Assembly (NCBI RefSeq): GCF_902809865.1
Contig: NZ_CADDWH010000001.1
Coordinates: forward strand, 1,488,001 to 1,552,000
Reading direction: 5' to 3'
DNA from: Halobacillus sp. Marseille-Q1614
GTDB lineage: Bacteria; Bacillota; Bacilli; Bacillales; Halobacillaceae
DNA length: 64,000 nucleotides
Below, piece by piece: positions 1 through 64,000 of this stretch (position 1 is its first letter; every line of letters starts with the position of its first letter). Under the pieces are notes generated by a model. That model was not told the DNA's origin and did not search any database. It worked only from the letters and a program-made list of their open reading frames with translations. The translations under genes and the position numbers were made by a program.

Positions 1-127
1 CGACAATAGCAATCAGGACAAACAGTATCGATAAATACTGAACAAGTCTCCTATTCGCTTTTTTCTTTCGGATTTGTTTAAGCTTTGGAATTCGTTCTTC
101 TATGGAAACAACTTTTTTTTCTTCCAT
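1..127 (-). CDS. divIB: Cell division protein DivIB/FtsQ, N-terminal fragment
   Basis: Only the first 42 codons lie in the window; the rest runs off the left edge. The peptide starts with a charged cytoplasmic segment rich in Lys and Arg and then enters a hydrophobic stretch (LVQYLSILFVLIAIV), as expected for the N-terminal tail and single membrane anchor of DivIB. A Shine-Dalgarno GAGGAG lies about 9 bases before the ATG. DivIB works with FtsL and DivIC in the divisome. It normally follows murB in Bacillus; here the preceding gene is spoVE, 469 bp away, and an extended -10 element sits between them. Identification rests on position plus the tail and anchor pattern. Confidence 0.75.
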   Translation of the reverse strand, partial: MEEKKVVSIEERIPKLKQIRKKKANRRLVQYLSILFVLIAIV

Positions 128-196
128 GATGGACATTTCTCCTCGTTGCCATTCCCACTTAATCTTATAAAATGTCTGTCATTTTATATATCCCAT

Positions 197-205
197 ATTA
201 TATCA
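197..205 (-). promoter_or_regulatory. Extended -10 promoter element upstream of divIB
   Basis: On the minus strand the sequence reads TGATATAAT, a TGn extended -10 hexamer, about 70 bases before the divIB start. No good -35 is visible at 17 bases. It suggests that divIB is transcribed separately from the spoVE operon. Confidence 0.45.
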
Positions 206-517
206 TATCTGACGCCGCTTTAATGTACGAGATTTTATTTGTTTTCAATTTTTATTACTATTTCACAAAAGGACTTTCGAACTAGGAAATTTACTCGAAA
301 CGTCCAAATTATTGTTCCCCTGTATGAGTTTCTCTTAAACATGAAATACTCTCAGAAACAGCCTGCAATCTTTTTTATATATGGGCGGCAGTGGATAAAA
401 ACAAAGCACTTAAGCTTCCGCAGCTAAGCGAGGAGGCTTGGCGGCTCCCCGCGCAAAAGCGAGCGAGTTTACCTCCCCCCATTTCTTGCAATGAAACTAA
501 ACAAGACAAATAAAATA

Positions 518-540
518 GCTGTCGAGACAATCTCGACAGC
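518..540 (-). terminator. Hairpin terminator after spoVE
   Basis: Perfect 10-bp stem (GCTGTCGAGA with TCTCGACAGC) and a 3-base loop, followed on the minus strand by the T-rich TATTTTATTTG. It probably ends the mraZ-spoVE operon. Confidence 0.7.
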
Positions 541-596
541 CAGTTCTGTTTGAGTCTATTAAATCGGATAAAAAATCTCATCCCTGTCTAAAAAAA

Positions 597-1694
597 CTAT
601 TTCGAATAGCGGCTGACGCTCAGTAACAGCCCGAGAGCCCCTAATGTGAGTGTAAGTGATGAACCTCCATAGCTGATAAGCGGAAGGGTAATGCCAGTTA
701 CGGGAATAAGGCCAGTCACAACACTAACATTGATCATAACCTGTATCGACACCATCCCGACAATTCCAAGCGCCAGGAGGCTACCGAATAAATCGGACGC
801 AAGCAGGCTTGTTCGCACGCCGCGCCATAACAGGATAAAAAATAGAAGCAGTACAATAACACCGCCGATAAACCCGAGCTCTTCAGCGAGGACGGAATAA
901 ATAAAATCCGTCTGCGGTTCCGGCAGATAAAAGAACTTCTGCATGCTCTTCCCAAGGCCCAGGCCCAGCAGACCTCCGGGACCGATGGCATAAAGTGACT
1001 GGATAATTTGAAAGCCGCTGCCAAGAGGGTCTTCCCACGGATGCAGAAAGGCCGTGATTCTTTTAATCCGATACGGCGCTGACGCAATTAATGCAACCAG
1101 TCCACCGATTCCGCCGGCGACAATTAACATAAAGTGAGCAATTCTCGCACCGGCCACAAACATCATGACTAAACAAGTACCGACCATTACGACACCCGTC
1201 CCTAAATCCGGCTGGAGCATGATCAAAGCAAATGGGACGAGAATAATCGCAAGTCCAGGTAAAAAACCTTCCTGAAACGAAACAATTCTTTTTTGCCGCT
1301 GGGACAAAAATTTAGCCAGAAAAATGATCAGGCCGAGCTTCATAAATTCTGAAGGCTGGATACTGAACATGCCGATCCCAATCCAGCTTCTCGCTCCGCC
1401 CCTGACCATCCCTACACCGGGGATTAAAACTAAAATTAAAAACAGCAGACAGACAGCGACAATTATATGAGCATGCTTATACCACACATAATAAGGGATC
1501 CTCGACAGCACGGTCATCGCAATTAAGCCTAAGACGGCAAATAAGGTCTGCCTTTTGGCAAAATACCAGCCATCATCAAACTTGTATTCCGACCAGATAC
1601 TTGAAGAACTATAGACCATAACCACACCGATCGTTAGAAGACAGAGGATCGATATGGTAAGCCATACATCAGGTTTTTGTTCATTTTCACCCAT
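597..1694 (-). CDS. spoVE: SEDS-family glycosyltransferase SpoVE (FtsW-like)
   Basis: A 365-residue polytopic membrane protein of the SEDS family (FtsW/RodA/SpoVE), which polymerise lipid II into glycan strands together with a class B penicillin-binding protein. About ten hydrophobic segments are visible and the family signature LISYGGSS lies near the C-terminus. It sits in the dcw cluster, where B. subtilis has spoVE, and spoVD, the cognate transpeptidase for spore cortex synthesis, is in the same operon. A second SEDS gene at 40665-41855 sits beside pycA like B. subtilis ftsW, which supports calling this copy SpoVE. The start has GGGAGGTAGGG followed by seven T residues before the ATG. Confidence 0.88.
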   Translation of the reverse strand: MGENEQKPDVWLTISILCLLTIGVVMVYSSSSIWSEYKFDDGWYFAKRQTLFAVLGLIAMTVLSRIPYYVWYKHAHIIVAVCLLFLILVLIPGVGMVRGGARSWIGIGMFSIQPSEFMKLGLIIFLAKFLSQRQKRIVSFQEGFLPGLAIILVPFALIMLQPDLGTGVVMVGTCLVMMFVAGARIAHFMLIVAGGIGGLVALIASAPYRIKRITAFLHPWEDPLGSGFQIIQSLYAIGPGGLLGLGLGKSMQKFFYLPEPQTDFIYSVLAEELGFIGGVIVLLLFFILLWRGVRTSLLASDLFGSLLALGIVGMVSIQVMINVSVVTGLIPVTGITLPLISYGGSSLTLTLGALGLLLSVSRYSK

Positions 1695-1752
1695 AAAAAA
1701 ACCCTACCTCCCAATTGGAAAACAGGGCTTGAAGCTTGTACATAAGCCCTTA

Positions 1753-3096
1753 CTACAGCTTATGCACAGCCTCTTTAAACTTATTACCTCTTTCTTCAAA
1801 AGTGCGGTATTGATCCCAGCTTGCACACGCTGGTGACAGCAGGATTACATCACCGCTCACTGCTGATTGACGGGCTTTTCGGACCGCCTCATCCATCGTT
1901 TCAACCTGGTAGATACTTTCTACACCGGCTTTTTCACCGGCGTCGGTCAATTTGTCAGCTGTTTCGCCGAAAACAACCATCGACTTAACGCCGCTTAAAT
2001 ATTCGATAAGCCCGTCAAAGTCATTTCCACGATCGAGACCGCCAGCTAATAAAACAACAGGCTGATCAAAAGCTTTTAAAGCGTAAGATGTCGCTAAAAT
2101 GTTCGTCGCTTTTGAATCATTATAAAAATAAATGTCGTCTTTCTTCGTCACAAATTCCAGACGATGCTCGACACCTCCAAAGGTTGTCAAAACATCGTAT
2201 ACGGCCTGATTAGATACGCCGGAAAGCTTAGCTGCGGCCAAGGCAGCCAAAATATTTGAAAGGTTGTGCTCACCAACTAAGACAATATCTTTTTTGGCCA
2301 TTACTTTTTCATCTTTAAAATAAATCCATTCTTCATCTGCCCAGCTGCCGTCAACCTGCTTCTTGGATGAAAAAGGTACGAGCTGACACTTAAATGCAGA
2401 TAAGAAAGATGTAATATCATTATCGTCAGCGTTATAGACAAGATAATCATCACTCGTCTGGTTTTTAGCAATGTTGGCTTTAGCAGAAAAGTACTCTTGA
2501 GCCGTTCCGTGATAGTCCAGGTGGGCTTCAAATAAATTGAGCCATACCGCAATATGAGGACGGAAAGTTTCAATGCCCATCAGCTGAAAAGAGGACAGCT
2601 CAACAACCATCGTTTCGTCTTCAGCCGTTGTACGGGCCACTTCTGAAGCGACTTCACCAATATTTCCGGCAATGGACACAGGCTGCTGATCCGCTTCAAT
2701 AAATGCATGCAGAAGCGTTGTAGTCGTCGTTTTTCCATTAGATCCAGTTATTCCAATCAGATTTCCTTCATGAAGAAAGCCGGCTAATTCAACTTCTGTG
2801 ATCACAGGAATGCCCCGCTTGACTGCTTCATCAACAATTGCATTGTGATAAGGAATCCCTGGGTTTTTCACAACCACATCAGCTTCATCTAAAAGCGACA
2901 GCGGATGGCTTCCTGTTACTACTTTGGCGCCTTTTTGCTTCAGTTCTTGAACTTCCGGACTATTTTCATCAGCTTTATAGTCGTTTACGATTGTCTCAAT
3001 CTGGCTGTCCAGTAAAAGTTCGGCAGCCGCTTTTCCGCTTTTTGCTAATCCTAGAACTAATGCACGATGGTAAGGAAATGTCGTCAGCTTTTTCAT
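1753..3096 (-). CDS. murD: UDP-N-acetylmuramoylalanine--D-glutamate ligase MurD
   Basis: Cytoplasmic ATP-dependent ligase that adds D-glutamate to UDP-MurNAc-L-alanine. The 447 residues match the family length. An N-terminal Rossmann-like segment ([15 protein letters not shown]) precedes the Mur ligase ATP-binding loop [11 protein letters not shown] near residue 115, the central motif around the HLDYHG segment, and a C-terminal domain with [10 protein letters not shown]. The ATG overlaps the mraY stop by 4 bases (ATGA), so the two are translationally coupled; the Shine-Dalgarno GAGGTG lies inside mraY. It belongs to the dcw operon between mraY and spoVE, as in B. subtilis. Confidence 0.96.
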
Positions 3097-4079
3097 CCGA
3101 ACATCACCTCAATATACATGCCTAAAATGGCAAATACGATTCCAACGGCCCAGAAGGTTGTTACAACACGCCACTCAGACCACCCTATTAATTCGTAGTG
3201 ATGGTGCAGCGGGCTCATTTTGAAAACTCTTTTTCCTGTTGTCTTAAAGGAAATTACCTGAATAATCACAGACAGTGTTTCAATAACAAACACTCCGCCG
3301 ATAATGACCAGGAGAAGTTCCAGTTTTGTAAGAATAGCTATAATAGCAATGGCTCCGCCGAGCGCAAGCGATCCGGTATCTCCCATAAAGACTTTGGCAG
3401 GGTGGGCGTTGAATACGAGGAAACCAAGCAGGGCCCCGACAACGGCTAGTGAGAAGACAGCCACTTCGATTTGTCCGCCTGTAATCCAGGCCAATATACC
3501 AAATGCTCCAAAAGCGATAGCTGCAGTTCCCGCAAGTAATCCATCGAGACCATCTGTTAAGTTGACCGCGTTAGATCCACCAACGAGCATGAATAAGATT
3601 AACAGCGGGTAAAGAATGCCAAGCTCAAGCTGCAGGTCAGTCCCTGGTACTGCAATATAAGTCGGGAACCCGTTTTGGCGGAGAATGAAATACACCACAA
3701 TGGCAATAACAATCTGACCGAGCATTTTCTGCTTCGAAGTCAAGCCAAGGTTCCGCTTTAAAGCTACTTTAATGTAATCATCTAAAAATCCGAGCAGACC
3801 GTATCCAATCAGTACAAATAACACTAAAAATATATGTACTTGGCTCGGTTCTGGAATAAACCAGAAACTGGAGACAAGAGTGGTGACCGTAATGGCGATT
3901 AAAATCATGACACCGCCCATTGTAGGAGTTCCTGATTTTTTCTGGTGTGATTTTGGACCTTCATCTCTAATGCTTTGGCCAAATTTAAGCCTCCTCAAGA
4001 AAGGGATGATGATCGGTGAGAGAATGACGGTTAGTACGAATGATAGCGCCATAGTTAGTAATAGTATATAGTCGTTCAA
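3093..4079 (-). CDS. mraY: Phospho-N-acetylmuramoyl-pentapeptide transferase MraY
   Basis: Integral membrane enzyme that transfers phospho-MurNAc-pentapeptide from UDP to undecaprenyl phosphate, forming lipid I. The 328-residue sequence has about ten membrane segments and the conserved acidic loops: GFLDDYIK near residue 100, NLTDGLDGL near 173, and the C-terminal histidine motif SPLHHHYE. The start codon is TTG, chosen because AAGGAGG lies 8 bases upstream and no ATG fits. The gene follows murF and overlaps murD by 4 bases. Confidence 0.96.
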
Positions 4080-4111
4080 TGAAACTTCCTCCTTCGATGT
4101 GTCGTCAGCGC

Positions 4112-5470
4112 CTAATCATCAGCTATTAGATCTTTTATTAGTTCTTCAAGCTTCATTCCTCTTGAAGCTTTAATTAAGACGACAGTATCAGGTGTTAAAT
4201 CAGACTGCACCTGAGCACTTAAAGATTGTTTATCGGTAAAATGACGGCTTTGAATTCCCGGCTGTGACTTTTGTACAGCTTCGGAAATTTTGGCGGCATG
4301 TTCGCCTATCGTATAGACAGCATCAATATCCTCTGTAATCGCAGAAGCTACGCCGGCATGCAGCCGGTCAGAAAAACTGCCGAGCTCAAACATATCTCCA
4401 AGGACTAATACTTTATGCTGCTTGGACTTCAGCCTTAAAATCACTTCAATAACTGCTTTCATTGAGGTAGGTGATGCATTATAGGCGTCATTAATAATAA
4501 GGGATCCATGCATTCCCTCAAGCTTTTCATACCTCATGCCTGAGAGCTCAAGCTGCTTAAGGCCTTTCTGAATTTCTTCAGTGGTGAGGCCGAGCTTAAG
4601 AGCGAGAGCAATCGCATAAGAAGCATTCTTAACGTTATGCTTCCCAGACAGCGGCAAATGATAACGAATCTGGTTAATTGTGAAATAACAGTCATCATCC
4701 TGCTCATCGATTTTCTCAATCACTTGTCTGCAGCTTGAATTAAATCCTGAGCTGATGGCATTCGTTTTTTGATGATACTCTTTAAGAAGCTCTTCATCTC
4801 CATCAAAAATAAAAGCACCTTCCTGCCAGCCGTCGAGAATCTCAAGCTTTGCTTTCGCAATACCTTCGCGTGAGCCTAAGTATTCAATATGGGATTCCCC
4901 AATATTCGTAATGATCGCATAAGAAGGGCGAGCCAAGTTGGACAGCAGGGATATTTCTCCTGCCTGGCTCATTCCCATTTCCAATACAGCGACTTCGGTA
5001 TCCTCGGGCATAGCCAGAATTGTTAACGGCAGTCCGATATGATTGTTAAAATTGCCGGCTGTTTTATGTGTGCGGTATTTCACTTGTAGGACCGAAGCAA
5101 CGAGATCTTTTGTTGTCGTCTTCCCGTTGGACCCCGTAACCCCTATAACCGCCGGGTTTACTTTTTTCAAATAAAAGGAGGACGTCTCCTGTAACGCCTG
5201 GAGAGTATCCTCAACAAAGAAAACCGGGAACTCGGTCGGCACAGCTTTAGGAAGCTCCCGGCCCTTCTGCCACAGGGCTGCCACCGCTCCGTTTTTTATA
5301 GCATCCATTAAGAACAAATGAGCATCAAAATTTTCACCAGCCAGGGGAATGAATAAGCTCTGCTTTTTTTCTTTCCGCGTATCTGTCATCACTTGACGAA
5401 GAGGAATATCAGCATCCGCCGCTCCTCTATGATCGGTGAAAATTGCCGCTAATTCTTGAACTGTAAACAT
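4112..5470 (-). CDS. murF: UDP-MurNAc-tripeptide--D-Ala-D-Ala ligase MurF
   Basis: Adds the D-alanyl-D-alanine dipeptide to complete the UDP-MurNAc-pentapeptide. The 452 residues include the Mur ligase ATP loop [13 protein letters not shown] near residue 110 and the NNHIGLPLT segment typical of MurF. The gene overlaps murE by one base (TAATG) with AAGGGGAG upstream. In B. subtilis murF lies elsewhere with ddl; here it sits between murE and mraY, the arrangement of many other bacteria, so all the ligases acting after glutamate addition are in one operon. Confidence 0.95.
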
Positions 5471-6945
5471 TATAAATGACTCCCCTTAACCTTCAGTAAA
5501 ATGTCTTTCGCTACTTCATAATCGTCGAAGTCGTAACGGACTCCGTGAATTTCCTGATAAGTTTCATGGCCTTTTCCGGCGATGAGAACCATATCTCCAG
5601 CTTGTGCCGCGGATAAGGCTATTTCAATCGCTTTTTTCCTGTCTGCTTCTACATCAAATGCGCCGTTTAGATGGGATGTCATATCTTCAAGGATGAGATT
5701 TGGATCCTCCGTTCTCGGATTGTCAGATGTAAATACCACATGGTCCGAATACTTCATGGCCACATCTGCCATCAGCGGGCGTTTCGTGCGGTCCCTGTCA
5801 CCGCCGCAGCCAACCACGATCCTTACTTTTCCTTTGCAGAATTCCTTCATCGTTTTAAGAACATTTTCCAGCGAGTCGGGAGTATGAGCATAATCCACAA
5901 CTACGCCGAACGGCTGTCCTTCACTAACCGGCTCGAACCGGCCTTTGACACCTTTCGTTTCGCTGAAGGCTTTTTGAATCACGGACAATTCAATACCTGA
6001 AGCAATCGCAGCACCAGCAGAAGCCAGCATGTTATAAACACTGAACATTCCCATTAATGGACTGTCAATCTTTACTTCTCCTTCAGGTGTCACCAACGTA
6101 AAGGAACTGCCTTTTTCATGAAGGGAAATGTCTTTTGCCATAATATCCGACTGCTGTTCGATGCCGTAAGTTAAAGCGGGCATTGCTGTAGAACGAATCA
6201 TTGTGGAAGCAACCGGTGAGTCCTTATTAATAATTGCGAATTTCTCCCGCTCCATATTATAACCATTTCCTAACTGAGCGAACAATAGGGACTTAGCCCG
6301 AAGATAGTCTTCCATATTGCTGTGATAATCCAGGTGATCCTGGCTTAAATTCGTGAAAACAGCCACATCAAAGTCACAGCCGTACACTCGTCCCTGATCA
6401 AGCGCATGTGAAGAAACTTCCATAATGGCCGTACTTACTCCCTTATTCACCATTTGATGGAAGCTGCGCTGTAAGGATAAAGCATCAGGTGTTGTATTTT
6501 TCACAGGATAGGATTTTCCTGCGATCCTCATTTGGATCGTGCCAATTGTTGCTGTTTTCTCATTTTGCAGTGAAAAAATTTCATCGAGCAGGTACGTAAT
6601 CGTTGTTTTACCGTTTGTACCTGTAACCCCAATGGTATGAACTTTTTGTGTAGGAAAGTCATAAAAAGCCGCAGAAATCATCGCAAGCACTTTCGTCGTA
6701 TCATTTACATACACAATAGGAAAATCAATATTTAATTCTTTCTCCGCTATAATGACCGCAGCCCCCTGGTCGATGGCGGCCGGGGCATAGTCGTGCCCGT
6801 CTGATTCGCTCCCCACGATACAGACGAACACATCCCCTAGAGAAACCGATCTCGAGTCCATGGAGACTCCGGATATGTCTAGATCATTTATATTTTGATT
6901 TGTTTTGTAATAAGGTATTAATTCTAATAACTTAGTTAATTGCAT
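5470..6945 (-). CDS. murE: UDP-MurNAc-tripeptide synthetase MurE (meso-DAP type)
   Basis: Adds the third stem-peptide residue to UDP-MurNAc-L-Ala-D-Glu. Visible features are the N-terminal MurE domain (SMDSRSV), the ATP loop TGTNGKTT near residues 108-115, the NLSQDHLDYH segment, and DNPR at residues 408-411 followed by TEDP. In the family, DNPR marks enzymes that accept meso-diaminopimelate, whereas lysine enzymes differ there, so a meso-DAP peptidoglycan is inferred. The 491 residues are normal. The gene is followed without a gap by murF and preceded by spoVD across about 84 non-coding bases. Confidence 0.95.
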   Translation of the reverse strand: MQLTKLLELIPYYKTNQNINDLDISGVSMDSRSVSLGDVFVCIVGSESDGHDYAPAAIDQGAAVIIAEKELNIDFPIVYVNDTTKVLAMISAAFYDFPTQKVHTIGVTGTNGKTTITYLLDEIFSLQNEKTATIGTIQMRIAGKSYPVKNTTPDALSLQRSFHQMVNKGVSTAIMEVSSHALDQGRVYGCDFDVAVFTNLSQDHLDYHSNMEDYLRAKSLLFAQLGNGYNMEREKFAIINKDSPVASTMIRSTAMPALTYGIEQQSDIMAKDISLHEKGSSFTLVTPEGEVKIDSPLMGMFSVYNMLASAGAAIASGIELSVIQKAFSETKGVKGRFEPVSEGQPFGVVVDYAHTPDSLENVLKTMKEFCKGKVRIVVGCGGDRDRTKRPLMADVAMKYSDHVVFTSDNPRTEDPNLILEDMTSHLNGAFDVEADRKKAIEIALSAAQAGDMVLIAGKGHETYQEIHGVRYDFDDYEVAKDILLKVKGSHL

Positions 6946-7029
6946 TCATACCATCCTAACTGTCTACATTCTATCTCATTATAGCAAAAATAATAAATCG
7001 TGTATGGTTTTACCCTAAATTTAGAAAAG

Positions 7030-8955
7030 TCAATTATCGTTAAAATACAGGCGGATAGCAGAACCGCTTTTTACTTTAGTTCCTGCTTTTGGCGCTTGTG
7101 AAACGACTTTATCTCCTTTTCCATTTGATTCTACCTTCAGGTTGGTCAGCATCTCCTTAATTTCTTTTCTCGACATTCCTGTCACATCAGGTACTTCCAC
7201 TAACGGCTCCTCAGGCCATGCATATTCTTTCTCAAGGCCGTCTTTTCTCTCTTTAACCCCCATCGCACGCAGGCTGTCTTCCATAATCGCACCTACGATC
7301 GGAGCGGCTACGACACCTCCAAATTGAACGGTGCCTTTTGGATTATCAACCGCTAAATAAACGACAAGCTCCGGATCATCAGCCGGTGCAAACCCAATGA
7401 AAGATACAATATGGTTGTTCTTCATATACTGGCCGTCTTCTCCGACTTTTTGAGCTGTCCCCGTTTTCCCTCCGACGCGGTATCCTTCAACATAGGCGCT
7501 TCTCCCTGTTCCTTTCGCTACTACAGATTCGAGAGACTCCCTTACTTTTTTGGAGGTTTCTTCAGAAATAACTCTTTTTACTAGTTTTGGTTCATTTTTC
7601 TCAAGTACTTCTCCGCTTATCGGATCAAGCCACGCTTCCTGTACATACGGCTCATAGTAATTACCGCCGTTAACCGCTGCGGCAACAGCCATCACCTGCT
7701 GGATAGGGGTAACGGAAACCCCCTGTCCAAACGCGGTGGTTGCCTGCTCAACAGGACCGACTTGTTCTGTCTTAAACAGAATTCCTTTTCCTTCTCCTTC
7801 TAAATCAATACCTGTTTTCTGACCAAAGCCAAACTTATTTATATATTCAAATAATCGTTCTTTTCCAAGTCTTTCACCAAGCTGCACAAACCCCGGGTTA
7901 CACGAGTTCTGAACAACTTCAAGATACGTCTGGCTGCCGTGCCCGCCACGCTTCCAACAGCGTAAAGTAGCTCCGCCTACTTTAGCGGAACCTGAATCAT
8001 GAAAATGATCATCATGCAGATCCACGAGCCCTTCTTCAAGTGCGGCAGCTAACGTAATAATTTTGAAAGTAGAACCAGGTTCATATGTACTCCAAACCGG
8101 CAGATTTCTATTATATACGGAAGCTTCCACGTCCTGATAATTACTTGGGTGGAAATTCGGGCGTGACGCCATCGCTTTTACCTTTCCTGTCTGTGGATCA
8201 ACAGCAATCGCTATTACCCCGTCTGGATTGTATTTAGCTACAGCCATATCCAATTCTCTCTCTACAATCGACTGGACTTTATGGTCAATTGTCAGCTGCA
8301 GGTTCTTCCCATCTACAGGAGGGGTATAAGTGTCGGCCATATCCGGCATCCGCTTCCCTTTTGCGTCAGAGAAGAAAGACAATGCCCCTTCTTTTCCTTT
8401 TAACTCTTCGTCATAGTAAGCTTCCAAACCTAGCAGCCCCTGATTATCAATTCCGCTAAAACCCAGCACATGGGAAAGAAACGCTCCGTTAGGATAGTAA
8501 CGAATCGAATCCTCGGCTACATAAACACCAGGCAAGTCCAACATTTGTATCGCGTACGCCTGCTCATCAGAGATTTTTCGGCCTTCAGGATGAAGCTTTT
8601 CGATCGATACCTGCTTCGTAACATGGGTATAGGCTTTTTCCACGCTCATTTCAAGAACATCCGCTAACTTCTTTGCTGTTTTTTCAGGATCTTTAATTTG
8701 ACGAGGCACAACCATAACGGTAGGAGCGGATTGGTTTCCTACCAGAACCTCTCCATTTGTATCTAATATTTTCCCTCGTTCCGGTTCAAACGTAATATCC
8801 CTGCCCCACGACTCTTCTGCTTTCTCTACTAAAAAGTCACTTAAAACAAACTGCACGTATCCTAGCCGCCCAGCAATAACGAGAAATATTAAAAAACCTA
8901 CAAAAAAAACAGTGACTAACCGTTTTCTGACGATTACCTGTGATACTCTCCTCAT
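7030..8955 (-). CDS. spoVD: Stage V sporulation protein D, class B penicillin-binding protein
   Basis: Membrane-anchored transpeptidase for spore cortex peptidoglycan. After one N-terminal membrane anchor (about residues 12-32) come the PBP dimerisation domain and the transpeptidase domain with S295-T-F-K298, S351-C-N353 and K497-T-G499. One PASTA repeat closes the protein, as in SpoVD; PbpB has two. Of three in-frame ATGs I chose the last, because AAAGGAG lies 8 bases upstream of it; longer starts at 8961 or 9006 are possible. The neighbouring pbpB and spoVE complete the septal and cortex synthesis set. Confidence 0.9.
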   Translation of the reverse strand: MRRVSQVIVRKRLVTVFFVGFLIFLVIAGRLGYVQFVLSDFLVEKAEESWGRDITFEPERGKILDTNGEVLVGNQSAPTVMVVPRQIKDPEKTAKKLADVLEMSVEKAYTHVTKQVSIEKLHPEGRKISDEQAYAIQMLDLPGVYVAEDSIRYYPNGAFLSHVLGFSGIDNQGLLGLEAYYDEELKGKEGALSFFSDAKGKRMPDMADTYTPPVDGKNLQLTIDHKVQSIVERELDMAVAKYNPDGVIAIAVDPQTGKVKAMASRPNFHPSNYQDVEASVYNRNLPVWSTYEPGSTFKIITLAAALEEGLVDLHDDHFHDSGSAKVGGATLRCWKRGGHGSQTYLEVVQNSCNPGFVQLGERLGKERLFEYINKFGFGQKTGIDLEGEGKGILFKTEQVGPVEQATTAFGQGVSVTPIQQVMAVAAAVNGGNYYEPYVQEAWLDPISGEVLEKNEPKLVKRVISEETSKKVRESLESVVAKGTGRSAYVEGYRVGGKTGTAQKVGEDGQYMKNNHIVSFIGFAPADDPELVVYLAVDNPKGTVQFGGVVAAPIVGAIMEDSLRAMGVKERKDGLEKEYAWPEEPLVEVPDVTGMSRKEIKEMLTNLKVESNGKGDKVVSQAPKAGTKVKSGSAIRLYFNDN

Positions 8956-9041
8956 ATCCATAACTCCTTTACGTACGATAGAGTAAGCTTGTATCACTAT
9001 ATGCAATCGAAAAACGATTAGAACACTGCTTGTCTGACGGG

Positions 9042-11174
9042 CTATTGCGGTGGAGATAACTCCACTACGAGGTAGCCCCCTTTATTTAATTTTGAGCCTT
9101 TTTCAAGATTCTGCTTAACGACGTAGCCATTGCCCATCGTTTCCACCTGAAGTTCAAAATGTTCAGCGAGCTTCTGCACATCTCTTAATGACCACCCTGT
9201 TATATCAGGCATTGCCGGTTCATCAGTGATGACAATAATCCGCTGATCCGATAACACTTTCGTACCTGGTTCAGGGATCGTTTTTACAACTTCTTTCCCT
9301 TTACCGACTACGGTTACGTTGTCGAACTCTTCCTCAAGCTCTTTCTTAACCTTTTCTGTCTTTTTCCCTGCATAATCTTTCATTTCAAGCTCTTTCACCT
9401 TCGTATCGGTGCTCTGGTCCGGATTAATGTTTAAGTAGTGCAGGCTGTTTTCCATCACAGATTTTACAATATGAGAAACAGGCTCAGACCCTGTTTCTGT
9501 AACATCTAATTTCGGCTGTTTTACAGCCACATACATAATAAGCTCTGGGTCTTCGACAGGAGCCATACCTAAGAATGAGAAGATGTGATTTTCTTTTCCA
9601 GTTAAGTATCCTCCGCCTTCTTTAGGAATCTGGGCGGTGCCTGTTTTCCCTCCCATAGAATAGTCACTTAATTCAAAAGGTTTACCAGTGCCGTGTTCTC
9701 CGGAAACAACCCGCTTGAGTAAATCCCTCATCCGGCTGGCGGTTTCCGGTGAAATAGGTTCATCTATTACTTCGGGTTTTTTCTCTTTGATTATTTCTCC
9801 AGTCTCGCTCGAAGTGATTTTAGACAGCGTGTACGGCTGCATCATCTTTCCGTCATTAGCGATAGCTGTAGCGGCGGTTAACAGCTGCATCGGGGTCGTT
9901 GTAGACCCTTGTCCAAATGTCGTTGTAACTTTTTCTATTGGATATTTATACAGCAGTTTACCGGCACCTTCACCCGGTAAGTCAATACCGGACTTTTCAT
10001 CCAAATGAAATTCAGAAAGATAGTCTCTGAATTTTTCAGGACCAAGCTTTTCATAGCCTAAGATAGAAGCTGCTACGTTTGACGATCTTTCAAACCCTTC
10101 ATCATATGTGATTTCTCCCCAGCCCTCCGGCTTATGGTCATGAATCTTGGTTCCGGAAACTTCATAAGATCCGGATTTAAAAGAAGCATCGCCGTTATAG
10201 ACCCCTTCTTCAATCGCTGCCGCCCACGTGAACATTTTCATCGTGGAACCCGGCTCAAATGAATCGGAAATGATGTCATTATACCAGTTTTGGACTTCTC
10301 CCAAATCATTAGGGTTATAGCTTGGACGGTTCCCGAGCGCAAGCACTTGTCCTGTATCAGCGTCCAGGACAGCCGCCATAATTTTCTCCGGTTCATACTG
10401 CTCGTCAACCGTAGCCATGGCATCTTCGAGGAACGTCTGAATCTTCTGGTCAATCGTCAGATGAACATTTTCCCCATCGTCCGGTTCTGTAAGCACTTCA
10501 TTTGGATTAAGAAGCTTCGATCCGTATTTATCCCGTTCGTAAGAAATCTGTCCTTTCTTCTCACGCAGGTATTCCTCCATTTGCTTCTCCACCCCGGTAA
10601 CTCCTGTAATATGCCCTTCTTCTGTCCGGGCAAAACCGATTATATGGGAAGCAAACGTGCCGTTAGGATAATAACGCTTGGCTTCTTCATCAAAATTAAT
10701 ACCGCTTAATTTAAGAGCTTCGATTTGATCCTTCACATCCTGGGAAAGCTCTCTTCCCTTATTACCAAACTCCACCTGGAATCTGCCGGCTTCCTGAGCT
10801 TCCACAATCCGCTCTTCGATTTCAGATTGTTCCATATCCAGGATAGGTGCCAGAGCGGAAGCCGTCTTTTCCGGGTCAGTCACATGAGCCGGATCATCCT
10901 CAGATCGTGAATAAGATGGGTCGACAATCGCATACATCTTATACGTCGGACGATCATATGCGAGCACCATCCCGTTCTTATCATAGATGTTCCCTCGCTT
11001 GGCATCTAAGGAATATGAACTGGTTCTCACTTCTTCTGCCCATTCGTTTAAATTGACCCCTTCGATTTCAGCAGTGGACTGGATATAAATAAACCGTCCG
11101 GCAATGATGAGAAATATCGCAGAGAAACCTATTATCAGAATCGCGGCACCTTTATGTGTATTAGAACTCTTCAT
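9042..11174 (-). CDS. pbpB: Penicillin-binding protein 2B, division transpeptidase
   Basis: Essential class B transpeptidase of the divisome, cross-linking septal peptidoglycan alongside FtsW. The 710 residues show an N-terminal anchor (about 10-30), a dimerisation domain, the transpeptidase motifs S310-T-M-K313, S364-S-N366 and K510-T-G512, and two C-terminal PASTA repeats (about 595-650 and 652-710). Length and PASTA count match PBP2B of Bacillus. It lies between ftsL and spoVD, the order found in B. subtilis. Confidence 0.95.
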   Translation of the reverse strand: MKSSNTHKGAAILIIGFSAIFLIIAGRFIYIQSTAEIEGVNLNEWAEEVRTSSYSLDAKRGNIYDKNGMVLAYDRPTYKMYAIVDPSYSRSEDDPAHVTDPEKTASALAPILDMEQSEIEERIVEAQEAGRFQVEFGNKGRELSQDVKDQIEALKLSGINFDEEAKRYYPNGTFASHIIGFARTEEGHITGVTGVEKQMEEYLREKKGQISYERDKYGSKLLNPNEVLTEPDDGENVHLTIDQKIQTFLEDAMATVDEQYEPEKIMAAVLDADTGQVLALGNRPSYNPNDLGEVQNWYNDIISDSFEPGSTMKMFTWAAAIEEGVYNGDASFKSGSYEVSGTKIHDHKPEGWGEITYDEGFERSSNVAASILGYEKLGPEKFRDYLSEFHLDEKSGIDLPGEGAGKLLYKYPIEKVTTTFGQGSTTTPMQLLTAATAIANDGKMMQPYTLSKITSSETGEIIKEKKPEVIDEPISPETASRMRDLLKRVVSGEHGTGKPFELSDYSMGGKTGTAQIPKEGGGYLTGKENHIFSFLGMAPVEDPELIMYVAVKQPKLDVTETGSEPVSHIVKSVMENSLHYLNINPDQSTDTKVKELEMKDYAGKKTEKVKKELEEEFDNVTVVGKGKEVVKTIPEPGTKVLSDQRIIVITDEPAMPDITGWSLRDVQKLAEHFELQVETMGNGYVVKQNLEKGSKLNKGGYLVVELSPPQ

Positions 11175-11194
11175 AAAGGTTCACCCACCTAGTT

Positions 11195-11563
11195 TTAATT
11201 TCCAATAATTCCTGCTTGCTTAACCTCTGCGTTTTGAATTTTTAAGCCGTTTTCCTTAGCGATTTGAAGAATGCGGTCAGGGTTGCTTAACTCTTTTGCT
11301 TCATAAGCAAGGTTCTCATTCGCCGATTTCTGCTGATCAATTTTCTGCTCCATTTTTTGAATATCGCGATTCAGCGTATCCGTTGTGGACGTGAAGTTAA
11401 CCATAAATACGGATGCAGCAATCACGATTCCTGTAGCCAAAGAATACAGCGCTTTTTCCCCTGTGCTGACCCATTGTTTTTTCTGTACTTTAACTTTGAC
11501 TTGTTTTTTTGGCTGCTGCTGTTCAATTGGCTGCTGATAATTTCTCGCTCTCTCTATACTCAC
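11195..11563 (-). CDS. ftsL: Cell division protein FtsL
   Basis: Small bitopic divisome protein of 122 residues: a basic, Gln/Lys-rich cytoplasmic tail, one membrane segment ([18 protein letters not shown]), and an extracytoplasmic coiled coil with heptad-like Leu/Ile spacing ending in [11 protein letters not shown]. FtsL partners with DivIC and DivIB. The start is taken as the GTG at 11563, which overlaps the rsmH stop as GTGA and has AGGGTGG 8 bases upstream. An in-frame GTG at 11575 would have no separate ribosome binding site. Confidence 0.88.
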
Positions 11564-12537
11564 GTACGCTTCCACCCTTCTTCATATATAAAAGAATCTG
11601 ACCAAGGTTTTATTTTCTCTACGACCCGCAGTTTCGCTGACCTTGATCGACGGTTGTCATCAAGTTCCTCTTCTTGAGCAACAATTGGTTTGCGAGTCAC
11701 TAATTTAAATGGCGGCTGCTTGTCTTGTGGGATAACCGGTATATTTTTTGGAAGCGGAGGGTTCGTGCTCCACTTTTTAAAGGCCTGCTTGCATAAACGG
11801 TCTTCAAGAGAATGAAACGTAATGACCGCTATACGCCCTTCAATAGATATCACTCTAGCCGCCTGATGAAGGGTATCCTGAAACGCCCCTAATTCATCAT
11901 TTACAGCAATTCTAATCGCCTGAAAGATCCTCTTCGCCGGATGGCCGCCTTTCCTTCTGGCCGGAGCCGGGATCCCTTCTTTAATGAGATCGACAAGCTC
12001 TCCAGTCGTTTCAATCGGCCCATCCTTTCGTGCCGCTTCAATCTTTCTTGCGATTTGTTTAGAAAACTTCTCTTCACCGTATTTAAAAAAGATCCTTACT
12101 AAGTCTTCGTAAGACCACTCGTTAATGACGTGCCAGGCCGAAAGCTCCTCTGTCTGATTCATCCTCATATCCAGCGGTGCATCGTTATGGTAGCTGAACC
12201 CTCGTTCTGCTACATCGAGCTGCGGGCTGGATACGCCTAGATCATAAACAATTCCATCAATATGATCGAATCCTAGTTCATCAAGCTTTTCCTCAAGCTG
12301 TCTAAAGTTGGCATGCACAAAAGTGACTTTTCCTTCAAAAGGCTTTAATCTCTCTTTTGCTGCTTCTAATGCGTTAAGATCCTGGTCAAAAGCTACTAAG
12401 TGACCGTCTTTAAGCATAGATACAATTGCCTCAGAGTGGCCTCCCCCTCCTAACGTGCAATCTACATAAATTCCATTAGGCTTTATATGTAATTGCTTAA
12501 TGGTTTCAGTTTTTAGGACACTGTAATGTTCAAACAT
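11560..12537 (-). CDS. rsmH: 16S rRNA (cytosine-1402-N4)-methyltransferase RsmH
   Basis: SAM-dependent methyltransferase (MraW) that modifies C1402 in the 16S rRNA decoding centre. The N-terminus MFEHYSVL and the SAM motif [13 protein letters not shown] are diagnostic, with [13 protein letters not shown] and ITFHSLEDR further on. The start at 12537 is chosen because family members begin MF(Q/E)H; the open frame extends to a TTG at 12564 that overlaps mraZ but lacks a ribosome binding site. The gene lies between mraZ and ftsL, as in most dcw clusters. Confidence 0.95.
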
Positions 12538-12560
12538 AATCTCACTCGTTTCTCTATCTA

Positions 12561-12992
12561 TCAAATATCAAAATCTAACATATTCTCAGCAATTTCAGCG
12601 AAAGACTCCTCTGATTCCTCAAAGTAAGCCTCCCATAGTTCCTTGCTCCAAAACTCAATCCGATTGGAAACCCCAATAACTACACATTCCTTTTCCAAAG
12701 AAGCATGGTTTCGAAGAGGTGGAGGGATATTGACACGTCCCTGTTTGTCCACTTCACATTCCACGGCCCCTGATAAGAAAAAGCGGGTAAATGCACGGGC
12801 ATCTTTTTTAGTAAGCGGTAATTTCTTCAGCTTTTCCTCCAATAATTTCCACTCACTCATAGGATAGGCGAATATACATTGATCTAAACCTCTCGTCAGC
12901 ACGAAGCCGTCTTGAAGTTCATCGCGGAATTTTGATGGGACAATAATCCGGCCTTTTGTATCAATGTTATGTTGAAATTCGCCCATGAACAT
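12561..12992 (-). CDS. mraZ: Transcriptional regulator MraZ
   Basis: Small DNA-binding protein of the AbrB-like swapped-hairpin fold with two MraZ repeats: [20 protein letters not shown] near the N-terminus and [18 protein letters not shown] in the second half. It is a ring-shaped regulator of its own dcw operon. The 143-residue form starts at MFMGEFQ, matching the family, with GTGGGGAAG upstream; the open frame extends further but the extra residues look non-coding. It is the first gene of the operon and is preceded by a three-repeat GTGG array that resembles its own operator. Confidence 0.95.
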
Positions 12993-13002
12993 ATAGTCTT
13001 CC

Positions 13003-13047
13003 CCACTTTCTATTTTCAGACTACCACAACGCCCCACTTTTCTCCAC
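13003..13047 (-). promoter_or_regulatory. Candidate MraZ operator: GTGG repeats with 10-bp phasing
   Basis: On the minus strand, GTGG occurs at 13047-13044, 13037-13034 and 13027-13024, exactly one per 10 bp, and again at 13006-13003 after 21 bp. E. coli MraZ is known to bind TGGGN direct repeats separated by 5 bp, which is the same 10-bp period. The array lies immediately upstream of mraZ, so autoregulation is inferred. Confidence 0.6.
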
Positions 13048-13071
13048 TCATTTTTAATAATTCGATAGAAG

Positions 13072-13102
13072 GTAAAAAAATCCTGCCGTCAAAGGCAGGA
13101 TT
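13072..13102 (-). terminator. Terminator of the panE-bshC unit
   Basis: The stem AATCCTGCC/GGCAGGATT with a 6-base loop is followed by a run of seven T residues on the minus strand, downstream of bshC. It isolates the dcw promoter from upstream transcription. Confidence 0.85.
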
Positions 13103-13151
13103 ATGAAGGTTTTTTATAATATATTTTAAAGTGGTGAGATGTGGAGGGAAT

Positions 13152-14777
13152 CTATAACTCAATAAAGTAGTGCCCCTTATTTTCATCCAGCTCCTCTTGA
13201 TTAATTCTTAAAAATAGATCCAGACCATATCGATTGATCCACGGCAGAATATTCCACACTCTTTCCTGAAGGCTTCCGTTTGGACGAAGTGATAACTGAA
13301 GGTGGTCAAATCCATCGAGTTCGTGCTGATAGCGGTCTTCGATCGACTGAACCATCCGTTTTCTTAGAAACTCCAGAGAGCTTTCAATATACTCCCAGTT
13401 CTTCTTTGCAAGCGCCTCGATATCCGGAGAGATTTCCGATGCCTTCTCCCTTAAAGGAGAGTGCAGCCGATGCATTTCATCGTTCACTTGGCTTACGAGC
13501 TGCTCAATCGGCGGAGCACTCTTTGAAGCCAGCCAGTTCAGTTTCAAATGGCCCGCTCCATGCTTAATCACTTCACTACTATTAAGACGGTATTCTCTGA
13601 GCAGCTGGACCGTTTTCCGGTCAGCCAGTGTAAAGGAAAGACGCGGCACCACAGGAGGCATTTTCACTTCTGCTGCTTCAAATGCCGGCTTTAATACAGA
13701 CCAGTAGTTAATTTCACCCGGACCGCCAATAAACGCGAGGACAGGCAGGAGAAGTTCCTGCATGACCGGCCGTGAAACAACATTATTGCTTAACAGCCAT
13801 GGCATATCTTCTGCCGTTTTGTAAAGTTCTTCATACGTCAGGGTCAGCTCATCTCTTTTACCTGAAAAAGTGCCATCAGGGCGCTTCGTTAAAAGCACGC
13901 GCTCCTGCTGATGGTGATAGAATAAGTGCGCATCCTCCACCTCACTGTCTAAAGGAACGGGATACCCCCGTTTCTGATGATCCTGTAAGGCGTCATGGAC
14001 CCCTTCGCCAATTTCATGATTTTTTTGAAGCAGCGTTTTAAAATACGAGGATTCAAGTTCACGAATTTTCCGGCTGTGGGCATCCATTAAAATAAGGCCG
14101 CTTTCTTTAAACAATTCATGAATGATTTTAGCAAAGAATTCTGTGTAGCTGCCTGACTCTTCGATCATTTCTTCAAGCTGTCTAAAAAGATCATTCGTAT
14201 GTTCGGTCTCAGGAAGCCCCGCAAAAACTTCAGACAGCCAGTTGAACAAAACCGGCTTCTCAAAAGGAAGGTCAGAAACCGAAAGCTTCTCATTTAATTG
14301 AGTGTTCACTTGATACTTTTTAGGCTGGCCATCTTTCTCTTGATAAATATGGTTGATCTCTGCAAAGTCGTGATCTTCTCCCGCGATCCAGAAGATCGGA
14401 ACGACAGAAACACCGAGCTGCTTCTCTTTCTTCTTCGCAAGCTGCAAAACAGAAATAATTTTATTCACCGTGTATAGAGGGCCCGTCAATAAACCCGCCT
14501 GCTGGCCGGCTACGACCGCCGTCGTTTCCCTGTCGCCCAGCTTTTTTATATTATGGAAGGTCTGCTCAGAAGCTCCCCAGCGGTCGTTCTCCTCTGTAAG
14601 CACGTCTACCAGCTCTTTTCTCTGATACTCACGACGCTGAACTTCCTCGAGCCTCTTCTTCCATTCATCCTCTTTAAAAGGATTATAATTAAATTTATTT
14701 TTTACTTTATGATAGTTATTTTTATAGTCGGAAACGAATGAATGAACATCCGGTAAACTCATAGGTTCGATTCGCAT
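13152..14777 (-). CDS. bshC: Bacillithiol biosynthesis protein BshC (putative cysteine ligase)
   Basis: BshC (YllA) is required for the last step of bacillithiol synthesis, joining cysteine to glucosaminyl-malate. The 541-residue protein has a Rossmann-like N-terminal half with VVAGQQAGLLTGPLYT and IFWIAGEDHDFAEINH, both characteristic of the family, and a C-terminal half rich in helix-forming sequence expected to be a coiled-coil dimerisation segment. The start MRIEPMSLP at 14777 has AGAAGGAG 8 bases upstream. Its position between panE/DUF3397 and mraZ is the usual Bacillus arrangement. Confidence 0.92.
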   Translation of the reverse strand: MRIEPMSLPDVHSFVSDYKNNYHKVKNKFNYNPFKEDEWKKRLEEVQRREYQRKELVDVLTEENDRWGASEQTFHNIKKLGDRETTAVVAGQQAGLLTGPLYTVNKIISVLQLAKKKEKQLGVSVVPIFWIAGEDHDFAEINHIYQEKDGQPKKYQVNTQLNEKLSVSDLPFEKPVLFNWLSEVFAGLPETEHTNDLFRQLEEMIEESGSYTEFFAKIIHELFKESGLILMDAHSRKIRELESSYFKTLLQKNHEIGEGVHDALQDHQKRGYPVPLDSEVEDAHLFYHHQQERVLLTKRPDGTFSGKRDELTLTYEELYKTAEDMPWLLSNNVVSRPVMQELLLPVLAFIGGPGEINYWSVLKPAFEAAEVKMPPVVPRLSFTLADRKTVQLLREYRLNSSEVIKHGAGHLKLNWLASKSAPPIEQLVSQVNDEMHRLHSPLREKASEISPDIEALAKKNWEYIESSLEFLRKRMVQSIEDRYQHELDGFDHLQLSLRPNGSLQERVWNILPWINRYGLDLFLRINQEELDENKGHYFIEL

Positions 14778-14862
14778 GTGAACTTCTCCTTCTATACATA
14801 GGTTGATATGTACCATTATGTATTTTACATAAATCTTACTCGAAGTTCACCTAATCTGTTTG

Positions 14863-15243
14863 TTATAAGAATAAACGGTCAATAATACCGTATAAGGTAA
14901 GTCCGACGTAAGCGAGAGTAAAAAATAAAAAGCTCAGTCTTAAGAAACTTTTAAACGCCTTGAATATGAGGACTTCTTCATGAATTTTATATTGAATAAT
15001 CATGGCAAAAGCGAGCAGTCCTAAGAGAAAGACGACAATCCACGGGAAGTAATTTTTCCCAAATAAAACGACAAACAGCACATGAACCGCGAGGATGAGA
15101 ATAGGAACCATAAGCTGTGTCGTCTGACGAACGGCTTTACGCTTGTTCCGGTAAAGTTTCCTGGAAAAGAAATATAGGATAAACAAAAAGAATAAGGGAG
15201 CAGTAACGATAAAAGCGACCGTATAAATAAAGAATTGACTCAT
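14863..15243 (-). CDS. DUF3397 family membrane protein
   Basis: A 126-residue hydrophobic protein with four predicted membrane segments (about residues 5-25, 44-62, 66-85 and 103-122) and basic loops. It resembles the DUF3397 family found next to panE and bshC in Bacillaceae; function unknown. It overlaps the 3' end of panE by 4 bases (ATGA), so the two are coupled. Assignment is by length, topology and position. Confidence 0.75.
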   Translation of the reverse strand: MSQFFIYTVAFIVTAPLFFLFILYFFSRKLYRNKRKAVRQTTQLMVPILILAVHVLFVVLFGKNYFPWIVVFLLGLLAFAMIIQYKIHEEVLIFKAFKSFLRLSFLFFTLAYVGLTLYGIIDRLFL

Positions 15244-16112
15244 AAGCGCTCTCCTTTTCGATTTTTTTCTTCAAGGGCCCTGATCGATTCTAACACGAAT
15301 TTATGGAAAGGGGCCTGTTCTTTGAGCAGATGTAATATATAGCCGCAAATCGCCTCAACTTCCGTTTTGCTTCCATTTTCAATATCTTTGTACATAGACG
15401 AACGATTTTTCCCTGTATTTTCGGCAATTCTTTTTACCCTTACCCACTGTTCACTCTCTTTAAGATCCAGTGCCAGGGAAGCTTCCGCACAAAGTCGGCG
15501 GGCCAGATGCTTAATATGAGAGTTCTCAATTACTTGAGCATTTTTCACCCGAAAAATAGCTGTTAACGGATTGATCACCGTATTAATGATCAGCTTCTCA
15601 GCCAGCATGGAGTGATAGTTTTTTTGCACAAAAAAAGGAAACTCCTTCAGTGTGAGCCTTTGCTGCCACTCGTTAAGATTGACCGCCCCTTTAAAAGCAG
15701 CCATATGAATCGACCCTTTTCCAGTATGACTGACCTTGTTAAGGTCTGTCTTTAAAGCACCGTGCTCGACAACTCCGACAGCACATGGATTCTCGATGCT
15801 CTCAAGCAGGGAGAGATGAGTCATCCCATTTTGGAGAAAAAGAAGCGGGATATTCACAGGTATGTGCACGATTGCTTCTTTAAGATGATATTGTTTAACC
15901 GTTATGATCATTACGTCGCAAGCCGTTTTATGTATTTCTTCACTTAAGCAGGCCGTTATGTATGAATGGCGGGTATCGCAAGTAATGCCTTCAATATTAA
16001 TTTGTTCTTTTTGTTCAGAGGTACGCACATACAATGTTACGTCATGTTCTTTATTTAAATAAGATGCGATGAGTAAACCTATGGAGCCTCCCCCTAGAAT
16101 GCCGACTTTCAC
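15240..16112 (-). CDS. panE: 2-dehydropantoate 2-reductase
   Basis: NADPH-dependent ketopantoate reductase of the pantothenate and coenzyme A pathway. A dinucleotide-binding motif GILGGGSIGLL opens the protein, ITVKQYHL follows near residue 73, and the helical C-terminal domain carries NPLTAIF and the NRSSMYKDIENGSKTEVE segment that is the family substrate-site signature. The GTG start at 16112 is chosen for its GGAGGAG; the open frame extends 22 codons upstream without homology. 290 residues, normal length. B. subtilis YlbQ occupies the same position. Confidence 0.9.
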   Translation of the reverse strand: MKVGILGGGSIGLLIASYLNKEHDVTLYVRTSEQKEQINIEGITCDTRHSYITACLSEEIHKTACDVMIITVKQYHLKEAIVHIPVNIPLLFLQNGMTHLSLLESIENPCAVGVVEHGALKTDLNKVSHTGKGSIHMAAFKGAVNLNEWQQRLTLKEFPFFVQKNYHSMLAEKLIINTVINPLTAIFRVKNAQVIENSHIKHLARRLCAEASLALDLKESEQWVRVKRIAENTGKNRSSMYKDIENGSKTEVEAICGYILHLLKEQAPFHKFVLESIRALEEKNRKGERL

Positions 16113-16266
16113 AAGATCTCCTCCAGGTTTGTATTTTAAATTTATTGTAGCAGACTTTGCAAGCCTTAGTGGAGACAAATTCGCATTTAGCTAATTGTTC
16201 GTTTCATTCTGAATATTTTTATATTATAATGAAAGCAGAGAGATATTGGAAAGGGGAATCTTGAGT

Positions 16267-16746
16267 ATGCCTACAAAATTAAAAGTCCAGCCTCTTTTAG
16301 TAAATTATAAAACATTAGAAGAGTTTAAACGTTTTAAAGAATATGGACATCAGGAGTTAGCAATGCTTGAAGACTTAGAAAGTAATATCGTAGAGAACGA
16401 CAGCGAATCACCGTTCTTCGGTATTTATTTTGGAAACGCTTTAGTAGCACGAATGAGCCTTTATAAGGTTTCCAAGAAATATGATCACTATTTCAATCCA
16501 CCGCAGGATTATCTGGAGCTGTGGAAACTCGAAGTTCTTCCGGATTACCAGGGGCAAGGTTACGGAAAGGCTCTGGTTGATTTCGCGAAAAACTTTAAAA
16601 TGCCTATTAAAACCAACCCAAGAGTTAAATCAGCCACGTTCTGGGAGAAAATGGGCTTTTCTCATGCCAATTACGATATGGAAAGAGACTTAGGAGAGAA
16701 CCCGCTGATCTGGCTTCCAAGCGGTGTGGAAGAACGAGAAGTATAA
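16267..16746 (+). CDS. ylbP: GNAT family N-acetyltransferase YlbP
   Basis: A 159-residue acetyltransferase-fold protein. The acetyl-CoA binding loop is seen in VLPDYQGQGYGKALVDFAK (about residues 93-111), followed by the SATFWEKMGF segment typical of GNAT proteins. It is divergent from panE and matches B. subtilis YlbP by position. The acceptor substrate is unknown. The ATG at 16267 is 10 bases after GGAAAGGGG; TTG codons at 16246 and 16261 are alternative starts. Confidence 0.82.
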   Translation: MPTKLKVQPLLVNYKTLEEFKRFKEYGHQELAMLEDLESNIVENDSESPFFGIYFGNALVARMSLYKVSKKYDHYFNPPQDYLELWKLEVLPDYQGQGYGKALVDFAKNFKMPIKTNPRVKSATFWEKMGFSHANYDMERDLGENPLIWLPSGVEEREV

Positions 16747-16759
16747 GTCAAAATAACAC

Positions 16760-16790
16760 AAGGCCTCTACAATTTTGTAGGGCCTTTTTT
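16760..16790 (+). terminator. Terminator after ylbP
   Basis: The stem AAGGCC-CTACAA with TTGTAG-GGCCTT and the T-run TTTTTT lie just downstream of ylbP. A minus-strand terminator for gerR may share it. Confidence 0.85.
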
Positions 16791-16792
16791 CA

Positions 16793-17272
16793 TTAGGAAG
16801 AACTTTGGTACCTGTCTTTTACCCAATTGGTGAGCTTATCTATCTCTGTCCAAGCTTCTTCCCACTGCTTGATTTGATTCTTCAGGCGTACATTCTCTTC
16901 ATTCAACTGATATAATCTCGCTTGCAGCTGTTCCTGATCATGCTGGGAAGTCTGCTGCTTCATTTCTTTTAAAAATAGGATTGCATCATCAAGAGAAATG
17001 GATGAGTTCGCAGGTGCGGGGGCAGCAGCTCCTAACACGGCCTTTTGTGTCGTTCTCTGCTGCTTCGCTTCCTTAATTTCATTCTGGTAGCGCTTGCGTA
17101 CAGTTGCATTCCATCTAAAGCCGCAGGCAGCCGGTGTACGGTTGAGCCGGCGGGCAACTTCCTGGAATGCTTCTAATTGCGTATGACCCTCCCGGATGTA
17201 TTGAAGCACTGTATGCGCTAAGAGTTTATCTTCCTCGTCTTTCCAAGCATCTTGCCTTGGAGCATCCATCAT
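16793..17272 (-). CDS. gerR: RsfA/GerR family prespore or mother-cell transcription regulator
   Basis: A 159-residue protein with an N-terminal Myb/SANT-like DNA-binding segment (DAWKDEEDKLLAHTVL to CGFRWNATVRKRY, about residues 8-62), an Ala/Pro-rich linker and a C-terminal coiled coil (about 105-150). This is the layout of the RsfA family, which includes sporulation regulators; B. subtilis YlbO (GerR), made in the mother cell under sigma-E, occupies this position. The tandem ATG start has GAGGAGGGG just upstream. Confidence 0.85.
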   Translation of the reverse strand: MMDAPRQDAWKDEEDKLLAHTVLQYIREGHTQLEAFQEVARRLNRTPAACGFRWNATVRKRYQNEIKEAKQQRTTQKAVLGAAAPAPANSSISLDDAILFLKEMKQQTSQHDQEQLQARLYQLNEENVRLKNQIKQWEEAWTEIDKLTNWVKDRYQSSS

Positions 17273-17331
17273 AACCCCTCCTCTATGGTTTGCTTATAGT
17301 TATGCAAACGAGGAGATTGATAGACTATGAT

Positions 17332-18093
17332 TTAAGATTTTTTTCTTGAATTCATAAAATTTCTTACAGCCTCTATATGCTCTTTGGACTCCCATAGCTT
17401 TGCACAATTGGTTACTTCCTCTTCTATTCGTGCTTCGAGTTTTTTCACAGATAGTTTTTGTAAGTATTGTTTTTTGAACCAGTGGAGCTGATCATAAGTT
17501 TTTTCTAAAAATGGAGCCGCCGCTTTCTCCAATTCTTCACGGGTTCCGATTTTATTCAGCCAGCCTATATGATGAGCCTTTTCGGCACTATACATTTGTG
17601 AGTCTATTAACCAATGCGCCGCATGCTCCGGCCTGATTCTTTGATACAGCAGCTCGCCACCGCCCCATCCGGGAGTGATGCCGAGTTTCCCTTGTACAAA
17701 TCCATAGGCACTGCCCCTTACACCATAGCGGAAGTCGCAGGCTGTAGCGAGTTCACACCCTCCTCCTCTTGCCTGTCCATTTAATAAGGCAATCGTCGGA
17801 AGCGGGAAGACGGCCAGCTGGTATAAAACGTCTCCCATCGGCTTCAGCACTTGATAAGCCTCTTTTTCACTTAAGCCGCCGTGAAGTTCATTTAAGTCTC
17901 CTCCTGCGCAAAAAGCCCGGCTGCCGCTGCCGGTTATAACAAGGCATTTAAGATCATTTCTTTTTTCTAGCGATCGTAAAGCAGCGGATAATTCCCTCGT
18001 CATCCCCTTTGAAACCGCATTCAATTTATCCGGCCGGTTTAACGTAATGGAAGCTAACCCATCCCTTTTGATATCTACTAAAATTTGTCCCAT
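17332..18093 (-). CDS. Enoyl-CoA hydratase/isomerase (crotonase) family protein
   Basis: A 253-residue crotonase-fold protein that should act on a CoA thioester. The oxyanion-hole segments are present: AFCAGGDL near residues 60-67 and GQARGGGCELA near 106-116. Glu114 aligns with the first catalytic Glu of rat enoyl-CoA hydratase, but the second (rat Glu164) aligns with Gln134 in FVQGKLGITPGWGG. True hydratase activity is therefore doubtful; isomerase, decarboxylase or hydrolase members of the fold are alternatives. It sits between gerR and rpmF, where B. subtilis has no such gene, so it is an insertion relative to that order. AAAGGAG precedes the ATG. Confidence 0.8.
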   Translation of the reverse strand: MGQILVDIKRDGLASITLNRPDKLNAVSKGMTRELSAALRSLEKRNDLKCLVITGSGSRAFCAGGDLNELHGGLSEKEAYQVLKPMGDVLYQLAVFPLPTIALLNGQARGGGCELATACDFRYGVRGSAYGFVQGKLGITPGWGGGELLYQRIRPEHAAHWLIDSQMYSAEKAHHIGWLNKIGTREELEKAAAPFLEKTYDQLHWFKKQYLQKLSVKKLEARIEEEVTNCAKLWESKEHIEAVRNFMNSRKKS

Positions 18094-18117
18094 GATTGAT
18101 TTTCTCCTTTTTTATAT

Positions 18118-18149
18118 AAAAAAAAGAGCCTGAATCAGCTTCAGACTCT
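18118..18149 (-). terminator. Terminator of yceD-rpmF
   Basis: A 10-bp stem (AGAGCCTGAA/TTCAGACTCT, one mismatch) is followed on the minus strand by eight T residues, downstream of rpmF. Confidence 0.85.
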
Positions 18150-18163
18150 TTCTACCCGGATAG

Positions 18164-18337
18164 TTACTGGGAAACTACTTCTTTTCCATTATAGTGTCCA
18201 CAAGATTTGCAAACATGGTGAGGTTTGAAATACTCGCCACAGTTTGAGCATTCTACCATTCCAGGTACGTGTAATTTTTTATGAGTACGACGTTGGTTTT
18301 TAACCTTTTTTGATGTTCTACGCTTTGGTACTGCCAT
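18164..18337 (-). CDS. rpmF: 50S ribosomal protein L32 (zinc-binding form)
   Basis: A 57-residue basic protein beginning [10 protein letters not shown], the standard L32 N-terminus, followed by a zinc ribbon with C30-x-x-C33 and C43-x-x-C46. Keeping all four cysteines makes this the zinc-dependent form. AGGAGG lies 9 bases before the ATG. It follows yceD, the pairing conserved across most bacteria, and a terminator comes directly after it. Confidence 0.97.
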
Positions 18338-18380
18338 GTTCTACACCTCCTTTTATCTACGAGAGGAAAGTGATATTTCC

Positions 18381-18902
18381 TTAATCGTCATTTTCTTCAT
18401 TTAATAATGATTGCAATTTAGCCATTCGAGGATCGATTTTCTTTTCATCCGCTTCCTCACTTACCACTTGCCATCCCTTACCTTCTGTAAGAGCCTGCTC
18501 CTGAGCCTTATCATCATCAGAAAATACACGAGTTGGAACCTCTAATATTACATTTTCCTTGATATAAGGGGTTAAGTCAAGCACTTCTCCATGAATGGGA
18601 TGAATTTCACTTTCATCTTCTTCCTCATAGTAAGAGGATGCATTAAAATGTTCCTGAGCCTCTATCTGAAAAGGATATGGAACATCTACTAATGTGCGGG
18701 CGCAGGGAAGAATCATTTCGCCTTCCACTGTAAACGTCACATTAATATCGTCTCCATGCTTTACAGCTTGGCCGTGAACATGTACGGGCGTGATTTTACG
18801 GATATCATTATTCATATCCTCTAATTCGTGAATGTCTACATCATCTTCAAATTCAAACGGCTTTTCACCTGATTGATTAAGCTTTTGTAGAGGAAATTTC
18901 AT
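18381..18902 (-). CDS. yceD: YceD family protein (DUF177)
   Basis: A 173-residue acidic protein of the DUF177/YceD family, encoded immediately upstream of rpmF almost everywhere and linked to 23S rRNA accumulation in other organisms. Visible landmarks are the GEMILPCARTL segment around residue 80 and the acidic C-terminal tail ending in a leucine-containing helix (RMAKLQSLLNEEN). The ATG at 18902 has AGGTG upstream; an in-frame GTG three codons earlier is less well placed. B. subtilis YlbN is the counterpart. Confidence 0.9.
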   Translation of the reverse strand: MKFPLQKLNQSGEKPFEFEDDVDIHELEDMNNDIRKITPVHVHGQAVKHGDDINVTFTVEGEMILPCARTLVDVPYPFQIEAQEHFNASSYYEEEDESEIHPIHGEVLDLTPYIKENVILEVPTRVFSDDDKAQEQALTEGKGWQVVSEEADEKKIDPRMAKLQSLLNEENDD

Positions 18903-19086
18903 TGTTATCACCTCATGGCAACAAGAGTTATTGTAAAAGGATTTTGATGATTTGTCAATATTTTTTCTTTACACCTTAATAATTGCCAGTACTTATATTC
19001 TAATAAAGTTTTACTACAATCTCAACTATCCACGCTTGACATGGTAAAATTAAGTTAATACTTAAATAGACAGGAGGGAATAGGTG

Positions 19087-20304
19087 ATGAAAGCCTGTGG
19101 GATCATTGTTGAATATAATCCTTTTCATAACGGCCACCGTTATCATATCGAAGAAAGCCAAAAGCTTTCAAACGCGGACTGCATAATCGCCGTGATGAGC
19201 GGTCAGTTTCTTCAGCGCGGAGAACCGGCCATCATTGATAAATGGCATAGAGCCAAAGCAGCACTGCAATCGGGAGTTGATCTCGTCATCGAACTTCCTT
19301 ACCTATATGCCGTGCAGCACAGCGACTATTTCAGTAAAGGGGCTGTTGAGCTTCTTGGGGCTGCTGGTGTTGATTCGATCTGCTTTGGAAGTGAGCAGGG
19401 AACAATTCACCCGTTTATCAGTGCATATCAGCAATTACATAAACATTCCAAAACGTACCAATCAGAATTAAAGAAAGCTTTAAGCGAAGGTTTATCTTTT
19501 CCAAACGCTGCCCGTAAAGCTCAGAAGGCCATTGGATTAACAGAAGAAGCAATCGATTTTTCTTCACCGAATAACATTTTAGGCTATAGTTACGTCAAGC
19601 AGATGTTGACTAATTTTCCTGAGATTGAACCATTAACCATTAAGCGAAAAGAAAGCCAGTATCATCAGGAAGAGATTTCAGGGAGAATGGCGAGTGCGAC
19701 AAGCTTACGAAAGCAGTTGTTTGAAGCAGGCGAAATTAATAACGCCGTCAGCTCCGCTACACCTGAAAGTACAAAAAAGCAGCTTTCCCATTATTATGAC
19801 CAGTCGGGTTTATGGCATAATTGGGAATTATATTTTACCCTGCTGTACTATAAATTATCTACGTTAACATACGATCAGCTAAATCAATTTCATGGAGTAG
19901 ACGAAGGGATCGAATACCGGTTAAAAGAATTTGCTGCTTCTTCTTTAACCTTTAAAGAATTTATGGAACGTATTAAGACGAAGCGATATACTTGGACACG
20001 CCTTCAAAGGACGTGCGCCCATATTCTCACCGGCCTCTTAAAGGAAGAAGCCGACAGCCTGCTTGAGCAGCCGCTTCCTTACATTCGTGTGCTGGGTATG
20101 AGCAAAACGGGCCAGACCTATTTAAGCAGGAAGAAGAAACATTTCGACCGCCCGCTGTTCACGCAGCCCCAGCAGCTCGGGCACAACCGCCTGCTTGAGA
20201 TTGAGAAAAGAGCGACCGCCGCCTATTACAGCCCGCTTGCACCTGACAAAAGAACCCTGCTTTCTACTCAGGAATACGGACCGCCAGTGCGTGTCATGAA
20301 ATAA
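19087..20304 (+). CDS. tmcAL: tRNA(Met) cytidine acetate ligase TmcAL
   Basis: TmcAL (YlbM) activates acetate with ATP and acetylates the wobble cytidine (ac4C34) of elongator tRNA-Met. The nucleotidyltransferase-like N-terminus carries the HIGH-type motif NPFHNGH at about residues 11-17 and a downstream GQFLQRGEPA segment; FSSPNNILGYSYV near residue 160 is typical of the family. 405 residues, normal. The ATG at 19087 is preferred over the adjacent GTG because AGGAGGG lies 8 bases upstream. It is divergent from yceD and ends in a strong terminator. Confidence 0.92.
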   Translation: MKACGIIVEYNPFHNGHRYHIEESQKLSNADCIIAVMSGQFLQRGEPAIIDKWHRAKAALQSGVDLVIELPYLYAVQHSDYFSKGAVELLGAAGVDSICFGSEQGTIHPFISAYQQLHKHSKTYQSELKKALSEGLSFPNAARKAQKAIGLTEEAIDFSSPNNILGYSYVKQMLTNFPEIEPLTIKRKESQYHQEEISGRMASATSLRKQLFEAGEINNAVSSATPESTKKQLSHYYDQSGLWHNWELYFTLLYYKLSTLTYDQLNQFHGVDEGIEYRLKEFAASSLTFKEFMERIKTKRYTWTRLQRTCAHILTGLLKEEADSLLEQPLPYIRVLGMSKTGQTYLSRKKKHFDRPLFTQPQQLGHNRLLEIEKRATAAYYSPLAPDKRTLLSTQEYGPPVRVMK

Positions 20305-20309
20305 AAAAG

Positions 20310-20344
20310 AAGGGCTTCTCAGCTTGTAGAGAAACCCTTTGTTT
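20310..20344 (+). terminator. Terminator after tmcAL
   Basis: The stem AAGGGCTTCTC with GAGAAACCCTT and an 8-base loop is followed by TTGTTTT, 6 bases after the tmcAL stop. Confidence 0.85.
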
Positions 20345-20369
20345 TCCGCAAGCTTTTTTTCTTGCCGCC

Positions 20370-20486
20370 AGGAGCGAAGGACCCTTCCCTTTCCGCGGAC
20401 GAGCGCCCGAGCTTCCTCGCAAAACACACGCTCGGCGATCTCGGCTCACTCGTTCTTCCGCAGGAGTGGAAGGGTCCTCGCTCCTT
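20370..20486. repeat. 117-bp imperfect palindromic intergenic repeat
   Basis: The arms at 20370-20399 and 20457-20486 are inverted copies: AGGAGCGAAGGACCCTTCC against the reverse of GGAAGGGTCCTCGCTCCTT, with a few mismatches over about 30 bp. The 57-bp centre is GC-rich (GAGCGCCCGAGC, CTCGGCGATCTCGG). There is no coding potential. The GC-rich palindromic form resembles the interspersed intergenic repeats seen in several halophilic and alkaliphilic Bacillaceae; only one full copy is visible here. Confidence 0.65.
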
Positions 20487-20618
20487 GGAAATTTCTTAAC
20501 ACAGAAAAAGACTCTCCTCCACCTGGCTCACTCTAGATAGATGGAGGGTAATCTTTTTCATGTTCTGGCAGGCAGCTGTCTTCAGCGTCTGGTCTCGAAC
20601 TTTCTCGACAGCCTGAAT

Positions 20619-20649
20619 AAAAAAGAAGCCTTACAAAGGCTTCTTTTTT
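20619..20649. terminator. Bidirectional-type terminator hairpin
   Basis: Perfect 14-bp arms (AAAAAAGAAGCCTT/AAGGCTTCTTTTTT) with A and T tracts at either side. It is the first strong terminator on the minus strand after ylbL, about 130 bp beyond its stop. Confidence 0.75.
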
Positions 20650-20778
20650 ATTTTTTACTATTTCTCAAATTCAAACGATCCGAGACCCAGCAGCCGGTTT
20701 TAGAAAGAAGTCTCGGGTGTTCTTCTGTGAAAAATCGAGAGGTATCCGTGCTGCTTCCTATACCAAGAAAAGATTCTT

Positions 20779-21807
20779 TTATGCACTTTTCTCAGGAAGC
20801 TTTTCTAAATAATCCACCGCATCCTGAAACGTATCTACAGGAACAACCTTCATTTCCGTCCCGATATCTTCTGCGGCTTTTTTAGCCACTTCATAATTGG
20901 AGTTCTCGGTTCCATTTTCATTGGGAGCAAAGAAAATATCGCAGCCATCTTTGTCAGCAGCTACTACTTTTTTATTAATTCCTCCGATTCTCCCTACGTT
21001 TCCTTCATAATCTATTTCACCTGTGCCGGCAATTTCATAACCTTTGCTGTAATCTTGTTCTGTCAGCTGGTCAAACATTTCAAGGGAGAACATCAATCCG
21101 GCACTCGGTCCGCCGATATCACCGCTCTTAATTTTAGCTTCCGGATTTACCTCAACGGCACGGTCTGTTACTAAAGATATTCCTACACCAACTTTGTCCG
21201 GCTGGTCTGGAAAAGGTGAGACTTTAATGGTTTTGGTTAAGGTTTCATCATCCCGCTTAATGGTAAGATTCACTTCGTCACCCTCATTTAAACTCTCAAC
21301 ATAGTTCACGAGATCACTCGATTCTTCAACAGCCTGATCATTTGCTTTTAAAATTTCGTCCCCCGACTGAAGCTGTTCTTCAGCAGGCATCCCGTCTAGT
21401 ACGTTGACCACAAACACACCATTGTAATCGACAGTAATGTCCCTTCCGGCTGCCTCATATGCAACGACTTTCGCCGCTTCCTGTGAAGATTCCATTAACT
21501 GCAGCTGGGCGTGAAAATAATCCTCTTCTGAAATTCCCTGTGGACGCACTTCTTCTAAAGGCAGTATCTCATGGTAAGGTCTCACTTGAGCCAGCAGCCA
21601 CTGCAGCGGAGTTGCCTGTCCCCCGCGGACCGTGACTAAATGCATATCCCCATCACTTTCATATGATCCGTCAATTTCCACAAAAGGGTCCAAGGCATCA
21701 GCCGTCCCTGGTTTATAAATATAGTAGGGTAATCGATAGGCACCGATAAAAGCTACGATTAAAATCGTAATGATCCCTGTGATGATTATTCTTTTGTTCG
21801 CTTTCAT
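20779..21807 (-). CDS. ylbL: Membrane-anchored PDZ and Lon-like serine protease YlbL
   Basis: A 342-residue protease with an N-terminal membrane anchor (about residues 7-25), a PDZ domain (about 125-200) and a C-terminal Lon-type catalytic domain. The Ser-Lys dyad is visible as S235 in GGPSAG and K280 in GGINKK, aligned with E. coli Lon S679 and K722. The active site is expected outside the membrane. B. subtilis YlbL has been linked to degradation of a DNA-damage division inhibitor. It follows ylbK after 6 bases, so the two form one unit. Confidence 0.9.
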   Translation of the reverse strand: MKANKRIIITGIITILIVAFIGAYRLPYYIYKPGTADALDPFVEIDGSYESDGDMHLVTVRGGQATPLQWLLAQVRPYHEILPLEEVRPQGISEEDYFHAQLQLMESSQEAAKVVAYEAAGRDITVDYNGVFVVNVLDGMPAEEQLQSGDEILKANDQAVEESSDLVNYVESLNEGDEVNLTIKRDDETLTKTIKVSPFPDQPDKVGVGISLVTDRAVEVNPEAKIKSGDIGGPSAGLMFSLEMFDQLTEQDYSKGYEIAGTGEIDYEGNVGRIGGINKKVVAADKDGCDIFFAPNENGTENSNYEVAKKAAEDIGTEMKVVPVDTFQDAVDYLEKLPEKSA

Positions 21808-21813
21808 TTGTCG

Positions 21814-22602
21814 TTAGGACCCCTTCCAATCTCTAATCTTGGCCAGAATGCTGTCTATTTTTTCTTCGGCCGCCTCTTCCCCAGCTTTTACAATATCCTT
21901 TATTTCTGTAAAAGCTCTTGAGCTGAATTTTGATACATCAGGACGAATCATAAAATCAGTATCAGCGGACACACCGGAAACTGAGACTAATTCATCCTGC
22001 ATAATATCAATGCTCTGTATGATAACATCATAAATCGAATGAATGGCAGGCTCGCCTTCAATATGGGAACAGTCAACAGCTATTATTATGTCCGCTCCCA
22101 TCTGCCTCGCCACAGACACTGGAACTCTGTCGATCACTCCACCGTCAATATACAGCCTGCCGTTAATCTTTTCGGGAACAAAGATCCCCGGAATCGCAAT
22201 GCTGGCTCGAACGGCCTCACATGCCGGTCCTTCCGTAAAGATCTTTTTCTTTCCTGCGGCTAAATCAGTAGCTACGATTGACATTGGAACGGAGAACTCC
22301 TCAATCCTTTTGCCAAAAGTAAATAAACGGATATACTCCTTAATTCTACGCCCCTGAATGAATCCCATTTTAGGAACAGTAAAATCAAGGTAGTATTTCC
22401 GTTTAAAGGTGAAAGCGAGTTTATACATGTCTTCCATTCGCTGGCCGGAGGCATAAAAAGAACCTACGAGCGCTCCCATACTGCTCCCTGCTATTAAGTC
22501 AATTGGTATATTTTTCTCTTTTAGCACCTTCAGAACGCCTAAATGAGCAAATCCCCGGGCACCACCTGAGCCAAGGGCCAGCCCGATAATCGGATGTTTC
22601 AT
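21814..22602 (-). CDS. ylbK: Patatin-like phospholipase family protein YlbK
   Basis: A 262-residue patatin-fold serine hydrolase. The glycine-rich oxyanion loop LGSGGARGFAHLG is at the N-terminus, the nucleophile elbow GSSMG near residue 40 and the catalytic Asp in DGGVID near 155, giving a complete Ser-Asp dyad. Natural substrate unknown; NTE/RssA-like proteins are relatives. The start MKHPIIGLALG at 22602 has GAGGAG about 9 bases upstream; the longer open frame to 22659 adds residues unlike the family. Confidence 0.88.
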   Translation of the reverse strand: MKHPIIGLALGSGGARGFAHLGVLKVLKEKNIPIDLIAGSSMGALVGSFYASGQRMEDMYKLAFTFKRKYYLDFTVPKMGFIQGRRIKEYIRLFTFGKRIEEFSVPMSIVATDLAAGKKKIFTEGPACEAVRASIAIPGIFVPEKINGRLYIDGGVIDRVPVSVARQMGADIIIAVDCSHIEGEPAIHSIYDVIIQSIDIMQDELVSVSGVSADTDFMIRPDVSKFSSRAFTEIKDIVKAGEEAAEEKIDSILAKIRDWKGS

Positions 22603-22764
22603 ACAACATCTCTCCTCGGCAAAAACGTCATGACTTATTTTATGGATTTTGCTCATCACTTATGAGCCTTAACATAAACATTAAGTAAGAAGGCTTCACA
22701 TCCATTTTACTATGGATGATTTTAGAAGTACAGAATTCAAGCCGCCGATAAAGGGGGGATTACG

Positions 22765-23937
22765 CTGGCCTTACTAAAAACGATCGTATTATCCATAGTT
22801 ACGTTATTCATAACCATCGCCCTCATTCAAATGCCGGGTGTAGCTTTAGAAGCCAGCAAGCAGGGGCTTGAGCTTTGGTGGACGATTGTTTTTCCTTCGC
22901 TCCTCCCCTTTTTTATTATTGCTGAGCTATTGTTTGGTTTCGGCATTGTCCATGGTGTGGGAATGCTGTCTGAGCGATTAATGCGTCCACTTTTTAACGT
23001 TCCAGGGTCGGGTGGATTTGTATGGATCATGGGAATGGCAAGCGGCTATCCCGCCGGTGCAAAATGGACGAGAGAACTCCGGCTTTCTGGACAAGTTTCC
23101 CGGGTGGAAGCCGAAAGACTGGTCTCTTTTACAAATGCGTCTAGTCCTTTATTTATTTTGAGTGCTGTTGCGGTAGGCTTTTTCGGGGATCCTTCATTAG
23201 GTATTTTGTTTGCCGCAGGCCATTATGGCGGAAGCATCTTGGTCGGCATAGCCATGAGGTTTTATGGGTATAAGGATAACCAGACGAGATCTGTTTCCCG
23301 TTCATTCTCCATTAAACAGGCTGTCCTCGAAGTACATAAAGCCAGGCTTCAGGATGGAAGACCTTTAGGCCATCTACTCGGAGAAGCCGTTACAAAATCT
23401 GTACAAACCCTGCTCTTAATCGGCGGATTTATCATGCTTTTTTCCGTACTGACTCAATTGATAAGAGAAGGCGTAACGTTCCACTATTTATCCTTTTTCT
23501 TAAAAGTATTAAATATAGATGAACAGCTGCACATGGCGATTATTTCCGGGATATTTGAGCTTACTACAGGGATTGGGGCCGTAACTTCCACCACCGCACC
23601 GTTACTGACACAAATTTTGCTGGTGAGTTTTATGCTCGGTTTTCACGGCTTCTCGATTCAAGCGCAGATCGCAAGTATTTTATCCGATACGGATATCAGG
23701 TTTATGCCTTACTTATGGGCCCGTCTTCTCCATGGGGTGACCGCCTGTCTATTGGTTACAATTCTTTATTATACGACGGACGCGGCAGCAGGACATTCCC
23801 TTGCTGTCTCGTATCAGCCGGAGTATTATAAACAGACCTATATGGATTTTATGACAAGTTTCGGTCCCCTTGTAACCATAATCAGTATTTTTACAGCTGT
23901 TCTATTTTTATGGAGAAAAAGAAAGCAGTCTTATTAA
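22765..23937 (+). CDS. ylbJ: Sporulation integral membrane protein YlbJ, non-canonical start
   Basis: YlbJ is a polytopic membrane protein of the sigma-E sporulation regulon needed for spore cortex formation. About eight membrane segments are visible with the family stretches WWTIVFPSLLPFF and GMASGYPAGAKWTRE. The first in-frame ATG (22831) would delete the first membrane segment (KTIVLSIVTLFITIALIQ), which homologues have. Upstream to the in-frame TAG at 22723 there is no ATG, GTG or TTG. The best-placed codon is CTG at 22765, six bases after AAGGGGGG; ATT at 22759 is the alternative. The coordinates assume the CTG. Confidence 0.8.
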   Translation: MALLKTIVLSIVTLFITIALIQMPGVALEASKQGLELWWTIVFPSLLPFFIIAELLFGFGIVHGVGMLSERLMRPLFNVPGSGGFVWIMGMASGYPAGAKWTRELRLSGQVSRVEAERLVSFTNASSPLFILSAVAVGFFGDPSLGILFAAGHYGGSILVGIAMRFYGYKDNQTRSVSRSFSIKQAVLEVHKARLQDGRPLGHLLGEAVTKSVQTLLLIGGFIMLFSVLTQLIREGVTFHYLSFFLKVLNIDEQLHMAIISGIFELTTGIGAVTSTTAPLLTQILLVSFMLGFHGFSIQAQIASILSDTDIRFMPYLWARLLHGVTACLLVTILYYTTDAAAGHSLAVSYQPEYYKQTYMDFMTSFGPLVTIISIFTAVLFLWRKRKQSY

Positions 23938-23949
23938 TAAGACTGCTTT
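23922..23949. terminator. Shared ylbJ/coaD terminator
   Basis: A perfect 28-bp palindrome (AAAGCAGTCTTATT and its complement) overlaps the last codons of ylbJ and ends one base before the coaD stop, with A and T tracts on both sides, so it can serve both convergent genes. Confidence 0.85.
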
Positions 23950-24995
<1,046 letters not shown>

Positions 24996-25218
24996 AAGGG
25001 AGTCCCCCCTCTCTTTTATTCACAATTATCCTACCATAAATCAACCTTAGGGGAAACTTTTCAAATTAACCCGTATAAATATTTTCCATTTGGTCATAAT
25101 GTAGTATAGAAGCAGGACATTTGCTTCTGGAAACGGTGAAGACTTATCTCCCCATAAGTTCTTCGACCGGTTTCTCCTCTCCCTTTACTTTTTGCTTATC
25201 GTCATTTAAGCAAAAAGA

Positions 25219-25253
25219 AGGGCTGTCCCTAAATAGGACAGCCCTATTTTTTT
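25219..25253 (+). terminator. Strong hairpin terminator in the rsmD upstream region
   Basis: A perfect 10-bp stem (AGGGCTGTCC/GGACAGCCCT) is followed on the plus strand by ATTTTTTTG. On the minus strand it is followed by TCTTTTTGC, so it could also act between the hairpin block and rsmD, like an attenuator. No plus-strand gene lies directly upstream. Confidence 0.7.
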
Positions 25254-25311
25254 GTAGTCTTGGACTTTTTAAGTAATTAGTGAGACTCCTGCTTAGAAAA
25301 CGATGATTCAT

Positions 25312-25433
25312 CCTCCTCAAAGTAGTCACGAGCGAGGAGGTTCTGAAAAAAGAGGAAGTGCGATAAACTTCGGCACATCAGAACCACTTACGGCCCACAT
25401 TTAGCGGGCACAGAAAGGGAATAAATTCCCTTT
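25312..25433. ncRNA. Candidate structured leader or small RNA upstream of rsmD
   Basis: Several clean stems are packed together: GGTTCTGA (25339-25346) with TCAGAACC (25378-25385) enclosing GTGCGA/TCG(G)CAC; GCCC/GGGC (25393-25409); and AAAGGGAAT/ATTCCCTTT (25414-25433). CCTCCTC (25312-25318) can pair with GAGGAGG (25334-25340), overlapping the first stem, so alternative folds are possible. Strand is undecided. On the minus strand it would be a leader about 320 bases before rsmD (ylbH); a ylbH leader RNA family has been proposed in Bacillus, but I cannot match its consensus from memory. Confidence 0.35.
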
Positions 25434-25497
25434 TATCAGCAGAAAAAAATCTTAGTTTACCATAATATAGTTATGTGTATATTTGTTTAGTAAGTTT

Positions 25498-25525
25498 TTG
25501 TTAAATTGTTTTCAATTCATATCAT
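25498..25525 (+). promoter_or_regulatory. Sigma-A type promoter for the YlbA-like gene
   Basis: TTGTTA, 16-base spacer, TATCAT, ending 45 bases before the ATG at 25571. Confidence 0.45.
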
Positions 25526-25570
25526 TAGTGCTAAAGTTAAAAACAGACGAATGAAACGGAGGCACTGCAG

Positions 25571-25960
25571 ATGAGACAAAAATTTATTGAACTCGGTGAA
25601 GGATACACAGACATATATGAGCTAGTGGAATTAGGCAGACAGATGCCTGAAAGGATCGAGCAGGCCCTGGCGTTTTACTGCGAAAAAAATGGGCAGCCTT
25701 CCGCATCTCTGGCATTCATCATGAAGCCGACTTCCGAGCAGAAATTCCAGCCGATTTACATTTGCCGTGAAGGCATCCCTAACCCTCACGAGAAGCAGAA
25801 TAAGCGCTTTACCATGTTTAAAGAAACGGCAGAAGAAGCCGGAAAATCAGTTGTTGAATTTACCGTTAAACCTTCTTCCACTTTTCCGGAAACCGAACTA
25901 TATTTCAATTATTTAATAGGCATTTTAAGAACAAATAAAATACTGAGGCCGTTAAGCTAA
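25571..25960 (+). CDS. Uncharacterised protein, DUF7147/YlbA-like
   Basis: A 129-residue soluble protein without membrane segments; it contains a central IMKPTSEQKFQPIYICREGI stretch and a C-terminal helix. It resembles the small YlbA-type proteins of Bacillus (DUF7147), but I am not certain of the family. Function unknown. It sits alone on the plus strand between rsmD and ylbG, has its own promoter-like sequence, and ends in a strong terminator shared with ylbG. Confidence 0.6.
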   Translation: MRQKFIELGEGYTDIYELVELGRQMPERIEQALAFYCEKNGQPSASLAFIMKPTSEQKFQPIYICREGIPNPHEKQNKRFTMFKETAEEAGKSVVEFTVKPSSTFPETELYFNYLIGILRTNKILRPLS

Positions 25961-25995
25961 AAAAAAGGAGTCTGTTTGCACAGACTCCTTTTTTT
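25959..25995. terminator. Shared terminator between the YlbA-like gene and ylbG
   Basis: The stem AAAAAAGGAGTCTGT/ACAGACTCCTTTTTT has a 3- to 4-base loop and A/T tracts on both sides; it lies between convergent stops. Confidence 0.85.
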
Positions 25996-26269
25996 ATATT
26001 CCCATTTTATAATCATACTGCTTTGCCTTATCTGGTTTTGCATTTTCATATTCTGTCCGGATCTCAGGCTTATGTGAAGGGAGCACACGAGAAACAAAAG
26101 GAAGACGCTCAAGCTTATCCATTTTAAACTCTACTTCATCCTGGTCTACATACAGCAAGGCATACTTTTGCTTTTTGGAAGCGTGGATTAAATGTCCATG
26201 CTTTTTAATTTGCCGGATATTTTTCATATGCTGAAAATAAACAATAAGACCTTGACGTTTAGTTCTCAT
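25994..26269 (-). CDS. ylbG: YlbG family protein (DUF2129)
   Basis: A 91-residue basic protein opening RTKRQGLIVYF with the internal HLIHASKKQKYALLYVD stretch of the YlbG family. Its molecular role is not established. It lies downstream of ylbF, as in B. subtilis, although 232 bases and a terminator separate them here. Confidence 0.85.
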   Translation of the reverse strand: MRTKRQGLIVYFQHMKNIRQIKKHGHLIHASKKQKYALLYVDQDEVEFKMDKLERLPFVSRVLPSHKPEIRTEYENAKPDKAKQYDYKMGI

Positions 26270-26461
26270 AATATTCCCTACTTTTATAGATGTTTACCGA
26301 CATTCTACCAAACTGCTCCATAAACAGCAAACATTTTCTTATTCATACGCCCCGTTTAATCTTCACTTTTAATTTTAAATCAAAAGTAATAAAATCTGTT
26401 TTCTGAGAACGCAAGCCTGCTCACTTATCCTGCCTGCCCATCTTAAATCAGCCAAAAGAAA

Positions 26462-26497
26462 AAGCCCTCTCATTTATCTATTAAAAAAGAGGGCTTG
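26462..26497 (-). terminator. Terminator after ylbF
   Basis: A 9-bp stem (AAGCCCTCT/AGAGGGCTT) with an AT-rich loop, followed on the minus strand by TTTCTTTT. It separates ylbF from ylbG. Confidence 0.7.
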
Positions 26498-26501
26498 TAC
26501 T

Positions 26502-26936
26502 TTAGGATGCGCATCCGCAGCCTCCGCCGCTGCCACACCCGCAGCCGGAATCAAATACCATTCCGTTTCGAGGAACCTTAATCTGCTCGCTGACACTAAA
26601 GGCTACACTCTGGCTGACTTCATCGAGAAGCCGCTGGATTTCACGTTCGGCTTTCTTAAACTGCACGACTTTTTCATGCATGTCCATTTCCCGCTTTACG
26701 GTGCGTACTTTTTTCATTATATTATTATAATCAGGATGATAACGCCCAAACCTTTGAACATCTTCATACTGATCTTTTATATTCATAAAGTTACGTATTA
26801 ACGATTGAGCTTCTTTATCTGATTCCAATTCATTTTTCATTTTTTTGTAATGATCCATGACCTCAGAATCCATAATCATCTGCCCTAAGGCTTCTGATCG
26901 ATCTAACAAATCGACAATCTCCATTGTTGCCAACAT
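26502..26936 (-). CDS. ylbF: RicF/YlbF, subunit of the Y-complex (RNA maturation and sporulation)
   Basis: YlbF (RicF) forms a complex with YmcA (RicA) and YaaT (RicT) that binds Fe-S clusters and promotes RNase Y mRNA maturation, sporulation, competence and biofilm formation in B. subtilis. The 144-residue protein is helical through most of its length with the family core QYEDVQRFGRYHPDYN, and ends in a Gly/Cys-rich tail (SGCGCGSGGGCGCAS) that supplies possible cluster ligands. The start at 26936 has GGAGGTG about 8 bases upstream; the longer open frame reads as non-coding Gly-rich sequence. Confidence 0.88.
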   Translation of the reverse strand: MLATMEIVDLLDRSEALGQMIMDSEVMDHYKKMKNELESDKEAQSLIRNFMNIKDQYEDVQRFGRYHPDYNNIMKKVRTVKREMDMHEKVVQFKKAEREIQRLLDEVSQSVAFSVSEQIKVPRNGMVFDSGCGCGSGGGCGCAS

Positions 26937-27032
26937 GGTACGTTCACCTCCACCTCCATCATACCAAATGAACGGACAGAATGAAAATTCCTGCTTCATC
27001 CTGTCCGAAGGTTATGGTCTCTTAACGCAATC

Positions 27033-27431
27033 CTAATAGTAAGGATAATTCATGGGGTGGCTTCTGTCGTAGTTTTGTTTTTGATTTTGCCTTTGCATAT
27101 TCGTAATCAGCTGCTGAATCTGATCGATGGCACCGTTTAATTCGTCTATGTGTTTAGAGACATCTTCCCAGTTGATTTCTTTCATTAACTCCCCAAACTG
27201 CTTCATCCATTCTTTTTTAGAAAGCGATGATCCTTCCTCTTTTTGCAAACTGCGGCTCTCTTCAGCTTCCCCTGTTTCCCAAAACGAATCATCTTCCCCA
27301 AGAATCATCCATTGCTCGTAATACTTTTGCATGAGAGTATGGTCTTTTCTGATTTGTTCCTTTACCTTTGGATTCTGATCCACAAACTGCTTGAACTTCT
27401 GAACACTTGGATGCAATATGTGCTCGCTCAT
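27033..27431 (-). CDS. ylbD: YlbD-like spore coat-associated protein
   Basis: A 132-residue acidic, helical protein starting MSEHILHPSVQKFKQFV, the YlbD family N-terminus, with a central WEDVSKHIDELNGAIDQIQQL coiled-coil region and a polar Asn/Gln/Tyr-rich tail. YlbD is a coat-related sporulation protein in Bacillus. The ATG at 27431 has GAGG 8 bases upstream. B. subtilis has ylbE between ylbD and ylbF; here ylbE is missing and only about 96 bases separate the two. Confidence 0.8.
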   Translation of the reverse strand: MSEHILHPSVQKFKQFVDQNPKVKEQIRKDHTLMQKYYEQWMILGEDDSFWETGEAEESRSLQKEEGSSLSKKEWMKQFGELMKEINWEDVSKHIDELNGAIDQIQQLITNMQRQNQKQNYDRSHPMNYPYY

Positions 27432-27496
27432 AACTGACACCTCGCTATGGATTCTACACTATAGCCTATGCACTATTAAGAGCAATGTTCATATGT

Positions 27497-27526
27497 AAAA
27501 AGGCGCCCTGATAGCGGGCACCTTTT
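27497..27526 (-). terminator. Terminator after ylbB
   Basis: The stem AAAAGGCGCCC with GGGCACCTTTT (one mismatch) is followed by TTTTTAC on the minus strand, next to the ylbB stop. Confidence 0.75.
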
Positions 27527-27530
27527 AAAA

Positions 27531-27959
27531 TTAATGAAGCTCTGGGCGTTCTGAGATTTCGTGTAATGCAACTCCAGCTGCCTGATCTGACTTTTCATCT
27601 AAAGAAAGGTCGCCAAGGGAAACAATCCCGGCCAGCTTTCCATTCTCAATGACAGGCAGACGGCGAACCTGATGCTGAGCCATAATCTGGCTGGCTTCTT
27701 CTAAAGTTGTATCTGGAGTCACCTGAAATACATGATCACTCATGACCTGTTGAACAGTGGTAGAATCTGGACTGCTGTTCGCATAACCTCTGATTACTAA
27801 ATCACGGTCAGTTACCATTCCCTGCAGCTGGCCATTCTCATCACAAATCGGAATAGCTCCTACATTTTGCTGCTTCATTAAAGAAGCGGCTTCATATAAA
27901 GTACTGCTCGTTTGGCACACAGAAACATCAGTTGTCATAACGTCTCTTACTTTTTTCAT
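27531..27959 (-). CDS. ylbB: CBS domain protein YlbB
   Basis: A 142-residue protein consisting almost entirely of a CBS pair (Bateman module): the first CBS (about residues 7-60, with GAIPICDENGQLQGMVTDRDL) and the second (about 72-125, with RRLPVIENGKLAGIVSLGDL). Such modules bind adenine nucleotides, but ligand and partner are unknown here. The position between ylbD and yugN/ctaG matches B. subtilis YlbB; ylbC is absent. Confidence 0.85.
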   Translation of the reverse strand: MKKVRDVMTTDVSVCQTSSTLYEAASLMKQQNVGAIPICDENGQLQGMVTDRDLVIRGYANSSPDSTTVQQVMSDHVFQVTPDTTLEEASQIMAQHQVRRLPVIENGKLAGIVSLGDLSLDEKSDQAAGVALHEISERPELH

Positions 27960-28155
27960 TTTTTATCCTCCTTATAGTTCAAAGATCAATTGTTAGTGTC
28001 CCCTACTTCTTTAATTTAAACCATGCATCGAGATGTTATTTATAGTATAATGAAGTCACGATTGAGAGCTTTTTGAAGAAGCTGCCAATCCTTTGCCAGC
28101 CGTATTTACTTACTACTTTGGAACAAAGCTACATAATTTTTGTGAGGTGGAAGAA

Positions 28156-28524
28156 ATGAAATTAGAAGGCACAGGAATTGAACAGGTCATCGTAGACTTA
28201 AAACCGTTGACTCATATTATGGAAAGTAACGGATTTATCCTCGGAGGATCCTGGGACTACGAACGAGTAACGTATGATTACAAAATTGATTCACCGGAGA
28301 AAAACATCACGTATTACATCCGTATTCAAGGGTATGCTCTCGAAGGAGACGTAGACAGAGGGAATGCTGTCGTCCAGCTGCTTCCTCCACTACTTGGAAA
28401 ACACTATTACCCGCACGGTGTAGAATACGGGGAACAGGAAGAGTTCAGTTCCGGCTTGATTGAAAGAGCTACAAACGCTGTCAAAAAGGTAAAGGAAGCC
28501 GTTGCTCAATATCAAAAGTCATAA
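28156..28524 (+). CDS. YugN-like family protein
   Basis: A 122-residue soluble protein of the YugN-like family, with the conserved stretches GGSWDYERVTYDYK and PPLLGKHYYPHGVEY. Function unknown. The start MKLEGTGIE at 28156 follows GAGGTGG with good spacing; the longer open frame to 28093 lacks a ribosome binding site. A terminator follows, then ytvI on the same strand. Confidence 0.8.
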   Translation: MKLEGTGIEQVIVDLKPLTHIMESNGFILGGSWDYERVTYDYKIDSPEKNITYYIRIQGYALEGDVDRGNAVVQLLPPLLGKHYYPHGVEYGEQEEFSSGLIERATNAVKKVKEAVAQYQKS

Positions 28525-28542
28525 AATAACGACTTAATAAAG

Positions 28543-28578
28543 GGTCGCACACCCCGCGGGTGGAGCGACTTTTTTTAG
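28543..28578 (+). terminator. Terminator between yugN and ytvI
   Basis: GTCGC pairs with GCGAC around a GC-rich inner stem (ACCCGCGGGT-like), followed by seven T residues. Confidence 0.75.
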
Positions 28579-28605
28579 AACAGTCTTCTTAAATGAAGGA
28601 GGAGC

Positions 28606-29673
28606 TTGAAGAAATTGTTTAAGTATTTGAGCAAACGTCAATGGGCTATATTAATAGGTGGTATTCTTTTAATTATAGCAGGATACTACATTCTGCCTGT
28701 CTCTATTCCGTTAGTCGTTGCTTTTGTGACGGCCTTGTTTTTAAACCCGGCGATACGATGGATGCAATTTAGGTTTCGGCTGAATCGTAAAATGGCCGTC
28801 ATCATCGTTTTTTTATTGTTTCTTGTCATGATTGGGCTTCTCGGGGCATATGCAGTAACGCGGGCAGTCACTCAGCTGATTGAGCTGGCAGATAACGCAC
28901 CAATGTATATCAACCAGATTAACAATGTGTTGGTTAACTGGCAGGATCATATGAAATCCTTCACACAGAATATGCCAAGAGAATTTGTGGACAGAGTCAC
29001 TTATGAACTGCAGAATACACTTGATACAACGACACAGACGCTGTCCGAGAGACTGCAGTTAAGCAATATTGCAGCATTTGCGGCTAAAATCCCAGAATAC
29101 TTAGTGAGCTTTCTCGTCTACTTGATTGCATTATTCTTATTTATGCTTGAAATGCCAAGACTTAAAGATAAAATGCATCAAAACTTTACAGAATCGACTT
29201 CTGAAAAAGTAAAATTTATGAATGCACGTTTATCATATGTTGTTTTCGGATTTCTTAAAGCTCAATTTCTAGTGAGCATCATCATTTTTATCGTATCCCT
29301 GATCGGGTTGTTGTGGATTGCTCCTGAAGTGGCGATTGTTATGTCACTCATCATATGGGCAATTGATTTCATTCCAATTATTGGATCGATCGTCATCCTT
29401 GGACCTTGGGCAGTATACACGTTTATAGCCGGTGAATTGACTATGGGGGTACAGTTGTCCATTTTAGCTATTATATTACTAGCTATTCGACGAACGGTTG
29501 AGCCAAAAGTTATGGGAAGGCATATCGGGCTGTCTCCTCTGGCTACACTAATTGCCATGTATATAGGGCTGCAGCTTATTGGGCTGATGGGCTTTATTCT
29601 TGGACCATTGCTTGTGATTGCTTTTAATTCTGCAAAAGAAGCAGGCATTATTCGCTGGAACCTTAAACTATAA
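28606..29673 (+). CDS. ytvI: AI-2E family transporter, YtvI-type sporulation membrane protein
   Basis: A 355-residue polytopic protein of the AI-2 exporter (UPF0118) superfamily: paired hydrophobic segments at the N-terminus, a soluble helical loop (about residues 95-180), and a C-terminal cluster with IWAIDFIPIIGSIVIL and EPKVMGRHIGLSPLATL, both family signatures. The N-terminus and length best resemble the sporulation protein YtvI; another AI-2E paralogue is possible. The start is TTG at 28606, directly after AAGGAGGAGC; a TTG three codons on is an alternative. Confidence 0.8.
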   Translation: MKKLFKYLSKRQWAILIGGILLIIAGYYILPVSIPLVVAFVTALFLNPAIRWMQFRFRLNRKMAVIIVFLLFLVMIGLLGAYAVTRAVTQLIELADNAPMYINQINNVLVNWQDHMKSFTQNMPREFVDRVTYELQNTLDTTTQTLSERLQLSNIAAFAAKIPEYLVSFLVYLIALFLFMLEMPRLKDKMHQNFTESTSEKVKFMNARLSYVVFGFLKAQFLVSIIIFIVSLIGLLWIAPEVAIVMSLIIWAIDFIPIIGSIVILGPWAVYTFIAGELTMGVQLSILAIILLAIRRTVEPKVMGRHIGLSPLATLIAMYIGLQLIGLMGFILGPLLVIAFNSAKEAGIIRWNLKL

Positions 29674-29717
29674 ACAAAAACCTCACTGCCTTAGCAGTGA
29701 GGTTTTTGTTTATAGTT
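29666..29717. terminator. Shared terminator with 24-bp perfect arms
   Basis: Perfect 24-bp arms (29666-29689 and 29694-29717) with the 4-base loop CTTA. The palindrome contains the stop codons of both convergent genes, ytvI and the acetyltransferase, so each ends in the same Leu-stop sequence. Confidence 0.9.
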
Positions 29718-30252
29718 CTTTTTTGTGCTTTGTTGTACTGCTTTTATTTTCCTGCTTTAGCTTTTGAAACGTAAACATGTCACGATCGATTTCTGTTTGA
29801 TGAAACCCATTATTGATCAAGACTTTCTGGGACTGAATATTATCTTTGTCACACTGGGCCTCTACCCTTTTGACAACAGGATTATGAAAAGCCCACGTAC
29901 AAAGGGCCTGGACAGCTTCCGTGGCAAACCCTTTATTACGCTGGTTCTCGGCGACATGATAACCTATTTCAATTCTTCCTTCCTCATCGGGTCTTCCTTT
30001 AAAGCCTATATCTCCGATAATCTGCCCCGCTTCCTCCTCTATCATAATCCAAGGGCCAAATCCCAGCTGGCTCTCATTTTCTTCTAACGCCTCTACGTAA
30101 AAGGGAAGCATTGCTTTTAACCCATCGTGGGGCCACTGGCGGTTCCACGGAAGCTGATATTTGTAGTAAAACGCCAGCGGGTTTTTCATAATCATTTGAG
30201 CTAAATCCAAGGTGATCGGTAAATATTTTATTCGTGCGGATGAGAAGTCCAT
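29710..30252 (-). CDS. GNAT family N-acetyltransferase (RimJ/RimL type)
   Basis: A 180-residue acetyltransferase with the GNAT core: GDIGFKGRPDEEGRIEIGYHV, then the acetyl-CoA loop QRNKGFATEAVQALCTWAF, then RVEAQCDKDNIQSQKVLINNGF. This pattern is typical of the RimJ/RimL-like subgroup, which acetylates proteins, small amines or antibiotics; the substrate is not predictable here. It is a single gene between ytvI and the cytochrome oxidase cluster, with no counterpart in the B. subtilis ylb block. Confidence 0.82.
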   Translation of the reverse strand: MDFSSARIKYLPITLDLAQMIMKNPLAFYYKYQLPWNRQWPHDGLKAMLPFYVEALEENESQLGFGPWIMIEEEAGQIIGDIGFKGRPDEEGRIEIGYHVAENQRNKGFATEAVQALCTWAFHNPVVKRVEAQCDKDNIQSQKVLINNGFHQTEIDRDMFTFQKLKQENKSSTTKHKKEL

Positions 30253-30331
30253 CAGCGTACTCCCTTTCTGCTATGTAAATGATAAGATATACTGAACTAT
30301 ACCTGTTTCCTTCAGGCATTAAACACTTTAT

Positions 30332-30360
30332 AAAAAAACAGCCAGTTTAAACTGGCTGTT
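30332..30360 (-). terminator. Terminator of the cytochrome oxidase cluster
   Basis: A perfect 24-bp palindrome (AACAGCCAGTTT and complement) is followed on the minus strand by a T tract, downstream of the DUF420 gene. Confidence 0.85.
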
Positions 30361-30367
30361 CCTTTTA

Positions 30368-30823
30368 TTAGTATCCAAATATGGCTCGTAACATACTCGT
30401 TGTTGTGCCGCCGTCATATAAAACATAAAGCAGAAGGTAAACAACTACACCCGTTATGGCCGTACAGAACCAGATAACACTTGTTACAGGACCAATTTTA
30501 CGGTGCTTCGGAATTTTTCTTTTAAATGCCAGGTTTAACGTTACCAGGCCGAAGACAGCCCCAACAGTCGCTAAAATAATATGGAATATCAAGAAGATCG
30601 TATAATATATTTTAATATCATCCGGACCGCCAAAACTGGTATTTCCTACAATCACCGTGCGGCTTACGTAAATTATAAAAAAGGTTAGAGCACTTACAGC
30701 ACCAGCAATCATAGTCATTCGATGAGCCTGTCTCTTATCTTTAGCGATCAGCACCCAGCCGATTGCTACAAGAATAGCACTCAGTACAATGAAGATGGTA
30801 CTTAATGTCGGTAATAACGGCAT
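30368..30823 (-). CDS. DUF420 membrane protein (CtaM/YozB-like oxidase assembly factor)
   Basis: A 151-residue protein with four membrane segments and conserved histidines (QAHR near residue 34, LIFHIILA near 79, KHRKIG near 107) typical of DUF420. In Staphylococcus aureus the DUF420 protein CtaM is needed for heme A-type quinol oxidase activity, so an oxidase assembly role is inferred. It follows ctaG after 70 bases and ends at a strong terminator, placing it in the same cluster. AGAGGAG precedes the ATG. Confidence 0.82.
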   Translation of the reverse strand: MPLLPTLSTIFIVLSAILVAIGWVLIAKDKRQAHRMTMIAGAVSALTFFIIYVSRTVIVGNTSFGGPDDIKIYYTIFLIFHIILATVGAVFGLVTLNLAFKRKIPKHRKIGPVTSVIWFCTAITGVVVYLLLYVLYDGGTTTSMLRAIFGY

Positions 30824-30893
30824 TTTCTTTCTCCTCTTTCAAAGATTCCCCGTTCAGAAAAAGGAGTCAAACTGGAAGACCCTTTATTCAGAA

Positions 30894-31790
30894 CTACTCG
30901 GTTTGCATATTTGCAGGGAGGGGGTCGATTGTATCTCTTTCACGATTAAACCAACTGAAAAAGATACGGGCAATTAATACTCCAAAGATAATCTCCTGAG
31001 CAATCTTCATAATGATGCCACCAAGCTGCTGATCTTCTACAAGCGGCATAGGAGTAAAATACTCAGGACCGCTTAACGCTCCTGAAATTCCCGCTAAAAC
31101 ATCAGAAGGTACGCACAGACTCATAGCCTGCATCCAGGCCCCTGATTCTGTGTAAGTTGAATATAATGGGACTTCCGCAAAGATGATCAAACCACACGCT
31201 GGGGTAATTAAAACCCCATTGGCGAAAATAAATCCAATCTTAAGGATCGGGCTTAATCTGTTGAACTCTTTTATTGGACTGAATACGGACCACCACATAA
31301 TAAACGCAGACATTAATATAAACGTCGTAATAACCGCATGGGCGATCTCATTCGATTTAGCGTAATCGAATACGACCGGCATATGATATAAAGAAAACAA
31401 ACCATTGAATAAAATCAGTGAGATAAGGGGTTTTGTTAAAAGTCTCAGTATCGGATTAAGTATAGAGGTATAAAAGACTTTTTCCCATATCCATACTGGA
31501 ATCCCTTTAATCACGAGTATTGGAAACAATAGAAAATATAAGGCCATCTGCGTCATGTGCGCTGTAAACATAATATGTGACAATAGATCAACGGGAGATC
31601 CTTTTAAAACATAAAGCAGCAGCATGCCCGAATAAAAACTGACCTGCTGTCCTGTGGTAGGACGAGCTTCTCCTTTTTTACGCTTCGGACCGGTTATATA
31701 AAAATAAATGGCACTTAATAAAAGAACAAACAATAAATAATAAGGACTCCATAAGGCGCGGAACCCGAATATTTGAAGTTCTAACCACAT
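30894..31790 (-). CDS. ctaG: Cytochrome c oxidase assembly factor CtaG
   Basis: Bacillus-type CtaG, a 298-residue integral membrane protein required for assembly of the caa3 oxidase, probably copper delivery to subunit I. About seven membrane segments are visible, with histidines in LLSHIMFTAHMTQMAL and the YHMPVVFDYA stretch characteristic of the caa3_CtaG family. It sits downstream of the oxidase subunit genes, separated from ctaF by a terminator (31905-31933), so it may depend on read-through or its own promoter. Confidence 0.92.
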   Translation of the reverse strand: MWLELQIFGFRALWSPYYLLFVLLLSAIYFYITGPKRKKGEARPTTGQQVSFYSGMLLLYVLKGSPVDLLSHIMFTAHMTQMALYFLLFPILVIKGIPVWIWEKVFYTSILNPILRLLTKPLISLILFNGLFSLYHMPVVFDYAKSNEIAHAVITTFILMSAFIMWWSVFSPIKEFNRLSPILKIGFIFANGVLITPACGLIIFAEVPLYSTYTESGAWMQAMSLCVPSDVLAGISGALSGPEYFTPMPLVEDQQLGGIIMKIAQEIIFGVLIARIFFSWFNRERDTIDPLPANMQTE

Positions 31791-31904
31791 CGGCAGTTCA
31801 CCTCATTTTTTTGTGAATACTCCTCTATTTTAACGAAATTCAGCTAAAAAGACGAGCCTTGCTGGTAAGATTTTTAATTGTTCATAATTTGGACATATCC
31901 AACA

Positions 31905-31933
31905 AAAAAAGACCGGAAGACCCGGTCTTTTTT
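31905..31933 (-). terminator. Terminator after ctaF
   Basis: The stem AAAAAAGACCGG/CCGGTCTTTTTT has a 5-base loop and a T tract. It separates the oxidase subunit genes from ctaG. Confidence 0.85.
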
Positions 31934-32254
31934 CTACCACCATATAAGGGCAACGAACGTAATGATTGTTAAGACACCTACGCTGATTCCGCCATAAATC
32001 ATTAAGGCTACCATATTGTGGCCTTTGTTTTTCATGTGCATGAAATAGTAGAACTGGAAAAGTACTTGTACGATGGCAAGTAAGATTAGCGTTGGACCTA
32101 GAAATACAGATCCAATATCCAGAATAACCATTCCAAAAGCAATGAGTGTGAAGATAATCATAAAGATGAAGCTGATAACCTGCTGCTTCATTTCTTCTTT
32201 ATGCTGTTTCCTCTCGAATTCTACCTGCTGAGATGTTTCTGTATGATTTGCCAT
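31934..32254 (-). CDS. ctaF: Cytochrome c oxidase subunit IV (caa3 type)
   Basis: A 106-residue protein with a charged, Lys/Glu-rich N-terminal tail (about 25 residues) and three membrane segments, including LFQFYYFMHMKNKGH, the subunit IVB signature. It is part of the caa3-type terminal oxidase. The gene starts 3 bases after the ctaE stop, as in B. subtilis. Confidence 0.93.
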   Translation of the reverse strand: MANHTETSQQVEFERKQHKEEMKQQVISFIFMIIFTLIAFGMVILDIGSVFLGPTLILLAIVQVLFQFYYFMHMKNKGHNMVALMIYGGISVGVLTIITFVALIWW

Positions 32255-32257
32255 AAC

Positions 32258-32881
32258 TTAGCCCACCACTCCCATCAAGTAAACCACTGTAAAGATAAAT
32301 ACCCAAACAACGTCGATGAAGTGCCAGTAAAGACTAGCAATATAAAACTTAGGAGCGTTATACAAGTTCAAGCCGCGTTTGGAATTACGGATCATCAGGG
32401 ATACAATCCAGCATAATCCAAAAAGTACGTGTCCTCCGTGGAATCCTACAAGTGTATAGAATGCAGATCCAAAAGCAGAAGAACGGAAGGTAAATTCGTA
32501 CTCATGAATATAATGTACAAATTCATAAATTTCAAAACCAAGGAAACCAAGACCTAATGCCACAGTGATCCCTAACCATAGCTGCATTTTCTTAAAGTCA
32601 TTATTTTTCATATGGTACATCGCATATACGCTCGTTAACGAGCTGGTCAGAAGGAGCATTGTCATAATAAACACAAGCTCCAGACCGAATAAGTGTTCAG
32701 GAGTATTTTCTCCTACCGTCGAACGATTTAATGCTAAATACGTACCAAATAAACAAGCAAACAATACAGTTTCTCCGCCTAGGAAGAACCAAAAGCCTAC
32801 AAACTTATTTTTTCCTTCGAGGGTGGCTTTTTCCGGATCACGCGGCATTTGTTTAGGATTTAAAACATCATCATGACTCAT
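32258..32881 (-). CDS. ctaE: Cytochrome c oxidase subunit III
   Basis: A 207-residue subunit III with five membrane segments, as in the short bacterial form. Recognisable stretches are FWFFLGGETVLFACLFGTYLA, YTLVGFHGGHVLFGLCWI and the C-terminal YWHFIDVVWVFIFTVVYLMG. It does not bind metals but stabilises the catalytic core. The start overlaps the ctaD stop by one base (TAATG). Confidence 0.96.
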   Translation of the reverse strand: MSHDDVLNPKQMPRDPEKATLEGKNKFVGFWFFLGGETVLFACLFGTYLALNRSTVGENTPEHLFGLELVFIMTMLLLTSSLTSVYAMYHMKNNDFKKMQLWLGITVALGLGFLGFEIYEFVHYIHEYEFTFRSSAFGSAFYTLVGFHGGHVLFGLCWIVSLMIRNSKRGLNLYNAPKFYIASLYWHFIDVVWVFIFTVVYLMGVVG

Positions 32882-34749
32882 TATAGGCCAGCCCCCTTCT
32901 GTATGTCTTTTTCAATATCTTCTTTGTGGATATGGTGTCCAAGATCGTCTTTAAGTGAACGGGTCAGCATAGAGCCTAATGTAATACCCATTCCAAGGAA
33001 GACAAGAACCAGCCAGAACTTATTATCCGTTTGATAAATGAACCCGAATCCGGCGATAAACAATCCTAAAGACATCATAAATGGAAGCAATGAAGCGTTT
33101 GGCATATGAATGTCACCGACAGGTTCAGCAGGTGTCATGCCATTTTTGCCTTCACTCTGCTCTACGAATAACGGATCTAGTCCGCGGACAAGCGGCGTTT
33201 GAGTAAAGTTGTAGTGCGGAGGCGGTGAAGGAATTGCCCACTCCAGGGTACGTCCGCCCCAAGGATCGCCGCTGACTTTTTCTCCTTTCATTTGCGTGTA
33301 AAAGATGTTGATAAGGAAAATAACCGCACCGATAGCCATTAAGAAGGCACCAATTGTACTGATTAAGTTGCCCGTATCTAATCCCATACCTTCCTTAAAG
33401 ATCCAGTAACGACGAGGCATCCCCATTAAGCCTAAGAAGTGCTGGATAAAGAAAGTTAAATGGAATCCTACGAAAAATGGCCAGAAGGAAAGCTTTCCAA
33501 GTTTCTCATTAAGAATCGTACCAAACATTTTCGGCCACCAGTAATGAAGGGCTGCGAAGACACCGAATACAACTCCTCCAACGATGACATAGTGGAAGTG
33601 GCCGACTACGAAATACGTATCATGATACTGATAGTCAGCAGCAGCGGCAGCAAGCATTACACCTGTCATTCCACCAATAGTAAAGGTTGGAATAAATGAA
33701 ACGGTCCAAAGCATAGCCGTAGTCATTCGAACGCTCCCGCCCCACATCGTAAACATCCAGTTGAAAATCTTAATACCTGTAGGCACCGCAATTGCCATTG
33801 TCGCTACAGCGAAAATGGAGTTTGCAATTGGTCCAAGACCTACAGTGAACATATGGTGAGCCCAAACCATAAACCCTAAAAATCCGATAAGGACTGTGGC
33901 GAACACCATCGCTGAATATCCAAATAGACGTTTCTTAGAAAACGTAGAGATGATATCACTAAATGCCCCGAACAACGGCAGAATAAGAATGTATACTTCT
34001 GGGTGTCCAAAGATCCAGAATAGGTGTTCCCATATGATAGCGTTACCACCGGCGTTCGTATCAAAGAATAAAGAACCGAACATACGGTCAAACATCATTA
34101 GGAAAAGACCCACTGTTAATGCTGGAAAAGCGAAAAGAATTAATGTACTTGTAACAAACGTTGCCCAAGTAAACAGCGGCATACGCATATAAGTCATACC
34201 AGGTGCACGCATATTAACTATAGTTACTAAAAAGTTGATACCCCCGATTAACGTACCAGCCCCGGATATCTGAAGACCCATTACATAATAGTCTACTCCG
34301 TGACCTGGAGAAATCGTGGATAGTGGAGCATAGTTTGTCCAGCCCGCATCGGGAGCTCCTCCTGTAAACCAGGAAACGTTTAGCATTAACCCACCAAATA
34401 GAAACAGCCAGAATCCAAGTGAGTTTAAAAATGGAAAAGCAACGTCCCGTGCCCCTATTTGTAATGGCACGACCGCGTTCATTAACGCAAATATGAATGG
34501 CATGGCCGCTAAGAAAATCATAGTCGTACCGTGCATTGTTATCATTTCATTATACAAACCAGCTGAGATGAAGTTATTATCAGGTTTCATCAGCTGAATA
34601 CGTATTATCATCGCTTCTAGCCCGCCAATTAGGAAAAAAATCCCGCCAGCAACCAAGTAAAGATGAGCGATCTTTTTGTGGTCAACTGTTGTTAAATAAT
34701 CCCAAATCGCAGCGCCGAGCCCACGTTTTTGTGCTACTGCAGTACTCAC
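32881..34749 (-). CDS. ctaD: Cytochrome c oxidase subunit I (heme-copper, caa3 type)
   Basis: Catalytic subunit that reduces oxygen and pumps protons. The 622-residue protein has the heme-copper oxidase layout with metal ligands visible: the low-spin heme histidine in MITMHGTTMIF, the cross-linked Tyr and copper His in WIFGHPEVYILILP, the copper pair in AHHMF, and the heme histidines in GHFHYVIVGG. A C-terminal extension beyond 12 segments fits the caa3 form. Whether heme A or heme O is inserted cannot be read here; ctaA is not in the window. Confidence 0.97.
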   Translation of the reverse strand: MSTAVAQKRGLGAAIWDYLTTVDHKKIAHLYLVAGGIFFLIGGLEAMIIRIQLMKPDNNFISAGLYNEMITMHGTTMIFLAAMPFIFALMNAVVPLQIGARDVAFPFLNSLGFWLFLFGGLMLNVSWFTGGAPDAGWTNYAPLSTISPGHGVDYYVMGLQISGAGTLIGGINFLVTIVNMRAPGMTYMRMPLFTWATFVTSTLILFAFPALTVGLFLMMFDRMFGSLFFDTNAGGNAIIWEHLFWIFGHPEVYILILPLFGAFSDIISTFSKKRLFGYSAMVFATVLIGFLGFMVWAHHMFTVGLGPIANSIFAVATMAIAVPTGIKIFNWMFTMWGGSVRMTTAMLWTVSFIPTFTIGGMTGVMLAAAAADYQYHDTYFVVGHFHYVIVGGVVFGVFAALHYWWPKMFGTILNEKLGKLSFWPFFVGFHLTFFIQHFLGLMGMPRRYWIFKEGMGLDTGNLISTIGAFLMAIGAVIFLINIFYTQMKGEKVSGDPWGGRTLEWAIPSPPPHYNFTQTPLVRGLDPLFVEQSEGKNGMTPAEPVGDIHMPNASLLPFMMSLGLFIAGFGFIYQTDNKFWLVLVFLGMGITLGSMLTRSLKDDLGHHIHKEDIEKDIQKGAGL

Positions 34750-34783
34750 GCTTTTACCTCCCTTTTAAAGCCTCTTATAGAAT

Positions 34784-35854
34784 TTATTCTTCTTCTTGTG
34801 GTTGTTCGCTGACTGATTCAGAACCAATATCAGAATGATCCAGCTCTAAGAGATAGTCAGCAATTTTACTTGCTTCTTCTTCTGAAACTAAGTTGGCAGG
34901 CATTTGGTTGCCTGGTTTAATTTCTTCAGGATTAACAATCCAATTGACCAGATTCTCTTTAGAAGGTTCGAGAATTCCAGCAATTTTTGAACGGTTCGCA
35001 AAGTTAGTCAAGTTTGGCCCCTGACCAGCAGCCCCGTCTCCAATAGCATGGCAGCCCATACAGCTATTCTCAAAAAGGTCCTGACCTTCCTGAGCGCTCG
35101 CTGTCTGCGGCTCAGCCTCTGGATCTACGTTTTGCATATCTTCTTTCCATTGCTCGTACTCTTCAGGACTGACAGCGATTACGCGAAAATCCATTAAGGA
35201 GTGGGACTCACCGCAAAGCTCAGTACATTGTCCCCAGTAAACGCCTTCTTCATAAGCCTCTAAAGACATCGTATTATCATTATCCCCTGGGTTTGTGTCC
35301 ATTTTACCCGCAATAGATGGTACCCAGAATGAGTGAATAACATCACTCGATTTCATATCTAAGTATACTTTTTCTCCAACAGGTATATATAAGTCTTGAC
35401 TAGTGGAGATTTCATCATTTGGATAACCAAAGTGCCACCAGAACTGATTGGCTGTAACTTCAATTGTTGTTACACCTTCATCATCTTTCGTAGATTCGTC
35501 AGCTAAATCAAATGTTGCCTGCACTGTTGGAACTGCTAAAACTAAAAGCAAAACAATCGGAATAACTGTCCAGATAACTTCAAGTGCTTTGTTACCTTCT
35601 GTCTGTTTAGGAATAAAATCTTCCTGTCCTTTTTTCTGACGATATTTAATGAGTACAAACGTATAAATCGCCATAACGATAACAAATACAAATAACATTA
35701 TCGCAATACTGATCATCATAAGATCAAATAATAACTCCGAACCATACCCCTTAGGCTTAAGTGCACTTAGGTTCTCAACCCCACACCCTGATAATACAAG
35801 GGCAAGTGCTCCAAACAAAAAGAGTGAGCGGAATTTTCCCATCCAACCTCTCAT
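34784..35854 (-). CDS. ctaC: Cytochrome c oxidase subunit II with fused cytochrome c domain
   Basis: Lipoprotein subunit carrying CuA and a covalently bound heme c. A signal peptide ends in the lipobox LSGC (near residue 24), followed by two membrane segments. The CuA domain has the His ligand in VIHSFWVP and the cluster WGQCTELCGESH. The cytochrome c domain has C265-M-G-C-H269 with axial Met318 in NQMPAN. This fusion defines a caa3-type oxidase that accepts electrons from cytochrome c. Start at 35854; a second ATG at 35842, just after GAGAGG, is also plausible and would not affect the signal peptide. Confidence 0.96.
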   Translation of the reverse strand: MRGWMGKFRSLFLFGALALVLSGCGVENLSALKPKGYGSELLFDLMMISIAIMLFVFVIVMAIYTFVLIKYRQKKGQEDFIPKQTEGNKALEVIWTVIPIVLLLVLAVPTVQATFDLADESTKDDEGVTTIEVTANQFWWHFGYPNDEISTSQDLYIPVGEKVYLDMKSSDVIHSFWVPSIAGKMDTNPGDNDNTMSLEAYEEGVYWGQCTELCGESHSLMDFRVIAVSPEEYEQWKEDMQNVDPEAEPQTASAQEGQDLFENSCMGCHAIGDGAAGQGPNLTNFANRSKIAGILEPSKENLVNWIVNPEEIKPGNQMPANLVSEEEASKIADYLLELDHSDIGSESVSEQPQEEE

Positions 35855-35936
35855 TTGAGTGATACCTCTCTTTCTCTTTTAAAATGATATCTTTATATAA
35901 TTTGGAACTAGCTCATAGGAATATGAGCTAGTTTCA

Positions 35937-36875
35937 TTAATAAGGAAATGGCAGCGTAACTAATACCATTGTTAAAAATAGGATGGTCAGATAGTTTAAA
36001 GAATAAACAAACATCCATGTCGCCCACTTCTCATCATTCTTCATAAAGAACCCTGCAATTCCCAGTACAAGCCAGCCAGCTGAAAGGGCAATTGCAATCG
36101 TCAGGAATATACTTCCCAATGATGCCAGATATATAGGCAATGGTAATAGGCAGGCTACATAGACAACAATCTGCCGCTTCGTCATTTCAAAACCATGAAC
36201 GACAGGAAGCATAGGAATACCCGCTGCTTTATAGTCATCCCTCTTTTTCATAGCAAGTGCTAAAAAGTGAGGGGTTTGCCATATAAACATAATCAAAAAT
36301 AAAATTAACGCTTCTAACTGGAGTCCTGGGTCAATAGCAGCCCAGCCAATTAATGGGGGCACGGCACCTGAAAAGCTGCCCACTACTGTATTTATGGTAT
36401 ATTTTCGCTTTGTCCACATCGTGTACAGCACGACATAAACAAACCAGCCAAACGCCCCGATAAGAGCTGCTGTTAACGTTGTAAAGGCCAGGATAATTAA
36501 ACCAGTAACTGTTACTCCAATCCCCATCCACTTGATGACATTAATGGGAATGGATCCTGTCACGGTTGGACGCTTTACTGTTCTCTCCATCAGCTGGTCA
36601 ATATCCCGGTCATACCAGTTATTTAGAATGCAGCCGCCTGCAATGACCAAAGCGGTCCCAATCATAGTCAGTAAGAAGGTTACCCACTGATCAATAAAGC
36701 TGGCCCCTGTAAAATAAACAGCCAGCCAAAAGCCGGTAAAAGTAGTAATGAGATTCGAATTTATAATGCCTACTTTAATAAGACTTTTAATATCAGCTAG
36801 TAGCGAGGTATCACGGACAGTTGAGTTCATTACTTGTGTAGCTGCAGAATCAACTGTTCTAGGATTATCCATCAT
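35937..36875 (-). CDS. ctaB: Protoheme IX farnesyltransferase (heme O synthase)
   Basis: Polyprenyltransferase that attaches a farnesyl group to protoheme, giving heme O for the terminal oxidase. A 312-residue membrane protein with about nine segments; the first Asp-rich motif is GGCILNNWYDRDIDQLMERTVKRP and the second loop has KKRDDYKAAGIPMLP. A tandem ATG follows GGGGGG. It heads the oxidase cluster. The usual partner ctaA (heme A synthase) is missing between ctaB and pycA. Confidence 0.95.
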   Translation of the reverse strand: MMDNPRTVDSAATQVMNSTVRDTSLLADIKSLIKVGIINSNLITTFTGFWLAVYFTGASFIDQWVTFLLTMIGTALVIAGGCILNNWYDRDIDQLMERTVKRPTVTGSIPINVIKWMGIGVTVTGLIILAFTTLTAALIGAFGWFVYVVLYTMWTKRKYTINTVVGSFSGAVPPLIGWAAIDPGLQLEALILFLIMFIWQTPHFLALAMKKRDDYKAAGIPMLPVVHGFEMTKRQIVVYVACLLPLPIYLASLGSIFLTIAIALSAGWLVLGIAGFFMKNDEKWATWMFVYSLNYLTILFLTMVLVTLPFPY

Positions 36876-36972
36876 TTTTTCCCCCCTTCTCCTACTTCAC
36901 AAGCTTACCTTATACTGCCAGAAAGTAGTCATAGCTTCCCGTTTGTTTAAAAGCACAAGAAACATCAAAATA

Positions 36973-36981
36973 ATTGTATCA
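36973..36981 (-). promoter_or_regulatory. Possible ctaB promoter, extended -10
   Basis: The minus strand reads TGATACAAT about 100 bases before the ctaB start; the -35 region at 17 bases (TAGATA) is poor, which would suit an activator-dependent promoter. Confidence 0.35.
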
Positions 36982-37025
36982 TGGAATCACAGTTCTATCT
37001 ATTTCTACATGTTAATTTTATTTTT

Positions 37026-37054
37026 TTGTGACAACTTTGTGAAAATGTTTTCTT
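37026..37054 (+). promoter_or_regulatory. Tandem ResD-like binding motifs upstream of ctaB
   Basis: TTGTGAC-AAC-TTT-GTGA-A (37026-37043) matches the ResD consensus TTGTGAA-N3-TTT-N4-A with one mismatch. A second TTGTGAA starts exactly 11 bp later (37037) but matches the rest less well. They lie about 50 to 80 bp upstream of the candidate ctaB -10. ResD is the known activator of heme A and cytochrome genes in B. subtilis. Confidence 0.4.
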
Positions 37055-37203
37055 AACTTGTAGAAGAATAGAATATTTTCCATAAAAAACTCATACCTTT
37101 ATATTTCTAGCAAAATAAAGGGAACAATGCAAGGCTTTTATAAAGGGCGGGAAAAGTTTTTGACATGATTAATTTTAAACTCGCTGGGTTTATGGCCACA
37201 GAT

Positions 37204-37232
37204 GAAAACCTGGCTAAATGAGCCAGGTTTTC
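37204..37232 (-). terminator. Terminator after pycA
   Basis: The 12-bp stem GAAAACCTGGCT/AGCCAGGTTTTC is adjacent to the pycA stop; the T tract on the minus strand lies in the stem end (TTTTC). Confidence 0.75.
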
Positions 37233-37233
37233 T

Positions 37234-40200
37234 TTATTCAAATTCAATCAATAAGTCTCCGACGTGAATCGCTTCGTTGCTTTGAATGTAAATATTCTTA
37301 ATGACTCCGTCAAACGGTGCCTGGACGGTTGTTTCCATTTTCATCGCTTCTGTGATCATTAAGTGATCACCTTTCTTAACTTTTTCGCCTTTTTCCGCGA
37401 TAACTTTAAGTACCGTTCCAGGCATGCTGGCTCCGATATGCTTCTCATTTGATTTATCGGCTTTTGGGCGTTCCTCAACTGTTGAAGTAACATTATTATC
37501 TTTAATGACGACTTCCCTAGGCTGTCCATTAAGCTCGAAATAAACCGTGCGGGTTCCGTCTATTTGAGCTTCACCTATCGAAACCAGCTTCACAATCAGT
37601 GTTTTCCCCTGCTCGATCTCAACCTCGATTTCTTCACCTAACCGCATTCCGTATAAGAAGGTCGGGGTATCAAGAGCAGACATATCGCCATATTGCTGAA
37701 GGAATCTTTGATAATCCATATATACCTTAGGATATAACGCATGGCTAATTACATCAAAACTTGTAACTTGACGGCCCAGTTTATGGAAAAGTGTTTCCTG
37801 GACATCTTTGAAATCCACCGGCTCAAGCAATACTCCTGGACGTACCTGAATGGGTTCACGGCCTTTTAAAATGATTCTCTGAAGTTCAGCAGGAAAACCG
37901 CCATATGGCTGGCCAAGATAGCCCTGGAACAGTTCTACTACGCTGTCAGGGAATGCCAGTGACTCGCCTCGTTCAAAAACCTCATCCTCTGTCAAATCAT
38001 TCTGCACCATAAACAGTGCCATATCTCCGACGACTTTTGAAGATGGAGTAACTTTGACAATGTCCCCAAACATATCATTCACCCGGCGGTACATATGCTT
38101 AACTTCATCCCAGCGGTCTCCTAAACCAACAGCGCGTGCCTGCTGCTGCAGGTTGCTGTACTGTCCGCCCGGCATTTCGTGATGATAAACCTCAGTGTGG
38201 GGAGCCATCATGCCGCTTTCAAAATCACTGTAGTATTTCCGAGTATCTTCCCAGTAATGACCGAGCTCTTCATAAGCTTTAATATCCACATTCGGCTTTC
38301 TCTCGCTGCCTTGAAGGGCATGGTATAAGCTGCTGGCGCTGGGCTGAGAAGTCAACCCGGCCATCGTGCCTGCCGCTACGTCAACAACATCGACACCTGC
38401 TTCAATCGCTCTTGCATAGGTGAATATTCCATTTCCGCTCGTATCATGTGTATGGAGGTGAATCGGAATATCAATGGTTTCCTTTAAGGTCGAAATCAGC
38501 TGATACGCAGCTTCCGGTTTTAGTAAACCGGCCATATCTTTAATGCCCAAAATGTGAGCGCCCGCCTTCTGCAGTTCTTTCGCTGCGTTTTGATAATATT
38601 TAAGGTCATATTTTGGACGGGAGCTGTCTAAAATGTCTCCTGTATAACAGACGGAGGCTTCAGCAACTTTGTTATTTTCCCTTACAGAATCAATCGCCAG
38701 CTTCATGCCCTCTAGCCAGTTGAGGCTGTCGAAGATCCTAAAGACATCTATGCCTGCATTTGAGCTTTTCTCTACGAATTCTTTAATTAAATTATCCGGA
38801 TAATTTTTATACCCAACCGCATTCGATGCTCTCAGCAGCATTTGGAATAAAACATTCGGCGCTTTATCCCTAAGCTTCAGAAGCCGCTCCCACGGATCTT
38901 CATTCAGAAATCGATAAGACACATCAAATGTTGCTCCGCCCCACATTTCTAATGAGAAAAGATTAGGAAGCAGGCGGACTGTTGGCTCAGTGATCGTCTC
39001 CAGATCCTTCGTTCTGATTCTTGTGGCCAGCAGAGATTGGTGAGCATCTCTAAACGTCGTATCGGTTAAAAGTACTTCCTTCTGATCCTTCAGCCAGGCA
39101 GCAAGACCTTCAGGCCCGCGTTCATCAAGGATTTGTTTTGTCCCTTCAGGGAACGGCTCGGAATGTTTTATTTTAGGAATACGCTGCTCATCAAAAGCCG
39201 GCTTTTTCCTCGGTCCCTCTCCATCTAAACCATTGATGGTGCGGTCAGCAATATAAGAGAGCATTTTCGTTCCCCGGTCTTTTCGTTTCGGAAATACGAA
39301 AAGCTCCGGAGAACTGTCAATAAACGTTGTATCGTATTCACCATTCAAAAATTGTTTATGCTGGATAACATTTTCTAAGAAAGGAATATTGGTTTTAATT
39401 CCGCGGATACGGAACTCTTTAAGGTTTCTCACCATCTTCTTAGCGGCCTGGTCAAAACTTAAAGCCCATGTAGATACTTTAACAAGCAGGGAGTCATAAT
39501 ACGGAGAAATTATAGAACCCTGAAAACCGTTGCCGGCATCCAAACGAACCCCAAAACCGCCGCCAGAACGATAGGCCATAATTTTCCCGGTATCTGGCAT
39601 GAAGTTATTTAATGGATCTTCCGTCGTTACTCGTGATTGAATAGCGTATCCATGGGTGAAGATATCGTTCTGATGAGGAATGGACAACGGCGCCTCATGC
39701 AAATTGTAGCCTTCGGCAATCATAATCTGTGACTGAACGATATCTACTCCGGTAATCATTTCTGTGATGGTGTGTTCCACCTGGACGCGCGGGTTTACTT
39801 CAATAAAGAAGTATTCATCGCCTGTTACGAGAAATTCAACGGTACCGGCATTTATGTAAGAGATATTCTCCATAAGCTGTACCGCAGCCCGACAGATACT
39901 CTCCCGTAATTCATCTGTTAACGATACACTCGGTGCGATCTCGACGACTTTCTGATGACGACGCTGGACCGAGCAGTCTCTTTCATATAGGTGCACGATG
40001 TTACCATGAGCATCTCCTAAAATTTGAACTTCAATATGTTTTGGTTTCTCAATCAATTTCTCAACGTATACATCATCACTGCCAAATGCAGCTTTCGCTT
40101 CAGATCGGGCGCGGTCATAGCTGTCTTCGAGCGTCTCTTCACTGCGGACGACCCTCATGCCTCGTCCCCCGCCGCCCATAGCAGCCTTGATCATAAGTGG

Positions 40201-40677
40201 ATAACCGTGGTCTCTTCCAAATGAACGGATTTCTTCTATTCCGCTTACCGGACCGTCACTTCCCGGAATTACCGGAATATTCGCAGCGATCGCCTGTTCT
40301 CTTGCTTTGACTTTATCACCAAACATGTTCAAGTGTTCACTATGAGGCCCGATAAAAATAATGCCTTCTTCTTCACAGCGCCTTGCAAACTGAATGTTTT
40401 CCGATAGAAATCCATAGCCGGGGTGAATAGCATCTACTCCCACGCTTTTAGCAATTTCAATGATGCCTTCAATATCTAAATAGGCGTCGATCGGTTTTTT
40501 TCCTTTCCCTACTAAATAAGCTTCATCGGCTTTATAACGGTGGTAGGAACCTGTATCTTCTTGGGAATACACCGCGACTGTACGAATATTTAATTCAGTA
40601 CAGGCTCTAAAAACCCGAATTGCGATTTCTCCGCGGTTAGCTACAAGAACTTTATTAATCTTTTTTAACTTCTCCAT
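37234..40677 (-). CDS. pycA: Pyruvate carboxylase
   Basis: Biotin-dependent anaplerotic enzyme making oxaloacetate from pyruvate and bicarbonate. In the 1147 residues the domains run biotin carboxylase (about 1-455, with the ATP-grasp stretch MIKAAMGGGGRGMRVV), carboxyltransferase (about 530-800, with DTTFRDAHQSLLATR and the metal-binding HLHTHD), an allosteric linker, and the biotinyl domain with the biotin-accepting lysine K1113 in EAMKMETT. Length equals the family. Its start overlaps the end of ftsW by 13 bases and AAGGAG precedes it; the ftsW-pycA neighbourhood is as in B. subtilis. Confidence 0.97.
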   Translation of the reverse strand: MEKLKKINKVLVANRGEIAIRVFRACTELNIRTVAVYSQEDTGSYHRYKADEAYLVGKGKKPIDAYLDIEGIIEIAKSVGVDAIHPGYGFLSENIQFARRCEEEGIIFIGPHSEHLNMFGDKVKAREQAIAANIPVIPGSDGPVSGIEEIRSFGRDHGYPLMIKAAMGGGGRGMRVVRSEETLEDSYDRARSEAKAAFGSDDVYVEKLIEKPKHIEVQILGDAHGNIVHLYERDCSVQRRHQKVVEIAPSVSLTDELRESICRAAVQLMENISYINAGTVEFLVTGDEYFFIEVNPRVQVEHTITEMITGVDIVQSQIMIAEGYNLHEAPLSIPHQNDIFTHGYAIQSRVTTEDPLNNFMPDTGKIMAYRSGGGFGVRLDAGNGFQGSIISPYYDSLLVKVSTWALSFDQAAKKMVRNLKEFRIRGIKTNIPFLENVIQHKQFLNGEYDTTFIDSSPELFVFPKRKDRGTKMLSYIADRTINGLDGEGPRKKPAFDEQRIPKIKHSEPFPEGTKQILDERGPEGLAAWLKDQKEVLLTDTTFRDAHQSLLATRIRTKDLETITEPTVRLLPNLFSLEMWGGATFDVSYRFLNEDPWERLLKLRDKAPNVLFQMLLRASNAVGYKNYPDNLIKEFVEKSSNAGIDVFRIFDSLNWLEGMKLAIDSVRENNKVAEASVCYTGDILDSSRPKYDLKYYQNAAKELQKAGAHILGIKDMAGLLKPEAAYQLISTLKETIDIPIHLHTHDTSGNGIFTYARAIEAGVDVVDVAAGTMAGLTSQPSASSLYHALQGSERKPNVDIKAYEELGHYWEDTRKYYSDFESGMMAPHTEVYHHEMPGGQYSNLQQQARAVGLGDRWDEVKHMYRRVNDMFGDIVKVTPSSKVVGDMALFMVQNDLTEDEVFERGESLAFPDSVVELFQGYLGQPYGGFPAELQRIILKGREPIQVRPGVLLEPVDFKDVQETLFHKLGRQVTSFDVISHALYPKVYMDYQRFLQQYGDMSALDTPTFLYGMRLGEEIEVEIEQGKTLIVKLVSIGEAQIDGTRTVYFELNGQPREVVIKDNNVTSTVEERPKADKSNEKHIGASMPGTVLKVIAEKGEKVKKGDHLMITEAMKMETTVQAPFDGVIKNIYIQSNEAIHVGDLLIEFE

Positions 40678-41855
40678 GATCTCACTCCTTGGTTGTTAGT
40701 GCGATGTACAGGTTGTCTTAAAGGTTCATAGGTTTCTTGTCTCTCTGCTTCTTTCACTTTTACGGTCCGGGCTACATTGTTTAAGATTCCTAATGCCAGC
40801 ATCATAATAAGCATTGAAGATCCGCCATAGCTTACAAGCGGCAGAGTTACCCCGGTAATTGGCAGAAGTCCGCTCATGGCACCCAAGTTAATAAAGGACT
40901 GAACGGCAAACATAGCGGAAATTCCGATGGCTAATAACGCACCAAAGGGATCCCGGCACTTCCACGAAATGAACAGCCCTCTTAAAACGATGAGTGATAA
41001 AAGCCCGATTGTCACAGCAACCCCTAAAAACCCGAGCTCCTCAGCAATAACTGCCATAATAAAATCTGTATGAGGTTCTGGGAGGTAGCCAAGCTTCTGA
41101 ACACCCTGCCCCAGTCCTTCTCCAAGCAGCCCTCCAGTTCCAATAGCTACATAAGACTGCACGAGCTGATACCCATCTCCATCAGGAGTCGCAAAAGGTT
41201 GAAATGCCCCCGTAAAGCGGGAAATTCTTTCATCAGTGGCCAACTGGGTGCCCGCTAAAACGATAAGTCCTATAGTAATAGAGGTAAGCACGAGGATATG
41301 CTTCCACTTAATTCCGGAACAAATAATAACAACGCTTGCGATCATTCCTAAAACAGCAGCTGAACCTACATCAGGCTGCATAACAATGAGGCCCAGCAGA
41401 AAGCCTGTAACGATAAGTGGAGGTACTACGGCTTTTGTGAAATTTTCAATATAGCTTTGTTTTTTCGCATACACAGCGGCAAGGTAGATGATTATGCCTA
41501 CCTTAGCAAACTCAGCCGGCTGAAAGTTTATAAAACCGAGGTTGTACCATGATTGGGCATTATTTACAGTCTGACCAAAGAAGAATAATCCTACTAAGGA
41601 TAACGTCATCAGTAAAACCAGAATCTTTGATAACCGTTTTAAATGACGATACGGAAAGAGCGAAACCAATATCATGAGTACTATGCCGGCAAATCCCCAC
41701 TGCATCTGCTTGATTAGAAAAAAATTACTGTCCACTCCAAATCGTACAGGTCCATAGACTATACTCGCGCTGTACACCATAACTGTTCCAAATGCCACTA
41801 AAGCAATCGGTGCAAACAATAACGTAAAGTCATAGGTTTTTAAACGTTGTATCAT
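40665..41855 (-). CDS. ftsW: Cell division SEDS glycosyltransferase FtsW
   Basis: A 396-residue SEDS polymerase that extends septal glycan strands with PBP2B. It shows about ten membrane segments, the signature GVTLPLVSYGGSSM near residue 345, and a charged cytoplasmic tail. It differs from the spoVE copy at 597-1694 in having a longer tail and in lying upstream of pycA, the position of B. subtilis ftsW. AGGG stands weakly before the ATG. No terminator separates it from pycA, so the two are probably co-transcribed. Confidence 0.88.
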   Translation of the reverse strand: MIQRLKTYDFTLLFAPIALVAFGTVMVYSASIVYGPVRFGVDSNFFLIKQMQWGFAGIVLMILVSLFPYRHLKRLSKILVLLMTLSLVGLFFFGQTVNNAQSWYNLGFINFQPAEFAKVGIIIYLAAVYAKKQSYIENFTKAVVPPLIVTGFLLGLIVMQPDVGSAAVLGMIASVVIICSGIKWKHILVLTSITIGLIVLAGTQLATDERISRFTGAFQPFATPDGDGYQLVQSYVAIGTGGLLGEGLGQGVQKLGYLPEPHTDFIMAVIAEELGFLGVAVTIGLLSLIVLRGLFISWKCRDPFGALLAIGISAMFAVQSFINLGAMSGLLPITGVTLPLVSYGGSSMLIMMLALGILNNVARTVKVKEAERQETYEPLRQPVHRTNNQGVRSWRS

Positions 41856-41952
41856 ATTTATTCATCCCTACTAACATAATATTTTCTTGCTTAATCTTCA
41901 AAATCCTGCTTTTTTTCACAATTTTCTATATGTAAATCCTGCTAATTTGTAT

Positions 41953-41996
41953 AAAAAAACTCAAATCACAACAGAAAGACGTTGTAATTTGAGTTT
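41953..41996 (-). terminator. Terminator after ylaN
   Basis: Long stem AAACTCAAATCACAAC/GTTGTAATTTGAGTTT with one mismatch, followed on the minus strand by seven T residues. Confidence 0.85.
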
Positions 41997-42002
41997 GTCT
42001 TC

Positions 42003-42284
42003 TCACGAATTTTGAGCGGCTTCATGCAAGACATTCAACTGCTTCTCTAAATTATCTAAGATTAATCTGCCTTCTTCTTCACTGATTAAGTCAAGACGAA
42101 CCGCAAAATGAATTTCACGGGAGAGTCCAAACATCTGTGTATCTAAAACTTCTTCGTATAAAGGACATTGAGGCATCGTCAGATTATCCATCTGAACTTT
42201 TATTAATTGTAATATTTTATCAGCATCAGCTTTTAGAAGGGCATAGGCCTTTTCACGGTGATCCACAGCCACATCAGACAACAT
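42003..42284 (-). CDS. ylaN: YlaN family protein (iron homeostasis)
   Basis: A 93-residue protein nearly identical in its core to B. subtilis YlaN: the stretch [20 protein letters not shown] is diagnostic of DUF1507. YlaN has been reported to interact with the iron regulator Fur and to support iron-sulfur metabolism in Firmicutes. The ATG at 42284 is chosen because GGAGGGG lies upstream; the open frame extends five codons. It precedes ftsW, as in B. subtilis. Confidence 0.93.
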
Positions 42285-42366
42285 CAAGATCCCCTCCATT
42301 TACTTTCTATCTTCTATTAATAGTACCGTTTCGAATGTAAAATTGCAACATACAATCGCACCTCTG

Positions 42367-43299
42367 TTAAAAAATAGAGAGATCATATCGGTTCGATAAT
42401 ACCTCCAATAATTTCAGACCAACGACACTATTTCCTTTATCATCAAGGGCAGGACCATAGACTGCGATCCCTCCAAAACCGTTCAAGGAGGCCATCACCC
42501 CGCCGGACACTCCGCTCTTTGCCGGAAGACCGACTTTGATGGCAAATGATCCTGAAGCATCGTACATGCCGCAGGTCACCATAAACGTTTTACAGATTCT
42601 CGCCAGGTGTTTCGGTATTATCTGCCGGCCGGAATTTAAATCTCTCCCCTCGTTGGCAAAGACCGCGCCGATTTTGGAAAGACTCTGGACATTAACGTCA
42701 ATGGAGCATTGGTGGGTATACACTTTTAACGTTTCTTCTACGTCACCGGCAATGACTCCATGCTGTTTAAGATAGTAAAGAAGCGAGCGGTTCAAGAAAG
42801 CTGTCTCGTATTCAGAGTCAGCTACTCCCTCATTAACTTGGATCGTATGATCGTCCGTCAACTCATGCAGGAAGCTGAGCAGACGGCCGACTTTCTCCTC
42901 TATTGAACCTCCGCGAATCATATCAGAAACTGCCAGTGCTCCTGCATTAATCATCGGATTTAATGGTTTGGAAGGTCTGTGCTGTTCTAAGCGGTAAATG
43001 GAATGAAACGGGTCTCCGGTCGGTTCCATCCCTACTCGGTCAAATACATAATCTTCTCCATTATCAATTAAAGCCAGAGCCAGTGAAAGCACTTTTGATA
43101 TACTTTGAAGGGTAAAACAGCAATCCACTTTCCCAGCCTTAACACAATCTCCGTCTAAATAATAAATTGAAGCGGCCAGCTCATTAGGGTCTCTTTTCGA
43201 CAAGGCAGGAATATAATCTGCAACTCTGCCGTCTTCAGCATAGGAACTGACATTATCGAGCCAGGCCTCCAAGGTTTCTTTATCAAGTTTATCAATCAT
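42367..43299 (-). CDS. glsA: Glutaminase
   Basis: Hydrolyses L-glutamine to glutamate and ammonia, with a beta-lactamase-like serine fold. The 310 residues include the catalytic S66-I-S-K69, the NPMINAGALA stretch around residue 115, the AFLNRSLLYYLK region, and the C-terminal GLPAKSGVSGGVMA with the family KSGVGG-like loop. AGGAGGG lies before the ATG. B. subtilis has glsA2 (ylaM) beside ylaN, and the gene lies in that place here. Confidence 0.95.
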   Translation of the reverse strand: MIDKLDKETLEAWLDNVSSYAEDGRVADYIPALSKRDPNELAASIYYLDGDCVKAGKVDCCFTLQSISKVLSLALALIDNGEDYVFDRVGMEPTGDPFHSIYRLEQHRPSKPLNPMINAGALAVSDMIRGGSIEEKVGRLLSFLHELTDDHTIQVNEGVADSEYETAFLNRSLLYYLKQHGVIAGDVEETLKVYTHQCSIDVNVQSLSKIGAVFANEGRDLNSGRQIIPKHLARICKTFMVTCGMYDASGSFAIKVGLPAKSGVSGGVMASLNGFGGIAVYGPALDDKGNSVVGLKLLEVLSNRYDLSIF

Positions 43300-43382
43300 T
43301 ACTCACCCTCCTAGTGAAATCGTCTTCAATTTTTGCTATGCTTTGTATCGTAAGAGTTAATTTAGAAAGGTGGCCGACACTA

Positions 43383-43877
43383 GTGATCGTTCAAATAACT
43401 GGGAATGTTAAATTTCCGATTACATTAGATCCAACGGTTTGGATTTTTGACGACCGAAAGCTTACATTTAATGAAATCTTTAACCCTTCTTCCGAAAACC
43501 AAGCGGAGGAAGAAGAAAATGAACTCAAAAGGCAGTCGCTCCGTTTTGACCGTGAAGTTTATCAGCAGAAAATCAATCCGCCTGTGAATAAAAGTATCAA
43601 CCGCTATGAAAAAGAGCGCATTTTGAAGGAAACTTTTTTAATGCCGATTCAGCCGTTTATCCAAACAAGTGAGCCTTCAAAAGATGTAAAAGAAGTTACA
43701 TTAGTTTCAAAAGATGAAGAACATACTTTAGATGCCGATCGTTTTAGTGACGCATTATTATTATTCTCCAAAAACGGAAAGCCATTATCGGAAAATGGGC
43801 CGGTTCACGTTTATTTTGAAGATCAAGGTGAAAAGCAGACGCCGATTGAAGGGGTAACTAAAATTGTTTTCAGCTGA
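43383..43877 (+). CDS. ylaL: YlaL-like protein of unknown function
   Basis: A 164-residue soluble protein with no membrane segment: an N-terminal beta-rich part (VQITGNVKFPITLDPTVWIFDD), an acidic Glu-rich middle and a C-terminal VTLVSKDEEHTLDADRFSDAL stretch. Identified as YlaL mainly by position (divergent from glsA/ylaM) and length; function unknown. The GTG at 43383 is chosen since AAAGGTGG lies 9 bases upstream; the longer open frame to 43314 has no ribosome binding site. Confidence 0.7.
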   Translation: MIVQITGNVKFPITLDPTVWIFDDRKLTFNEIFNPSSENQAEEEENELKRQSLRFDREVYQQKINPPVNKSINRYEKERILKETFLMPIQPFIQTSEPSKDVKEVTLVSKDEEHTLDADRFSDALLLFSKNGKPLSENGPVHVYFEDQGEKQTPIEGVTKIVFS

Positions 43878-43886
43878 TAAGATGAG

Positions 43887-43914
43887 GGCCGCTTGCTAAA
43901 GCGGTCTTCTTTTA
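43887..43914 (+). terminator. Terminator after ylaL
   Basis: The stem GGCCGCTT/AAGCGGTC is followed by CTTCTTTTAT, about 10 bases past the stop. Confidence 0.65.
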
Positions 43915-44075
43915 TATACAGGCTTTTCGTCCGCTTAAAAAGCCGAACAGGTTCACCTTATTAAAAAACATCTTGACCAATGACCATAGCCTTTAATTAA
44001 AGAAATCGTTTAACAGCACATCCGTATAAAAAGGTTCGAACTCCACAAACTATACAAAAAAGTGAGGGTTCAACC

Positions 44076-44654
44076 ATGAGATACCTTTTTATATTATTTG
44101 CATTCGCTGCACTTACAGCTTGTCAGCAGCAGGAACAGGAATCACTTTTACAGGAAAAAGAAGGAAGCACTCATATGCAGTACGTCTCTAATTCGGATCC
44201 TGTGAAGCGAGAAAAGAAAAACACACAGCAGATCGCCCGCCATCTTGCAAAGCTTGCTGTAGAGGTCCCAGATGTTAAAGACGCCACTGCCCTCGTCGTC
44301 GGTAATTATGCCGTCGTTGGTATTGATGTCGATAAGGACTTGGATCGTTCAGAAGTCGGGGTGATTAAGTTTTCAACAGCAGAAGCCCTTAAAGACGATC
44401 CCTACGGAAAAGAAGCAATGATCATCGCGGACGCTGACGGTGTTGAAAGAATTCGTGAATTGGGCGATAAAATGGCGGAAGGCCATCCTGTCGAAGCCAT
44501 TACTAATGAATTGAGCCAAATTGTCTCCAGGTATTTACCGGAAGGTCCGATCCAGCAGACACCTTCAGATAAAGAGGAGAAAAGCGAATCGGTTCCAGAA
44601 AAAGAGCAAGATAAATTAAATAATATTCAAAAAGAGCAATCAAGCGATCAATAA
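44076..44654 (+). CDS. ylaJ: YhcN/YlaJ family sporulation lipoprotein
   Basis: A 192-residue lipoprotein with a signal peptide ending in the lipobox LTAC (near residues 13-16). The YhcN/YlaJ domain follows, with VPDVKDATALVVGNYAVVGIDVD (about 68-90), then a Glu/Lys/Ser-rich tail. Members are found in the spore inner membrane or coat layers and influence germination. GAGGG lies before the ATG. B. subtilis has phoH (ylaK) between ylaJ and ylaL; here the two are adjacent and phoH is absent. Confidence 0.88.
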   Translation: MRYLFILFAFAALTACQQQEQESLLQEKEGSTHMQYVSNSDPVKREKKNTQQIARHLAKLAVEVPDVKDATALVVGNYAVVGIDVDKDLDRSEVGVIKFSTAEALKDDPYGKEAMIIADADGVERIRELGDKMAEGHPVEAITNELSQIVSRYLPEGPIQQTPSDKEEKSESVPEKEQDKLNNIQKEQSSDQ

Positions 44655-44658
44655 AAAA

Positions 44659-44697
44659 ACAGCTAAATCCACTAAGGATTTAGCTGTTGCTTTTTTC
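44659..44697 (+). terminator. Terminator after ylaJ
   Basis: A 12-bp stem (ACAGCTAAATCC/GGATTTAGCTGT) is followed by TGCTTTTTT. It overlaps the end of the convergent small membrane protein gene. Confidence 0.8.
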
Positions 44698-44964
44698 AAT
44701 AATCTCCCTTTCCTTTTCAGTGAGATCGTTATAGTACTGGACTCCAAATTGAGAGCCTTCAGAAACCATTTTAGAGTTTTCGTGATTTTGCTCTTCAGGG
44801 TTTCCGGCTTCTTCTATTGGCAGATCATCTGTTTTTTTAAATTTACCTGGAATAGCTTTTGCTTTATCCATAACCTGCTGGCGTTTCCCTTCATCTTTTA
44901 AGAAAAAGGCAGCGGTACCTCCAGCTGCTGCACCAATGGCTGAAAATATCCAACGTTTCTTCAC
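44680..44964 (-). CDS. Small membrane-anchored protein of unknown function (YtxH-like)
   Basis: A 94-residue protein with an N-terminal hydrophobic Gly/Ala-rich segment (WIFSAIGAAAGGTAAFFL), a basic stretch (KRQQVMDKAKAIPGKFKK) and an acidic C-terminal tail. The Gly/Ala segment followed by a charged helix resembles YtxH-like general stress proteins, but the match is loose. The GTG at 44964 has GGAAGGA upstream; the longer open frame reads poorly. No counterpart in the B. subtilis yla block is recalled. Confidence 0.6.
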   Translation of the reverse strand: MKKRWIFSAIGAAAGGTAAFFLKDEGKRQQVMDKAKAIPGKFKKTDDLPIEEAGNPEEQNHENSKMVSEGSQFGVQYYNDLTEKEREIIEKSNS

Positions 44965-45090
44965 AATATCATCCTTCCTTCGCTTGTATATGTAAAAGTG
45001 TTCCCCCGAGTTGAAAGTTTGAAACATCAAATGCACAGATGGAAAAATAATGTTATGATTGCTTTATAGATAAAGAAAGAGGTGATCATC

Positions 45091-45294
45091 ATGCGTGTAA
45101 AATGTGTATTATGCGATTCTATAGAAAACATTGACAGTTTCAGCTTGCAGGCCAAACGATTGCGCAATCGCAGGATCACCACATATATGTGCCCTTCCTG
45201 CAATGAGAGAATTAAAGAAAAAACTGAAAAGCGTCTTAGTACAGGCAACTTTCGTTTTAATAGAGAAATTAAAAGAGAACGCCATTTATCATAA
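45091..45294 (+). CDS. ylaI: YlaI family zinc-ribbon protein (DUF2197)
   Basis: A 67-residue basic protein with two CxxC pairs, C5-C8 and C34-C37, expected to bind one zinc ion, matching YlaI (DUF2197). Function unknown. The ATG at 45091 is preferred (AGAGGTG 6 bases upstream) over the in-frame GTG three codons before. It ends in a terminator shared with ylaH. Confidence 0.85.
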   Translation: MRVKCVLCDSIENIDSFSLQAKRLRNRRITTYMCPSCNERIKEKTEKRLSTGNFRFNREIKRERHLS

Positions 45295-45297
45295 AAG

Positions 45298-45327
45298 AAA
45301 TCCCCGGCCTTTAGCCGGGGATTTTTT
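45298..45327 (+). terminator. Terminator after ylaI
   Basis: The stem TCCCCGGC/GCCGGGGA, loop CTTTA, is followed by TTTTTT; the end of ylaH overlaps it. Confidence 0.85.
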
Positions 45328-45703
45328 ATGTCTGCTCCTGTTGTCTTCCTGAGCGTTCTTTATGAAGCCGAAATCTGTAGATGCCAAGAATTAAGGCGGC
45401 TACGACTAAGCTTTCTGCAATTGGTAAATTCAGTCCAAGTATTAATGTAAGTAAGAAAGTACCGATGATTAGAACCGTATAGACAACGATATTTTTGATC
45501 AATGGAAGTTTCCGTGCAAACCCTAATTTAAAAGTAATTATAGCCAGAACGACAGTGATTAAATATAACATGAAAAAGGAGCGGAACAATAAAGCAACTT
45601 CTCCCTCATCATTTAAATTCACTTCACTGCCCATCCCCTGGAAAAATAGATCCGCGATCGGCCAAAGGTCGGTCGGCACTTCAATTATTGTCGTAGCTTT
45701 CAT
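45326..45703 (-). CDS. ylaH: YlaH-like membrane protein
   Basis: A 125-residue protein with three membrane segments (about residues 38-58, 66-86 and 92-112), matching the YlaH family. Function unknown. The start at 45703 follows GGGGGAG; the open frame extends nine codons upstream without a ribosome binding site. In B. subtilis typA (ylaG) lies next to it; here it faces ylaF directly. Confidence 0.8.
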   Translation of the reverse strand: MKATTIIEVPTDLWPIADLFFQGMGSEVNLNDEGEVALLFRSFFMLYLITVVLAIITFKLGFARKLPLIKNIVVYTVLIIGTFLLTLILGLNLPIAESLVVAALILGIYRFRLHKERSGRQQEQT

Positions 45704-45847
45704 GTTGCTCCCCCTTGTTACCACACTCATACTCTACCTATCATACTAAAATTCAACTCCTAATTCCACCACTCCTGATGATTTCTTGTAAGACCGTTTT
45801 CATATTACCGCTTTTCCTCTATAATATGTGAGAGAGGAGTGAATTGA

Positions 45848-46024
45848 ATGAAAAACATTAATTTCCGTAACCTTATATTAGCCTCCATCGTGATTCTATG
45901 TTTCGTATTTGTAGGGTTTGCTCTTGGTCAGAAGATCTTCTGGCTCGCCTGCTTATTCTTAGTACTGGGCTTCGCTCTTATGGGTGTTGGTATTTCTCAC
46001 AATAAGAAGCAGAATGCCCATTAG
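45848..46024 (+). CDS. ylaF: Small two-segment membrane protein, YlaF-like (DUF5325)
   Basis: A 58-residue open frame: MKNINFRNL, two hydrophobic segments (about 9-27 and 29-49) joined by a short turn (GQKIF), and a basic-polar end (HNKKQNAH). GAGAGGAG lies 9 bases before the ATG. Size, topology and position next to ylaH suggest YlaF (DUF5325). Function unknown. It is divergent from ylaH. Confidence 0.7.
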   Translation: MKNINFRNLILASIVILCFVFVGFALGQKIFWLACLFLVLGFALMGVGISHNKKQNAH

Positions 46025-46070
46025 CGCCGGAAAGACCATTTCTAGAGACTTATTATACTTATACACACAA

Positions 46071-46110
46071 AAAGACCCTGACAGCTTATAAGAGATGCAG
46101 GGTCTTTCTT
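46071..46110 (-). terminator. Terminator after the inositol monophosphatase gene
   Basis: The stem AAAGACCCTG/CAGGGTCTTT has a 17-base loop; the T tract on the minus strand (TTTTTGTG) follows. It could also stop ylaF transcription from the other side. Confidence 0.7.
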
Positions 46111-46118
46111 TATTTCTG

Positions 46119-46928
46119 TTATTGCTTAAGTTCTACATAATTCTCAACGACTTCTTTATGGATATCAGGGTGGGATGCCATAATGGTTGTCCGATTTAAC
46201 ATATCGATGTCTTTTCCTTCAGCGGTAGTAACAATCCCTCCCGCTTCATGCACGATAATCGCACCGGCTGCCACATCCCACGGCATTAATGTCAGTGACA
46301 GATAGCCGTCTATAATGCCTTCTGCAACATAAGCAAATTCTAAAGCTGCAGACCCGTAAGACCTTGTGCTGCGGATTTTTTTTACTAAGTTATGAATCCC
46401 TTCGTGCTCAACATGACGGTTCTCAGGAAGAAGCCAAGTCGTATTTAAACAGAGAATTGATTGCTCAATAGGCTTTTTGTAAGAGTTGATTTCGAGTTTC
46501 TTCCCATCTTTATAGGCACCTTCCCCGCGGAGAGCTGTATATAAAATATCGTCCATCACATCATAAATCAGTCCGATTTCACCTACTCCATCCTTATAAA
46601 TCCCAACAGAGATGGCAAAATTTCTTTTCTGGTGAACGAAATTCATTGTTCCGTCAATCGGATCCACAATCCACACCAGTCCTTTAAGGTTTTCAATTTC
46701 ATCCCCGAAACCTTCTTCTCCAAACAGGCGGTGGTCCGGAAAGTGGGACTTAATCTGTTCAGCGAAATAACGCTCCGTCTCCTGATCCATTTCAGTTACT
46801 AAATCATCGGCGTTAGATTTTGTTTCGATTGTTCTTGGTTTGTCAATCTTTTCTCTGATTGTCGTTCCTGCTTCACGAATAAATGATTTTGCGGTTTCAA
46901 ATAGTTCGTTTCTTTCTCTATTATCCAT
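46119..46928 (-). CDS. Inositol monophosphatase family protein (YktC)
   Basis: Mg-dependent sugar/inositol phosphatase of 269 residues. The metal-binding motifs are complete: GEEGFGDE near residue 70, WIVDPIDGTMNFVH near 90 and WDVAAGAIIVHEAGG near 212. Such proteins hydrolyse inositol-1-phosphate or related compounds (fructose-1,6-bisphosphate or PAP in some). B. subtilis YktC has the same neighbours (ykzI, yktB, yktA). Confidence 0.9.
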   Translation of the reverse strand: MDNRERNELFETAKSFIREAGTTIREKIDKPRTIETKSNADDLVTEMDQETERYFAEQIKSHFPDHRLFGEEGFGDEIENLKGLVWIVDPIDGTMNFVHQKRNFAISVGIYKDGVGEIGLIYDVMDDILYTALRGEGAYKDGKKLEINSYKKPIEQSILCLNTTWLLPENRHVEHEGIHNLVKKIRSTRSYGSAALEFAYVAEGIIDGYLSLTLMPWDVAAGAIIVHEAGGIVTTAEGKDIDMLNRTTIMASHPDIHKEVVENYVELKQ

Positions 46929-46988
46929 AATCAGGCCGTACTCCTTAGTTTAAGTTTCATCTATTCTAACAGAACAAAGCAGCCTCAG

Positions 46989-47023
46989 ACAAAAAAGAGC
47001 AACTAAAATCGTTGCTCTTTTTT
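46989..47023 (-). terminator. Terminator after the YkzI-like gene
   Basis: The perfect stem AAAAAAGAGCAAC/GTTGCTCTTTTTT, loop TAAAATC, overlaps the stop of the small gene. Confidence 0.85.
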
Positions 47024-47210
47024 ATTCAGTCCACTCTATGAGCTGCTTGTGCAATTCATATAATCTTTCTTTACACTGCTCAATTTGCTCCTGGTCTTCC
47101 GCTAGCATGGCATCATGTAAAGAAACCAATTCGTAATCAATTTCCATACGGATTACCGGGAGCCTTTCTTCAGCTTCTCTTTTTCTTAATGCTTCCATGA
47201 CATGTTTCAC
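47022..47210 (-). CDS. Small helical protein, YkzI-like
   Basis: A 62-residue charged, helical protein (MKHVMEALRKREAEERLP start, KERLYELHKQLIEW end) with coiled-coil-like spacing and no cysteine or membrane segment. GGAAGGG stands before the ATG. B. subtilis carries a small gene, ykzI, between yktB and yktC, and this fits by size and place; function unknown. Confidence 0.65.
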   Translation of the reverse strand: MKHVMEALRKREAEERLPVIRMEIDYELVSLHDAMLAEDQEQIEQCKERLYELHKQLIEWTE

Positions 47211-47389
47211 TGGCCCTTCCTCCCTTTCTTAATCCTTAGTTATATATATGACTGTAAGCTACTGAAGTTTCAATTTTGATTACTTATTTATAACCTATTT
47301 TTCAAAACATAAAACCTTACAAACACATTGTTTAAGGATCTTTGAGGAGTATGGTAAAATTCCTATAGACTAATCTAGGAGTTGAAACT

Positions 47390-48019
47390 ATGAGTCAGTT
47401 TACTGGATTTACCCAAAAAGATTTTGACGTATTCTCCATTCCAGGTCTTGAAGAAAGAATGGAAGCATTACGCGAAAATATTTCTCCTAAGCTTGAAGTC
47501 ATTGCCTCCGAGCTGGCTGGTGACCTCAGTGTCCAGACAGGAGATGAAATGTTTGTCCATGTAGCCAAGCACGCCAGAAGAACAACCAACCCTCCCAATG
47601 ATACATGGGCCGCGATTGCCTCAAGCAAGAGAGGGTATAAGAAACTTCCTCATTTTCAAATCGGCCTGTGGGGCTCCCATGTGTTTGTCTGGTTTGCTGT
47701 CATCTATGAAAGCCCTATTAAGGAAGATTATGCCCGTACGCTGTTAGAAAACAAGACTGAAGTTCTGTCTTTAGTTCCTGATTCATTCGTCTGGTCTTTA
47801 GATCATACAAAAGAAGATGCAATTCCCCACAAGGAAGTGGACAAAGATAAATTCGAACAAATGGCTGATCGTTTGAAAAACGTTAAGAAATCTGAACTGT
47901 TATGCGGAATTCAGATTGACCGCAGTGATGACATCCTGCAAAAACCTGAAGAGTTTATCTCTTTATGCAGAAATACATTTGAAACTTTACTTCCTTTATA
48001 TCGTTTCGCCCAAAAATAA
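47390..48019 (+). CDS. yktB: YktB family protein (DUF1054)
   Basis: A 209-residue soluble protein matching YktB/DUF1054: FTGFTQKDFDVF at the N-terminus, HVAKHARRTTNPPNDTW near residue 57 and the LPHFQIGLWGSHVFVWFAVIYE stretch in the centre. Function unknown. GGAG lies 8 bases before the ATG, and a TAAAAT -10-like element sits near 47354. Confidence 0.88.
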   Translation: MSQFTGFTQKDFDVFSIPGLEERMEALRENISPKLEVIASELAGDLSVQTGDEMFVHVAKHARRTTNPPNDTWAAIASSKRGYKKLPHFQIGLWGSHVFVWFAVIYESPIKEDYARTLLENKTEVLSLVPDSFVWSLDHTKEDAIPHKEVDKDKFEQMADRLKNVKKSELLCGIQIDRSDDILQKPEEFISLCRNTFETLLPLYRFAQK

Positions 48020-48020
48020 G

Positions 48021-48051
48021 AGCCGCCCTTTACGGGACGGCTTTTATTTTT
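48021..48051 (+). terminator. Terminator after yktB
   Basis: The stem AGCCGCCC/GGGACGGCT (one mismatch) is followed by TTTATTTTT; it lies between convergent yktB and yktA. Confidence 0.7.
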
Positions 48052-48322
48052 GCATATTGAACTTTTCACCTTTGCCAAGGCTCTTAGCTTTTTTCACGGT
48101 TCTATAACATGAATAGCCGGATTCCTTTTCAAACTGGCCGCACAGCTTCTTTTCCTCGCTCTTTGAGGGAACAATCTGCTTAAAACGGCTATAAGCCAAA
48201 AGCAGCTCGTCCGTCTTCACGCCGGACTCATATGCCTTCTCCACCATAGAGTAAAAATTTACAACGTCGATAATTTCTTCCTTCGACCAGTGAATTTCAT
48301 CTATTGGATAATTGTAGCTCAT
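48044..48322 (-). CDS. yktA: UPF0223 family protein YktA
   Basis: A 92-residue protein with the UPF0223 signature YPIDEIHWSKEEIIDVVNFY at the start and a basic end. Function unknown. It follows the nitronate monooxygenase-like gene by 16 bases on the same strand. In B. subtilis yktA lies next to speA and yktB, as here apart from the inserted flavoprotein gene. Confidence 0.9.
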   Translation of the reverse strand: MSYNYPIDEIHWSKEEIIDVVNFYSMVEKAYESGVKTDELLLAYSRFKQIVPSKSEEKKLCGQFEKESGYSCYRTVKKAKSLGKGEKFNMQK

Positions 48323-48338
48323 TTTCTTCTCTCCTTCA

Positions 48339-49295
48339 CTAGCACCACGATTTACGAATTTCCTCCGCTTCGGTAATCATCCGTTGAATCAGCTCTTCTA
48401 CGGAAGGAACATCTTTAATACGGGCCGTTACCTGGCCGGCCCAGCCGAAGCCTTCTGTTTCTTCGCCTTCATAAATATATTTTTTGTTGCGGAGACCGCT
48501 TATATAATCTCTTAACCCCTCATAACCGGGTTCTCCCTTTTCAAGCTCTAATATACGGTCAGTCCATCCATTTTTTAGTGCGCGCGCCGGCGCTCCGAGT
48601 GATCGTTTGATAACAACGGTCGAATTTTCATCCGCTTGAATAAGAGCGTCTTTATAAGCTTGATGGGCGTGCACACATTCTTGCGTTGCAATAAATCTAG
48701 TACCCATTTCTATTCCTTCCGCTCCAAGTGATAGAGCCGCCATCAGCCCTTTGCCATCACCAATCCCCCCTGAAGCGATGACGGGAATGTCTACTGCTTC
48801 TGCCACCTGCGGGGTTAAGACCATCGTGCTCACATCTTCGCGCCCGATATGACCGCCGCCTTCCTGCCCGACTACCATGACAGCCTCCGCCCCGAGCTGC
48901 TCAGCTTTAACAGCCTGTCTTTTCGCTGCCACAAGGACAAGCGTTTTAATATTGGTACCTTCGAGCATATCGAAAATTGGCTTAGGATTTCCGCCGGTTA
49001 TTGATATTACCGGAACATCTTCATCTATTGCTGTCTGAACCATGGATTCAAAAGGACGCCCATGCTGCCCAATGGCGAAATTCACTCCAAACGGGGATGA
49101 AGTCATTGACCTTACTTTATGTATTTCTTCCCTCAGCTGCTCTTCACTGTTCATACTCATCGCTGTGACCTGACCGAGTCCGCCGGCGTTTGAAACAGCT
49201 GCCGCCAGTTCGCTGTAGGCTAAGTGCGCAAGGCCACCTTGAACTATCGGATACTTAATGTTTAAAGATTTCGTAATGCGTGTATTCCAATCCAT
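48339..49295 (-). CDS. Nitronate monooxygenase family flavoprotein
   Basis: A 318-residue FMN-binding TIM-barrel protein of the nitronate monooxygenase (2-nitropropane dioxygenase) family. Visible are YPIVQGGLAHLAYSELAAAVSNAGGLG (the N-terminal FMN region), GQEGGGHIGRE with the histidine near residue 150, and ASGGIGDGKGLMAALSLGAEGIEMGTRF, which binds the FMN phosphate. FabK-type enoyl-ACP reductases share the fold, so the reaction is uncertain. AAAGGAGG lies before the ATG. It sits between yktA and speA, where B. subtilis has no gene. Confidence 0.85.
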   Translation of the reverse strand: MDWNTRITKSLNIKYPIVQGGLAHLAYSELAAAVSNAGGLGQVTAMSMNSEEQLREEIHKVRSMTSSPFGVNFAIGQHGRPFESMVQTAIDEDVPVISITGGNPKPIFDMLEGTNIKTLVLVAAKRQAVKAEQLGAEAVMVVGQEGGGHIGREDVSTMVLTPQVAEAVDIPVIASGGIGDGKGLMAALSLGAEGIEMGTRFIATQECVHAHQAYKDALIQADENSTVVIKRSLGAPARALKNGWTDRILELEKGEPGYEGLRDYISGLRNKKYIYEGEETEGFGWAGQVTARIKDVPSVEELIQRMITEAEEIRKSWC

Positions 49296-49370
49296 AAATG
49301 CCCCTCCTTTTTTTTAGTGTATCACGAACTTTGAACCATTTGAAAAAAGCTAGCCACAAATGACTTATTC

Positions 49371-49379
49371 TGCTATAAT
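49371..49379 (+). promoter_or_regulatory. Extended -10 promoter for speA
   Basis: TGCTATAAT, a consensus extended -10, lies 36 bases before the speA ATG; the -35 is weak. Confidence 0.5.
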
Positions 49380-49415
49380 TCACTTGCTTTTAAGAGAATC
49401 GAGAGGTGCCAATAT

Positions 49416-50882
49416 ATGAATCAAAAAGATACTCCCTTGTTTACAGGGTTAAAAAAACATGCAGCAAAAAACCCGGTCCAGTTTCACATTCCCGGCCACA
49501 AAAAAGGAAAAGGCATGGACAGCGAGTTCACAAAATTCATGGGAGAGGACGCCCTGTCCATCGACCTGATTAACATAGAGCCGTTAGATGACCTTCATCA
49601 CCCCCAAGGAATGATACAGGAGGCGCAGCAGCTTGCGGCCGAAGCTTTTGGAGCTGACTATACGTTCTTCTCCGTTCAAGGGACTTCAGGCGCAATTATG
49701 ACGATGGTTATGAGCGTCTGCCACCCTGGAGATAAAATCATCGTTCCTAGAAATGTTCATAAATCCGTGATGACTGCAATCATTTTCTCAGGGGCCGTTC
49801 CTGTCTTTGTCCACCCGGAGCTTGACGAGAATTTAGGGATTTCACACGGAATCACACCTGAAGCTGTCGAAAAAGCCTGTGAATCCCATCCGGACGCCAA
49901 AGCCGTTCTAGTTATTAACCCGACTTATTTCGGAGTAACAGCCGATTTAAAAAGAATTGTAGAAATTGCACACAGCTTTTCCATCCCCGTCTTAGTCGAT
50001 GAAGCTCACGGTGTCCATATTCACTTTCACCATCAGCTTCCTGTCTCTGCTATGGAAGCAGGAGCTGATTTGGCTGCGACGAGTGTTCATAAACTTGGAG
50101 GAGCATTGACCCAGAGTTCGGTTTTGAATTTACGAGAAGGATTAGTTTTCCATGAACGTGTTCAATCTGTCCTCTCGATGCTGACGACGACTTCAACCTC
50201 CTATATTCTTTTAGCTTCTCTGGATACAGCGCGCCGCCAGCTCATGATGCACGGGAAGGAACTGTTGGACCATACACTGGTGCTTGCCGATTATACTCGA
50301 AAGGCGATCAACGAAATCTCTCCATTATACTGTGCCGGAGATGAAATTCTCGGCAGCCCGGCAACTTTTGATTTTGATCCAACGAAGCTGATTATTTCAG
50401 TAAAGGAGTTAGGCGTAACCGGGTATTATGTGGAAGGCTGGCTTAGAGAGAATTTTAATATCGAAGTGGAGCTGTCAGATCTGTATAACATCCTTTGTTT
50501 AATTACTCCAGGAGATTCCCAAAGTGAAGTTGATCTGTTAATCCACGCATTAAAGCGTCTCGCTGACGAATCAGAGAAGCAGTCAGTGAACGACATAACG
50601 GTTAAAGTTCCGGAAATCCCATTACTTGCTTTAACTCCTAGAGAAGCCTTTTATTCGAAAACAGAAACAGTACGGCTTGAGGACGCTGTAGGAAGAATCA
50701 GCGCGGAGTTTATTATGATCTACCCGCCCGGCATCCCTATTTTCATTCCGGGTGAAATCATTACGAACGATAATGTCCAGTACATTCGGGAAAACATAAA
50801 GGCCGGCCTTCCTGTGCAGGGACCTGAAGATGACACATTAAATACGATCCGCGTAATCCAAGAACAAAGAGCCATACGCTAA
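49416..50882 (+). CDS. speA: Arginine decarboxylase SpeA-type (Orn/Lys/Arg decarboxylase, class I fold)
   Basis: PLP-dependent basic amino acid decarboxylase starting polyamine synthesis; in B. subtilis SpeA makes agmatine from arginine. The 488 residues show HIPGHKKGKG at the N-terminus, the FSVQGTSGAIMTMVMS phosphate-binding segment, the PLP aspartate in VLVDEAHGVH, and the Schiff-base lysine in TSVHKLGGALTQSS (about residue 225). The short form lacks the N-terminal wing domain of enterobacterial enzymes. Arginine specificity is inferred from synteny (yktA, slp, pdh). GAGAGGTG precedes the ATG. Confidence 0.9.
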   Translation: MNQKDTPLFTGLKKHAAKNPVQFHIPGHKKGKGMDSEFTKFMGEDALSIDLINIEPLDDLHHPQGMIQEAQQLAAEAFGADYTFFSVQGTSGAIMTMVMSVCHPGDKIIVPRNVHKSVMTAIIFSGAVPVFVHPELDENLGISHGITPEAVEKACESHPDAKAVLVINPTYFGVTADLKRIVEIAHSFSIPVLVDEAHGVHIHFHHQLPVSAMEAGADLAATSVHKLGGALTQSSVLNLREGLVFHERVQSVLSMLTTTSTSYILLASLDTARRQLMMHGKELLDHTLVLADYTRKAINEISPLYCAGDEILGSPATFDFDPTKLIISVKELGVTGYYVEGWLRENFNIEVELSDLYNILCLITPGDSQSEVDLLIHALKRLADESEKQSVNDITVKVPEIPLLALTPREAFYSKTETVRLEDAVGRISAEFIMIYPPGIPIFIPGEIITNDNVQYIRENIKAGLPVQGPEDDTLNTIRVIQEQRAIR

Positions 50883-50884
50883 AT

Positions 50885-50915
50885 AAAAAAAGGACCGCCT
50901 CGTGGCGGTCCTTTT
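50885..50915 (-). terminator. Terminator of the SR1-type RNA (shared with speA)
   Basis: The stem AAAAGGACCGCC/GGCGGTCCTTTT, loop of 4, is followed by seven T residues on the minus strand; the plus strand has TTTTG, so speA also ends here. Confidence 0.88.
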
Positions 50916-50921
50916 GTTCGT

Positions 50922-51032
50922 TTATTTCTTAGGCTGATTACAAGATGGACATGTGCTGTAGAGAGTCGCTACTTTTTCATTGTCATAATGCTCGATTACT
51001 TTTTGACACTCTTGACATACGATCGTACCCAT
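50922..51032 (-). CDS. sr1P: SR1P-like GapA-binding peptide
   Basis: A 36-residue peptide, MGTIVCQECQKVIEHY and onward, with two CxxC pairs (C6-C9 and C28-C31), which fits a small zinc ribbon. The opening MGTIVCQ and the VATLY segment recall B. subtilis SR1P (39 residues), which binds GapA and promotes its association with RNase J1. AAGGGTGGG lies about 8 bases before the ATG. It is encoded inside the SR1-like RNA, and the genes around it (speA, slp, pdh) are those flanking sr1 in B. subtilis. Confidence 0.8.
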   Translation of the reverse strand: MGTIVCQECQKVIEHYDNEKVATLYSTCPSCNQPKK

Positions 51033-51082
51033 TTAGGAATCCCACCCTTTTTAAATTTTGTTATCGCTTTCACTGTAGTTAC

Positions 51083-51111
51083 ATTTTAATATGACACATT
51101 GTTTTTTTCAA
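51083..51111 (-). promoter_or_regulatory. Promoter of the SR1-like RNA
   Basis: Minus strand TTGAAA (51111-51106), 17-base spacer, TAAAAT (51088-51083); start predicted near 51076. Confidence 0.7.
51088..51098 (-). promoter_or_regulatory. CcpN-like operator in the SR1 promoter spacer
   Basis: The minus strand reads TGTGTCATATT, an exact match to the CcpN consensus TRTGHYATAYW as I recall it. It touches the -10. CcpN represses sr1, gapB and pckA under glycolytic conditions in B. subtilis. Confidence 0.6.
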
Positions 51112-51135
51112 CCCTTTTAGTATAACTTTTTAAAA

Positions 51136-51146
51136 AATGTGACATA
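51136..51146 (-). promoter_or_regulatory. Second CcpN-like site upstream of the SR1 promoter
   Basis: The minus strand reads TATGTCACATT, one mismatch from TRTGHYATAYW, 48 bp upstream of the first site. Paired sites are typical of CcpN promoters. Confidence 0.4.
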
Positions 51147-51184
51147 CTAATTGTTTTGCACTTATTACCTTATGTTTTATTTTA

Positions 51185-51218
51185 TAAAAAAAGAACAGAA
51201 GCCGAGGCATCTGTTCTT
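51185..51218 (-). terminator. Terminator after the deacetylase gene
   Basis: The stem AAGAACAGA/TCTGTTCTT encloses GCC/GGC and is followed by TTTTTTATAAAA on the minus strand. Confidence 0.8.
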
Positions 51219-51222
51219 AGAT

Positions 51223-52047
51223 TTATTTTCCTGGAACTTCAATTAACGCAGGGTCGAGCAGTTCGTATCCTTTATCTCTAAAACCTTTAACAATAGCGGG
51301 AACGGCTTTTGCTGTCCACTCTCTGTCGTGCATAAGGAGGTTGGCGCCAGGCCTCAGGAATTCAGTATTTACCATAATATCTGCCAGACTTTCAGCATTT
51401 TGATACTGTGGTTCCCAGTCATACCCATAGGTCCAATTCATGAGCAGCATACCTTCTTCTTCAGCCACCTGTTTTGTATACTCCGTGTTCTGGCCAAACG
51501 GTGCTCGGAAGAATTTAGGACGCTCTCCGATAATTTCTTCTACAATATCATTCAGCTTCACAATTTCTTCCCTTTGTTCCTGCTCGGAAAGCTCAGGCAA
51601 TGAAGGGTGGCTCATCGTATGGTTTCCAATGGGAAAGCCCATCGATTGGATTTGTTTTAATGTTTCCTTTTCTTCTTCAGTATCGAGGAAATGACCGTTC
51701 ACAAAAAATATCGCTGGTGCTTCCAGTTCTTTAAGTGTCTGGGCAATTTCTAAAGCGTGTGCATCCGGTGCATCATCAAATGTAAGCAGGACCACGTTCT
51801 CGTTCGCATTATGTATCGGTACAAAGGTTCCAGATTCCGTCATCCTATATTGTGATTCTACTTCTTCTGCTTCCTGCACCATTTCTTCAGACTTATCATC
51901 CTCTGTTTCGGCTTCCTCATCCGGCCGTTCGGCTTTTTCTTCAGTAGTTTCTTTTTCTCTTTCTTCCTGCGTCACTGTTTCTTCTGCCTGAATCCCGCAG
52001 CCGGCCATCACAATCAATAACAACAATACACACAGCCAATATTTCAT
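51223..52047 (-). CDS. Polysaccharide deacetylase family lipoprotein
   Basis: A 274-residue secreted, lipid-anchored NodB-type deacetylase. A signal peptide ends in the lipobox MAGC (near residue 17), then a strongly acidic Glu-rich linker (about residues 20-65), then the catalytic domain. Motif 1 is TFDDAPDA, with the usual TFDDGP Gly replaced by Ala; motif 2 is HTMSHPS and motif 3 is RAPFGQN. Substrates in the family are peptidoglycan, chitin or other GlcNAc polymers. AAGGGG lies before the ATG. Single gene with its own terminator. Confidence 0.87.
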   Translation of the reverse strand: MKYWLCVLLLLIVMAGCGIQAEETVTQEEREKETTEEKAERPDEEAETEDDKSEEMVQEAEEVESQYRMTESGTFVPIHNANENVVLLTFDDAPDAHALEIAQTLKELEAPAIFFVNGHFLDTEEEKETLKQIQSMGFPIGNHTMSHPSLPELSEQEQREEIVKLNDIVEEIIGERPKFFRAPFGQNTEYTKQVAEEEGMLLMNWTYGYDWEPQYQNAESLADIMVNTEFLRPGANLLMHDREWTAKAVPAIVKGFRDKGYELLDPALIEVPGK

Positions 52048-52189
52048 TATAAAACCCCTTTATTTTCTGTCTAACCCATATTATAGAGGATTTATCCTAC
52101 CTAATTCATCTTTTTTTTTACTTATTTTTCTTTTTAAATTGATTGTTATTACTTAAGTCCTATATACCGAAAGGATGAGCCCTTCTCGG

Positions 52190-52219
52190 TTGACAAGAAC
52201 CTGCAGCTAGTTTTATATT
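52190..52219 (+). promoter_or_regulatory. Candidate sigma-A promoter upstream of the BCCT gene
   Basis: A consensus -35 TTGACA, 18-base spacer, and TATATT; about 390 bases before the start codon, so a long leader or another target is possible. Confidence 0.4.
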
Positions 52220-52313
52220 AGTCAAGTCGCACTTTCGAGGGTTATAATCCTGCATTTGTTGATCATGGTTGAAACGAATTCGAGGAAAATCTTCTGAATT
52301 CGACTATTCCATT

Positions 52314-52338
52314 GTTTCATTCTGAGTCAGTTGGGTAA
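52314..52338 (+). promoter_or_regulatory. Sigma-B-like promoter upstream of the BCCT gene
   Basis: GTTTCA, 13-base spacer, GGGTAA, close to the Bacillus sigma-B pattern GTTTAA-N12-14-GGGTAT. Osmoprotectant uptake genes such as opuE are known sigma-B targets in B. subtilis. Confidence 0.4.
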
Positions 52339-52619
52339 TATATTTATTGGTACATTCTTCTCAGGTCATTTTTACACATCCCCTTAATTACACCGCTGAT
52401 AAATTGCCCTGGATCAGCCCCCCAGATGATCCAAGCGCATGATTGAGCTGATCGTGCAGATAATAGTATTAAGAATAAAGATAAGTACAGACATGATAAA
52501 TATTCTACTCACATTTATAGAGAATGTTTTCAATCATACTTAGATTTGAGAGATGAGGTACCAAGAGACGAGGGGGATGGATTGAGAACAAAATACGATT
52601 ACAGGAAAGGATGTATGGT

Positions 52620-54146
52620 ATGCAGAACGTAACTAAAGTGTTTTACATTTCCGTGGCAGTTGCCGTCCTCTTCATTATATGGGGCGTCCTGCCGGAATCT
52701 ATAGTGCAGGGAGGAAACCTTGCAGATGTAACAGCCAGCGTCCAAGGTTTCTTAACGGATAAATTTGGCTGGTTCTATTTACTGTCAGCGACAGGTTTTC
52801 TTATCTTTGCCATTTATTTAACCTTTTCTAAATATGGTAAGTTAAAGCTTGGAAAACCTGATGATGAACCTGAGTATCCTTACATTACTTGGTTTGCGAT
52901 GCTGTTTAGTGCCGGAATGGGTATCGGACTCGTATTCTGGGGTGCCGGCGAGCCTATCTCTCACTTCCACGCACCTCCAGGAGTTGAAACGGAGCCTACA
53001 AGTGAAGCTGCGGCAAGAGAAGCTATGAAATACAGCTTCTTCCACTGGGGGTTCCATCCGTGGGCGATTTACGCTGTGTTGGCTCTTGCTCTTGCTTACT
53101 TTAAGTTTAGAAAAAATGCACCAGGGGTGATCAGTGCAGCTCTTACACCTCTATTGGGTGAAGAAAGAGTAAAAGGACCTATTGGTACATTAGTCGATTT
53201 CATTGCCGTGTTTGCTACGATTTTTGGTGTAGCAACTTCTCTTGGATTTGGAACACTGCAAATCGCCAGTGGCCTTTCCTTCAGCTTTGAAGGAATCGAA
53301 AACACTTTTACATTACAGCTTCTCATCATTATTACTGTTACTATCTTATTTATGACTTCTGCAATGACAGGCTTAAATAAAGGAATTAAGTACTTGAGTA
53401 ATATAAATATTGTCTTAGCCTTACTGCTTATGTTCTTTTTACTTTTTGCAGGTCCTACAAACTTCATTATGGACTACTTCACATCAACATTTGGTTCATA
53501 TATTAGAGATTTACCATATATGAGCTTTAGAATGACTCCATTCGCTACAGATAATACTTGGGTTGGCGACTGGACAATTTTCTATTGGGCATGGTGGATT
53601 TCCTGGGCTCCTTTTGTTGGAACGTTCATTGCGCGTGTTTCTAAAGGACGTACGATACGAGAGTTTATTAGTGGCGTACTATTAGTCCCTACCATCTTTG
53701 GGGCTCTCTGGTTCTCAGTTTTTGGCGGTACAGCGATAAACTTAGAGTTCTTCGGCGGACAGGACATTTATTCGGATGTCAGTGAAATAGGAGCAGAAGC
53801 TGCCTTATTCTCTATGCTGCAGCACGTGCCACTTGGTGGAGTAATGACTATTATCGGCCTGCTGTTAATCAGTACATTCTTCATTACTTCCGCAGACTCA
53901 GCAACGTTCGTTTTAGGAATGCAGACAACGAACGGAAGCTTGAATCCTCCATTGAAAGTTAAGTTTATCTGGGGTCTTATTCAAGCAGGTGCAGCGGCTA
54001 TTCTATTATGGCAAGGCGGACTTGGAGCCTTACAGACTGCCGCCATTATCGCCGCATTTCCATTTACTTTAATTATGATTCTGTTATGCTTCTCCTTATT
54101 TAAAGCATTCCAGGAGGAAGGTAAAAAAGTCGGCCTAAAAAAATAA
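52620..54146 (+). CDS. BCCT family glycine betaine-type transporter
   Basis: A 508-residue secondary transporter with twelve predicted membrane segments. Family signatures are AGMGIGLVFWGAGEPISHF (about 100-118), the Trp-rich FYWAWWISWAPFVGTFIARVSKGRTIREF, and the NTTxSxxD-like SADSATFVLGMQTT. OpuD and BetL are close relatives and import glycine betaine or choline-type osmolytes with sodium, so osmoprotection is the likely role. The start at 52620 is chosen since AGGAAAGG is 9 bases upstream; the ATG at 52611 abuts the ribosome binding site. Confidence 0.9.
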   Translation: MQNVTKVFYISVAVAVLFIIWGVLPESIVQGGNLADVTASVQGFLTDKFGWFYLLSATGFLIFAIYLTFSKYGKLKLGKPDDEPEYPYITWFAMLFSAGMGIGLVFWGAGEPISHFHAPPGVETEPTSEAAAREAMKYSFFHWGFHPWAIYAVLALALAYFKFRKNAPGVISAALTPLLGEERVKGPIGTLVDFIAVFATIFGVATSLGFGTLQIASGLSFSFEGIENTFTLQLLIIITVTILFMTSAMTGLNKGIKYLSNINIVLALLLMFFLLFAGPTNFIMDYFTSTFGSYIRDLPYMSFRMTPFATDNTWVGDWTIFYWAWWISWAPFVGTFIARVSKGRTIREFISGVLLVPTIFGALWFSVFGGTAINLEFFGGQDIYSDVSEIGAEAALFSMLQHVPLGGVMTIIGLLLISTFFITSADSATFVLGMQTTNGSLNPPLKVKFIWGLIQAGAAAILLWQGGLGALQTAAIIAAFPFTLIMILLCFSLFKAFQEEGKKVGLKK

Positions 54147-54172
54147 ATATCCGCTTCCTTTTGAACTTCATA

Positions 54173-54204
54173 AAAACCAGCCTCTCTTTACAGAGGCTGG
54201 TTTT
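54173..54204 (+). terminator. Terminator after the BCCT gene
   Basis: A perfect 13-bp stem (AAAACCAGCCTCT/AGAGGCTGGTTTT) with a 6-base loop. Confidence 0.85.
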
Positions 54205-54425
54205 AGTTTGCAGGAATGTTCCCGTGTACATCGCGAGAAGTATAAAGGTATTCTCTTCCCGCTAAATAGCATAAAGTACCGTTGTCGTGATTATTAAGCA
54301 GTTGAACGACTGAAGACCTCCTCTCATTCTCCGCCTGGGGACGAACACAACAACAACTTTTATCACAAAACCCTGTGCTTTCGGCGCTTTGGCTGCTCCA
54401 GGGAACGGATACACTCCAAACTCAT

Positions 54426-54452
54426 AGCGTCTCTGATTAGGGAGGCTTTTTT
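54426..54452 (+). terminator. Weak terminator-like hairpin without an upstream gene
   Basis: AGCGTCTC pairs with GGGAGGCT (one mismatch, one G-T), followed by six T residues. It may end an unannotated transcript. Confidence 0.35.
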
Positions 54453-54587
54453 ACATACTATTAAATCTTTATAACGTACGGGTTAAACATAACACAAATG
54501 ATTATCATATTGATTACATTTCCATAACATCAGGAATGTGCCGCTTGAAGTTTGGTACAATCCTTTTGTGAGAAGGAGTGAGCCGAT

Positions 54588-54983
54588 GTGATCAAACCCC
54601 TTTATGCACTGTTGAGCAGTTTATTCCTTATACTTATTTCAGGATGTTCCATTGAAGATGATAAGGTGGAAGTTATTAGTGCGGAACCTTCTGATTATAA
54701 AATACATTTATATAACCATCTCGAAGATCATGAGCAGGCTAATAACTATTTGGCAGCTCTCCTCAATTGGAAGATGAAACAGAAAGATGAAGATGCCCTA
54801 TCATTTAAGGAATCAACCGTACGCATCAAAGATATTAACTTAAATAAAGACGACCTTCCTGCTCTTGTAATAACAAAGAACGGAAAGCCTGTTGAGATCA
54901 TTTCCGGGAAGCATAGTAATAAAGAAGACATATTACATGCCATCGAACGTACGGTGAGCCTTCCTCAAAATAAAAACTCCTAA
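54588..54983 (+). CDS. slp: Small lipoprotein Slp-like
   Basis: A 131-residue lipoprotein: signal peptide with the lipobox ISGC (near residue 20), then a soluble domain with LPALVITKNGKPVEIISGKHSNKEDIL, which resembles the second half of a thioredoxin fold but has no CxxC. B. subtilis slp, a small peptidoglycan-associated lipoprotein gene, lies next to pdhD, and the same place supports this name; the biochemical role is unknown. The start codon is GTG, after AAGGAGTG. Confidence 0.7.
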   Translation: MIKPLYALLSSLFLILISGCSIEDDKVEVISAEPSDYKIHLYNHLEDHEQANNYLAALLNWKMKQKDEDALSFKESTVRIKDINLNKDDLPALVITKNGKPVEIISGKHSNKEDILHAIERTVSLPQNKNS

Positions 54984-55006
54984 GCGAAATTCGCTTAGGA
55001 GTTTTT
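54972..55006. terminator. Shared slp/pdhD terminator
   Basis: A perfect 17-bp stem (AAAAACTCCTAAGCGAA and complement) between convergent stops, with T tracts on both strands. Confidence 0.88.
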
Positions 55007-55018
55007 CAATGCATTATT

Positions 55019-56428
55019 TTATTTAACGATGTGAATCGGCTGACCCATAGCTACTTCAGCAGCTTCCATTGTGATCTCCCCTAGTGTAGGGTGGGCATGA
55101 ATGGTAAGTGCTAAATCTTCTGCAGTCATACCAGACTCAATAGCTAAGCCAAGCTCAGCGATCATATCGCTGGCGTTAGGGCCGGCGATTTGAGCACCAA
55201 TCACTAATCCGTCGTCTTTACGCGTGATCAGCTTCAGGAATCCATCGCTGTCATTTAGAGACAGGGCACGTCCATTAGCACCGAACGGGAATTTGGAAGC
55301 CTGTACATCATAACCGGCATCTTTAGCTTCCTGCTCTGTATATCCGACAGAAGCTAACTCAGGATCTGAGAAGACAACCGCAGGGATACCAAGATAATCA
55401 ATCTCAGCATTTTCACCTGCAATGACTTCTGCAGCAATTTTACCTTCGTAAGAAGCTTTGTGAGCTAGTGGAGGTCCATCTACAATGTCACCAATGGCAT
55501 AGATGTTTTCTACGCTTGTGCGGCACTGTTTGTCTGTTTTAATGATTCCTTTGTCGCTCATTTCAATACCAAGCTCTTCAAGACCAATTTCATCCGTGTT
55601 TGGACGACGGCCGACTGTAACTAGTACGTAATCAGCATCAATTGTCTTTTCTTCGCCTTTCACCTCATACTTAACTGTTACACCGTCTTTTGTTTCTTCT
55701 ACACCTTTAGCCATTGCATTTGTCACAACGTCTACGCCTTTTTTCTTCAGACGGCGCTTCACTAGAGAAGACATTTGCTTCTCAAATCCGCCAAGAATAT
55801 CTTTAGTACCTTCAAGGATAGTAACTTCCGTATCAAAGTTGGCATAAGCTGTTCCAAGCTCAGTTCCGATATATCCTCCTCCGATAACCACCATCTTCTT
55901 AGGCACTTCTTCTAAAGATAAAGCACCTGTAGAATCTATTACGCGATCAGAGAATTTGAAGTCAGGAATTTCAATCGGACGAGAACCTGTAGCGATGATA
56001 CAATTTTTGAACGTGTATGTTTGAGAGTTCTTATCATCCATAACACGAACTGTATTTTTGTCTACAAAGTAAACTTCACCTTTTACGATGTCTACTTTAT
56101 TGCCTTTCAACAAGCCTTCAACACCGCCGGTAAGCTTCTTAACAACGCCGCTCTTCCATTCTTGTACTTTAGAGAAGTCAACAGTTGTCTTCTCAGATTG
56201 GATACCCATATCTTCTGCACCTTTAGCATGTTCAAAACGGTGTCCCGCCTGAATAAGGGCTTTAGATGGTACACAGCCGACGTTTAAGCAGACGCCGCCC
56301 AAGTTTCCTTTGTCGACGATCGTTACTTTTTGGCCAGTCTGAGCAGCACGGATGGCAGCAACATAGCCGCCAGGTCCTGCTCCCACTACTAATGTGTCTA
56401 ACTCAATTGGAAAATCTCCTACTACCAT
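55019..56428 (-). CDS. pdhD: Dihydrolipoamide dehydrogenase (PDH E3)
   Basis: FAD- and NAD-dependent flavoenzyme that reoxidises dihydrolipoyl groups of the pyruvate (and probably 2-oxoglutarate) dehydrogenase complex. The 469 residues show the FAD motif [14 protein letters not shown], the redox disulfide [13 protein letters not shown] (about 44-56), the NAD motif [12 protein letters not shown], and the C-terminal HAHPTLGE with the catalytic His-Glu pair. It follows pdhC by 3 bases; the Shine-Dalgarno lies in the end of pdhC. Confidence 0.97.
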
Positions 56429-56431
56429 ACT

Positions 56432-57748
56432 TTACGCCTCCATCATAATTAGTTGTGGATCGTTCAGTAAACGCTTGATGTTGTTCATTGCATGCTGAGC
56501 TGTTGCACCGTCAATCATTCTATGGTCAAAGCTTAAGGAAATCGCAAGCACTGGAGCTACTACTACTTCTCCGTCACGAACAACTGGTTTTTCTGCGATT
56601 CGGCCGATACCCAGGATAGCTACTTCCGGATGGTTTATTACCGGTGTGAACCATTGTCCGCCGGCAGAACCAATATTCGTGATCGTAGTAGATGCACCTT
56701 TCATCTCATCTGATCCCAGTTTGCCGTCACGTGCTTTAACTGCAAGCTCGTTAACTTCACTGGAGATAGAGAAGATAGATTTACGATCGGCATCTTTAAC
56801 AACTGGTACAAGAAGACCTTTATCTGTATCAGCTGCAATACCAATATTATAGTAGTGTTTTTGGATAATTTCATCTGTATTGTCGTCTAATGAAGTATTT
56901 AATACAGGATATTTCTTAAGTGTGGAAACTAGAGCCTTCACTACATATGGAAGATAAGTCAGCTTAATATCCTGCTCAGCTGCCACAGCTTTAAACTTCT
57001 TACGGTGTGCAACAAGTTCTGTAACATCCACTTCATCCATTAGTGTAACATGAGGAGCGGTATGTTTAGAATTAACCATGGCTTTAGCGATCGCCTTACG
57101 GATTCCGCTCATCTTCTCACGAGTTTCAGGATAAGCTTCTCCGGCAGCAGGAGCCTGCTGCTCTTGTGCAGCTTCTTCTGTTTTCTCTTCAGATTTCGCT
57201 TCACCCTGCTGATCTTGAGCCGCTTCTTTCTGATCTCCGCTTAGGAAGCTGTCCACGTCTTCTTTAAGCACACGGCCATTTTTACCGGAGCCTTGCACGC
57301 GGCGGATGTCTACATCGTTATCACGAGCATATTTTCTTACAGATGGCATAGCTATGACGCGCTTGTCCTCGTCGATATCCTCATCTGCACCAGCTGCCGG
57401 CTGATCTGATTTTGCATCCTCTTTAGGAGCCTCTTCTTTAGCTTCATCTTTAGCTTCTTCTTTAGGCTCTTCCTTAGGTTCTTCTTCAGAAGCATCAGAA
57501 GAATCTTCAGATCCGTCATCGATAGTGATGATAACAGTTCCTACAGTTGTCGTTTCACCTTCATCTACGTGGATCTCTTTAACCGTTCCATCTACTTGGG
57601 AAGGGATCTCAACAACGGCTTTATCGTTCTGTACTTCACAAAGCACATCGTCTTCTTTTACTTCGTCACCTTTTTTTACAAACCACTTTGCGATTTCACC
57701 TTCGTGGATACCTTCACCGATATCAGGTAATTTAAATTCAAACGCCAC
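56432..57748 (-). CDS. pdhC: Dihydrolipoyllysine acetyltransferase (PDH E2)
   Basis: Core acetyltransferase of the pyruvate dehydrogenase complex. One lipoyl domain (about 1-78, lipoyl-lysine in [10 protein letters not shown]), a long acidic linker, a peripheral-subunit binding domain (about 132-167, [15 protein letters not shown]), a second linker and the catalytic domain ending in [12 protein letters not shown] with the active-site His. 438 residues. The linkers are rich in Glu, Lys and Asp rather than Ala-Pro, in keeping with a halophilic host. It lies between pdhB and pdhD. Confidence 0.96.
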
Positions 57749-57775
57749 GGTTATTCCCTCCTATTTTAGAGATGA

Positions 57776-58753
57776 TTAAAAGTTCATTACTTTGTTTACT
57801 TTTTCCACAATGTCATTGTGGTTTGGAAGCCATACTTCTTCAGCTTGAGTGAACGCATAAACTGTATCTGGAGCTGATACGCGTAATACAGGAGCTTCTA
57901 AGTGAAGGATTGCTTTTTCCTGAATTTCAGAAACTACGTTTGAAGCAATACCAGCCTGCTTCTGAGCTTCCTGAACCACTACGGCACGGTTAGTTTTTTC
58001 AACTGATTTAAGAATAGTTTCATAATCAACTGGAGCTACAGTACGCAGATCAATTACTTCTGCACTTACTCCATCGTTTTCAAGCTCTTCTGCCGCTTTA
58101 AGGCAAGAGTGCACCATGGCTCCATAAGCGATAAGTGTAACATCTGTACCTTCTTTTTTAACTTCAGCTTTTCCAAGCTCGATTGTATATTCCTCTTCCG
58201 GTACTTCTTCACGGAATGAACGGTAAAGCTTCATGTGCTCAAGGAAGATAACCGGATCGTTATCACGGATAGACTGGATTAAAAGTCCTTTTGCATCATA
58301 AGGGTTAGATGGAATAACTACTTTTAAACCAGGCTGCTGAGCCATAAGACCTTCTAAGCTGTCTGCGTGAAGTTCCGGCGTGTGTACACCGCCGCCGAAC
58401 GGGGAACGTACAGTGATCGGCATGCTTTGAGTATTACCTGAACGGTAACGGTAACGTGCCATTTGACCGCTGATCGCATCCATAGTTTCGTATACGAATC
58501 CAAAGAATTGAATTTCAGGTACCGGACGGAATCCAGTTAGTGCAAGACCGATAGAGATACCGCCAATTCCTGATTCAGCTAGAGGAGTGTCAAACACGCG
58601 CTCTTCGCCGAATTCATCTTGAAGACCTTCTGTCGCGCGGAATACGCCGCCGTTTTGGCCAACATCTTCACCAAAAACGAGCACGTTTTCATCATTTTTT
58701 AGTTCTGTGCGCATCGCGTCAGTGATGGCTTGAATCATTGTCATTTGTGCCAT
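57776..58753 (-). CDS. pdhB: Pyruvate dehydrogenase E1 beta subunit
   Basis: Beta subunit of the thiamine diphosphate-dependent E1, pairing with PdhA. 325 residues with [21 protein letters not shown] near the N-terminus (including the cofactor-activating Glu), [18 protein letters not shown] in the middle and a C-terminal transketolase domain ([15 protein letters not shown]). AAGGAG lies 10 bases before the ATG, 3 bases after pdhA. Confidence 0.97.
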
Positions 58754-58756
58754 GAT

Positions 58757-59884
<1,128 letters not shown>

Positions 59885-60033
59885 TTAGCCTTCCCAAAAA
59901 TGCAAAAAAACTGTACCGATTTACTCCTATAGGATTTACCCTCTGTGATTCTTTATTAATCATAAAGGGAAACTAACGGAAACTGTTATAATTTCAACCT
60001 GAAGTTAATTGATACAATATATTTTCCTCTTGT

Positions 60034-60062
60034 AGTTTAGCTTAATCTGCAATAGGCGTCAA
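60034..60062 (-). promoter_or_regulatory. Sigma-A promoter of pdhABCD
   Basis: Minus strand TTGACG (60062-60057), 17-base spacer, TAAACT (60039-60034). Confidence 0.6.
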
Positions 60063-60210
60063 TAAATCAATAATTAAAATAATTCTTTAGCCATAATCTT
60101 ACTGTTTGGAACTGGAAACAGCATTCCAATTGTTTAGTTTTTCGGTCTTCTGTACTAATCGTTTTTAGCACCTGTATTAATCTTACGTTTTTTTTAATAC
60201 TGTTGCAAAT

Positions 60211-60236
60211 AAAAAAACCAGCCTTAAATCGGCTGG
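60211..60236 (-). terminator. Terminator after ykyA
   Basis: The stem CCAGCC/GGCTGG, loop TTAAATC, with seven T residues on the minus strand. Confidence 0.85.
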
Positions 60237-60246
60237 CATTCAATCT

Positions 60247-60900
60247 TTATTCTTCATAACTTACGTCTAACTCAGCGGCTTCATAAAAACCTTTCTTCAA
60301 ATCATTGTATTCCGTTGTATACTGATTGAACTGTTCATTCGCCTCAATTACGGCACTGTAGCTTTCATTGATTTCATCTACTTTAGCCTGCAGGTCATCT
60401 TTTGTAAGATCTTCATTTTGAAGCATTTCATATAGTTCTTTATCGAGGCTTAAGGCCGTCTGGTAATGGTCATACAGTTCCTGATAAGCCTTATATCGCT
60501 GATCCATTTTCTCAATAAGCTTATCCGCTGCCTCTTTTGCTGCATCTGATTCAAGATCTTCCGCTGCACCCTCCGCTTTATCAAACTCTTCTTTTGCTGC
60601 TTCAATGCTTTCTTTCTCTTTCTCTAGAAGTTTACTTCTTTCATTTACAATAGAAAGAGCTTCTTCAGATAATTTATTAATTTCCTCTGTTTCCTCAGAA
60701 GTCAGTTCGACGATTTGATTATAGATTTCTTCTTCTTCTGCCTCTAATTCCTGCAGCGGCTTCTGCTGTTCACGGAAGGTCTCTTCCTGTTTCACTGCTT
60801 CTTCTAAAGAATCATACATCTGCTCTTTCGGCTCCCCGGAACAAGCTACCAATAAAAAAGGCGCTGCCATAAGCAACGTCAGCAATTTTAAATAACGCAA
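60247..60900 (-). CDS. ykyA: YkyA family lipoprotein with coiled coil
   Basis: A 217-residue lipoprotein: signal peptide with the lipobox LVAC (near residue 20), then an almost entirely helical, Glu/Lys/Ala-rich body expected to form long coiled coils. This matches YkyA, annotated as a putative cell-wall-binding lipoprotein, and its place between def and pdhA is as in B. subtilis. Function unknown. TTG start after AGGAGGAA. Confidence 0.85.
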   Translation of the reverse strand: MRYLKLLTLLMAAPFLLVACSGEPKEQMYDSLEEAVKQEETFREQQKPLQELEAEEEEIYNQIVELTSEETEEINKLSEEALSIVNERSKLLEKEKESIEAAKEEFDKAEGAAEDLESDAAKEAADKLIEKMDQRYKAYQELYDHYQTALSLDKELYEMLQNEDLTKDDLQAKVDEINESYSAVIEANEQFNQYTTEYNDLKKGFYEAAELDVSYEE

Positions 60901-61074
60901 CGTTCTTCCTCCTCTTGTGTGGTTCCTACCCCATTATGTAAAAAATCCTATATTCCATACTATACCAAATGCATATAAATGAAAAGGAAGTTTTCACCGT
61001 TGAATTCCTCGCTCAAATGAGAGATCATCTATGTTAAAATAATTGGGAATGTGCTTAAAGAAAGGATGTGGAAC

Positions 61075-61629
61075 ATGATTACGATGGATGATATTGTACG
61101 AGAAGGCCACCCTGCTCTTCGGAAAGTTACAGAAGAAGTAGACCTGCCCCCATCGAATGAAGATAAAGAAACACTTGAAGAAATGCTTCAATATTTAAAA
61201 AACAGCCAGGACGAACAAGTTTGTGACCGCTATGGACTTCGCCCGGGTGTAGGATTAGCTGCACCGCAGATTAACGTGAATAAAAAAATGATGGCGGTTC
61301 ATTTTGCTGATCTAAATGACAAATTATACAGCTACGGCATCTTTAACCCAAGAATCGTCAGCCACTCTGTGGAAAAAACGTACCTTTCTACAGGAGAAGG
61401 CTGTTTGTCTGTAGATCGCGAAGTTCCGGGCTATGTACCGAGGTACCGCAGGATTACGGTGAAAGGTACAGATCTAGAAGGAAATGAATTGAAGCTTAGA
61501 CTCAAAGACTATGCGGCGATTGTGTTTCAGCATGAAATCGATCATTTACACGGGATTATGTTTTATGATCACATTGATCAGGCTGATCCATTTAAAGAGC
61601 CTGAAGGCGCAAAGCCTGTCGACCGCTAA
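61075..61629 (+). CDS. def: Peptide deformylase
   Basis: Metal-dependent removal of the N-formyl group from nascent proteins. The 184-residue type 2 (Gram-positive) form has motif 1 GVGLAAPQ (58-65), motif 2 EGCLSVD, whose Cys binds the metal, and motif 3 HEIDHLHG with the two metal histidines and the catalytic Glu. The start MITMDDIV at 61075 is preferred to the open-frame start at 61051 because AAAGGA is suitably placed. It is divergent from ykyA, as in B. subtilis (ykrB). Confidence 0.95.
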
Positions 61630-61663
61630 AAGAGGACTGCTTACTGATAAGCAGTCCTCTTTT
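61628..61663 (+). terminator. Terminator after def
   Basis: A perfect 15-bp stem (AAAAGAGGACTGCTT/AAGCAGTCCTCTTTT), loop of 6. Confidence 0.85.
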
Positions 61664-61781
61664 AATACCTGGAAAGGTGGAAGCGGATTTGGTACCAGCT
61701 ACCACGTTTCTGCTTCTCCACTCATTTGGTTAAAACGCTTTATTCTCTGTACCTTTGGTGGAGACGCAGTTCCAATGTTAT
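61664..61781. other. Short spacer between convergent def and ykrA
   Basis: After the def terminator about 120 bases contain a loose GGTGGAAGC ... GCTTCTCCAC inverted pair near 61677-61726 and no gene. Confidence 0.4.
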
Positions 61782-62555
61782 TTATAATAATTTCAACTCA
61801 TGAATCGCTTTTACGAGCCCATCTTCGTCGACATCTGTTGTGACATAGTCACTGACTTGTTTGGTCGCATCTACCGCATTTCCCATGGCAACACCGGTTC
61901 CGACTTCGCGGATCATTTCTATATCGTTAAGGCCGTCGCCAAATGCATAAGTGTTGCTTATATCAAGTCCGGCAGCATCGATCATCTTTTGAATGCCTCT
62001 TGCTTTTGAGCCTCCGGTTGGAAGTACATCACAGGAGAATTCGTGCCAGCGGATGTAATCAAATGCTTTATGTTCATCACGATAATGATCAATTTCATTT
62101 CCTTCACAGAAGACAAGTGACTGATAAAGCTCATTTTCCTTATAAAATTCTTTGTGCACTTGCGGATAATCAAAGTTTAACGACCCAAGTGCTTCACGAA
62201 CGAACGAATGGTCCTGTTCTGTCGCTCTCATTCCCTCATGATTCATAAAAACCATTGGATGCTCGTTAGACTTAGCATCCTCATAAAGACGCTCAAGTTC
62301 TGAAGATGGCAGAGGATTTTTATAAATTACTTCACCTTCAAAAACGACATATTGACCGTTAAAACTTACATAGGAATCGATTCCAAGAGTCTCCCTGATG
62401 TCTTCATACATAAAGGGAGCTCTCCCTGTTGCAATTGCACAATATACCCCGTTTTTTTGGAGTTCCTTAACCGCTTGTATCGTTGATGCCGGCAGCTTTT
62501 TCCGGTGGTTTAACAACGTTCCATCAATATCAAAAAATGCTATTTTTTCTGTCAT
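61782..62555 (-). CDS. ykrA: HAD-superfamily Cof-type phosphatase YkrA
   Basis: A 257-residue HAD hydrolase of the Cof (IIB) subfamily. The nucleophile motif FFDIDGTLL is at the N-terminus, motif II ATGRAP near residue 45, the substrate-cap domain lies in the middle, and motif IV FGDGLNDIEMI is near 209 with the preceding GGSKARGI lysine. Such enzymes hydrolyse sugar phosphates, pyridoxal phosphate or flavin phosphates; the substrate is not determined. The ATG at 62555 follows GGGGGA. Confidence 0.9.
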   Translation of the reverse strand: MTEKIAFFDIDGTLLNHRKKLPASTIQAVKELQKNGVYCAIATGRAPFMYEDIRETLGIDSYVSFNGQYVVFEGEVIYKNPLPSSELERLYEDAKSNEHPMVFMNHEGMRATEQDHSFVREALGSLNFDYPQVHKEFYKENELYQSLVFCEGNEIDHYRDEHKAFDYIRWHEFSCDVLPTGGSKARGIQKMIDAAGLDISNTYAFGDGLNDIEMIREVGTGVAMGNAVDATKQVSDYVTTDVDEDGLVKAIHELKLL

Positions 62556-62681
62556 TTTTATTCCCCCAGTCAAAAAATTATCCATTCTCTATTTGGCTGC
62601 ATCTAACTTTGGATATACTGTAGCACGAGTGGATATATTTGAGAAGTTTTACGAAAGATAATATAAATTGATAATAGCTAA

Positions 62682-62710
62682 TTGTTTCTTTCTGGCACAA
62701 TCCGTATTAT
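62682..62710 (+). promoter_or_regulatory. Sigma-A promoter upstream of the small basic ORF and rpoY
   Basis: TTGTTT, 17-base spacer, TATTAT; the predicted start near 62717 is about 60 bases before the small ORF. Confidence 0.55.
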
Positions 62711-62778
62711 ACTATAGATAACAGGGATTGGGCGGTTTAACGTTTTTAGTGTCTTTCTTCATCGGTGAAAGGAGATGG

Positions 62779-62856
62779 ATGCGCATGATGAAGCGTCTAA
62801 GAAGGAAGCTTAGAAAACGTTGGAAAAAAATCATGGAACGTAGAAGCTATGCTTGA
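62779..62856 (+). CDS. Candidate 25-residue highly basic peptide
   Basis: Open frame starting ATG CGC ATG ATG AAG; 12 of 25 residues are Lys or Arg (for example KRLRRKLRKRWKK). AAAGGAG lies 4 bases before the first ATG and 10 to 13 bases before the next two, so the second or third ATG may be used. A good promoter is upstream. No family is recognised. It could be a genuine small protein, a leader peptide for rpoY-rnjA, or chance. Confidence 0.4.
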   Translation: MRMMKRLRRKLRKRWKKIMERRSYA

Positions 62857-62975
62857 AAAGTATTGTCATTTAGCGGAAAATGACTATTTCACCTTTGCAA
62901 TTTAAACAAAAACTAAGTCATACTATTGTCAGTAATGAAAAATGGAATTTATATCTAGTAAGGAGAGATTGATGA

Positions 62976-63185
62976 ATGGTTTTTAAGGTTTTGTATCAGG
63001 AGCTTGCACAAGAAGTTCCTGTACGTGAACGTACAAAAGCTTTGTACGTAGAAGCAGAATCCGAGCAAGAAGTACGAACTAAATTAGTAGAAAAGAATAT
63101 CAATATTGAATATATTCAGGTGTTAAATGAGGAACACTTAGAATACGAAAAACAAAATGAAGATTTTCAAGTGGAGAACGTTTAA
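62976..63185 (+). CDS. rpoY: RNA polymerase epsilon subunit
   Basis: A 69-residue protein matching RpoY (YkzG): it starts MVFKVLYQ, contains [16 protein letters not shown] and the [19 protein letters not shown] stretch. RpoY is a small accessory subunit bound to core RNA polymerase in Firmicutes. AAGGAG lies about 10 bases before the ATG. It ends 3 bases before rnjA, the conserved partner in B. subtilis, so the two form an operon. Confidence 0.94.
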
Positions 63186-63188
63186 CGT

Positions 63189-64000
63189 ATGAAGTTTGTT
63201 AAAAATGACCAAACGGCCGTCTTCGCACTAGGCGGACTCGGTGAAATTGGTAAAAACACATACGCCGTTCAATTCCAAGATGAAATTATCCTCATTGATG
63301 CTGGGATTAAATTTCCAGAAGACGAATTATTAGGAATTGACTATGTCATTCCTGACTACACTTATTTAGTTCAAAATGTAGACAAAATTAAAGGCCTCTT
63401 TATTACACACGGCCACGAAGATCACATCGGCGGTATTCCCTACCTGCTTCGAGAGATCAATATTCCGATCTATGCCGGTAAGCTAGCTGCCGGACTTATT
63501 CGTAATAAGCTTGATGAACATGGTTTATTGCGTAATACAAAAATGCATACTTTTGACGAAGACGATGTGATTAAATTCCGCAAAACATCGGTTTCTTTCT
63601 TCCGTACAACGCATAGTATCCCTGATTCTTTTGGAATCGTTGTTAAAACACCACCTGGAAACGTCGTTCATACAGGTGACTTTAAATTCGATTTCACCCC
63701 TGTTGGAGAACCAGCGAACATTGCGCGCATGGCGGAAATTGGAAAAGAAGGCGTTCTTGCACTATTGTCTGACAGTACTAATAGTGAAGTGCCAGGCTTT
63801 ACAAAGTCTGAACGTGTAGTCGGCCAAAGCATTAATGATATCTTTTCACGAGTGGACGGCCGCTTGATTTTCGCGACATTTGCATCTAACATTTACCGTT
63901 TACAGCAAGTCGTTGAATCAGCCGTAAAATTCAATCGTAAAGTCGCGGTGTTTGGCAGAAGCATGGAGTCTTCTATCCGTATCGGACAGGAATTAGGCTA
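63189..64000 (+). CDS. rnjA: Ribonuclease J1, N-terminal part
   Basis: The first 270 codons of RNase J1, a beta-CASP metallo-beta-lactamase enzyme with 5'-to-3' exo- and endonuclease activity in mRNA decay and rRNA maturation. The zinc site is seen in H74-G-H76-E-D78-H79, with a further family His in [10 protein letters not shown] and the RTTHSIPDS stretch. The reading frame is open to the right edge. Translation is probably coupled to rpoY, whose last codons contain GTGGAG. Confidence 0.95.

Follow-up and report, generated by a model that had tools for sequence, protein, structure and literature searches.

Judged from its sequence, the locus described here is a Halobacillus sr1 gene encoding SR1P, and it belongs to a known gene family. 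We give a probability of roughly 85% to the reading that its transcript would be an mRNA for SR1P under the control of CcpN and, probably, of CcpA, with pairing to ahrC mRNA unproven. The gene appears to be a modest variant, with conserved coding and control and a lineage-specific promoter layout. SR1 is a well-studied dual-function small RNA of Bacillus, whose two functions have been conserved for a billion years according to the parts of PMC8501984 and PMC8464778 that were available; the B. subtilis facts used for comparison come from the available parts of these two papers and of PMC8152036 and PMC7430163.

An sr1 gene convergent with speA

The features at the locus are listed below, with the basis of each in brackets. 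Coordinates are those of the window, by which we mean the whole 64-kb stretch of DNA that was analysed.

49416..50882, plus strand: speA-like Orn/Lys/Arg decarboxylase gene, the convergent neighbour (PF01276, 377 bits; synteny)
50888..50915, both strands: putative bidirectional terminator, common to sr1 and the convergent speA-like gene (hairpin scan)
50884..51076, minus strand: predicted SR1 transcript of about 193 nt (RF02376 match; 5' end inferred from the -10 box)
51032..50922, minus strand: SR1P ORF with an ATG start, 36 aa (PF13790 and pN/pS)
51072..51059, minus strand: TGAAAGCGATAACA, a cre-like candidate site for CcpA spanning roughly +5 to +18 (strict consensus match)
51111..51083, minus strand: sigma-A type promoter-like site, TTGAAA-17-TAAAAT (scan and conservation in relatives)
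51088..51098, minus strand: TGTGTCATATT, a CcpN-type site that lies in the spacer of the promoter and abuts the -10 box (consensus match; conserved)
51119..51129, minus strand: decayed middle CcpN-like site AAAGTTATACT with 2 mismatches, upstream of the -35 box (sequence)
51138..51148, plus strand: TGTGACATACT, a CcpN-type site in the opposite orientation to sr1 and 50 bp further upstream than TGTGTCATATT (consensus match)

The 36-codon ORF translates into MGTIVCQECQKVIEHYDNEKVATLYSTCPSCNQPKK, in which CxxC occurs twice, and it matches the Pfam family PF13790 (SR1P) with 62 bits against a cut-off of 26, with no NCBIfam match at E 0.001. The Rfam model RF02376 (SR1) matches 51083..50884 on the minus strand along its entire length (model positions 1-210 of 210) with 50.7 bits, the gathering threshold being 45, and the peptide is encoded within the RNA that this model matches. 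As both scores exceed the curated cut-offs, the identification as SR1/SR1P made in the initial annotation, including its peptide of 36 residues with two CxxC motifs, is confirmed at the level of family membership.

Promoter and terminator scans are weak when taken singly, since the counts in 3 kb were near expectation (8 promoter-like sites versus 6.0 expected, and 4 terminator-like sites versus 2.3). The promoter with 17-bp spacing that had been described earlier is nevertheless credible because of its position and its conservation in relatives, and the strong terminator described with it corresponds to a hairpin at 50915..50888 with 12 pairs, 7 of them GC, and T tails on both strands. With the start placed 7 nt beyond the -10 box, near 51076, the predicted length is about 193 nt, close to the 190 nt or so originally proposed; B. 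subtilis SR1 has 205 nt. Folding of the window RNA gave a z-score of -1.78, and 12 of 200 shuffles folded as well.

The decarboxylase has its nearest named relatives in Halobacillus, with H. massiliensis the closest (87%). By a strict pattern, 60 of 80 named SpeA loci have a convergent SR1P ORF 32-652 nt downstream, and two of the 20 loci missing it have less than 200 nt of flank. The position of sr1 beside speA, which had been claimed for this locus, is supported. The RNase J1 gene does lie about 12 kb away, as had also been claimed: it begins at 63189 and runs past the end of the window, so that only the first 270 residues are available, and these give 492.6 bits where the cut-off for the full-length protein is 820. 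The gene order resembles that of B. subtilis, and the nearness is no evidence of function. A ylbH leader RNA was also detected in the window, at 25131-25253 on the minus strand (RF00516, 81.3 bits, gathering threshold 50).

The whole genome contains one PF13790 copy. A second RF02376 match, of 30.6 bits, is below the cut-off and comes without SR1P, and it was rejected as an SR1 copy; it spans the end of a 556-aa ORF, which by eye we presume to be an oligopeptide-binding protein, together with the terminator of that ORF.

SR1P is widespread in the order and under purifying selection

The initial annotation had asked whether relatives conserve the peptide, and they do: SR1P is present in all 44 genomes of the window's family and in 325 of 397 genomes of the order, and the seven positives among 398 genomes of a phylum-wide sample all come from this same order. 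The available part of PMC8501984 reports SR1 homologues in 139 species, from Bacillus and Geobacillus only, and that of PMC8464778 gives the range as Bacillales. With 118 of the 135 sampled genera of the order carrying it, SR1P reaches beyond the Bacillus and Geobacillus species named in the former. The 30 order-wide loci used here (L008-L037) were taken from the top of the score ranking and not at random, and they partly overlap the named set. Five genomes of the order (G322, G305, G365, G384 and G022) have 2 to 7 SR1P matches each, so the family may have expanded in places; G322 has seven, and G384 has 8% contamination.

SR1P is under strong purifying selection. When the first 28 codons were compared in 276 pairs from 24 genomes, those of Halobacillus and its near relatives, pS was 0.773 and pN 0.055, and the resulting pN/pS of 0.071 indicates that SR1P is kept as a protein; for ahrC in the same 24 genomes the values were 0.865, 0.056 and 0.065. 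Eleven columns are invariant in 35 sequences, including C6, C9 and C28, and C31 is nearly so. The synonymous rate of SR1P is slightly below those of all 34 ahrC windows (0.777-0.910), with codons 2-3 and 23-24 varying least at synonymous sites, and this dip is too small to claim an overlapping RNA function inside the SR1P codons. With an intact ORF under such selection, and with conserved operators and synteny, it is highly improbable that this sr1 copy is decayed or non-functional.

CcpN-type sites flank the sr1 promoter

With TRTGHYATAYW, which we take to be the CcpN consensus, the only two matches in the 64-kb window flank the sr1 promoter and lie 50 bp apart. The number of matches is not unusual, as 1.34 are expected in 64 kb and at least two occur in 37 of 100 shuffles, and genome-wide (3.98 Mb) the motif showed no enrichment, with 78 matches versus 70 for a reversed control. 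The case for CcpN thus rests on the place and the conservation of the sites.

The inverted arrangement (49-50 bp) recurs in 18 of 31 loci of the family and in 8 of 15 named Halobacillus, Thalassobacillus and Pontibacillus loci, two sets that overlap, but in none of 75 loci of other Bacillales. The remaining family loci have a direct pair (4 of 31), one site (4 of 31) or no full match (5 of 31). In the 75 other loci a direct pair at 31-33 bp is the usual layout (45 loci, with one site in 25 and none in 5), so that the upstream site, inverted and 50 bp away in the window, is mostly direct and about 32 bp away elsewhere in Bacillales, as it is in B. subtilis. The decayed site AAAGTTATACT occupies the place of that upstream direct site. 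According to the part of PMC8464778 available, the B. subtilis CcpN sites lie in the promoter spacer and directly upstream of the -35 box. Thalassobacillus sr1 (L101, L103, L106 and L108) resembles the Halobacillus gene in its SR1P and in a strict cre in the leader, but has a direct CcpN pair 32 bp apart.

CcpN itself is encoded in the genome (NF053704, 346 bits, cut-off 260), next to a PF03618 gene. A perfect CcpN-type site (L007 792-802; C1:1019847-1019857) precedes the assumed start of ccpN by about 20 nt, which suggests possible autoregulation of ccpN. The genome has two GAPDH genes, and one of them, the second (gapB-like; L006 1413-1438), has the CcpN-type site TGTGTTATACT before it; directly in front of this site stands CAAAAGCGTTTTCA, a degenerate cre-like motif resembling that in Bacillus SR1 leaders. 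Four loci from one genus of the family (L046, L048, L049 and L051; small genomes of 2.6-3.2 Mb) show no full CcpN match at the sr1 promoter and retain SR1P, together with a leader element that is strict in one of them and has one mismatch in the other three, and this genus would be a natural test of CcpN dependence.

Carbon control of sr1 is supported by the CcpN-type sites at its promoter. These sites, with the ccpN and ccpA genes, lend support to the link with carbon metabolism that the initial annotation had proposed.

A cre-like element in the leader

By the cre consensus that we assumed, TGAAAGCGATAACA is the only strict match in 64 kb, where 0.09 are expected and 9 of 100 shuffles have one. 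The leader element is strict in 24 of 31 family loci and has one mismatch in the other 7, and among 75 other loci it is strict in none, with one mismatch in 10, two in 54 and more in 11. CcpA is encoded in the genome (TIGR01481, 517 bits, cut-off 442). This strict cre at the start differs from the B. subtilis situation, where the available parts of PMC8464778 and PMC7430163 place the sr1 cre about 260 bp upstream; at that distance upstream of the window's sr1 there was no match, even with one mismatch. In the accessible portions of the literature on sr1, CcpA and cre we found no mention of a leader cre, which may still be in print. CcpA probably controls sr1 through this leader cre.

Since the element would be transcribed as part of the leader, and some of TGAAAGCGATAACA is base-paired in the Rfam model, it could instead be an RNA feature (a structure or a protein-binding site in the transcript) and no CcpA operator; that, of the three N positions in the cre consensus, two are nearly fixed would also fit. 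In a consensus fold of 27 relatives from ATG-50 to +93, however, practically no conserved structure was seen (-1.5 kcal/mol, covariation term 0.16) and the element is unpaired, which favours a DNA site. Moreover, among 33 distinct leaders the element varies most at a position that is N in the cre consensus and never in its G, AAA, CG and final CA, a pattern that is partly circular because the rows were aligned by best match; independent alignments agree with this placing. We therefore consider an RNA feature unlikely and retain the CcpA operator as the probable reading.

Pairing with ahrC mRNA

The initial annotation had also attributed base-pairing functions to the RNA, with ahrC mRNA as a target to be checked. 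A full dual function as in B. subtilis, in which SR1 would also pair with ahrC mRNA and repress its translation, would agree with experiments on 9 of 23 homologues that found both functions conserved (PMC8464778, available part). AhrC is encoded in this genome as well, and in 2 of 16 Halobacillus and near relatives the terminator arm favours its own ahrC, with at most 5% of swaps as good. The window's arm, however, reaches -6.6 kcal/mol against ahrC (-30..+150), a value matched by 67% of other genomes' arms and by 86% of ahrC swaps, and terminator arms vary widely among relatives. In an accessibility-weighted scan 16 of 58 window genes scored as well as the best interaction of ahrC. Scanning 12 genomes for local accessibility revealed no SR1:ahrC site common to them, and a contact that the scan suggested in Bacillus was tested: at this site, picked with the Bacillus rows already in view, 23% of segment pairs of SR1 and ahrC in this genome were as good, against 0.3-13% in four B. 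subtilis-group genomes and 29 and 31% in two more. SR1P codons 20-26 were rejected as an anti-SD pairing site for ahrC, as 22 of 58 window genes pair equally well.

These tests have low power, because the whole-length duplex test (z 1.17 for the window) missed the six B. subtilis-group rows too (z -0.17 to 0.92), making it uninformative, and the arm test flagged one of three such rows. That row was B. inaquosorum, whose arm pairs near ahrC +74 at -13.3 kcal/mol and beats each of 21 mRNA swaps; the remaining rows do not stand out, being equalled by 38% and 14% of swaps. The arm test covered the 22 of 37 genome pairs kept by hand as having a plausible terminator hairpin, a choice that excluded, among others, B. 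mojavensis, B. halotolerans and B. swezeyi, which belong to the B. subtilis group. The pairing set also left out Geobacillus proteiniphilus (L130; ahrC L194, G431), whose ahrC frame has one in-frame TGA, either a sequencing error or a broken gene.

With such tests, pairing with ahrC was no better than controls, and it is unsupported, yet not disproved. Of the links proposed between glycolysis, arginine metabolism and RNA decay, that to carbon metabolism is supported by sequence, and that to arginine metabolism, which depended on the pairing, is not supported by these tests. We regard the full dual function as rather unlikely here, and prefer an SR1P mRNA under carbon control. Pairing of SR1 with another target, kinA mRNA, is described as conserved in nine Bacillus species in the available part of PMC8501984.

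The peptide and GapA

The AlphaFold2 model of SR1P has three strands (mean pLDDT 78, pTM 0.42). Of 38 Foldseek matches to this model none had an E-value of 0.001 or below (best E 0.33), and the best, not significant either, were chains of PerR, in which four cysteines form a Zn(Cys)4 site; zinc-ribbon Pfam matches were weak and below the cut-off, and a search against PDB sequences gave no match. The two CxxC motifs and the three-strand model are shared with the structural Zn(Cys)4 sites of PerR/Fur proteins, from which SR1P is set apart by the insignificant match; a zinc peptide is plausible. Genes for both SR1P partners, GapA and RNase J1, are encoded in the genome. In the available part of PMC8152036 lysine K332 of GapA is decisive; taken as 1gd1 numbering, this position aligns with a Gln in the present GapA, beside two lysines.

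A working model for sr1 in Halobacillus

Under the preferred reading, plentiful glycolytic sugars would let CcpN, through the sites around the promoter, keep sr1 off, and CcpA, at the cre just past the start, would probably do the same. Under gluconeogenic conditions the transcript would be made, ending at the hairpin common with speA, and would be translated into SR1P. If the peptide acts as in B. subtilis it would bind GapA, and GapA-bound RNase J1 would then work better. In the Halobacillus lineage the transcript would behave mainly as an mRNA, trans-pairing with ahrC being unproven.

Halobacillus sr1 resembles B. subtilis SR1/SR1P in its peptide family, the convergent speA, the sigma-A type promoter and the CcpN-type site in the spacer. 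It differs in its shorter peptide (36 versus 39 aa), in a shorter and divergent 3' part with another terminator arm, and in the ahrC pairing, which is not supported here, unlike in B. subtilis SR1.

A further step, which we offer tentatively and judge somewhat less than evenly probable, is that in Halobacillus and its relatives sr1 may be a single-purpose SR1P mRNA that does not pair with ahrC, from a promoter rewired by the inverted CcpN site and the strict cre at the start site. A lineage that keeps the peptide and the carbon control but not the pairing seed would tell which of the two functions is older. If the single-purpose reading is true, two glycolytic repressors would act directly on one 36-residue peptide, and the role of the peptide would be ancestral, with sRNA pairing gained in the Bacillus subtilis group.
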